Assembly: GCF_032854445.1 (NCBI RefSeq)
Contig: NC_088304.1
Coordinates: 15,821,704-15,885,703, forward strand
Direction of reading: 5' to 3'
Source of the DNA: Liolophura sinensis
Taxonomy: Eukaryota > Mollusca > Polyplacophora > Chitonida > Chitonidae
Length of the DNA stretch: 64,000 bases
Positions 1-64,000 of the stretch are shown one piece after another; the first letter of the stretch is position 1, and the number at the start of each line of letters is the position of its first letter. A model generated the notes under the pieces. The model ran no database searches, was not told where the DNA came from, and saw only the letters and a list, made by a program, of their open reading frames with translations. The position numbers were made by a program, and so were the translations under genes.

Positions 1-1010
1 ACAACCCAGGGCAGAAAGAGTGCAGGCTGCTGGAGAACTGGAGGGATAGTGCAATGACCTCTGAGCTATATATATATATATATACTGTACGTGTGCCTTC
101 AAAACATCCGCTGAATTAGTCTCGGTAAGAAGGGCACATGCGCGAGGTTTGCATTGTGGCCTAGTTTGGCCTGTTGTTCGCAGAGAAAACAGTTGCTTCA
201 CGATATGGAGTATCTACTTTACCCTCACAACGAGATTCATACGCATATATCAGGACAATTACATAATTATGACACTAAAAGAGAACATCGGCTTAAACAT
301 GTTCATGAAATTGCAAAGAACACAATGAACTGCGCATTATTGGTGTTTTTAACAGAAGTGTTTTGGAAATTCGTTTTAGTGCAAAGGTCTACAGCTTGGG
401 CGTCACCGAGAAAAGAATCTTCGGCTTATTGCCGCACCTCCTTTGAACTTCCTTCACCATGCAGTATATGGCTTCTATTGCGAGAACGTCATCCATAGCA
501 ACCTGGTACAGTTTGTTGCCATGAAAACCAAAAGTTCATTAAAATATATTAATTACATACATTATATTTTTAAATAGTGACTAAGAAATGCTTTAAAAAA
601 GAAAATACTTCTCTGGGGGCAATTTAAGAGACACAATTATATGGGCATATGTGGTATGTCTTTATTTCACAAACAAAACTCATGCAAATATTTATCCGGG
701 TCAGGCTCGGTTGTCATGATGAACTCGATTTTGGAGAAGTTTCAAGTAAATGCTGCAAGTGGCCCAATATCCAATTTTGACAAAATTTTGCCTCATATAA
801 AAAGTAATTTGTGTAGAATTAAAGTTACGAGATAATACATTTTCCAGGCTCAGAGAACCGAGCATGTCGACGTGACAAATGTACAAAGTAGTGCAGTGTT
901 TGTTCGAACAAGACAGGCTAAACTCTAGACATGCTGACACAGATAGGGTCATAACGGGCCAGACAAGCTCGTCTTGTTCCTCTGCAGGCATAGTCGATGA
1001 GAGATTCGAT
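1..1010. other. 5' flank / possible 5' UTR of P450-A
   Basis: No protein family is recognisable here. A short TA run lies near 68-85. A pyrimidine-rich stretch ending in CTGCAG at 982-987 makes a plausible 3' splice site 23 bases before the P450-A start codon, so this gene may have an untranslated first exon further upstream. No promoter element can be assigned with confidence. Confidence 0.4.
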
Positions 1011-4000
1011 ATGGATATTTTAGGCCTCATCGACATACCGATATGGGCTGTTATTCTGACGATGATGTGCTCCTTATACTATTTGTAAGTACAACAAGCA
1101 TTGTAATGCAAGCGGTTTTTCCAATCTATACCTTGGTGTCCATAATGTTTACTCTCGAATGTGCATAAGAAAAGAAATTTAGTCATGCAAATCAAAGTTA
1201 TGTAGAACTATACTCTCCAGTCTGTTGTTTGAGTGATAATCTGCTACAATAACAAAATACATTTTAGCATGACTCAGGCAATAAACATTCGGTTACAATT
1301 ATTTATTTATTGATTGATTTATTCATTTATTTGATTGGTGTTTTACGCATTACTCAAGAATATTTCACTTATATGACAGCGGTCAGCATTGTGGTGGGTG
1401 GAAACCGGGCAGAGTCCGGGGGAAACCCACGGCCATCTGCAGGTTGTTGGCAGACCTTCCCACTTACGGCCGGAGAGACCGCACTGGCGAGAGAGTGCTG
1501 GGTCATCACGCTGCGCAAGCGTGCTAACCAACTGAGCCACGGAGGCCCCCTGCTCTCTTGAACGTGTAACACAATCGTTCCCACTACATTTAAACTTCGA
1601 GTTTGGGTGTGTTTCTTTTTTTGTTGAAATGTTTATTATAAGAGTTTGTGTGTGGGACAGCAGTTTGGGTTCTGCTTTACACAGCTTGGAGAAAATCTTT
1701 TGAATAGATCTTCTTTACTCAAACATTACAGAACAAACAAACCCTTCCTGAGAAGGATAATATGTTGAGAAAGAGCGAGGTCACCATATCTCTTGATGTT
1801 TCTTGCGTTCGACTTGAAACACAACACAGTTAGATCGCTAGTGAAGCGGTTGCGAGTTCGAATCCAAATCAGCCGTTATGTGACACTCTGGGAGATGAGG
1901 AAGGAGAATTGTGGAAGTTGGGAAGTGGTGGGGTGGGGGGGGGACACTTGGGTAGGTTGAAGAGCACATTCGTGGAGGTCATGAATCTTTCTCTGAGAGA
2001 TTGTTAAGCACACTCAGGAGGTAAGGGAACACGCTCAGGGAAAATGGAGCACTCTCGGATTGGTGGGGGAACACCATCGGAGGGAGGAAGGGAGCGCAAA
2101 TGTGGAAATGGGGGAGGAGAAGTAAGGAAGCGCAGTCAGCGATGTGCACATTAGGGGCGATGGGGAGCACACTCGGGGAGGTGAGGCATGGCACTAGGAG
2201 AGGTGGGCAAGCAAGCTCGGAGAGGTTGAGGGACACACTTAGGGTGTAGAGCACTCGAGGCGTAGAGCACACTCGTGGTGGGGAGCACATTCGGGGAGCT
2301 TGATGATGTGGAGGAGTGTATTCGGGGTGGTGGGGAAACACACAAGCGAAAATGTAACACACTAGGGGGGCGGGGAAGCACACCAGCAGAAATGAAGCAG
2401 TACACTCGGGCAGGTGGGGCGGGGGGCGGGGGGGCACACCAGCGGAAATGAAAGAGTTCACTCGGGGAGGTGGGGAGGCACACTAGCGAAAATGGAGGAG
2501 GTCACTTGAGAAGGTGAGGGAGAACACTAGCGGTAATGGAGGAGCTCATTTGGGAGGTAGGGAAGCACACCCGTGTGTGTTAAATACTTTCGGCTTTGAT
2601 GTTAAACGCCAAACAAACGTTAAGCAACCCTTCAGTGCATGATTGTATCAATCTCCAAATAAATACTCTCTCAAGCGTCGTTATGTTTTTTTTTTGACAA
2701 CTCTGGTATATGTAAGAAGGCACCCGAGTATTTTCCCCACGGTTATGCCGGCACGAACTGTGGACTTTGAACCCATAACCGGGTCAGTTTGAATACACCG
2801 TGGATTGCACAATACTTACAAGGTCATGGCATGGTATTTGGAGGCAATGTGGTTGATTTGACCTCGGTACGGTTTATTTAATAAAACCTGTTCTGCAATT
2901 TATTGTGCTCATGATATAAGATAATGATCTTTACTTACGTCGGTTTAGTTTTTTCTTTATCTCACACACTCTGCATTTTACGCTGTATTTATGTCTGTCC
3001 AACACACTGGTTTTGTCACTCTCGATTACTGTTCGTTTATATATGTCAGCATGTACTAGTTTTCTTCAATAGTTTTGCCCCAGTATTTTCCCCACGGTTA
3101 TGCCGGCACGAACTGTGGACTTTGAACCCATAACCGGGTCAGTTTGAATACACCGTGGATTATACAATAATTACAAGGTCATAGCATGGTATTTGGAGGC
3201 AATGTCGCGGACATTTTCCGACAACGCCTGTAAGTTTGTACACTTCTGCTTGTGGTTTTTGGTTGACATTAGAATAAATAAATGTATTGAACGCTGAAGC
3301 CGTTGTATACTGGTGAACAAACAGACCAAAACGACAAAGAAAGGACTTGCTCCCGTCTTGATCTTGCAATCACGCGAACAAAATAGGAAATACACGTAGA
3401 TGTGTAATATTAAAGTTTCTATGAAAGTCATGTGAGTTGTTGATGGTTCTATAATTAGCGTCCTTTATGACCTCTATGCAATAAGAAAAAAATTCAAAAA
3501 GGAATTATGGGGCCTATATGGTTACAAATGTTGATCTACAGTTACTGAATTTAATGAATTTATCAGCTTATTGTGTAAGATTCACTAGGGCCTAAATATT
3601 ACAATTTACATGTTTGTAAAGGCTGTACGCGACCTTGTATCCGTTGGATTTGTATAATTTTCGGCTTTCCAGATGGTCTGAGTATTTTTGCAGAGCTTTC
3701 GTGACGTTACTTTGTACAACTAGACCTTACTGGTAGATAGCAAAACGTGACCTTTTCTCCAGTGCTTTAACATTGGCTAGCCATTTTGTTTTAGACGCGA
3801 AAGGAAGGTCATGTGACCCCCAACTTCCTACCCGTCTTACAGAATATACCACTCCACCCAAAACATTCAACAATTGCTTTTCATCTATTATCAACAAGTA
3901 CACGTAAGTTTAAACCTCGGAAATAGCAAGTGTAGAGGCAACACGACTGTGTACCAGGAGGAGTTTCCTTAAGACAATGTTGTGACTTTGGTTAGACCAT

Positions 4001-7000
4001 CAGACGGTGTGTAGGCCTATAGGGTGCATTCACGCTGGATAGCCCCGAGCTCTATCCGCATGTGCGCATGCCCTGGGAGGAAAATATTGTACAAGTAGCT
4101 CTTCCATAACTTCCAAAAACTCAGAATTCGCGCATCCGACTCTCAAATAACGTCGTGTGTATACACTTTTCATTTTGCTCCTTTGGTTGGCGTAATCTTT
4201 TTTCATGAAATCTGATCGGAAATTATATCAGCACTCTGTCAAAGACAGGCAATAGCCTGATTTGCTCAGTTGTGCTAATGTTAATCAAATGGGTCCTTTT
4301 TGGAGTTCCTAACACTGGATTTCTCTGAAAATATGCCTCCGACCTCCAACTCAACTAGTAAATAACGTCATATTTTATCTACGTTCATACTAACTTTTAT
4401 TTTTCTCAATTGATCGGAAAGTATTTCAAACTACGACAAATCGTCTTACAGCATGGTTTCCTTGAGATCACTGTAATAGCCTGACCAAGTCCCGCACACG
4501 TGTCAATGAAACATGTGCTCAAAGATCATTTTATAAGCGATTTGGAACCGTTCTTGGTGACCAGATTGTTACGATGTACGTACATGGAAAAATGCTATAC
4601 ACAGAGGCAATGCATGTCTTCTTTGGAGAAAGCTCATCTTCAGGGTGAGTCTAGCTGATCGTCGGTGACGTACAGTGTGCATCAAAGCGTGACAAGACTG
4701 CATGAAGCCTTTTCATAACTCATCCGTGACCAGGCCGAGTAGTTCTTCTTTGTCTTCTAACTCAATGTTTTGAAACATAGACTCATAAGAACAATGATAG
4801 TTAGTCCAAGTTTATGTTATTGATTACATCCCTCTCTGGTTTTGTTTTGTAGTTACTCCACCGCAAACTTTGGAGTGTTTGAGAAAATTGGTGTTAAGGG
4901 ACCCAAACCATGGCCGGTGGTAGGAAACCTGCACGAGTACATGAAAATGGTATATGGAATAACAGAGAAGATCTATCGCTTAATAGCAATCGGTTTGTTC
5001 AGTGTATTGCTTCCAAGCAATGTGTTAGGACTTGAAAGTTTTTATTTGATTGTTGTACTATTTATTTATTTATTTTCGTGATGATTAAAGCCATTATGAA
5101 GAGTATTTCGCTCATACGACGGTCACCACGTTGTGGTAGAAGAAAACCTGCCAGAGTCCGGGGAAAACCGACAGTCATCCGCTGGCAGACCTTCCCAAGC
5201 TCGAGAGAGAAAGCTACAATGAACCACTGAACTCCTCGCGAACACATTGGTGAGAGGCTTCCTCTTCGGGAGCGGTAGATCCAGGGTCAATCCTGGGTCC
5301 AGTCACATCTAAGACTTTAAAAGAGAAAGTTGTAACTTCCTCGCTTGGCGTTCGGCATGAAGAGGATAGTGCAATGACTGGTTGACCCGTATCAGTATAA
5401 TGTCTCGGGCGGGACAGCTTACTTACCTTCGGTAAGGCGTCTTAGTGAAGCAGCACTCACTCACTCACTCACTCACTCATTGAGGAGACGCTCCTGAGTC
5501 ATTGTGCTGCACCAGCACGCTACAGTGTAACCACAGCCGACTTGTGTATTACGCCGTACTCAGGACGGTACTCATGAATATTTCACTGATACGAGGACAG
5601 TAAGGGTTATGCACTAAGGACACCGGACAGAGACAAAGAAAATCACAGCAACTCGACCACTACCTTACAAACCGCCTTCGTATAGCCGTAGGTGAACCCG
5701 CAGGAGTGGGGTTCGAACTTATGAATGTTAACAAGATTTATATGCAGTTAACCAGGTACATGCAATTGTCACCCAATCATTGCTACATTCCTATGAACGA
5801 AATTGAACACCTCGTTTTTATTAATCAGCTTAAACGTGGAGAAAATAACAAAAATACGTAAAGTTCAGAATGAAAGAGTTTGAGAAGTCTATTACAAATA
5901 TTGTCTTCAACAGTTTTTTCCAGCTTTTCTTTAATTAGAAAAAGACATTTGAAAACACTTTTATGGTTGGTATTTGGGACCACCTCTTGGTATATATTGT
6001 CTTAATAATGCTGTGATGCAATATGTAATGCATGTTTAGTAAATATACTTGTGCTAGAATTGTGACCTTTCAGACAACAAATGAGTTTGGCCTGAATTTT
6101 AATCAAATTTATATGTTTAATATATTCATATATATCATAATTCACAGGAAATGCTTGTGTTTGGATATAAACAGCAAATTTTCATTTAAATAGTTATTAG
6201 ACACGCAACACATCCTTATTTAGAACGTTATTATGCAATGACGACATATACCAACAGGTAGTCCCAAATACCCACCATACACGAATATTTTCAAATATTT
6301 TTCTTTCCTGAAAGAAAAACACGAAAAACATATTAAGGGGCATCTTTAGAAATTACTTTTCGCTCTCTTTCATCTGACATTTACATCAATTTTATGCATT
6401 CTTCTCCGTTAAGTCCTAAATTGCAAGTGCCTAAAAAGTCAACAGAACATTACATAACTCAAATTTTTATTGCCGCATTGTTCCACGATAAAGAAAAACT
6501 CTCTTTTTTGATTACTATGGACTGAGGTGATTAATCTGTATATTGTCCATAGGGACGGAACCAAACAGATTTGTAACAGGTTATTATATTGGACAATACG
6601 CAAAAATTTGCATAAAGTTGAGTTTGGTGTTTTGCTTGTCATTGTGTTTTGACTTGAGGTAATTGTATTGTACCTATCCCAAACTTGTCTGTTCACAAGG
6701 GATTCGTCAAGACTGAAATGGGGTTCTTCAAAAAGTACGGACGAATATTCGGGTAAGTCTAACGAGATACCTGATATGGACTGTTCCACAATGCTTTCGT
6801 AGGCTGAGCTGATTGTAACTACCATGAGATATGAGACACCGTCATGCTGTCATGGTGGTTGCTATCAACTTAGCCTGTACCTGGTACTTAACAACATAGA
6901 TGGCCATGGTTGCCGAATGTAACCGTCTATCCTGTAGGCAGCTTTTATACAGACCAGCATGTCATGTGTAACGTCATAGATGGCGCCTCTTGTAGTATGA

Positions 7001-10000
7001 GATCCTTACATATTAACAGGAAAGACGTAATCGTCCATTACTTTTGAATCACAGTCTGTTCGGCTAAGGTCTGCGACGCTCGTCATTTTCAAACTGTATC
7101 TAATACCGCTTAACCTGGGACTAGGGGCCGTAAAGGCAGCCATGATGCCTTTATGAACAGTTGCAATCAAAGCGCGACTGAGAAACCTTGTTTAATTGTT
7201 ATTTGACCTGGAACTCAATTATGAACTACGAATTTGAACTTTGATATGGAATTCATGCCTTGGATATCCGCTGTCTGCCCGGCATCATTGAAAACTGATG
7301 AGCGCTTCTCCCTTGTGTGTTACCGGCTTTATTTCCTATTCGTATAATTTCTTACATACCTTTGTCTTTGGGAGCCGACATGTTTTGGAAATGGATCTTG
7401 CGATTATCGACTTCGAACGCCCTTTACGGACTACGAATGGTAAACGAATGTTGGACATGACCCTTATATTAGCACTATTGTGGTAATGTCTGCGTTGTGT
7501 TGTAATAAACGTTACGAGGTAAAATACATTAAGAGAAATTATCCTGTTTGACATAGCTTCGTAGTTTTGTTCGATCTAATGACGATTGCCTGTTCGAACA
7601 GGTCAACCGAAGCTCTTGATATTAAACATTGACTACATGTGTTACTTTCTCCTTAGGATTCACGAGGGCCGTTTTCCAGTCCTAGTGATTGCTGATCTGG
7701 ACATGTTGAAGAAAGTAACCGTCAAGGAATTTAACAACTTTACTAACAGACGGGTAAGGAAATGTCAGGCGAATTGATAGCCAGCAACCCCTTGAGCTGG
7801 AAGATTGCTCCATTTACTCTGCCATTGTCCGTCTTTCTAATTGTGCCGAAAGAGACAATTAAAAAATCGTTGGTGTACATTGTTATAAAATAAAACTTAA
7901 AACATGCAAGATGAATATGTCTCTGCAATGCTACTTGAAAGATGTTTTATTTTCTAAAGTAAATGTATTTCAGAGGGAGGGGGGGGGTCGTGGTTCAGTT
8001 GGTTGGCGCGCTAGCGCAGCGTTATGACACAGGCACCTCTCACTAATGTGGTCGCTGTGGGTTCAAGTCCAGCTCATGCTGGCTTCCTCTCCCGCCGTAA
8101 GTGGGAAGGTCTGGCAGCACCCTGCGGATGGTCGTGGGTTTCCCCCGGGCTCTGCCCCGTTTTCTCCCACCATAATGCTGGCCGCCGTCGTATAAGTGAA
8201 ATAGTCTTGAGTATGGCTAAAATACCAATCAAATAAATAAAACAAATGTATATCAGAAGTACGATGTTATATCCCATGTTCTAGCGCTAAGAGGCGTTTA
8301 AGTTGCTAGTATTTGTATGAATAGTTAGAACAATGGCCGAAAGTAGGTAAATGGGCACCGTGGCGAATTCACTGGATTCGTTTGACCATTGTCGTGTTAA
8401 CTACCACACTGTCGTCACTGCCCTGTCTTAACTTCCTGTGCTGTAGTCTTTTGTACACCACGAATAAAATACATAAACATTCATGTACCATTGCATGTTC
8501 ATTTTATTCAGACGCTCGGGGTCGGTGATCGTGACAACCCTCCAAATTCCCAGTTCCTCATCAACTTATCGGACGATGCCTGGAGACATAACAGAAACAC
8601 GCTTACCCCGACATTCAGTGGAGGGAAATTAAAACAGGTACAAGCTCAGTCACACAATCCTGTCATGATGACTACACCGACTTGGTGAACTCATTATTTC
8701 ATTATTCAGTTCCAAACCGATGTAATATGTAGTCCCCTGAGGAATGAAAGCGACGGCAAAGGTATACCTGCAAATATCCATATGTATTAAAAGCTACTAT
8801 TACAGGCTACATGCAGGGTACAAATCCCAGTGAATTTCATGCATTGTCTTAAATATCATACTTTTTGTTAAACAAGTGTATAGTCTAACTTTGGGCTGAA
8901 GAAAATATTACCTTATACAACATTAATGTACTGAAAATAGTACTGAACAGTGGTCTGTGATTTATTGCCTTGAATAGTGGCAAAGGCAATCTCCTTTCGT
9001 GTTACCCTTTTCACTTCACACTCATGTGGTATTCATATTTCCTGTTCAACACAATCTATGTTTTAGGCGATCGATTTTACGGTTTCAAACTTTCGTATCT
9101 CGTGAACGTTAAAACAAATATGAAGTGTCTGTTTGCGCTATACTAGTATGTGTTTGTGTATGCGTACCAAACTAACCGCATAGACTCTCCCTTTCTACAA
9201 TCTATGTTTCAGATGAGTGGCCTCATTTGTAAAGCTGTAGATTCTCTTGTTAAAGTGCTGGAGACAAAAGCAGCAAATAAAGAGCCAGTGGACATAAGGC
9301 AGTAAGTAACAAGCTCTGCACACACAAAAATTGCAGTTATGCAATTATTCCATAACACATTCAAATGCATGTAACAGACAGATAACACTGGTAACTTTAA
9401 TTAACATCCTTTAGGCCACTCCAGAATCGTCCAGTTAATTGTAATAAACATACCTGCACTTTTTTATCATCTCTATTCTGCTTATCACGGCGGTAGTGGG
9501 GTGTATAAGTTGCCACTTTTTAGGCATTTTCATGAATGGTTAGAATAAAACTATATCTGAGGTAAATTAATAATAGGTCGAATTTCAGCGGTTATGCTGG
9601 ACAATTTGCCAAACGTTTTACCATCGTCGCTGCTCTGGTTTTACTCTTTATGCATTAGTTGTTTGTGCTATGCCCACGAAATTTACCATTTATTACAGAT
9701 ACACAGGTGCTTATACCATGAGTGTCATTGCATCTACCGGGTTTGGCATTGACCTGGATGCGCAAGGAGCTCTCCACGACTCGCCCTTTGTAACAAATGC
9801 CAACAAATTCTTCGAAATTTCGATTTTCAAGCCGATTTTCCTGATCTTGCGTAAGTGTTCTTGCATCTAACGCTTCTTTTTCATTTCACATTTTGGATAA
9901 ATACGCTATCTATTAACGGGGATACAGAGCTAAATGCATCTAGCCGCGCGTCCGTAAGCTGGAAGATGATGGATACATTTCTTTCAAACCATCTTTTTTT

Positions 10001-13000
10001 CTTTATTTCTATTATTTCTTTGTGATAGACATAGGCATAACCTTTGAACATGTATTGGCAAATACCTCTGACAACACAATTACGAGAGTAGCGTGGAGAG
10101 AGTGAAATTACGTGGAGGGGAAAAACAAGCAGGTATATCTTCACTCTTTCTTGTATATAATTCTGATACACAATTGTGTCAGTTGAGAAGGGTTTTTAAT
10201 GTCCATTGTCTTTCTGTTCACAGTTTTATTACCATGTGTGACGCCTCTGTTAGAAATTCTGAAGATTAGCTTGTTACCGAGTGATGCGGTAGACTATTTC
10301 AGGAAAGTGTTGTCCCAAGCCCTAGAAGAAAGACGAAAAAATCCTGGGGTACATGTATAAAGATTTATACATTACAAAACGAAGCGGTGAAGGGCAATTA
10401 ATAGACCAATCACTTTAGCCTTGCAATAAACCAAAAAATTGTATCGTTTTTAAACTCATTTCTGTTACAGTTTAGAAATGCGTCCTGGTGTTTACTGTGT
10501 TTAGTAACAAAAGAGATCTGTGTATTATAGTTATTTTTTATTGGTGTTTTATTTCATTGGTGTTTTTCGCCGGACTGAAGAATATTTGACTTGCTACGTA
10601 GGGGCGGAGAGGAAGCCAGCATGAGCTGAGCTTGAATTCACAGCGACCACATTGGTGAAAGGTTCCCTGGTCGTTAGATATTTAGTGCACATGTGAAATG
10701 CTTATATAGTAACGTGAAGGGTGCTATCAATAAACACAAACAGTGCAGTAAATTTGACTTCATTTTATATTAAGTTTAAAAAGCTGATGAATATGTAGAA
10801 ATGCTTGCTACTGTGTATATATCACATTTTTACCACGAAAAAATTTCCCATGTGTATTATAATAAACATATCTCTTTAATCACTAAATGCAGCTCGTTTG
10901 AATAAAGACCACCACACGTTTCTAAACTGTAACAGACTTATGTTTAAAAATAAAACACTTATATTGACATTGTATGTACATTTTCCTATCACAGTAGCAG
11001 AATATTCTGGAGAATTCATCATTGGAAAGTGTCAGATAAGCACTTGATAACTGTCATTTATCATAGGTTTCTGTTATATTGGAGCAAAATTCTTGGTGCA
11101 AAATAAACAATAAAAATATATTAGAGGAAAACAATTATTACGCTGGATGCTGTACGCAAATTAGACTAATGGGAATCCGATTAATCTGAAACTGGGCCAT
11201 GTTTGCGTCTATTTCGAGACCCAAGATAATCTCACTACAGAACGAAGACTCTTTCATTAAACCTTTCATCCCCTTTTTAGAAGTTCAATGACTTCCTGGA
11301 GCTGATGATTACCGCGGAGAAACAAGCACAGTCATGCGTAGTCGACGACGATGACGCTGGAGATACGAAAGACGACACCGTCAACCTTAATGGGCCTTGG
11401 GTGGACAAGCGAAAGGGGAAGGGTAATATTGGTTATTGTTCCTTTCAAAAACTAAGACACAACTCAAGATTGTACTAAGCCGACGGAGTCAAGATGAATC
11501 TGAAGAAATATAATATTATTATTAAATAGAGTTGTTAATTATTGCTCAGCGTTGCGATTCTACAAAGACATTTCAGAACAATGTTTCCGTTGATCACAAA
11601 CCTAGCTCAGACTGAAGTCCGACTTTGTCAAAGCTTTTGATGTTATACATTCCTGAAATTAGGTTTGATATTTAACACCAACAACCTAAGACAACTATTT
11701 ACAGTAAAATAAAAATTCCTGACCTCAGGGAGTTGACTGATCCTGACTGAAGACTTAAACAACTTCATCATTTAAGGAACAGTTACTCTGGCGTTAAAAC
11801 CGTTTTAGTTTTGCATATTATACAGAACACTTACTTATATTAAACTGCTGGTCGAATGCACATTTAACTAGACACTTAGTACAGTAAGTTCACAACAACG
11901 CTCTTCAAAACTATATCAGGAGTATTATTTCTACATCTCTGCTTAAATCAGAACTAAAACAGCTGCAATATACATGTATGCCTATTATGTATTGTTCGCA
12001 CCGTGGCATATATGGATACCGCATATCTTGTTTTTTTTTTTTGTTTTTTTTTTTCTTAAAAATATCGTATAACATTTATTTTCTATTATTTGTCTTCAAC
12101 CGTCATCAATATAACTTTATAACTTAGTTGGGATTGGGTAAGCTCCGTGGAGTTTTATTTCCGCAAATGTTGCGCTTATACATGATATATATTTGTTTAT
12201 ACATGAAAATCAATCATGCTGTCTTACAAGAGAGCTTGACACATTTCTCCCTTTGACCTAATTCTTATTGAAAGGGAATATTCATATAAATATTTGTATA
12301 TTGTATTGTCCAAATAGGTTTGACTAATTCGGAAATATTGGCCGCGGCGATCACGTTCTTTTCGGCCGGATATGAAACGACGGCTACGACATTAGCACAC
12401 GCCTTGTACTTCCTGGCCTTAAATCCGGACTGTCAAGACAGGCTGGTGTCTGCTATTGATGAACATTTTCCTGATGTAAGGTGATCTGTTGCGTTCTAAT
12501 TCCATCGTAGTGCGATGATACTGTATACTGTGCTCACGCAGGGCAATTGTGTACAAATTAAATGGGACTACAGATTCACGTAATGTGTACTTTGTGTACA
12601 CCATCCTTGTGTTTGTGCTTGTACACTTCAAACTCGTAGAGAATTGTGTGCACCTTGTACACATTTTGATTTGAGCTACCCACCACGTATGTACAGAATG
12701 GTACACATTATTTTTCTTTTTGAGAATATATTTGGTGTCCATGAGGTCTTCAGTTGTACATAAACCTTATTATGTGCGAACGACAAAACCAAATTTCAAA
12801 TCATTTCAAAATTGTTATTTCTGATGTAACAAAGTCAAAATATTGCTTGACAACGTGAATTCTAGTTAAGTTATTGTGCAGCAAATTTCTGCTAAAAGAA
12901 CGGAGGGGAAAATACCAAATTTAACGATTAAAATGTTGACTTAAGTCTAAGTTCGCTGCATCATGAGTGATTGTGTAGTAAAATCAAAACTAAGATGAAC

Positions 13001-16000
13001 CACATCTGAAAAAAGACCGATATGAAACTCTTCGTTTGTGTCACAATTCCACGTCAACACACCCACCAAGTGCGGGTAGCCAAACTAATGCTATTCACAT
13101 GTATTCAATGAGCCATTAATGAGTGTCCGCGTGTCTTCGAATAAATGCACATAAACAAGCGTTCCTGTAAATGTGAACCTTGGCTAAATGAGAAGGAATG
13201 CTGCGTACAGCTGGCGCTCGTTATACGCATGCCCCACGCATGTCTTTGTACGCTGCCTTATTCTTCTTATATACAGGGTAAATCCCCGTCATACGAGACC
13301 GTGAACAATTTGCCTTACCTAGAGATGGTCATTACGGAGACCTTGAGAATGATACCACCTGCTGGCAGGTATGAAATGATTTATTTATTTATTTCATAAG
13401 TGTTTTACGCCGTATGCAAGGGCCAGAAATGATTTATTTCTTTATCTGACTGGTGTTTTACGCCGCACTCAAGGGTAAGAAATGATTTATTTATTTATCT
13501 GATTGGTGTTTTATACCGCACTCAAGGGTAAGAAATGATTTATTTATATATTTGATTGGTGTTTTACGCCGTACTCAAGGGTAAGAAATGATTTATTTAT
13601 TTATTTGACTGGTGTTTTGCGCCGCAGGATAGGGTAAGAAATGATTTCTTTATTTCATTGATGATTAACGCCGTACTCAAGGATAAGAAATACATCGAAT
13701 TCTCAAAACTGTAAAAACAAATATAAAATTATGATGATTGGCGATCTGATATCCAGTAAAACACATCATTACAATATCAAAGTTTCGTTATGTTTCGCTG
13801 ATCATTAAATTGCGATATAATTCCATGGTAATACCTTTATAGTTAATGAGCAGATTCGTTGAGCATTTACTTTCATCATACCAGCAGCATAACGGTGTGA
13901 ACAGTTTGGTACATCTGTTTCTGTGTAGAATGGACAGAGTATGTAAACGTGACACCCAGATCAATGGCCAGTTCATTCCCGCTGGAATTACAGTGGGGAT
14001 CCCCGTCTACCTTATTCATCATGACCCAGACATCTGGCCCGACCCGGAGACTTTTGACCCGCAAAGGTAACGCTTGGTCGTTAAGACTTGTGTTTTGCAC
14101 GCTGGCATTGCCATTTGCATTCATTTCCTGTATGATATATACTTGATTATATACATAGTTTCATTTTACATTCCTGAGCGAAAGGATTCATGTCATGTTA
14201 ACTTGGATCATCCATGTTTTTCCAACACTGCTTAAAATCTTTTGAAAAACATTTCGTTATTATGTCATATCATTGTTCATAGAGAAATTCGCCAGTACAT
14301 GAAATGCGTGTTTGGGCGCGTTGATCTCTCGAAAATCGGAGCTAGTGGCTGTTCTAAATACTGGTTTATTGTTTGGGAGGCATTCTTGTATGTATTAATA
14401 ATTATTCACTCATATGGCGATGAGGGTTGACTGCGTGTATGTGTATATGTACTGTGTCTTTTTGTACTGAGTTCGTCTCACCAAGGTGCTGCCACCACTG
14501 AAGTATCAGGCCGAAGACACCAAACATGAAGCCTCATTTATTCACATTATACTGACACCAGGTCTACCAATCAATCGATGCCGTTGGGTAAATCTGAAGT
14601 CAACAGCCAGTCGATCGATTTATTTTTGGCCGGGGATATCAGAAGAATCAAAGTCGTCGTTGCACTAGAATAGTGTTTAAATTCACTAAAATATAAAATG
14701 AAGATCTGGGACTGGGCGAACAGTGGAAAGGCTGAGAGTCACGTAAATGATCAGAAAGCCTAGAGATTTGTCGTTATAGCTAATCATGCTTTGCTTGACA
14801 TGTATATCTTGACACATTAACTCTTCAACTCAGGTTCAGCCCAGAAAACAAGATGGCCCACCATCCTCTCCAGTGGATTCCCTTTGGGTACGGCCCCCGG
14901 AACTGTATCGGTATGAGACTGGCTAACTTTGTAATCAAAATGGCACTCGTCCGACTGTTACAAACTTACAAGTTTGTTCCAAACAGCAAGACGGTAAGTC
15001 AGAAGGCAATATGTTAAAGTGGATGGTTAATATCAGGCTTAATACATTGCATAGAATTATTAATTATGAGGAGGAATTTTCTAGGAAGAACTGCATTTCT
15101 TCTGTCAGTGCTGTTTGGCTAACTGAGTGTCCTTGCCCTAACCTACTACGTTCGGTTTAATTTTTGATTATCCTTTTTGTATTAACCTGTAAGATTAAAT
15201 GACTGTACAACCGCGTATGTTCGTAACATCGAAAGTGGGGGCTTGACCTTTTTTGTTTGTCATCTCTGACTGCGGACACAGCAAAACTGAAGTATTAAAA
15301 AATGGCGGCTATACGCTGTTTCTTCTAAAATTTGGGACACCTGATCTGCCCCTTTTAGCCGATATATATGTAATTCTAGTAGGAATATTGGGTTTCTTTT
15401 TTCTCACATGGTTATACCATCAAATGAACAACATACTCATGCCTTTATTTTACCAGACTGGTAAAGAATTGTAATATTCTACTTTGAACACTTCTAATAA
15501 ATGTCCCAAATTTTAGAAGAATGAGGATAGGTTTCAAAATGTACTAGTGAAAAAAGATTGTCTTTGACAGTGCATCTAATTGAGGCTTTATTATAGACAT
15601 AATACGCATGAAGCCATTAAAACGAAGCCAGTGTGACTGGACTGGGTGAGATAGGTTCATCTTTGAGATTTATCTGTTTTGAAGGTTCCTCTGGATTTAG
15701 GTACCACAGCATTTTTGGCGGACAAGAAGAATGGCGTCTGGGTAACGGTCGAAAAACGACAGTAACTGAACCAGCGCCCACGTGCATCTGGCTGTCCTTC
15801 GATTTCATGTGTGCATCATATATAAATACTGTTTGAACATTTTTTAAAATTTGTTCAGCTGTCCAGAAATATGAATGTTTAATGTAGCTAGGTTTTAGCT
15901 TTTGTACATACAAAGCTACGTTTGAAAACATGAAAAGATAGGTCTCCTTGTTCAAATACGAAGTACGTTACATGTAGTAGGCCAAATTATAACACACAAT

Positions 16001-16999
16001 CGTCGTTTTAAAGCAATAAGTTGTCTTAATGATCTGTATATGCTAATCACGTGCACATATTTTTGGTTTCCTTTTTCAGAATTCCTATGTAATATTTTTC
16101 AATAAATATATACCGTCACGCTCTTCTTGTCACAGTTCTTGCCTCTGACAAATTTAAAGACCGTCACGCTTTGTTCTGTAAGCTGTTGCAACAGATCATC
16201 ATAGTTATTATGTAGTTACTACCAATGACACCTTTTAAACACATGGACTACATGCGAGGGCGTAAATCGAACGGCTTAATTACGTATTCATTTGCATGGT
16301 GTTTATCGCTAACCGAGGATTTATATTATTTTTATTCAAACTGTTTTTATATAATCACACAGGTGGTATTAAATCTGCATGTTTATGCCATTCTTAGTCC
16401 CTGGTGAAGATGAATTCGAAACATACTTATGACACATAGGACTATAGATCTTACACGTTATAATTACCAGTTGTGAGTTCTGACATTTATGGCCTGTCGG
16501 AACACCTGTGGCCGAGCTCCCATCTGACGAGTAACTAGAATTTGGAGCTGATGGAGCGCTTTGTACTTGCAAAAACAAAATTTGCAGATAAAATTATATT
16601 ACTTGGTCCTTTGTCAGTCGGAACGATAATATAGTAATTCCTCAAAGGACGTCTTGCACAGCCGTATTTCTCAATCTATTTGAACTACGGAAGTGGTTTC
16701 ACATGATTTCTTCAACATTAAATTTCTGCTGGGTTTAGACACATACTTATGAAGTCATCAAGAACAGATGTAACTTTTTTCTCGTTTGGACAAATAATAC
16801 AACATAATTGTTTATATCTGTAACTTATCAAATGTCATCTAGTGCGTTATCTGTTGATTCAAGCACTTGAGTTCTGCATCTGGTGCAGCCCTCGCTGGAT
16901 CTGTCACCTGATATGCTGGTGATAACACTCGCTCTGGTAAGTGGCATATACCTCGCAAAACAAACACATATATTATATACTGAGGGAAATAGGACTTGA
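1011..16999 (+). CDS. CYP3-clan (CYP3A-like) cytochrome P450, P450-A, 14 exons
   Basis: Predicted ER-anchored haem-thiolate monooxygenase. Exons: 1011-1084, 4853-4949, 6700-6752, 7657-7753, 8512-8637, 9213-9301, 9699-9850, 10224-10348, 11281-11422, 12318-12475, 13277-13368, 13929-14066, 14834-14993, 16889-16999; 1614 nt, 537 aa. All junctions are GT-AG and the phases add up without a stop. Visible: hydrophobic N-terminal anchor (residues about 8-26), proline-rich hinge GPKPWPVVGN, C-helix WRHNR (131-135), I-helix AGYETT (335-340), K-helix ETLR (392-395), meander WPDPETFDPQRF, and haem loop FGYGPRNCIG with axial Cys472. GYETT and the haem loop favour the CYP3 clan; substrate unknown. The start matches the P450-B start (MDILGL against MEILGL); an in-frame ATG at 879 is less likely. 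The last exon (36 residues after a 1.9-kb intron) is the least certain. Introns are full of repeats. Confidence 0.93.
1299..1550 (-). repeat. tRNA-derived SINE, family A, internally deleted
   Basis: Read on the minus strand it starts GGGGGCCTCCGTGGCTCAG (tRNA A-box-like), continues through the family body and ends with ATAAATAAAT. Compared with the full copy at 30554-30825 it lacks roughly 40 bases that hold the B-box-like GTTCAAGTCC. It lies in intron 1 of P450-A, antisense to the gene. Confidence 0.85.
1830..2625 (+). repeat. G-rich minisatellite enclosed by SINE-like ends
   Basis: From about 1925 to 2575 the plus strand is a degenerate array of units of roughly 22-26 bases of the type GGGGAGCACACTCGGGGAGG. 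Before it lies a tRNA B-box-like GCGAGTTCGAATCC (about 1850-1863); after it comes CTTTGATGTTAAACGCCAAA (from 2594), the kind of 3' end seen on invertebrate SINEs. It may be a SINE whose middle expanded. Long open frames on the minus strand here come from the skewed composition, not from a gene. Confidence 0.6.
2727..2850 (+). repeat. 124-bp direct duplication, copy 1
   Basis: Begins AGTATTTTCCCCACGGTTAT and ends ATTTGGAGGCAATGT. It is nearly identical to 3082-3205, 355 bases downstream, with only a few substitutions. Lies in intron 1 of P450-A. Confidence 0.92.
3082..3205 (+). repeat. 124-bp direct duplication, copy 2
   Basis: Second copy of the unit at 2727-2850, same orientation and length, differing mainly around the GATTATACAATAATT segment. 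The intervening 230 bases are not repeated. Confidence 0.92.
5060..5267 (-). repeat. SINE family A, diverged copy
   Basis: Tail ATTTATTTATTTATTTT, then diverged family A body (TATTTCGCTCATACGACGG, AGAGTCCGGGGAAAACCG) and the end of the tRNA-like head. It abuts the family B copy at 5268. Intron 2 of P450-A. Confidence 0.75.
5268..5480 (+). repeat. SINE-like family B plus CACT microsatellite
   Basis: Carries the family B signature (GGTAGATCCAGGGTCAATCC, TTCCTCGCTTGGCGTTCGGC, ACTGGTTGACCCGTATCA), shared with 32150-32459 and, inverted, with about 22785-23048. It ends in a (CACT)n run at about 5454-5479. Confidence 0.8.
5536..5720 (-). repeat. Diverged SINE fragment
   Basis: Reads TTACGCCGTACTCAGG, then CATGAATATTTCACTGATACG, related to the family A tail end; near its far end lies GGGGTTCGAACTT, a B-box-like element in reverse. 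Heavily diverged and ends uncertain. Confidence 0.55.
5912..6330. mobile_element. Foldback / MITE-like inverted-repeat element
   Basis: Arms of about 100 bases are imperfect reverse complements. The left arm holds GGTATTTGGGACCACCTCTT at about 5970-5989; the right arm, reverse-complemented from about 6245-6276, gives GGTATTTGGGACTACCTGTT in the same order with the same neighbours. The centre is AT-rich and non-coding. No transposase frame is present, so it would be non-autonomous. Intron 2 of P450-A. Confidence 0.7.
7983..8250 (+). repeat. SINE family A, near full length
   Basis: Head GTGGTTCAGTTGGTTGGCGC (A-box-like), GTGGGTTCAAGTCCAGC (B-box-like), body GGATGGTCGTGGGTTTCCCC, 3' end GCCGTCGTATAAGTGAAATA and AAATAAATAAA tail. 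It lies in the short intron 4 of P450-A in the sense orientation, about 260 bases before exon 5. Confidence 0.9.
9490..9575 (+). repeat. Short dispersed repeat, weak
   Basis: GTTAGAATAAAACTATATCTGAGGTAAAT-like segment, similar to a stretch at about 47975-48060 (GTTAGAATAAAACTCAAACT). It is a low-grade match with ends not defined. Confidence 0.35.
10536..10675 (-). repeat. SINE family A, internally deleted
   Basis: Tail end (TTTCATTGGTGTTTTTCGCC) joins directly to the head region (GAGGAAGCCAGCATGAGCTG, ACAGCGACCACATTGGTG); the central body is missing. Intron 8 of P450-A. Confidence 0.75.
13369..13690 (+). repeat. 53-bp tandem array made of splice donor plus SINE tail
   Basis: Six units of about 53 bases (last about 49) start exactly at the exon 11 splice donor of P450-A. 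Unit 1 begins with the real donor GTATGAAATGATTT; unit 2 begins GCCAGAAATGATTT; units 3-6 begin GTAAGAAATGATTT. The rest of each unit is the inverted family A SINE tail (TTATTTATTTATCTGATTGG then TGTTTTACGCCGCACTCAAG). Each unit therefore carries a donor-like motif, near consensus in units 3-6. Confidence 0.9.
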
Positions 17000-17050
17000 T
17001 CATGGTGTATTTTTGGACTGAGGCTTGGATAACAGAGAGCTTATTTGAAC
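17000..17050. other. Start of P450-A 3' flank
   Basis: No poly(A) signal is seen directly after the stop codon. The first AATAAA on the plus strand lies at about 18030, beyond the SINE and the minisatellite, so the 3' UTR may run through both; this is uncertain. Confidence 0.3.
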
Positions 17051-17236
17051 ATATATTTATTTATTTATTTCATTGGTGTTTTACGCCGTACTCAAGAATA
17101 TTTCACTTATACGACGGCGGCAAGCATTATGGTGGGTGGAAACCGGGCACAGTCCGGGGGAAACCTACGACCATCCGCAGGCTGCTGGAAGACCTTCCCA
17201 CGTACGGCCGGGGAGGAAGCCAGCATGAGCTGTGGA
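17051..17236 (-). repeat. SINE family A, 5'-truncated
   Basis: Tail (TTATTTATTTATTTCATTGG), TTTTACGCCGTACTCAAGAA and the whole body to GAGGAAGCCAGCATGAGCTG; the tRNA-like head is missing. It is one of the least diverged copies here. Lies between the two convergent P450 genes. Confidence 0.9.
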
Positions 17237-17362
17237 CATATGTTGGAAAGGCACTTAAGAATGTAGTCATCGATTTTCTTTATTTCCTTCGATTTATTTC
17301 TTTCTGTTGATGTGAAGATGGCCCATATGTATCAGGTCGTGGCACAGACCAAATGCTAAGAC

Positions 17363-17938
17363 CAGTGTTGTCAGCTATACAGGCATTTACGTTGTTATCT
17401 TCATGCTAGGGCATTTATGGCGCCAGGGGGTACACAATGCTGTATTAGAAACATAGCCCAGTGTTGTCAGCTATACAGGCATTGACGTTGTTATCTTCAT
17501 TCTAGGGCAATTATGGCGCCAGGGGGTACACAATGCTGTATTAGAAACATAGCCCAGTGTTGTCAGCTATACAGGCATTGACGTTGTTATCTTCATGCTA
17601 GGGCATTTATGGCGCCAGGGGGCACACAATGCTGTATTAGAAACATAGACCAGTGTTGTCAGCTATACAGGCATTTACGTTGTTATCTTCATGCTAGGGC
17701 ATTTATGGCGCCAGGGGGTACACAATGCTGTATTAGAAACATAGCCCAGTGTTGTCAGCTATACAGGCATTGACGTTGTTATCTTCATTCTAGGGCAATT
17801 ATGGTGCCAGGGGGTACACAGTGCTGTATTAGAAACATAGCCCAGTGTTGTCAGCTATACAGGCATTTAAGTTGTTATCCTCATGCTAGGGCATTTATGG
17901 CGCCAGGGGGTACACAATGGTGTATTAGAAACATAGCC
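17363..17938 (+). repeat. 96-bp minisatellite, six units, 288-bp higher-order period
   Basis: CAGTGTTGTCAGCTATACAG recurs at 17363, 17459, 17555, 17651, 17747 and 17843, exactly 96 bases apart, and a degenerate version follows at 17939. Variant sites show order: units 1 and 4 are both preceded by AGAC and read CATTTACG; units 2 and 5 both read CATTGACG with ATTCTAGGGCAATT. The array thus looks like a duplicated three-unit block. Confidence 0.95.
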
Positions 17939-18507
17939 CGGTGCTACAATTCACATCCCTCATTGCCCGAACAGCACTGCCATGTGCAAACCATGTTACC
18001 AAATACTGTCATCGCAGAATTTGGTTAACAAATAAATTGCAATACGTCTATGAAATAATCTTACAGATACACATAAACACAACAATAATAATGTACACAC
18101 TATAATTTTATTTACAGTGTATATATACAATTAGGTACAAATTGGTAAGAGAGGTAATGGAGAAAACTACACCAAATAGATGTAGAGGTCGAATTAAGAT
18201 GTCACCGTATTTTACCTAAACGTTTATACTTGCGTACACATGACGTATGGGTGACAAAATACGCAGGAAACCGACAACGTAATAGTAAAAGAGAATAAAA
18301 ATGAAACAAAACCATAATATCGCTCAAAAGCTACACAGTTTTTTTTAACTCACATATTTTTTGTTACGAACGGGTACAAAGGTAAGAACACTGTAAAATC
18401 AGAAGCGTAGGCAGACATAAATCTCGTATCTACGTCTCTACATGTCTCTTATTTTTAACATATCGATGTATGCTCGTGTTGACACGTCTACGGCAGCATC
18501 GTCTTTC

Positions 18508-29537
<11,030 letters not shown>

Positions 29538-30553
29538 TTTCCTAACCGTGTTTGAGGAAAGGCTGTCCTGTCAAAGTCCTCTGCGGTCTATGCGCCCCAC
29601 GGCTTATGACGCGCAGTGTATTTTGTGTGCAGCGGACTTGTGCGTTTGACCCTCCCTGAGGCTAATCTGGTGGGTTGTTCATGCGTATCGAGATCTAGGG
29701 TTTATTTGGCTGGACGTTGTGCCCTGTATGCTCTGCACTCGCTAAATACGATCCAGGCCTGAGGATTGCGAAACGTGTTCGCCGGTGGAAAATAGGTCGG
29801 CGTGAACAGTGTGTAGATAAGAAAGGCTATATCAGATGTACACGTAATACCACTTTTACGCTGACGCGCTTGTCTCTCGACCCAGATACGGTCGCTTAAA
29901 ATCAGGGGGCTGGCTCAAGTTTAAATGTTATCTTCATGCATCGACGCTGTAGCGTTTGCATTGCCTTTTGATTGTTTATATCTTTAATATTTCATTCTAC
30001 ATTTCAGGAATTTTCGGAATACTTCCTAACGGACCTGGTACGATAAGGAGGAGAATCAGATCCAGAGAGGTACGATAAGAAAGTGCAAAAATCAAAACCC
30101 AGGACAATTTTGTAAATTTCTGAATCAGCAGAATAATACTTGGTCGACGTATCCATAAAGTTATATGGTCGTTAAAGAGATGGTTGCTTAGTAACAACCC
30201 GCCAAAAATGCACTCTCAATCGAAAACCCAAACTTTTCGTTCAAACGAGGCAGTGTGTTTTTAACTTGCAGTATGAAGATCAACTTTAACCAGAATGATA
30301 GTTTTACCAAAACATTCATGTGTGTTTTTATACGTTCTATCAAAGTTTCGTTTTGATTAACCTTCGTCGTCACGATATATAGACAGCCTTGCATTAATTG
30401 GGTGTAACCATGAATAAAAATGGATAATTGTTATGGTATAGTATTACGTAACGTCTAGCAACTATAGCGAAATCATGCCTGAAATCTGGTTGAGAGCACA
30501 ATTACTCGTCTATCATTAACATGTTACGCTTAGTGGAAGTATAGGCTGAAACT
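29538..30553. other. P450-B 5' flank, no gene seen
   Basis: The P450-B start codon is at 29537, supported by the matching N-terminus of P450-A. On the minus strand CACGGTTAG just before the ATG could be a 3' splice site, so a non-coding first exon is possible. No coding sequence, RNA gene or named repeat was recognised. Confidence 0.4.
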
Positions 30554-30825
30554 GGGGCCTCCGTAGCTCAGTTGATTAGTGCGCTAGCGCAGCGTAATGA
30601 CCCAGAAGCCTCTCACCAATGTGGTCGCTGTGAGTTCAAGTCCAGCTCATGCTGGCTTCCTCTCCGGCTGTAATTGAGAAGGTCTGTCAGCAAACTGCGG
30701 ATGGTCGTGGGTTTCCCCCGGGCTGTGCCCGGTTTCCACCCACCATAATGCTGGCCGCCGTTGTATAAGTGAAATATTCTTGAGTACGGCGTAAAACACC
30801 AATGAAATAAATAAATAAATAAAAT
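30554..30825 (+). repeat. SINE family A, full-length reference copy
   Basis: Complete: GGGGCCTCCGTAGCTCAGTT head with A-box-like stretch, GTGAGTTCAAGTCCAGCTCA B-box-like stretch, body TGCGGATGGTCGTGGGTTTC, CCGCCGTTGTATAAGTGAAA, GAGTACGGCGTAAAACACCA and an AATAAATAAATAAATAAA tail. Other copies in this window were compared with this one. The head looks like a degenerate tRNA but does not fold as a functional one by eye. Confidence 0.93.
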
Positions 30826-31383
30826 AGTGATATTTCAGTGTGACTGGTCAGGAATAGGCTACCATATTTCGACTTAACCATGCCAGGTCCTTTGGCTTGC
30901 AAATTCCTGGCCCGTAGTTGGCAATATCCACGATCTGATGTGAGAAAGGTGTGTTCAAGTGTATTTATGTACACTTTATTAACTTTATGAATCAGTTTAC
31001 AATTTCCAACCAAGTGGTTGGCATATTTCTCCACCAAGTGGCGCGAACTTCTACAGATGACGTCACATGTGTACTGGGTCGTGGAGACTAGCCATAGGGA
31101 AAGGATATTATCCTATAATGCAGTAGACTGATGGTTAGCAACGAATAGTTTCCTATTTCATCGCCTACATAGGTTACATGACAACTTCAAAACCACCAGA
31201 GTCAGCCCTTGCGTCATTTCACACATGATCTGTCACTGCGTGCGGGTTGGCAATGGATCTGCATGACGATATCCCAGGGGTCCATTGCAAATATTGATTT
31301 TTTTTGTCTACATTTGTCAAGTGACGTTACATGTAGATGTCTGATAAGAAAACAAGCTGTGTTTCACACTGAGGATTTGTATA

Positions 31384-31515
31384 TACACTGAGAATTTGGG
31401 TCAACTGACTAAAAAATCAGAGTAATTCAATGGTCTCAGTTTTCTGAGTCGAATTAGCTGTATTGAATTACTCAGTTTTTTGAGTCAGTTGACCCAAAAT
31501 TTTTCTCTAAGTGTA
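31384..31515. mobile_element. MITE-like hairpin element, copy 1
   Basis: Two 34-base arms (31398-31431 and 31462-31495) are reverse complements with a few mismatches, starting GGGTCAACTGACT. The loop holds a smaller hairpin (CTCAGTTTTCTGAG). Outer ends read TACACTGAGA and, reverse-complemented, TACACTTAGA, i.e. CACT...AGTG flanked by TA, the pattern expected of a Tc1/mariner-related MITE. No coding capacity. Confidence 0.8.
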
Positions 31516-32149
31516 GCTAGTAAAATTGATCGAACGTTCACGCCTCGATTTTGTTAAATTTTACTTGAATGCAGTTTTAAAAAAAACTTTATGACTCGTA
31601 TAATAGCTGATTCCACAAACCAACCGTAAAACTAGTACGACAACTACAATGGTCGACGCAAGTTATGTTTGTACCGCTTGATGTTATCTTAGGTGATCGT
31701 AAAGTTCCGTCCTCGAATATGCTCAATATCTGCTGGATAACCAACGGTAAGAGTAAGAGTAAAAGTAAAGAGGGGCCTCACATTACCATCCATTATCGAC
31801 AACATTAGAACGATTTCACTTTGACAGATATAGCACAATTGGATTTTCCACTTGCATGCAATTTCAGGACATTAGGCCACACTTCCTTTGTCTTTCAGAA
31901 ACATTCAAGTTTTTCGCAAAAGCTGATTAATGCCAAAGATGTCGGCAAAGAGAATGAGGAGGAGTCAAGGGCAAACCAGCAACCAACAGACAGAAAGTCA
32001 AACCACAAGGGTAAATGCTTGTAATGTCATTTTATTAAGGATGAAATGTAGAATTGTTACTCACACGAAACTACACGAAAGGGGTTTGACTGCAAAGCTA
32101 TTTGTGTCTTCAAACGTCCAACTAGTCACCAGTATTCCATTTGCACTTA

Positions 32150-32459
32150 GGAGTGGTAGATCCAAGGTCAGTCCTGGGTCAGGTCGCGCCTGAGACCTTA
32201 AAAGGGGAAGTTTTAGCCTCCTCGCTAGGTGTTCAGCATTACTGGAAAGTACAACGACTGGTTGACCAGTATCAATGGCTCGGGTGGAGCGGCTTACTTC
32301 ACTTCGGTAAGTCTCAGTAAAGCAGAACTAGATAAAAACAGCGATGGAAATTCTTCCTGCAACAAGGAGGCATATTACATGCACTCTAAGGACTCCTTCA
32401 CCGTCATATCACTGAAAAATTAAGTACGATGTTAAACCGCCAAGAACTAACTCAATCAC
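32150..32459 (+). repeat. SINE-like family B with 14-bp target-site duplication
   Basis: Flanked by identical TCCATTTGCACTTA at 32136-32149 and 32460-32473. Inside: GGTAGATCCAAGGTCAGTCC, TTAAAAGGGGAAGTTTTAGC, CAACGACTGGTTGACCAGTA, and a 3' end ACGATGTTAAACCGCCAAGA. It inserted between pseudogene exons 9 and 10 and gives exact ends for the family. Confidence 0.88.
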
Positions 32460-34019
32460 TCCATTTGCACTTATAATATATCATGAGTGATAATTATCAT
32501 TCGTTTTCCAGGACTCCGTTACCACGGCAGCAACAACGGAGCATGCGATGTATCACCTTGCCCTCAATCCTCGACACATTGTCAGGCTAATAGAGGAAAT
32601 AGACGAACATTTTCCCGCAGGTGAGCTGGGCTTTGGCTGATGACGTCATAAGCTTCTTTACTTCTGGATGTATTACGTTACGTTGAAACTGCAACCAACT
32701 ATTCGCTCAAGCCTAAAACAAGACTAAAACGCCCGTTGATACTTTCTGAAATGTTTTGACAAGATATGAACATTTGCAATAATTAAGGCCGCGGAATTAA
32801 GCGTAATGCAGAAGTACGTATTCTCAAGAGAGAAAGAAGGAGCCGTTTTAAGAGCAGTCACATCTGATTCATATGTCACTGTGCATAGGCACCTTAGTCG
32901 ATTATTTCGAATTGAAAATGTACCAGGCCAACTTCGAACCAGACCAAAGACATTTTATTTATTTCATTGATGATGAGTGCATTATTAAAGTATTTGTCAC
33001 GGAGAAAGCCGGAGTGGCCGGTGTAGATAAATCACCTTTCCCTTTCACACAGCCTTAAGCTTGTCCATATACGCAAAGTTTGGTGTTTCTATCCTTACAT
33101 GTCAGACCTATTTTCCGGGGAAAGGTCCCGGACTGTGAGAGTACAGAAAACCCTCCTTTTCTAAAAACGGTAGTCATGGGGACTTTGAGAATACATCCAC
33201 CGCCAGAAAGGTAAGAACAGGTGTCTTTCGTTATGCCACAAATGACACCTTGTGAAACCATAGCACTGTTTGTTACAAGGCTGTATTATTTTATTCTTTT
33301 TATTCTTCTTTATTTGAAGTTCTCTAAATAACAAAACAAAACAAAAAACACTCTTTGCACTTTGAAAGGTAGATGTAGAGACTGTTCTCAAAGCCTCTGT
33401 TTTTTTCACAAAACCTCCTAACGTAATTACCGTGATTGTTGAAAGGCCTTTACTCAAAAATATTATATACAGGTTTTAATGATATTTAATTTTGTTAAAG
33501 AATTATTAACGTTGCGAATTAAACCAATGAATTCGGTCTTTACTGTAGGGTAGAATCTGCATGTTCTTCGAACATCGAAGTCAGTTACATTACGATTCGA
33601 ACAGGAATGAACATATCCGTGGCCATTTACCCCATAGCTGATGATGCGCAATGCTAGCCTGATCCGGAAGTGTTGCCCAGACAGGTGAGTTATCAACCTC
33701 AATTTCCCTTGCTCTCTCACATCTCCGTTCCCTCTTCATTGGCACCAAGACAAGCTATTTGTTGGCACATCGGAACATCCTTTCACACGACATATGGTGA
33801 TATTTGTACCAAATCATGCCTCCATCAGCAAACATAAAGCAAACATTTATTAATGCCTAAGACACATGAGATGAGGGTTCACTCGCGGCCTTTGACAGAA
33901 CCGTTTGCTTATGTATCGTCAGTGACTTGCCAAAGATCACCGGTTTATGGAGAGAAGTTCGGTATCCTCCGCCCATACATGTAAAACTGACCACTATCGT
34001 TCATACGAAATAAATCTTA

Positions 34020-34443
34020 TAGGAAAAGACCTCTAAAAATCGAAGTAGACCTCACTAAATGGATCACTTAAAACTATGTACAAATATAAGTTTCATTTAC
34101 TTGTGAAAAGAGTTAAAGGCGCTCAAACATTTGAATTCTAAGGTGGGCTTATTGACCATATTATCAGAGGTTAGGGACAGGAAGTTTTTCCAACTCTAAT
34201 TGTGACACTGGATGTTGGAATCACTCTACGTATGAGTAAAGCATTACTGAAATAATGTTTCCAGAAATTTCTTCCTTCTGGTGAACATAAGAAAAAAATG
34301 TGATGTGACGTCAGAGTTCCTAGATACCGTCAGTGTGACTTGTAAAGCCCACCACAGTGTTCAAATATTTAAATGCCCTTCAACACTCTTAAAAGAATAT
34401 AAAAGTAAATGAAAGTGTTTTTATGCATAGTTTTCAGTTGTCT
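34020..34443 (+). repeat. Dispersed repeat D, copy 1
   Basis: AAAGACCTCTAAAAATCGAA, AGAGTTAAAGGCGCTCAAAC, GTGACGTCAGAGTTCCTAGA and AAATGCCCTTCAACACT recur in the same order at 52013-52401. It is a non-coding interspersed element of about 400 bases; class unknown. Lies between pseudogene exons 12 and 13. Confidence 0.85.
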
Positions 34444-35692
34444 GTATGTTAAACCTTGCCCCATATTTTAGCTTGCTTTTAATTTAAATATCGTGTTGAG
34501 AAACAGTCAAAAAATAAATGAATCTATTGAAGCACTGGAACGTCGCTCGTAGTTATGTGTGTAGAAATAAAATAATGTGAGCTACTGAATTTAACTTGAC
34601 CCCAGATATAGGTCAACTGGACATAGTAAGTTACAACGTTCATGTAACCAGCATATAAAGCATACCATGAACAGAGAATACAACTGAAAGTTTTCAAAAG
34701 CGAGATGCAAGCAGCGACATGCCGAGAAACGCTCGTGCCTACCTACACTCAGGTCCCTCGCAGAGTGGATGGAGTGCACTAGACCAAGTACATGTGTAAC
34801 CTACCCAAAACTAAAAAAAATGTTCGTATTTAATGTGTGGTTTTGAGATAACGCGGTTTAAAACAAGGTAAAATGCACCCTCTGAATCCCAAGCGCAGCC
34901 ATTTTATCAGATTTAACTAATCCAGCGCGAGTTATTGCACTAACCCGAGAACGCACCTGTTTCTGCGGTGATGTCACGCGACCGCTGTGTTACCTTTTTG
35001 TTATATAGCCTGGTGAGCGTAGAGTACTAAAAAAGACCATATAGTGTTTCCGGTTCAAAATGGCATGTCTCGCCAGGTCTAGCTAGATTGCCAGATAAAT
35101 GTTGACTTAGCAGTGTATCAAGCACGTTAGAAAGAATTCCTGTTTCACCTGTTAAGGCTATGTTATTTGTTGTCCTGTCGGTTCATGGTAGTTTTTACTG
35201 GTGGGAGTGGGAATTTCGTTTCCTGATGTAAACACACATTCTAGGAATCTAACTTGAAAACGTTAGTTCAAAATCCAGAGTGGTCTCAGCCAAGTTTCAG
35301 CGCTCGACTTGTGCTCAGAAAATGCGATTCACGCTAGATAACAATACTGTTCTGAAGGTAACACTTCGGAAAGGAAGAAGTGATTGCCTAATGTCATGAA
35401 AATCACTCACTGTCCCTACACACCATATATAGTACACATCCCCATATAGCTGTTATATAAACTTCACCCACGGCAGGTTTATCCCCGAAAAGCGGGGTTT
35501 ACATCACCCATTCCAGTGGATCCCATTTTGCCATGGTTTAAGATTCTGCATTGCTTCTAGACTTCCGATGTTCGAGATTAAAATGGTACTGGAGCTATTG
35601 TTTCACAAGTACAAATTTGTCCCATGCAGGAAGACAGTGAGTTGTAGTAACATACCCAAGGACGAGTCAGAAAAGAGGCTGAGATCCTAACT

Positions 35693-35930
35693 ATGCATAG
35701 AAAAGTTTGGGTCAAGTGACCCAAAATTCTGAGTTATACAAATGAGCGAACTGGACTCAGAAAAACGACCCCTGTGGGTTTTCCAACGAACCAAGTGAGT
35801 CACAATATGACCGGCTGAATTTTGTCAATTAGCTGATTCGGTCATACGACTCAGTTTTCAGAGTCGAATTAACTCAATTGTATATCACAGAATTCATTAG
35901 CGACTTGACCCAAACTTTTTTCACCTTGTG
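35693..35930. mobile_element. MITE-like hairpin element, copy 2 (larger, diverged)
   Basis: Arms AAAAGTTTGGGTCAAGT (left, from 35701) and its reverse complement ACTTGACCCAAACTTTTT (right). The inner CAGTTTTCAGAGTCGAATTA matches CAGTTTTCTGAGTCGAATTA in copy 1 in the same orientation. It begins 57 bases after pseudogene exon 13. Confidence 0.7.
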
Positions 35931-36104
35931 CCAATCGCGAAGAAATACACAAAAAAGCGATATTAATAATATCTAACCGACCCACACAACTATGGGTGTA
36001 AATGTTAAAGTGTCCATATCGTATTGATCGCCTCCTAACCACCGATATGTCATTACACACTTTACCCTTTCACATCCCCCCCCCAACTTTCAAAACCACT
36101 CGCT

Positions 36105-36405
36105 ACTGTCACTAAGCCCCGTAATTGGATAACTGATGGATGTAGGGTTTGTGTACTGTCACTAAGCTCCATTGGAAAACCGATGGACGTAGGGTTTGTG
36201 TACTGTCCAGCTCCATTGGAAAACGGATAAATGTAGGGTTTGTGTACTGTCACTAAGCCGCGTAATTGGATAACGCATGGATGAAAGGATTGTGTACTGT
36301 CATTAAGCTCACTGGAAAACGGATAAATACAGGGTTTGTGTAGTGTCACTAAGCTCCATTGGATAACGAATGGATATAAGGATTATCTTCTGTCACTAAG
36401 CTCCA
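36105..36405 (+). repeat. 47-bp minisatellite, about seven units
   Basis: CTGTCACTAAGCTCC-type units start at 36105, 36155, 36203, 36247, 36297, 36343 and 36390, each followed by ATTGGATAACGGATGGATGT-like and AGGGTTTGTGTA-like pieces. Unit length varies from 44 to 50. Confidence 0.9.
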
Positions 36406-38568
36406 CTAAGAAACAACCAACGTAGTGCATATCATGGCCTAATTGAATACCCAATTTCTAAATACTCAACATTGCTTGGGTCCTGAGCGATACACCCATC
36501 AGGTTTAATGGAGAGGAAATCAGGACAGACAGACATAGATGTCTATGCAGGCAGAGAGGTGTTTCTGCGTATTACAGTTAGAAATTTTGTTTGACTTGTG
36601 CCATATATTGTATTTAATTCAGAAATACATGTAGCAGAAGTGCACACAGCTTTATATGTAGCTTTATATGGATACAATCTCCTGGAACAGCGTGAAATTA
36701 ATAAAATCTATCTACATTTTAGGTGATCTTCACTGATCCGACCGTGTAGTAAGTCGCTGTATTGATCAGTATGGTGGCATTTTCTAATCCAGCTCACGTC
36801 AGATCGTCTGTGGCTATGTATATGAACCCGTAATATTTCAGGGATATGGGAAGGCGATGGGGTGTTTTAACAATGCAAACTTTTAGTGATTTCAGTTTCA
36901 GTGTGAAACAACAGACTATCAAAGAAAAAGGTACTGTTAAAACTACCACTAAAGGTGTGCTCTTCTGCCTTGAGCCAAGGGCTCCATACTTTTGCTATGG
37001 TTTCTTAAGGCTATCTTCTCTTATGCAAAATCACTTTAATCATTCATAAAGCCTTTACATGGAACAACGGTAAAAAATGATTATTTTGCAGTGACCATGG
37101 CACTTTGGTTGATCTAAATAGGCATGCCCTTAATTACGTTCCATGTTAGGCGACATCGACCATGACGTAACGCCAGATTAGTTTTTGAGGCGTGAAACTG
37201 CGAGAAGTGGGACCTCGCCTATCAAAACATGCAGTTTGTAGGTGCTTATGTCGCTTTAACTCAGAAACGTGTCCTAAACAATTTTTGCCGGAGTTTCCAC
37301 CTCACCACAGCTTACTCCTGTAAGCACTTTTTAAGCCGGGGAGTGACCTCAAAACGGTGGATTCAGTGTAGCCCTATTAAACGGTCATACGGAAATATTA
37401 TTTAAGTTGATACATTATGACAAAAAAGAAGAACTAATCAAAAACCACCACCACCCTGCAACTTCACCGAAAAACTAAATCGAGACGGAATACCGGACGA
37501 GAAGTAGGCTCAATGGTAAACACACAAGCAAAGTATATTTGGTGGACGTTTTATTTTAGAGCAATGTATTTACATTTTCACTGAAGTAAAACGGAGAATC
37601 GACAAAATTCAGAAATATGTTGAGTAAAACACATGGCATTGTTTAACCTTGCATTATAGACGTAACTAAGGCATTTATTTATATCATCACGACTCTACTT
37701 CCCACACCAATATTATTATTATGACTGACGTATATTTACAGGCGAAAAATACAAATATATATTATTTTGAAATGAACAAATATTGCTCCACGCGCCAGCA
37801 CGTTATACATATACCAGTGAAGATGTTACTGATGGTGAACATTTAACGGTACCTAAAAATTTATTTACTTTCTCCTTCATTAGATGTCATGCTGCATGAA
37901 ATAACAAATATAAAAATTTGGTTCGTTTAGAGATAAAATGCAAATGTCGAGGTAATATGGCTATGTAAGTTTTTAGCAGCACGTTAATGGTATGTTTCTC
38001 ATCACTCGACTTGACGTATTGTAGGTGGTATAACTGAGAATTTCTGGAAGGGAAAATGTAACTGTACATGTAAAGGAAATGTCGAAGTGTTAACACGTAG
38101 CCCTTCGTTATAATAAAGTTCATCAACGTTGAAACCAAGTAAACGCTGTGGTGAAGATAACGTAAATAGGGCAAGGTAAGCATGGAAGTACATATATTTT
38201 TAAAAAAAACGCAAGATTATACATTTATACGATGCCAATATACTTAGATCATGTCATGGATTTACCGGTTCTAGAAAACCAACCATCATGTTACAATGAT
38301 TATGCTTCACAGCTGGATCAGAGTTATAGAAATGCTGCATGTTGGCATACCCAGCACTGTTCAACAACAGATGAGAGAACGTGAGAAAAATAAGGGAGGT
38401 AACTCCCAATATCATTGCTTGTTCGTGCTGCTAGCGACAGTAGCATATGTCGTCCAAAAACATTGCTGATCTCTCTAGGCTATTATGTGCGGCACCATTT
38501 TATCATTTTCTGCTATCACTTCTACAGAAATGAGAAATTTTATATTTTAAGCCATCCACATCAGAGAG
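36406..38568. other. Intergenic, nothing recognised
   Basis: AT-rich sequence between the P450 pseudogene and the 3' end of the hillarin-like gene. No P450 exon 14 relic, other coding exon, tRNA or known repeat was seen. Short open frames here have no recognisable content. Confidence 0.5.
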
Positions 38569-38783
38569 ATTTATTTATTTGATTTGCACTTTACGCCGTG
38601 CTCAAGAATGTTTTACTCATTGGACGGCGGCCAGCATTATGGTAGGAGGAAAACGGGGCAGAGCCGGTGGAAACCCACGACCATCCGCAGGCTGTTGCAA
38701 GATTTCCATGTAGAGGAAGCCAGCGCGAGCTGGACTTGAACTCACAGCGACCACACTGGTGTGAGGCTCCTCGGTCTTTACTC
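38569..38783 (-). repeat. SINE family A in the 3' flank of the hillarin-like gene
   Basis: Reverse-oriented family A: TTTATTTATTTGATTTGCAC tail, GACGGCGGCCAGCATTATGG, CCACGACCATCCGCAGGCTG, GGACTTGAACTCACAGCGAC; the first part of the head is lost. It has the same orientation as the gene, so its tail reads AATAAATAAA on the gene strand, about 375 bases after the stop codon. I saw no earlier AATAAA. Confidence 0.88.
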
Positions 38784-38954
38784 AGAGAGATGAAAATGAA
38801 AATTATAACAGCCGTGTCGTTTTCTTTTAACGGGACTATTGTGTTCCACATCTCAGCTTCTCAAGTTGAATCAGTTTTTTCAGTCATAGTCCGATTTCTC
38901 GTTGTGTTGATTAGACGAGTAACAACATGTTAGGATAGTGGACCCAGTGGCCTG

Positions 38955-41900
38955 TTAAATCTCTGTTTCCTCGTCTTCCATGAGCTCAAAGTCTAGCAAA
39001 TGAGCGAACAATGACGACTCCCTGTTCACTGTGAAGCGCGCCATAATCTTCGCCACAGAGCTCGTCTTACCCGTGTTGATGTTACCTTCCCACGTGTAGC
39101 CCACTTTTCTCTTCAGGTGATGCCAGATCTCGCCGATGGCGACGAAAACTTCCACAGCCTGGGGAATATCCATTTTAAAAGTGTACCTTTTGTCTTGGAG
39201 GAGATCTCCCGACAATGGTTCGTACAGCGTACATCTCTGCCACCGGTGGTAGGTCTTGGGGAAAGCGCTGATGCTGGATTGTGCTTCCTGGCAGACAACT
39301 AGATAGCGGAAAACACAGTCCAGTCCGCTGGATTCCGCCTTCCCGTCGGTACCGAACAGAGAGAAGATGTAGTAGCCCTCTCTGGAGCAACGGACCATGT
39401 ACGAAATGCTGGTGTCGCTTCGAGACCGAACGAACACGTATCGGTCAATGTCCGTGACCGAGTCGTCTTGAACATCGAAGTACTGGAAAGTATGAGTGAC
39501 TTTTGTGTCTTTGTTCATGTTAAACTTTATCTCCAGGTTCTCACCAGTGGTGACAATAAGTGGATCGTTGTGGGTGTCTGTGGTAATGCCCAGTCTCTCC
39601 ATGATAGGGGTGGGACCGTAGTACGGCACGGGTGGGTACACGGGCGCAGCCGGTCCCGTCATGGTTGGACAGTTGATGAGAAATGAACAGGTGCTCTCCA
39701 GGCACTCAGAATGCCAGTAATCCCCTGCATACACAGAGAAGTAAAAGCGACCGGCGCGGGGCAAACTAACTGTAAAGATGGCTTCGTTTTTGATCAATCT
39801 TAGTAAGGTGCGTCCATCCAGGCTCTTAGGCTCTGATGCCACTCTGTCTATGGGTTCCAACATTGACCCGAATCCTAAGATTTTAGGAGCGATCAGACGT
39901 ATCTCTACCATTCCGTTTTCCGCATTTAGAACAGCACCAAAATTTGAGTAAAACCGGAGACCGTAGTTGAAGAATGGAGATTTTACAACGGGCAAGTTTA
40001 TGAACTCTGAGAAGGGTAGGGGAATTTCCAATAGCTGCCAGGCTGGTTCGTCCGGATAATGCTGGTAAATGTAGTCTTCCGGGTCTGTCAAAAAGTAGAA
40101 CTCGTCATATTTATGGAACACCTGCGGTAAGTCGTCCTTGTGTCCAGTCACGTGACGGGCAGCCCAGGTGCAGTTCACGAAGCGCCAGGAACCGTCGATA
40201 GCCACCGCTGTCCAAGAGTTCCGGAATGAGTTGTTTTCAATGCGCATGCCTGGTTTATACCCAGCTCCTTTTGAGTAACCCAAAATAATTTCACAGTGCA
40301 AACCAGCATAACTGCAAAGAGAGAAAAATCAAAGATTTTCAAGGAGATATCCTTACTTTCTTCTGCATGCATATAATGAAGAGACAGATGAACAAAACTT
40401 CGTCATATAGTTATATCAAAAAATTATACTCATGAAGACAGCCAACGCGGTATCTCTCGAAATATTCGATTTCGCCTGAAATCTTAGATAATACAAAATG
40501 GCCGATCGAAAATCATGTCCCCAAATTACTAATGGCCAACAAGCAAGCGGAACGAAATGAGTTCTATCAGCTAATTGTTATGTATTAGATTGTGGCGAAA
40601 ACTGGGTTGGCAACATAACCTTAAGGACTAGCAACGGGCCCTCACTTGTTTCCTAAGTATAAATATGTAGGTTTTCAGTGCTGACGTTATACTGAACAAT
40701 TTTTCAGCCATATGTCGACGAGGAGTCTTTATGTTTATTTGTTTCATCTGGACATGACAGACGTGATTCGCAGTCATCGATCAACTGACTTCATCACAAC
40801 AATATTCACATGTCTACATATCCTTGCTGGTAGTATTTATGGGTCATTCCGGAAATTAAAAACCAAGACCATAATTCACCCAAAAAACCCCAAAGAACTG
40901 TTTGTATTACCTGCAGAGTTTCTTATACAGCTGATGGTATGTCTCTTTTCCGCTCCGCACACCCTTGAGTAGATTTGCTGAGGAGTTCGGACGAACAATG
41001 TCCGTGATGTGGTTTCGGTTAAGATCTTTGGCTATAACCCAGCGGAATAGAACTCTGTAACAATAAATCATAAAGTGGAATCAGAGTTGGGTCAGTTTGT
41101 CTGTTGTTGTTGCAGCATATTTATTTATAATGTAAATGTTCAACTTCCAGCTAAATCTGTCTATCTCAGACACAGTTTACACTTTGCAAATAACACGGCA
41201 ACCCACAGTATAGACTAACTCATAACTTTTCTTTATTTGGCCTGCATATTCTCCATAGCAACACTGCTGCCTATTTTTCCTTCATTTTGGATGAATAAAA
41301 ATATCGGATCATACCTGGCTTTTTCCAGTTCGTTGTGACAGTCACGAGTGAGGTCCCTGACGAGATCAGTGAAGGCTGTGTAATCACGGTTCGCTAACTG
41401 TGTCATGGAAAGTAAAACAGATGTATTTACATGTATTTATATTATTTACCGTTGCTGTAAAAACCCGCTACTCTTTGATTTTGTACATACATACATAAAT
41501 ACATTTGCTTAAATGGTGACTGCATTCCATGGAATGGTTTCCGCCAATGCAATAAGATGTGTTTCAGCGATTAATATACTTAAGACGTGCAGCAAAGAGA
41601 CAAAACCCAAAGCAGCGACGACAGTGCGATAGCTGTCAAATGGTGACACGTAACAGGTGAAATAGGGCCTCGGGTTTTTTTTTCTAACTGTTCATGTATA
41701 TGTATAAATAGTAGCAAACTACACGCCCCCAGCATCATGGCTTAAGCAGAATTAGGTAAAAAAAAATGCAGCGGTGGTAACTGCAATTTATTAGACGTCA
41801 GTGGTCTAGAATGACTCAAAATGCTGTGTTGTCACCACATTTAATATACGATAACAGTATGGATATTCTAATCAACAGTTGTCCTTTCACAGATAACATT

Positions 41901-44900
41901 TTGCCGCAATGCGGTGGATTAAAATCTGTGGATCCAACATAAATAAGTAGAGTTTCAAAGACTAAGCTTGCATTTTTCGGTGGACAAAGCATAATTCTCA
42001 GAGTTAGGATTACTTAACTATTCCAGTGTCTATTTGATTTAGTACCTAAGTTCAACAACAAGTAAATAATATAGTTTCGATATTCCCAGCCTCAACAAAA
42101 TTCTGACAAAATTTAACCAATGAGAATGTACTCACAGTCTTATACCAATTTCAACAATCCTTTGGTAATTATATTTTTACACACATTTCGTCAATTGATG
42201 ACAACTGCAACATTTAAAACTTTAGATGGGCTAAGCATATTCACCTCGACAGCTCTCTTGTCGAGCTTCTCAAAAAGCGTTGGTGTCTTATATAACGCTG
42301 TCTTCTTGGACTCTGGTGGCAGTACCGGTGGGCGATGTGAATGGTCGAACAAGGCGCTGTTATCAACTTCACGATCCTGGAAAGTGCAAGAACAGACAAA
42401 ATTGCAATCGGAAGCCTTTGATTCATAAATACGGAGCAATACATAGCTGTCAATCATGCAGACATTTGAGCTTTATGGATGATATGGTTACAGCTGGAGA
42501 AATGTAAGAGCACTTGCTAACTAGTTAACCGGCAGGCTTTCTGGTGAATGCCACAAGGTGAATTTATGTTACATTTCAACATGTAATCAATTCTGCAAAG
42601 AATAACTGACGCAAAAATGGTGAATTGTAGGTGAAAAGTGGTTCCCAGCAAACACAAAGAAACATCAGGTGAAGAGCGACGCGCAAGACAGCCATTGGCT
42701 GGACTGCCTAGCAAACGTCACAATAAGATATTATATCCTATATTATTGAAATTTGTTGTAATGGATTACATTTGCAAATTCAATTAATCATTAATTCGAA
42801 ACTAATTTTATGGTGTCAATACTATATGCACAAATCATGGCGTTTTACCTTTTCTGCAATCAAAGTCATCATTTCCTGTCCATGTCTCTCCACCATTTTC
42901 CCTACTCTGTTCTTTTCCTCAGTCGCTATTTTATCAACCACCACTCTCAGGCGATCATCGCGCTGTCGTCTGAAATGTTCCTCCAATCGATCTCTCTCGA
43001 CGACGAGATCTCGTGGACTTCTTTGAATGGACATCTGATCCAAACTGGCCAACAGTTCGGCGGCTGCCCTCTCTTTCTCCATGTCAATGGTTTCATCCAG
43101 TCGCCGCATCTCTTTCTCACGCTCTTCGGACAGGTACCTCTGGAGGCGTTCTTCTTCCTCTTTGTGACGCTGCTCCAGTACACTCTGTGCCTCGAACACA
43201 CCACTGTTCTCAAAGTCCTGAAAACATTATATGTTAAAAATTATTAGCCATTGAACTCACGGTGATATCGCATTCCAAAATACCAATAACTAAATTTTCA
43301 AACAGATAACTCTTTTGTCAAATCTTCTCGGGAAAAGTAAATTCTCAATATTGTGAAAAGTTTCAGCTTTAATCATGAACACAACAGTGATTTCAGGCCA
43401 CACTGTCAGTATACATTTGAGGCCACACTGTAAGTATATACTGTCAGTATATTTTACGGAGTTAGTACTGTATTGTTGGGTATTCTTGACACTTGACGAT
43501 TTTTCAAACAAACTGACTGAAATAGTCACATACCAATGACGGCAGTACATCCGAGAGGTATATGTGCATTGCCTTTATTCTTGCTAACATCATCACAAAT
43601 GTGTCACAAACACAAATGTGCCACAAATTTAAATGTGTCACAAACAAAAATGTGTCACAAACACAAATGTGTCATAAACACAAATGTTCCACTAACACAA
43701 ATACACATGCGATTTTGGTTGTATTGCGCGGGTTCCTCAGTTTCACTAACCAATCGATGGACAGAATGGTCGTGGAAGAATAACACGCGTATCTGGGTAC
43801 AGTTAAGATCGTTAGAAAAATGTCCATACTGAAAAACAGACAACATATGTGTCCTGATAATTAAGTGTTATTTCACTTCATGATCATCGTATCTATTTAT
43901 TTCACCAGGAGAAAATCACAATCATTCGCTTAACAGTTGGGAAAGGCCTTTATTTCCATAACATAACGTGGACCCTTTCTCAGTTTGCTTGAAAAGCACA
44001 AATTGCTCGTCTTATACTATGCAGGGGTGTCTCTATGAACTCATGAAACTCTCAGCCTCGAAACTGTTTTATGTTCAATTTATTGTGGGCCTATACGTCC
44101 ATAAATACGTCCATGCAACAAAAAATACGTATCACAAGTACCCGATGAAATTCCTGTCGATTGTTAATACATGTGACAAAATGTTTCAAAGCATATCAAC
44201 TGGTTATGCTTAGAGTCTACACCATGCTGTAAATGTAACAATCTTGCACGACTTCACGTCCGCAATCCAAGACATAGATTGAAAGACCAACAATCTAGCT
44301 AGCCGCCTCTGCTCCCATTACATATTGTGTGTGGCATTTCAGTCCTTAGAGACGTTATTCCACGTACGGTTGGGCCGTATTTTTTTCTGATCCGCTATAT
44401 TACCGTTCTTATTATGTGAAAATATGTTGGTATGTCATTTCAGTATGAACGCGCATAGCAAATCTGTAGACTGTAGTATATCAAAATCAACCTCTCGACT
44501 TTCTTATTAAAAATACTTGCCTGATTCCTTGTACTTAACTTAATGAACAATGTAATAATTGCTACGTGCACACCATAACGCGGTGATAATGAAACAAATT
44601 TAGGAGGACGATGCCTGTGAGACACCTTGCCCATTTAGATTTCTTTTCCATTTTGTAATTACCAGACAGTGGAAAGACTCACCTCGTAGCTCTTGAGAAC
44701 GGGTTTAGGGTGGGGGAAGGCCCTGTCCGACGCCCCATACAGGGAGCTCTCCGGGGAGTAGCCCCATACTGAAGACGTCCCGTTACTCGCACCGTGTGGG
44801 GTCACCATGGTCATACTGGAACCTGGGCTGGGCATGAGGGCATCCTGCCCCGGTGTTGCTACCTGACCAGGCGGCCGGGACTTTCCATGGATCTGCTCAT

Positions 44901-47900
44901 ACACAAAAAAAAGAATATTACTAGAGTATATTAACTAGAAGATTTATTTACTTATTTACCCGATTGTTGTTTAGCGCCATACTCACGAATTTTTCACTTA
45001 TATGGCGGTGGTCAGTTTTATAGGAGATGGACTGCCGGGTGTAAACCACCGAAAGCTGGCATGTTATTGACGAAATTTTTCACATGCGACATACAGAGAA
45101 CATATCAGTGGAACACGTACGGTATTTACTAAAAAGTTGGGCTATAAGAAACGCACGCACAAGCATAGTCGAACACTAACTGTCACCAATAAATTCCCTG
45201 TCTAATGACGGTTTTGAACTCGCACCTCCTGCGTCACAGGAATTGGAACCTCTAGACCGCGGCCCGTTCCCTATTTTGATGATTAAACAAAACTTCTGAG
45301 ATAGTCCAGAATAGAGGTTGCTTGTATTGCGATATGGTCATTTACAGCTTGGATAAATCTGTACCAAAAAGAGAATCAGCTGGGTGTTGAAAACAGCCCT
45401 GCCATTTCTGTTAGAAATGAAGAAGACTTAACTAAGGTTGTATCAGTAATGTTTATTAGATTAAGACTTAGTAAATCAGATCTCAACTTAGAAGTATCTA
45501 TATGCTGAAAAGGTAAAGAAAGGAAAAACCAAGGTTGAAGAGAGATTCACTCTAAACATCTAGTTTATGACCTTTGTGATAAAGTATATAGGTCGTGTAT
45601 TCATCAAATGTGATTGGTGCGTTTAGAAACTAAATCTTTACTACGAGCATTGTTGTGAAGCATGCACGATTAGCTGATATTAACAAACATGTGCACCACA
45701 GCGTTTCTACTGTAGTTGGATCTCAGCAAACGATACATCCATACATGCTAATCGATGACACTAAACACTTATAATGCCCTCAAGTACCAGATGTTCAAGG
45801 TTTCTAAAGAGAGCTATCTGACCAATCAATATAGCAGGTGGTACCTGCAGTAGTTGTTGTCTTGTGTACACGTATTCTTCGCTCAGACCACGTGACTACG
45901 ACAGGATGCTACGATAGTATAATGCAATGCACGGTCTGACTACCGTGAGGGCTTCAGATATACAGTGAAAAAGAAAAATGCATTTGGCTTCCTGTACTAA
46001 AGACAACGTAAGACTTTATACACCTATACCACTGCATCTAAACATGTTAATTTCATATTTAACTACATGTTTTAAGTAAAACCATGATAAAGATATGTTT
46101 TACATGTTAAGTGTGATTTAAGCATCCATTTCTTTATATGTAATCAGACGACTCATTTTTGGAAATTTGCTGTAAACGAGGTTCAGTATGATACTGTGGA
46201 AGGGACACACTGGACTTGGTGTTAAGTTGTGGACATATTCATCCGACTCATATCGACCTATTTACTCGGAAGAGGGACACGGTTTAAAAATACACCTCGT
46301 ACGACGGAACATGACAAAAGCGGCCAAATTCTACTTATTTTTTTAGAAACAAGCGTCCTCGAGATCATAACAACAAATAAAATCGCGACTGATTTAAATA
46401 AATTTTAAACAAAACTCAGGTGTCCTCACATGAGCAATGCTGACCTTGATGACTGTTTTAACTGCTTAAATTATATACAGTAACAAGCCCCCAACAGTCC
46501 CACTCTAAGCTAATAAGACAAAACCCCTTTCCTGTTGGTAAGACTTGGGAAAAATAGGGAAAGTCTCTTATCAGTTTTCCCGTATAAATGTCAGAAACAT
46601 GGATCTACGTTTGAATTGTCCATGACAACGTTTCTACATCGGTACAGGACTATACACACAAGGAGGTTGTGAGCCACATCTCGGTACACATGACCGGCAA
46701 ACACTCAGTTCTGTCATCAAACATGGCTCTATCAAAACAGGACAACCTTTATGAACAGCAAATTTTCTTAAAGTTATAACCACAAACACAAGTCTTCATG
46801 AATATGTCCATTCGTTGCCATTGTCTACAGCTGTGTTAACAGGTACTTTTTTGAATTGCCAGTAAATATTCATTAGATCATGTTCAGTTGAAAAACATTA
46901 TTTGCGGACAACAGGTTTAAAAATTATGTAGTCCACATTTTGCTTAGACTGTCTTCCATCTGAAATATTTTGATTTCAGAAATAGTCACTCTTATGGTTT
47001 TAAAACAGTTATGGTTAAACATCTCCAGGCGTAAATGTTTTCTCATGTTATACTCCAAAATATATCTTTGCGGAAAAAAATTATATACTATACGTTTATA
47101 TACACATATATGTTTTGGCTAAACTCCACGCTACTAAGAAAATTACAGCGTTAGTTCATCTCTACTAAAATACTTATCAGCATTATAAACAGGGCACTAT
47201 AAATACATATATATTTATATAATATATGAAGGTAAATGCCAGACGTATAAGTATTGGTAAATTCAGAACGTTCCGCCGCTTTGCAAGAATGTGTTTTTCT
47301 TTCTGACGTAAACAATTGCTAAAAAAAAAACGTTCTTTATACATAATCGAGATTGAATTGTACAACTGTAAATGACAGGCTATAAATACTTCGCATGTAT
47401 TTAATCCGAGACATATAAGAATTCCTGCAGACACGGAATATTATAACTCGTTCGGCTTTAAGTGCGTTTATGTTCTTGATTCTCTACATTACATTTCACC
47501 AGAAATCAATACAGCGCAGGTGATAGTCACGGTAGATTTGTCAGTATGTGTGGTAGCTGTATGTAGCTGTATGGTCGAGTGGGATGGCTTGGTGACCTAG
47601 AATAGATCAACGGCTTACGATCCTATTTTTTATTATCGCAAGCAGCACAAAGTGGTAAATAGGTTACTTCAGTCAGAGAAAGTCATGCAAATATTCCCAA
47701 CTCAATAATATCAACAATATGTACCGCTGTTTACAATTTTATACTCAAGGGTGTCACGTGCTTTTAACACTGCTTCGTACAGCGTTGGTTTCACACAGTA
47801 TATATATAATTTTTGATACAACGCGGGCTCAAACTATTTTCAATGATTCATACATTAGCGTACTCCGACTGTTTCCTCTCTCCCAGCGAATCCCATTGTG

Positions 47901-50900
47901 TACAGCATTTCATACAGAAGGAAGGCAGATTGTTTTCACGGTTTCATGCAAAGTTTCCTATTTCCTATCACCATGGTGACTGGGGGCGTGTACTTTGTTA
48001 CTATTTAAGCATTTACAGTTAGAATAAAACTCAAACTGAGGTAAATGGACGTGATACTATATTTTCACCTTCTATTGCTGAAAATCTGTTATCATATTAT
48101 ATTACAGTGTTTTTAAAGGGAAACTAATAAAAACATCTAATGGGCTTGACTTTTTTCACTTTATCATATTATTCTTCATTTAAATATGCAGTGTTCCCTC
48201 ATTATCATTTGTTTTCAGCACAAGGAGCCAGAATGCTAGACGCAGTTAAAACTTCAAATATCATCTATAGTCATCATCTGTAACGGTATTGTAATCCGTT
48301 TAACTACTAGCACTTATCTATTGAAATTTTTTCTACTTGGAATAAATTATTTGCCTCAGAATTTTCTGGCAAAGGCTATACGGGTAGGGCATCTACGCAC
48401 AACGTAAAAAGAGACATTTGACACCAACGACAGAATAGGACTACTGTACACGTGGCTGATTAAGATATGCGGTCAATTCAGACAGACACACAGCTAGGAG
48501 ATAACAGCGAGGTCAGTGTTTAAAATAGAAACATACTGTTCCTATTTTTTATACGTCAGACGTCCCCCTCGCGTAGAAGTACCTAGTTCGTAGGCGTAAC
48601 ATGCATAAAGGCCTGAGGACATGAAGCTTCTGAAAGCTAGCTGAATCAAATGTACACATCCTTCGGCTAATTTATATTCATGGTGTATTTTGACACCTTA
48701 CTTTCAACATTTGTAGAACGAGCCTTTCGAGGCAATGCTGAAAGATGATCTCCATCTGTACCTATTGGGTTCGTTAAGACAGACGATGAAATAGCTGTGT
48801 ATATATCTATGATATATCCTTAGCCCACAGCCTTGGCAATCTTGGTATAAGTTACAAAAAAAACCCTCTGTGGTAAGTCACTAAACCCTTACTGAAACTG
48901 GTAACAAAAGGAGCAAGTGAATAATAGTTAGGATTCCCAGTTTGTTCACTTTTTTAGAGAAGTACCTTAGAAACCTGATCTGCGGGTGGTCGTGGGTTTC
49001 CCCCGGGCTCTGCCCGGTTTCCCCCACCATATTGCTGACCGCAGTCGTATAAGTGAAATATTCTTGAATAGGGCGTATAACACCAATCAAATAAATAAAT
49101 ATATAAATAAATAAATAGAAAAGTATATAACAGTAATCCCAGCACGAACAACAAGCTTCCATCTTCAGCTCGAAAGCAAAATAATTGAATAGACTCTACT
49201 CACGGATATTCGCAAAACACATGCAAGCGTCGTCTTAATGAAACACGCACTCTTTCAGTGAAATGCACATTTTAAAACGTCCACAATACTTGTAATTTTG
49301 ACATTCATAGATATTACCTATAGAAATAACCAGGGTGGATTACCCCAGTAAATGAGAGTAATCACCAACCGTCTTATGTTATAAATATGTGATTGTTAGC
49401 GAGTTATGCTGTAGCGGTGAGTACATGGTCCTGCAACAAAAGTGGCGAACATCTGTAAAACTCTTTGTCTAAAACAGTATGATGTTTGCTAAACTGATCT
49501 CTTTAATATAACTTCTGTGCACTTGTAAATATTAAAATCCTCGTGTGATTTGAAATAAGCCATCTGTTTGTTTGTTTGTTTGCTCCACTGATGTTTCCTG
49601 TTTTATAAAAAGACATAGCGCTTCTAGGACAACTGTCTGTTATGTTAACTGGAAAAAGTCGCGCAAAGCACGAAGAAAACGAACAGCGTTTTGTAATGTT
49701 CGCGACGCACAACAACTGGCATAATATTTTTGTAGTAATTCTGATATATCGGTATTTATTGGGCTATCTTACATATCATTTACTCGTATGTATCGTCATC
49801 TGAAAATGCTGAATAAAGCATGGACTACCTGTCAAATCTTGTTTTCTTTTGTGCGAGAGCAACAGTCTGTAAACCATGCTGGGACAACGGAGTTGCCATT
49901 ACATCGCGTCGCATTCACTAACATGTTTCTACTTCTGCACACTTATAAGGGAGCCAAGATGTGATAATGCTGGCTGTCATTTGTGTTTCACGTGAAAGAA
50001 GAACTTGTTTGCCAGAGGCGTGAAAACGATGTTTCAATCTAATAAGTATATATAGTGAAACAGACTAAGCCGAATGCAAATCAACTGGTGCGTAAATCTG
50101 GTTCAACGTTACCGTAATATCTTTTAGACAGGTTGACCCAACTTTAAGACCAGCACCACTATAGTTCTCTGAAGCAATTAAGTTGAAAAATTTCTCAGTA
50201 CACCCTAGGCATGTAACAAAGGTGTCACGGCTGTTTACAAAATACAAATAATCATGTGTACAAGGTGCATTGCATTTCTCCTAATTTGAAACAATCGGTG
50301 AGTTACTTTACATGCAGACGTTGCACGCGACGCGTCGTGTCAAACCACACGAGAGTCATCATCTCTGAGATGATTGCAAGTAATGCAGTGTTGACCTGAC
50401 CTGAATACCAGAGGCCCTGCGTCCTGCCGCCTAACCATATATGACGAGAGAGTTCTCAAGGGGAGGTGACTCACGCAAAGGCCAACCGAGAACACGCATT
50501 ACCTAAGTAGATAAAATGTAGGTACATTTCTAACCTATAAAAAAAACGATAGACAGATAGGTTATCTTCTAACGCTGTGGTGATTGAATTAAACGAGAAA
50601 TGACCTCATTGTTTAGTAATGGATAATTTTAGACATCAAGTCATGAGATATCCAACGACGTAGAGAATGCAGAGATACGGAAATGAGTAATGACGACAGA
50701 TTACATTTTCCAATAATGGCGTCAGGTATACCGGCACTAACTTAAATAGGACAAAATTAGATGAACTAATCGCAAATATCTGCGTAATGTAGTTCACAGC
50801 AGCGCACAACGGCGGTAGTGTTGATGTGTATTAGGCAATATTGCCGGGACATCTTTGCTTGAGAAAGTTTCGCAGCGAGATTTAACGTGCTTCGCATATA

Positions 50901-52584
50901 TGCCAAGTCAAAATTAGCAAATAGAATTTTTAAAAAGTCCACCCTGTGTTACTGGCTTATCACCCAACAGAACATGTTTTTTCTGTGTGTGTTTCACTGC
51001 TGTGTGCCTATTGCAGTCATACTGTGCCGGCGTTGCGTTAAGTCATAATAGTACATTCATCTCTATGTATTTAGGAGACCAGTCATAGGCATACCAACTG
51101 AAAGCAAATGATCTAAGAAACCAGGCTACGGAACGCAGGCGCTGTCTAGCGGTTCACCAACTCTACGTTTCTTTCCTTTCTTATTTATTGCTAAATTTTC
51201 GTCCCATCACACTGACTTGCAAGTTCGATACATCAACTATGTACACTATTCATTACGAAAGGTAACTGAGCCAGGTCAATGAAAGGTTCCTGTCGCTGAT
51301 ACACTGGTGTTAGCTTGGTGCTACTGAATTAAAACAACAGTCACGTAACTGGAGAAACGGGAGCCGGGATAGTCGCTTTAACGACCTACATGTACAATGT
51401 GCATCAACTATGACAGCCAGGCGTTAGAGAGGCTGATTTGTACACGACAAATTGGTTTAGGATGCTTTACTTTTGCAGGGAACTTTTGTATTAAACGTGG
51501 TTAACGTTTAATACAGTTTGCACTCGATTTTCAGGAGAACAGTTTAACCCTAATTATGGTTTATAACCATTAACAACCACATGTTTATACATATATATAG
51601 ACCTCCCTGCTTGACAACGCGTACAAGCAGATACAAAATATACTGGAGTCAATGACCCCTAAAAACTTGAGTTGACAAAGAGAACATGAGCTCGTCTAAA
51701 CCAGACTAAAAAGACCGCAGTGATGTTACCACCTTGCCTAACTCCGGTCTTTAGTAAGGGGATGTCGTCAGATTAGCCCTGTTTACAGCAGCAGTATTAG
51801 TGTAATGACACGGGCGTTTGATTTATCAGGTTACTTATCGTAGCGAAGTTGAATATTCACGCTTATCACAATATACCGCGAGCTTCGGTGGGAGATGTAA
51901 ACATGCGCACATACTATGTTTGACAATGAAACTAAACTACTTCGAGTGCCAATTTCATAACTTCAAAAAATTATTGAGCCCAGTGTCAGCCTGCGTGCAA
52001 CACGGAACTTACAGGAAAAGGCCTCTCAAAATTAAAGTAGGTATCACTATACAGATCATTTAAAACTATGTTTAAATATACTTTCATTTATTTTTTTTTA
52101 CATTTTTGTGAAGAGAGTTAAAGGCGTACAAACATTGGAATTCTAAGATGAGGTTTATGGACAATGCTGTCAGAGTTGTAACAACGCTTTTTAAAGTAAA
52201 GGATAACTGGTAAAAGATTCCCAAAAATCCTTCTTTTTGGTGAACATCAGAAAAAAAATGTAATGTGACGTCAGAGTTCCTAGATTCTGTCAGTATGGCT
52301 CATAAAGTCCACCACAGTATTCACATATTTAAATGCCTTTCAACACTTTCAAAAATCTGAAAAAATAAATGCAAGTATTTTTACCCATAATTTACAGTTG
52401 GCTTCTGAAAATTTGAAGTGCTACTCTACTGAAAGCTTCCTAGAAATTTCCCTATCGACATGTTTTTACATTTGATGCCTAGTATGAATGGAACGCGCGC
52501 ATATCTAAATTGACAATGTAGAACAAATTAAGGTGAACAATGCATACTACTGGCCTTGGACGGCTCTATTATAAATGTGTATCA

Positions 52585-52651
<67 letters not shown>

Positions 52652-54774
52652 TGTATGTGTGTGAAAACATAATTAGATACAAACGACTATATCATGATTT
52701 ATTATATTTATAAACCTTGCTTCATGACAATCTATATAGTGTATGAACAAATGATTGTAAATTATGATACATAATTAAGGGCTGTCTGATCTTTAAATTA
52801 AGGCGGTCAGGGATTTTTACCTGCGCATATATTTACAAACCATATAGAATGAGCGAATGCAGAATACTGTGGTTTCATAAATGTAATGATTAATTAATGG
52901 ATTGATTAATTAGTCGATTGGGTTTTAATGCCTTATTGTGGGTTTACTCAAGAATATTTCACATATGACGGCGGACAAGTTTATGGGTGAAGAAAAATGG
53001 AGCGTTCCGAATAATCGGCCGCACATCTACAGGTACCAGAGAAACCTCCTGACCCAAAGCCACAGCTGATGTATATGGTTTCTGCCCAGTAAATTTGTAT
53101 GTCCATACATCTAGCCCAACCTCCCACTATTCCCCAGGCACAATAAACAACTCAGTGACCTGCTTTAATGACTTCGAATTCCTCAGGCACCTAATGCATT
53201 CAAAGTGGGGGTTTGTATCTGTTTAGGTCAGATCTGAAGTGGTAGGTTAGATGTCAAGCACATTCCTCAGTTGTAACGTAGTGCATTTATATTATGCTGT
53301 AAAATTTTAAAACATTAAATGATGACAAATATTTATTCGATTTATTATACACTTGGTATAAACAAAATGAAATATAAGACAACATCCTATGAAACCTAGC
53401 AGCATCTTCAGTGTGATAGCTACCAAATGAAGTCCGGTTTCTTGTCAAAATATCTTTCGCTGGGCTGATTAGCTAATGCTTAAAATTTAAGTTGCTTAAA
53501 TATTTTCGTTCAGGAGACCGCATTCGTAACATAGGCAGGAGTGCCATTTTCTTTTTGATGCATTATATGCATGTAATATATTTATAAGCTGTATTTCTTG
53601 AACTGGTGAATAAACGCAGTAACAGTTTAGATAATATTTGGGATAAAAAAATGGTTAGAAAATTTATATTCATATAACATAGCATCTTGAGAAAGTTCAA
53701 AAACACCATAAATAATAATGAAGGCAGATACCGACACTTGTAAAGTTTTTGATGCTGTCATGTGGTAGATTAACGTCAATTTAATGAAAAATTTGTCATT
53801 CACAATGATCACCATAAAACGGATCTGGGGTCACACAGGCATCACCCTAATCTTAACAACTCCCCGGGGATCGATTTAAATCAGAAAGGCATCCAACGCA
53901 CACACGTACACATCAATACAGATGCTGTTAATTTCAATGTACCTTATTTTAACAACCTTTTCATCAACACCAATGACTAAAAATACAACAATGAGACTGA
54001 CCTGACCCCATGTCACTGACCGTTACGCTTGTGAACACGTGTGGCCTCAGCAGAACGATACACGCGATGCCACATAAAACGTATGTGAATGGTGATAAAT
54101 GACATGGGGTTAAAGGACATGGTGTAACGTTGTGAGAAATAAGTCAGCATGTGCCCCGATTGATTTCGTACTTAATACAAACACATACAGTATCAACAAA
54201 CTAACCAAGAGCTGAAGTAGCAGAATAGTATGTGTCAGATGTACAGTGTTTACCTGAATAGTATAATTAATTTATCATTAAGTGGACTCAACATTAACTA
54301 CCTATACAGCCTTTTGTTTACCTGAATAATGTACTTTTTGTTGTTCGGAGAGGCAATAGGCGTTTGCTCGAGTTCAGGTAGGTCCGCGTTCCTTTCTACC
54401 TCCACCTGTCCCACCTGCTTCCCAATGTGCTGCCGACAGTACACTTCCTTGTCCACATGAAAGTTCGCTTCATTTCGGTGGAAGGTCTGCCGGCCAAGTG
54501 GAAGTCCACACACACGACACCTGAAGCAATGCTTATGGAACAGAACGCCAACGTTGATCTGTTGCTCCGGTGGCACTTGACGGTTACAGCGGTAACACGG
54601 ATCAACCGGGTCCGGACTGGCCTTACGCTCAAACTTATATTCGTACATGGTCGCCCTTTCATAGGTGAACGAGTAGCGATAGGGCTTTTTCTCTCCCCCA
54701 TTCTGTACTACCCCATCGACATCGTCCTTCAACTGCACGGCTTGCATGTCTCCTCCGCCCGACCCTGATGACAT
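38955..54774 (-). CDS. Hillarin / kyphoscoliosis peptidase-like protein (LIM, coiled coil, transglutaminase-like)
   Basis: Exons in order: 54322-54774, 44683-44892, 42849-43217, 42245-42376, 41315-41397, 40911-41054, 38955-40311; 2748 nt, 915 aa, all GT-AG. An in-frame TGA six codons before the ATG supports the start. Domains: LIM (Cys60, Cys63, His80, Cys83, Cys86, Cys89, Cys113, His116); proline/serine linker (exon 2, 152-221); charged Glu/Arg-rich coiled coil (about 230-344); transglutaminase-like core from about 389 with ARVLFRWVIAKDL, Cys463 in KKLCSYAGLHC and GYSKGAGYKPG; then KY-type C-terminal repeats (GRFYFSVYAG near 651, GYYIFSLFG near 776). Asn495 (RNSW) and Asn510 (FVNCTW) stand at the usual His and Asp places, 15 apart, so peptidase activity is doubtful. 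Family members (leech and fly hillarin, vertebrate KY) act at the cytoskeleton. The 9.4-kb first intron could hide a further exon. Confidence 0.92.
41595..41810 (+). repeat. Dispersed repeat E, uninterrupted copy
   Basis: Holds GCAGCGACGACAGTGCGATA, CAGGTGAAATAGGGCC, CTGTTCATGTATATG and ATGGCTTAAGCAGAATTAGG in the order found on both sides of the insertion at 22705-23175. It lies between exons 4 and 5 of the hillarin-like gene, antisense. Confidence 0.6.
43594..43705 (+). repeat. 18-bp minisatellite, about six units
   Basis: ACAAATGTGTCACAAACA repeats with small changes. Because 18 is a multiple of three, it makes a repetitive open frame rich in Cys, His and Lys, which should not be read as a protein. 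Intron between exons 2 and 3 of the hillarin-like gene. Confidence 0.88.
44941..45275 (-). repeat. Diverged SINE
   Basis: Starts with GATTTATTTACTTATTTACC and TAGCGCCATACTCACGAATT (family A-like tail) and ends with GACGGTTTTGAACTCGCACC and GGAACCTCTAGACCGCGGCC, an inverted B-box-like element and a different tRNA-like head. Confidence 0.6.
45276..47974. other. Intronic sequence, nothing recognised
   Basis: Part of the long first intron of the hillarin-like gene. AT-rich, without recognisable exon, RNA gene or repeat. Confidence 0.45.
47975..48060 (+). repeat. Short dispersed repeat, weak
   Basis: GTTAGAATAAAACTCAAACT and GAGGTAAATGG resemble 9490-9575 in P450-A intron 6. Class unknown; ends not defined. 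Confidence 0.35.
48978..49118 (+). repeat. SINE family A, 5'-truncated
   Basis: Begins within the body (CTGCGGGTGGTCGTGGGTTT), with CCCCCGGGCTCTGCCCGGTT, CGCAGTCGTATAAGTGAAAT and an AAATAAATAAATATATAAAT tail. Antisense in intron 1 of the hillarin-like gene. Confidence 0.9.
49119..52012. other. Intronic sequence, nothing recognised
   Basis: Part of the first intron of the hillarin-like gene. No exon, RNA gene or named repeat could be supported. Confidence 0.45.
52013..52401 (+). repeat. Dispersed repeat D, copy 2
   Basis: GAAAAGGCCTCTCAAAATTA, AGAGTTAAAGGCGTACAAAC, GTGACGTCAGAGTTCCTAGA and AAATGCCTTTCAACACT match 34020-34443 in order and orientation, with moderate divergence. Confidence 0.85.
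52588..52650. repeat. (AT)n microsatellite, 63 bases
   Basis: Uninterrupted AT run, self-complementary. First intron of the hillarin-like gene. Confidence 0.97.
52895..53060 (-). repeat. Diverged SINE fragment
   Basis: TTTACTCAAGAATATTTCAC, ATGACGGCGGACAAGTTTAT and GCACATCTACAGGTACCAG recall the family A tail end and body in reverse. The limits are unclear. Confidence 0.55.
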
Positions 54775-56194
54775 CGTATTTTCCGGGGATCACGCTACAA
54801 GGGTAGGGTCACACATACATAGAGGGTTACCGAAATTCGGGGCAGAAAACCAAAGGTAACTCTATCCTCTCGCAATCTGCTGACAGACGTTACCGTGTAC
54901 TGGTGGTGTCTGTCATGACAGACTCTCTACCTAAGAGTTTGACCTAGAAATTCTCAATGCATACCTGGCGTCACGCGGGCCCCGGACTATGTATAACAAG
55001 GCCGCGGTTCTCACAGGTATAACAAAGAGTCGTAGCTTGAATAGCGACCCAGCCTGTAGCGCTGTGCTTACATGTCGCTTGACGGTTAATCCGTATCTCC
55101 GTTAATCCCGTCCTGTGTCAATACACCGTAGTGTCCGATGTGAATTCTTCTTTCGGCTAAACTTGGATGGGAACCAGTACAAAGTTCTTGTATTGCGGGC
55201 GAATTAAGCTGTAAACTGTCTTGCGCGCTGATTCTCCTTATCGCAGTAAGTGTGAACATAGCTCTGGCCTACTCGTCAGCAAATCATGCTGTACTAAAAC
55301 GTAGTGTTTTCTGCCCTCCGGGCACAGGGCAGAGTGATACTCTAGAATATGCCTGCAATCTAGTTACAGAAAGAAACTCTTACCGAGGTAAGTGAGGACA
55401 TACAGATATTATCGCGGAAAAAGGTTACCCCAGGTCAATGCGTAAACGTGACGTTGTGAGTTCAAATCCCACTCCCGTTCACTTAATAACGCGTTTATTC
55501 TGCACATTTTTGCCAAGCTTACTTCATGTCAGACAAACACACAAAATTTTACTAAACACTTATGACATAGATTCATACGGTTTACATGCATGCGCATATT
55601 TATGTCTATAGGGTTTAGAGTACTTACAGCAAATCTCGGAACGATCACAAAACCAAGTGCTGGTTTAAATGGTGTGAACTATTGCATAAATGAAAACGAA
55701 TGCGGTAATTATAATTATGCTTCAAAATTGTACCCATATCGACTGTGTACACATTTGCATGCCGTGAGATGCAAAATCCTTTTTAACGCATTTTAATATA
55801 GTATACTGCACTATCTCGTATATGATGTTGTATACAAATGTATGTCGCAATACAAAGGTTATAAAACCAAAAACAGAAAAAGTAATCTTATCAGCTTGAG
55901 TTTCTTAACGTATCAAGTGGATGAGGGATTGGAATCGCAACTTACAGGCGTTGAGATTTGGGATCAGCCCCGGTCTTAGATAGTTGTCTTTCAGTTTTAC
56001 GGGCATACATGTATGTCATTTGTCCGAAAGTTCGTCATTAATTTTCCAAAGATCCGATGTTTACCCTGGGTATTTCGGTTATCGTAACCAAGAAACCTAA
56101 ACGCCTTTGTGGAAATGAAGCATCTAGGTATGTTGCCAAGCATCAAGTAAATACATTAATTAAATGATGCACCATCAGTTTAAAAGATTGTTTT
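54775..56194. other. 5' flank of the hillarin-like gene
   Basis: No gene seen. The first bases upstream of 54774 are probably 5' UTR on the minus strand. A tRNA B-box-like GTGAGTTCAAATCCC at about 55457-55471 lacks a convincing tRNA around it and is probably a SINE remnant. No promoter motif could be assigned. Confidence 0.4.
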
Positions 56195-56380
56195 CGCCAC
56201 CAAGGATCCTTAAAGGTGCGGATTCAAGCCTCACTCTCGGCTGCCGCTTTACGTCAGAACGTTTGTCAGCTATGCATTTCTAGGGGATAGTTTACTCTAG
56301 CCACACCGGTTTCCTACACGGATAAAACTGACTGCCGTCGTATAAGTGAAAAAAATTTTCACGACGGCGTTAAACATCAA
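56195..56380 (+). repeat. SINE, family A-like tail with another body
   Basis: GGTGCGGATTCAAGCCTCAC (B-box-like) early, ACTGCCGTCGTATAAGTGAA and GACGGCGTTAAACATCAATT at the end, then a shared TTTATTTATTT stretch. It shares its 3' end with family A but not its body. Confidence 0.65.
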
Positions 56381-56645
56381 TTTATTTATTTATTTATTTA
56401 TTTATTTGATTGGTGTTTTATGCCGCATTCAAAAATATTTCACCTATACCACGGCGGCCAGCATTACAATAGGAGGAAACCGGGCAGAACCCGGGGGAAA
56501 CCCACGACCATCCTGAGGTTGCTGGAGGCCTTCCCACGTACTGCAGGAGAGGAAGCCAGCATGAGATGAACTTGAACTACAACGACTACATTGATGAGAG
56601 GCTCCTGGGTCATTACGTCTCTCTAGCGCGATAACCACCTTGCCC
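56381..56645 (-). repeat. SINE family A, near full length
   Basis: TTATTTATTTATTTGATTGG tail, GCCGCATTCAAAAATATTTC, CACGGCGGCCAGCATTACAA, GGGGGAAACCCACGACCATC, GAGGAAGCCAGCATGAGATG and the inverted head to TAACCACCTTGCCC. It is tail to tail with the SINE at 56195. Confidence 0.9.
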
Positions 56646-57254
56646 AATTAGAAATAAAAAGAAATATGTTCTGCATATCAAACGATGGGTTATGTCAATG
56701 TATAATTAGTCTACTTTGCAAGTCTAATATACACTATTGTTCTAAAAAATTCTGGGCCCAGTTGTTCGAAAGTATATTGGCTAATATTCGGATTAAGTCA
56801 TGTTTTGTTCTTAAAATTTTATCTATACGCAGCACCTAAGGCAGTTACGCAGTAAGGCAAAGTTTAGCAGCAGTAAATTTATTTCATATTGAAACTACGG
56901 TTATGCAAATATATTGGGGTTAAGAGCAAAACTGAAGACATGGCTTAAAGTAAATCTGGTATTAAGTTTTAAAGCAGTTTTTGAAAAAAGGGCTTTGTTG
57001 CTGAATTACAGCTATACCCGTTACCATAATACTAATGAACAAATCGCCTTTATATAGTAAATGTTGTTGCAATGGGATGAACCAGCGGGCAACTTGTTCT
57101 CACGTTGATATCGAATGTCCGAATGTTTCAATCAAAATTCCAAATAACTGCTCACATCTTCTTGAAAACATTTAGTAAGGTTGTTATGGAAAATAATACA
57201 TAAACGATTTCCTTATAGTGGTATTTTTGTTCCTTAAATCCATAGGTTAAAATC

Positions 57255-59706
57255 TAAACAGCTGTCATACACTGGTGTGTCGAAAACGTCGAAAAGTATG
57301 GCCAAATTATTCTGATGACATTAACTCTAATGTTCCAGACAGATTCTGGAATCATTTGTTGCAATTTATCAGGTTTTGAAGTGAAGCAGAGCGAGAGTTC
57401 CGATCAATCGACTATTCACATCACTGTATAGTTCTGTGTTTGAAAATTTGATCTGCACCTGGCGAGATATGACGATGGGCAAACCCTTTGACCTCGCACT
57501 ATCCTAGCCGGCACTCCATTTTACCGCGTTTAATATCACGGTGATGGGGTTAAATTGTGAAGCTGATAGCCCCTTTCTTTATAATTTTGAGGGCAAAATG
57601 TCTTAAGGATTACGAGCAGGAAATCATTCAGAAGGAATGTTTACTGCTCAGCGAAGCATGTTGTAGGCAGACTATGCATCACTAGAACTATGCTTCCACG
57701 TGTGTTAGAGTTACCTCCCCTCAAATGAAGATTTTTGTTTTATCACATTCACTTTGTTTATTCAGAGTAATAATTAAGAATATCTCACTTATTTGTCGGC
57801 AGTCACGTGAATGGGCGGGCCACGTGACAACAATACCCTGGTGAACTTTCACACATAAATTAGCGAGTGGACCAGAGATAGCACAGCCTGAAGCCGATAT
57901 CTATATGGTTGGTGAAGAATTCCCTTACTGCCTGTAGAATCTGTTATCCCGTACTATCTGCTATCCGGAGGAGTCAGGGATTAATTACCCGTGTAGTCAA
58001 ATGATACGTTATACTATATATGGCCGTACTCATGGCGTAAAATACGGACCTATGCACAGTAAACAACCGTGTGTAGGCATATTAATATTGGTAAAAAGTT
58101 GATGTCCTGATCTTCACAACATGTAAAAGACAGAAAAAAAGACAACCTGTTCAACTTTTTTTACATCGTTATATTCCCCCTGAAGTTTCGAACTTGCGTT
58201 CTCATCGGACAAGGGACTTATAAATATATACAGTTCTGATTGCGCAAGTGTGTTCAGTCATCAAAGGGGTGGACAGAAAGTAAATTTCAAAAGTGAATCA
58301 ATGACTCGGTGATATAAGAAACAAAGCGTGTGTCATATTTTTGTGGATTTGCACTTGTCTTAAAGTTCAAGCAACTTGGCGTGACATTTTAAGAGAATGC
58401 ATTCCTTTAATTTTGAATGATAAAAGTGAGAATTGTTTTCCGTTACACAGCGTAAGGTAAACACAAGCAGCAGGTGCAATTTGAGTAGAGCTTAGCACGT
58501 GGTGGTCATCAAGAGCACCACGCCATGACATTCACCGGACATTAATCCGCTAAGCCGTAATTAAATCCAACTCCCACTAATGACTTGTAATGCTCTCATT
58601 AAATGAAGACATTGTACCACACGACTGTCCTTTACCACTGACGTTTTTATTCTGGTAAATGTGCTGAAGACGAATAAAACTTTCTATGAACTTCTCCGTT
58701 ATACAAGAAGTTCAGTTGCCAAGTTCAATGCATTGTAATCGACTGAAAGTAAATCTTAGCTCGTGCAGTTGGATAAGTAGATATATCTTAACCATGGAAC
58801 ACAGATAGCAGATTCTAGAGAAGCCATATCTGTAAAAGCTGCAACCCTGTTCTGTGAGTATATATCTGCTTTCAGGCGTGTCCCAATGGTTAGCGTTCTA
58901 GCATAGTGCAAGTACCCAAAAGCCTCCCGCCAATGCGCTAGCTTTTATAAATAAATAGAAAAATAAAAAATAAATGAATAAATAAAATAAAAAAGTACAT
59001 GAATAAATAAAATTTAAAAAACAATTTAAAAAGAAAGAAAGAAAACAATAAAAAAATCATCATCATTTTAAACAGAATTTCTAACTTGTTTTTTTAGGAT
59101 GTGTCATCATGATTCACGTCACGTATCGCTTCATTATCATCTAGCCTGGAGCTATTATCCCTACACTGAGAATTATTATGTCTAAAATAGATAATCGGTG
59201 TATACATATCACTTCAGTTGCTAACGGTTGCCTTTCTGTTGCCACCATCTCAGTGGATTAAATACAGTTGCTTACGTCATGGTGAGACTGGATAAACAGT
59301 GCTGAGTACAGTCTACTCTCTGGAGAGTAATCCTCGTCACGTCAGCTCAATACCCGTTATCCCACCGGGGCAATGTGAAATATTACTCAAGGTCATCCAT
59401 CTTGATGCTCTTGAATTAAAGTATTACTTTAAGGTTATACCGTTACGTGTTAATTTACTCGATAAATACTGTTCATTTAGCCCGATTTTAACCGTTAACA
59501 CTAACTTTTGCCAACTGCAACACTGTTCACGCCATACACCGACACGTGATCAGTACCGTTATGTATCGCTATTTTGTATGTTTCATTTTCAAACTATAAT
59601 GCCTTTATTCTGACAAAGGCAACAGACATGCTGCGACCCTCTGAAATCTATCCACTGACTATATAAGTCATACATTTGTTGAGTACAGACACATAATCTC
59701 GGATTA
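57255..59706 (+). repeat. Large direct duplication, copy 1
   Basis: From 57681 (ACTAGAACTATGCTTCCACG) to 59698 it is collinear with 62035-64000 at high identity with small indels. Weaker similarity extends left to about 57255 (GACATTAACTCTAATGTT is shared), with about 230 bases at 57450-57680 missing from copy 2. No gene or transposase is recognisable in it. Confidence 0.92.
58876..59055 (+). repeat. SINE family A head with A/T-rich tail (in copy 1)
   Basis: TCCCAATGGTTAGCGTTCTA and ACCCAAAAGCCTCCCGCCAA follow the family A head, but the body is replaced by a long ATAAATAAAT-type tail. Both copies of the large duplication have it, so it inserted before the duplication. Confidence 0.65.
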
Positions 59707-61794
59707 GTTTCAAATGAGGAAAGTTAGACGATGGCGATGGCCGTAGTTCCCATGGTCAGATATCCCCATTTCTTCATTAACATAATTTATGTTTTGGTTA
59801 GTAGAAAGAAAACTGTTTTAAAACATGCCCCACAGAAGGAAAGCTTCACATTCTTTTTTTCCGTTTTAACGTACGAATTCGCGTGGCACCCACATCTATA
59901 ATATAAAAGTTTACTAACTTAGAGAAATACTTACAGCGCACTGACAGTCGACTGGAAAAAATACGGATTAAACGCACAATAACACCATTTCATATGTTGC
60001 AATTCATTGGTACCTTTGTAAACCTACATATGTCGACACCCGGTAATGCAGAATCTGTGTTTGCACGTTATGTAATTCGTGACAAGAACATAGGTTAGTA
60101 ATGGATCCAAGCAACCGTAGTTTTTTGTTTTTGTAAATTTGGATTTAAAGGCAATTTCTCATCAAAAGAATTAAGTTTCACGACAATATTAATTTCTTAA
60201 TGCCATTAACTTTTACTCGCTAAAGAAATATTTACCCGTTTGAATTATCAAGCCAACAAACTAAAGTATAATCGTCGATAAGGCGAGAGACAATTACGCC
60301 CAACACAGCGGGGTTGTTAACCAGCTGATTAACTTTACTTAGCAAAACAAAAACAGGATCTATTCTTCAAATGAATGTTAACTGTTGAGCAAAACCATCG
60401 AAAACGTGACTTAAAATGACAGCAAGGGTATATATTTTGCGCTTTGTTCAAATTTTCACAATTACACAAAGATGCAGTGGTTCCATTACCTCAGCTGTGA
60501 CATCGTTGTAATAACATATGTCATAAAAGTTAAAGAGTTTGACGCAGGCCACAAGTTGTGTGCGTACTGATGACCATTTTTATCCATGCCTGATAATTTA
60601 GTATGTGGACAAAACGGTTATAACACATGACCTGCTGGGCTGTTGTAAGACATCGAATAAAGTGAATGAATAAACGATTATGGGTTAGCCCGAACAGTTG
60701 AAACCAATGCATCTTTCCTTTCATGATGTTTTCTATCTTATACATCGGTATGTTTTGTTTTATGAAAAGACGAGGTTTCGTGCGTTTATTATAATACTTA
60801 ACAGCATTGATTTTAGTCTTGTTTTAAATTAAGGAACTTTAACGCCGTTTTAAAAAATGCTACAAATAAATAATCACCTCGACTAGAATCCAAGTCTGGA
60901 TCCCTGGAACGCTGGTCTGGGAGGCACATCGAGGGTGGAGAGAGGAACAGGAAGTAGTCTAGTATGGGTGGAGTAATGCTTGCCCTGTGGGTGACAGAGG
61001 GTTAGAGACTGTCGCATTGTAGAGATCTGGCTATTAATATAGAACGAAATCAGAAGGCCTTTGTTTACATCCTTCATGGCCGACTGTGGACAACTCTTCA
61101 CAACAGGATTTCATGATCGACTGATCTTCCAGAGCTCTCTGCTGAAAGTCCTTGATACCACTAGTAGGTTATGAGATGGCCTTTCCTTATTGTCCGTCTA
61201 CAATTATTTTTTCAGTTACAAGTAATTATAAGTCGAAATTAACGTAAGGCATTCAGCATAAGTCAGACAAAAACGATCATTGTCACCAGAAATCGTGACC
61301 CAATTAGTTACACTGACAAATCATTGTTGCTTAACTAGCTGCAGTAATTTACTTGCTCCAGAACATTAGGGCTTACTCGCCAATTACAGTTTTTAGTGCA
61401 TCTCATCTTTCCTTCTCTCTTTCCCACATTTCCTTCTCTCAGTCTGAACTTGTCCCTCACCTTATCCTGTACGCATTTTCTCTTTTCTTTCTCGCAAACT
61501 CACATGTATTTTTCCACCTGTAGCCTTTCTCGCTTACCAGCAGTTTGATTGACAGCTTCTGCGCCACATGACCACAAGACCACATTTCCGAGTGGACCCG
61601 AATCTATCATCGGTAGCGGTCGGGGACGGGTCGTTTGTAAACAAACAAACACGCTATCCCCTGGAAAATTGAAAGTTGAAAGTTTGGAGCCTTACCACAT
61701 GAACACGGGACCTTGCTGAAGGCTGTAATTTTGCATATAACCTGTATTTAACAAACTCTGTCATACTGTGAAGTTTCAATTTTCAAACCTTGAT
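59707..61794. other. Spacer between the two duplicated segments
   Basis: AT-rich, no recognised gene, RNA or repeat. The open frame on the minus strand at 60883-61101 has no recognisable domain. Confidence 0.45.
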
Positions 61795-64000
61795 CCAACT
61801 GCCTCGCTTTACAATCTTCACAGCTAACATACATTGGTGCGTCGAAGAAGTGGAATTCTATAAAACGTGGACAGAATATTCTGGTGACATTAACTCTAAT
61901 GTTGCAGGCAGCTTCTGCTGTCACTTGACACAATTAATCACATGTTAAAGGGAAGGAGATGGAAAGTTCGGATCCATCGCCTGCTCGCATCCGTGTAATT
62001 TTGTGTCGGAACAAGGTGTGACGAAGTTCACTGGACTAGAACTATGCTTCCACGTGTGTTAGAGTTACCTCCCCTCAAACAAAGATTTTCATTCTACCAA
62101 ATACATACTGTTTATTTGGAGTATTAATTAAGAATATCTCACATATTTGTCGGCAGTGACGTCAATGGGCGGGCCACGTGACAACAATACCCTGGTGAAC
62201 TTTCACACATAAATCTAGAGATAGCACAGCTTGAAGCCGATATCTATATGGTTGGTGAAGAATTCCAGTACTGCCTGCAGAATCTGTTATCCCGTACTAT
62301 CTGCTATCCGGGGGAGTCAGGGATTAATTATCAGTGTAGTCAAATGATACGTTATACTATATATGGCCGTGATCATGGCGTAAAATACTGACCTATGCAC
62401 AGTAAACAACCGTGTGTAAGCATATTAATATTGGTAAAAAGTTGAATGTCCTGATCTTCACAACATGTAAAAGACAGAAAAAAAACAACCTGTTCAACTT
62501 TTTTTACATCGTTATATTCCTTCTGAAGTTTCGAACTTGCGTTCTCATCGGACAAGGGACTTATAAATATATACAGTTCTGATTGCGCAAGTGTGTTCAG
62601 TCATCAAAGGGGTGGACAGAAAGTAAATTTCAAAAGTGATTCAATGACTCGGTGATATAAAAAACAAAGCGTGTGTCATGTTTTTGTGGATTTGCACTTG
62701 TCTTAAAGTTCAAGCAACTTGGCGTGACATTTTAAGAGAATGCATTCTTTTCATTTTGAATGATAAAAGTGAGAATTGTTTCCGTTACACAGCGTAAGGT
62801 AAACACATGCAGCAGGTGCAATTTGAGTAAAGCTTAGCACGAGGTGGTCATCAAGAGCACCACGCCATGACATTCACCGGACATTAATCCGCTAAGCCGT
62901 AATTAAATCCAACTCCCGCTAATTACTTGTAATGCTCTCATGAAATGAAGACATTGCACCACACGACTGTCCTTTACCACTGACGTCTTCTGGTAAATGT
63001 GCTGAAGACGAATAAAACTTTCTATGAACTTCTCCGTTATACAAAAAGTTCAGTTGCCAAGTTCAATGCATTGTAATCGACTGAAAGTAAATCTTAGCTC
63101 GTGCAGTTGGATAAGTATCTTAACCATGGAACACAGATAGCAGATTCTGGAGAAGTCATATCTGTAAAAGCTGCAACACTGCTCTTTGAATATATATCTG
63201 CTGTCAAGCGTGTCCCAATGGTTAGCGTTCTAGCATAGTGCAAGTACCCAAAAGCCTCCCGCCAATGCGCTAGCTTTTATAAATAAATAGAAAAATAAAA
63301 AATAAATGAATAAATAAAATAAAAAAAATTTAAAAAGAAAGAAAGAAATCAATAAAAAGATCATCATCATTTTAAACAGAATTTCTAACTTGTTTTTTTA
63401 GGATGTGTCATCATGATTCACGTCACGTATCACTTCATTATCCTCTAGCCTGGAGCTATTATCCCTACACTGAGAATTATTATGTCTAAAATAGATAATC
63501 GGTGTATACATATCACTTCAGTTGCTAACGGTTGCCTTTCTGTTGCCACCATCTCAGTGGACTAAATAGAGTTGCTTACGTCATGGTGAGACTGGATAAA
63601 CAGTGCTGAGTACAGTTTACTCTCTGGTGAGTAATCCTCGTCACGTCAGCTCAATACCCGTTATCCCACCGGGGCAATGTGAAATACTACTCAAGGTCAT
63701 CCATCTTAACGCTCTTGAATTAAAGTATTACTTTAAGGTAATACCGTTAGGTATTAATTACTCGCTAAATACCGTTGATTTAGCCCGATTTTATCCGTTA
63801 CCACTAATTTTTGCCGACTGTAATACTGCTCACGCCATACACAGGCATGTGATAAATACCGTTATGTACCGCTCTGTTGGATGTTTAATTTTCAACCTAT
63901 AACGCCTTTATTCTGACAAGGGCAACAGACATGCTGCGACTCTCTAAAATCTATCCACTGTCTATATAAATCATACATTTGTTAGTACAGACACATAATC
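61795..64000 (+). repeat. Large direct duplication, copy 2 (runs off the window)
   Basis: Collinear with copy 1, about 4.3 kb downstream in the same orientation: ACTAGAACTATGCTTCCACG at 62035, ACATAATC at the last bases. It differs by substitutions and short indels, notably a shorter SINE tail (63291-63358) and loss of about 230 bases near its start. Confidence 0.92.
63208..63358 (+). repeat. SINE family A head with A/T-rich tail (in copy 2)
   Basis: Counterpart of 58876-59055, with the same truncated head (TCCCAATGGTTAGCGTTCTA) and a shorter tail. Confidence 0.65.

Follow-up and report, generated by a model that had tools for sequence, protein, structure and literature searches.

There are precedents for multi-donor minisatellites, for minisatellites born from transposable elements (TEs) and for splice sites that come from target-site duplications. 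A minisatellite with multiple donors is reported in IFI6 (also G1P3 or 6-16; Turri, Cuin and Porter, 1995, Nucleic Acids Res 23:1854). For TE-derived repeats, the Haber-Louis model holds that repeat units arise from the stretch enclosed by a pair of short direct repeats, and Jurka and Gentles are described as having TE-derived minisatellites of Alu begin at short flanking direct repeats (excerpts of PMC6947457 and PMC3389668); 300 human TE-derived tandem repeats are flanked by direct repeats of 5–20 bp (PMC3389668, excerpt). Target-site duplications may also seed tandem TE arrays through slippage or recombination, and the junctions of tandem P elements have the size of target-site duplications (PMC9659126, excerpt). 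In Patella, the satellite PcH-sat comes from a Nin-SINE, with a unit of 179 bp and about 600,000 copies in one species (PMC11121367, excerpt). Introners recruit a splice site from the target-site duplication and in this way create new introns (PMC9860276, excerpt).

The locus described here appears to be a TE-born minisatellite at the splice donor of a P450 gene. As in IFI6, the array in this gene (P450-A) contains several donor-grade sites by score, namely four AGG/GTAAGA copies. In contrast to IFI6, the P450-A unit contains a SINE tail, an origin from a target-site duplication is indicated, and all decoy products would be truncated. The route would be that of the Haber-Louis model, except that the direct repeats would be a target-site duplication which coincides with a splice donor. 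The cases in the excerpt of PMC9659126 involve cut-and-paste transposition and whole elements, whereas the P450-A unit combines a 42-bp SINE remnant with a splice donor. Like PcH-sat, the array repeats a truncated SINE segment in tandem, but it consists of six units at one gene. A target-site duplication would provide the splice site, as it does in the excerpted account of introners, but the SINE would have enlarged an existing intron and made no new one. What is unusual is the proposed birth of the repeat from a duplication over an existing donor, and no paper joining target-site duplication, minisatellite and splice donor was found in the limited collection searched.

P450-A lies on the plus strand of the window, by which we mean the whole 64-kb stretch of DNA analysed. 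Our model covers 11 recognised exons inside the outermost ones. From 6700 to the exon ending ...AACAGCAAGACG, these exons form a single open frame of 444 codons, and the ten introns that separate them all have GT-AG borders. Pfam identifies the product as PF00067 with E 9e-99; among solved sequences, the 14 with a match at E 1e-60 or better all belong to CYP3A. The exon at the array (13277–13368, plus strand) is the ninth of the 11, named exon 11 in the preliminary description; it ends in ...PPAG/R and shares 62% identity over 34 aa with the corresponding exon of a second gene, P450-B (ORF 21331–21582, minus strand). Its last base is 13368. The real 5′ splice site, CAG/GTATGA, occupies 13369–13374 with the donor GT at 13369–13370, and across this junction the 11-exon model keeps one open frame into the next exon (13929–14066; acceptor AG at 13927–13928). 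The intron is 560 nt long and would be 246 nt if the six units were removed; the intron upstream of the exon is 801 nt.

Tandem Repeats Finder (TRF) places the array at 13368–13691 with a period of 53, 6.2 copies, 82% matches and a score of 410. Direct reading and alignment resolve it into six units at 13368–13681, of 53, 53, 53, 53, 53 and 49 bp, which start at 13368, 13421, 13474, 13527, 13580 and 13633 and are followed by an 11-base remnant. The first base of the array is the last base of the exon, which bears out the preliminary description of a 53-bp array starting at the P450-A donor. Each unit joins an 11-mer, mostly GGTAAGAAATG and close to the real donor sequence GGTATGAAATG, to about 42 bp of inverted SINE tail; the copied donor neighbourhood is 11 bases long and includes the last G of the exon. 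Unit 1 (13368–13420) carries GGTATGAAATG with the real donor and a piece of SINE tail, and unit 2 (13421–13473) carries GGCCAGAAATG, in which GGCCAGA is without a GT. The 11-mer is GGTAAGAAATG in units 3 (13474–13526), 4 (13527–13579), 5 (13580–13632) and 6 (13633–13681, its tail four bases short), giving AGG/GTAAGA decoy donors at 13475, 13528, 13581 and 13634. A seventh, right-hand copy of the putative target site at 13682–13692, GATAAGAAATA (GATAAGA), has neither a GT nor a tail. All of these features are read on the plus strand. The statement that each later unit repeats the donor neighbourhood needs the correction that unit 2 and the remnant are without GT, and the count of four units with GTAAGA stands. 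Within the window the exact 11-mer occurs in units 3–6 only; with changes, it is found at both ends of the array and at all 5 internal junctions. Similarity between neighbours is 0.89 (units 2 and 3), 0.91 (3 and 4) and 0.85 (4 and 5) for the inner units and lower for the end pairs (0.77 for units 1 and 2, 0.76 for units 5 and 6). From 13686 to the acceptor there is no SINE match at the cut-offs used. In the paralogues P450-B (21331, minus strand) and P450-C (33211), the same donor is followed by no TRF array and no match to the unit.

These are minisatellite-length tandem units on TE sequence, in that about 42 bp of each unit match the SINE tail of other copies. With a full SINE copy (30823–30554) as the query, 16 places outside the array, the query's own among them, match in whole or in part. 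The SINE tail noticed earlier in the units was confirmed: unit 4 matches the copy at 17055 with 95% identity over 42 bp, and its SINE part is also the nearest to a composite tail written from other SINE copies, from which it differs at 1 of 42 positions. Array units run from the ATTT tail to about CTCAAG with no body beyond it, which is an intact 3′ tail with the 5′ part truncated, as expected of insertion by target-primed reverse transcription, and the 7 SINE copies listed in the flank test continue from CTCAAG or TTCAAG into the SINE body (A[A/C]TATTTC), none of them into GGTAAG. We scored the 10 of the 16 places that have a ATTTATTT tail, leaving out the six without one. Their 11 bases before the tail match the array 11-mer at 1 to 5 positions (best 5/11). 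The possibility that the 11-mer is itself SINE sequence was rejected within the window, being borne out by 0 of the 10 tailed copies; since it is absent from these copies, the 11-mer is most likely derived from the target. The features of the Nin-SINE/MetaSINE family are a central domain and a tRNA head. No tRNA head was detected by ARAGORN in the window, or by Rfam in the window and in the copy at 30530–30850, and four SINE strings gave no match in the paper text searched.

Other SINE pieces and arrays were seen nearby. The matching intron of P450-B has a SINE-like piece at 20949–21011 (matching the 17033 copy at 75% across 63 bp), whose AAATAAATAAAT tail finishes near the acceptor. Another P450-B intron contains a 26-bp tandem array of 6.1 copies (25217–25374) that adjoins a piece of SINE without a tail at 25372, making it the second array to touch a SINE. 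A 96-bp array at 17362–17943 (6.1 copies, 95% matches) begins about 130 bp behind a truncated SINE (17054–17232).

We consider it likely that an inverted, 5′-truncated SINE with a target-site duplication over the donor gave rise to the array by minisatellite growth, with the upstream donor still being used for the most part. A target-site duplication, which the preliminary description did not propose, is the likeliest origin. An inverted SINE reduced to its last 42 or so bases would have inserted at the exon–intron junction of P450-A, and a duplication of about 10–11 bp (GGTAAGAAAT[G/A]) would have spanned the donor, leaving one copy by the exon and a second behind the SINE piece. This would explain why the donor is copied along with the SINE tail. 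The two short direct repeats would then have permitted slippage or unequal exchange in steps of 53 bp, by which the array may have reached its present six SINE pieces with seven copies of the target site. Six pieces and seven copies, the last of them tail-less and with no SINE beyond it, is the prediction of an expansion from a target–SINE–target arrangement. Because every unit junction holds the target 11-mer, multiplication would have occurred at the DNA level, not through reverse transcription. The upstream copy would be the working donor today, and four internal copies would have retained a donor that scores similarly or better; the upstream site would take nearly all transcripts, and any use of a decoy would only waste the transcript.

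Direct repeats at other copies of the SINE were compared with those at the array. Next to the tail of the copy at 38569, TCAGAGAGAT occurs twice (10/10); the copy at 49107 has TACTT[T/C]TCTA (9/10), starting 15 nt past the aligned SINE end; and repeats by the tail match at 11/14 (17054) and 7/8 (44943). Less clear repeats accompany the copies at 28775 and 8241, in the latter case ending 8 nt short of the tail, and no convincing target-site duplication was found in 4 of the 10 other copies (1314, 5059, 30823 and 56389). When flank pairs were permuted 5000 times, 1 permutation attained the summed match of the true pairs of these 10 copies, in a test that was not blind, the tail borders having been fixed after the copies had been viewed; a first test, on 9 copies with poorly placed tail borders, gave almost no excess (5.8 vs 5.4). 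At the array itself, the first copy and the remnant are identical at 8/11 positions, with P about 0.001 under equal base odds at a register picked after looking at the sequence. When position was left free, the outer flank pair scored 6, which is reached by 19 of 90 mismatched pairs and is not striking; in an earlier free-position version, 1837 of 5000 shuffles did at least as well as this pair. The unit consensus agrees with the real donor at 10/11 positions and with the remnant at 9/11. It is the internal copies, rather than the apparently decayed outer pair, that carry the case for a target-site duplication.

The internal copies also suggest what the donor may once have been. The +4 position is A in units 3–6 and the remnant, and likewise in the donors that follow this exon in P450-C (AAG/GTAAGAAC, 33211) and P450-B (TCG/GTAAGT, 21331, minus strand); for this reason the older donor was probably GTAAGA and the T of the present GTATGA a later change, a reading based on few sequences. 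The donor that was present when the SINE inserted may survive in the inner copies.

Two other accounts of the array's origin can be set against the same facts. In one, there was no target-site duplication: a longer SINE lay by the donor, donor and tail were tandemly duplicated through chance breakpoints, and the SINE body was later deleted. The outer copies, identical at only 8/11 positions, leave room for it, and in principle tandem duplications commonly form with little homology. It requires one extra event, however, and it predicts neither the tail-less seventh donor copy at 13682 nor the lack of a SINE body behind the array, and we think it improbable. The other supposes that a ready-made 53-bp repeat, widespread in the genome, moved in, and that GGTAAGAAATG resembles a donor by accident. 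TE-derived satellites are indeed known in molluscs (PcH-sat; PMC11121367, excerpt), but the edge of the array falls exactly on the donor, there is no other copy of the unit within the 64-kb window, and the two outside matches at 10/11 (37069, plus strand; 50525, minus strand) lie over 1 kb away from the nearest SINE match, which together make this account very improbable. Insertion of a truncated SINE with duplication of its target remains our preferred reading.

Decoys and the real donor were scored against 22 other donors from homologous exons (10 from P450-A, 11 from P450-B and 1 from P450-C). A local matrix built from these 22 sites only gives the decoys 11.73 bits and the real donor 5.28, within a span of 4.9 to 12.4 for the 22; a general matrix gives 8.72 and 8.38; and the U1 duplex is −8.9 kcal/mol for the decoys and −7.2 for the real donor, the 22 others ranging from −11.9 to −4.8. 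By three measures, then, the four decoys are at least equal to the real donor, and the size of the gap depends on the measure. They had been called closer to consensus, which is right for the six intronic bases but not for the exonic side, where they have AGG against CAG in the real donor.

A further proposal, that most decoys would shift the frame because 53 is not a multiple of three, and that output could be tuned in this way, had to be discarded. The exon frame read into the intron meets a TAA within unit 1 (13397–13399), upstream of all four decoys, and any transcript using a later donor reaches it. Decoy use would extend the exon by 106, 159, 212 or 265 nt, and the extension of 159 nt, which is a multiple of three, still stops at the TAA. 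Because the stop precedes every decoy, all decoy products end there and the argument from extension length becomes irrelevant: the array might divert output, but not by way of a frame shift. A decoy product would be expected to end ahead of the haem-binding region. The stop-to-junction limit for nonsense-mediated decay (NMD) is usually 50–55 nt, a value that may not be this organism's; the decoy distances (75, 128, 181 and 234 nt) all exceed it, and decay of decoy transcripts would be consistent with this.

Which donor is used bears on whether the array does anything. Mostly upstream use is most likely, and we take 13369 to be dominant because of the open frame only. According to the excerpt of PMC9225289, exon definition favours the upstream donor and intron definition the downstream one, nearer the 3′ site, with a switch at introns of 200–250 nt. 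If that rule holds in this organism, the array may be what lengthened the intron from 246 to 560 nt and brought it into the range in which the upstream donor is favoured.

Against dominant upstream use stands a corrected form of the tuning idea in the preliminary description: the array might be a working variable-number tandem repeat (VNTR), in which decoys take a real share of splicing, products ending at the TAA are destroyed and the number of units sets the amount of P450. The donor scores speak for this, as do the distances from stop to junction; the +4 T of the real donor is found in 0 of the 22 other P450 donors in the window, and under intron definition the donor nearer the 3′ site would win (PMC9225289, excerpt). 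By U1 pairing, however, the real donor is ordinary among the 22 others, the flanking introns of 801 and 560 nt exceed the 200–250 nt above which exon definition favours the upstream donor in the same excerpt, and conservation of the donor part of the units does not significantly exceed that of the SINE part (3/66 vs 26/248 changes, Fisher P 0.16, with a SINE reference that is a composite of our own writing). Selection on the donor copies was rejected on that comparison, and we regard such a working repeat as unlikely. A more elaborate version seems slightly less probable still: U1 bound at the four stronger copies would divert a regulated share of transcripts to the shared stop, the true donor having been weakened from GTAAGA to GTATGA, and unit number would set output between individuals.

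Minisatellite growth from a target-site duplication, with the upstream donor in use, suggests a simple way for a mobile element to insert at a splice donor while the gene survives: one copy of the duplicated target stays next to the exon as a donor, and the same duplication then seeds a donor-carrying repeat. If the decoys are used, P450-A would offer a naturally occurring set of donors in competition.

Two further features of the P450 genes in the window were seen. P450-C, the third copy (32494–35687, plus strand), looks decayed: it has GTLR in place of the ETLR of P450-A at the helix-K motif and FCHGLRFCIA in place of FGYGPRNCIG in the haem region. An intron of P450-B contains a 109-bp AC repeat (25953–26061; GT on the coding strand), lying some 45 nt beyond the donor at 26106.
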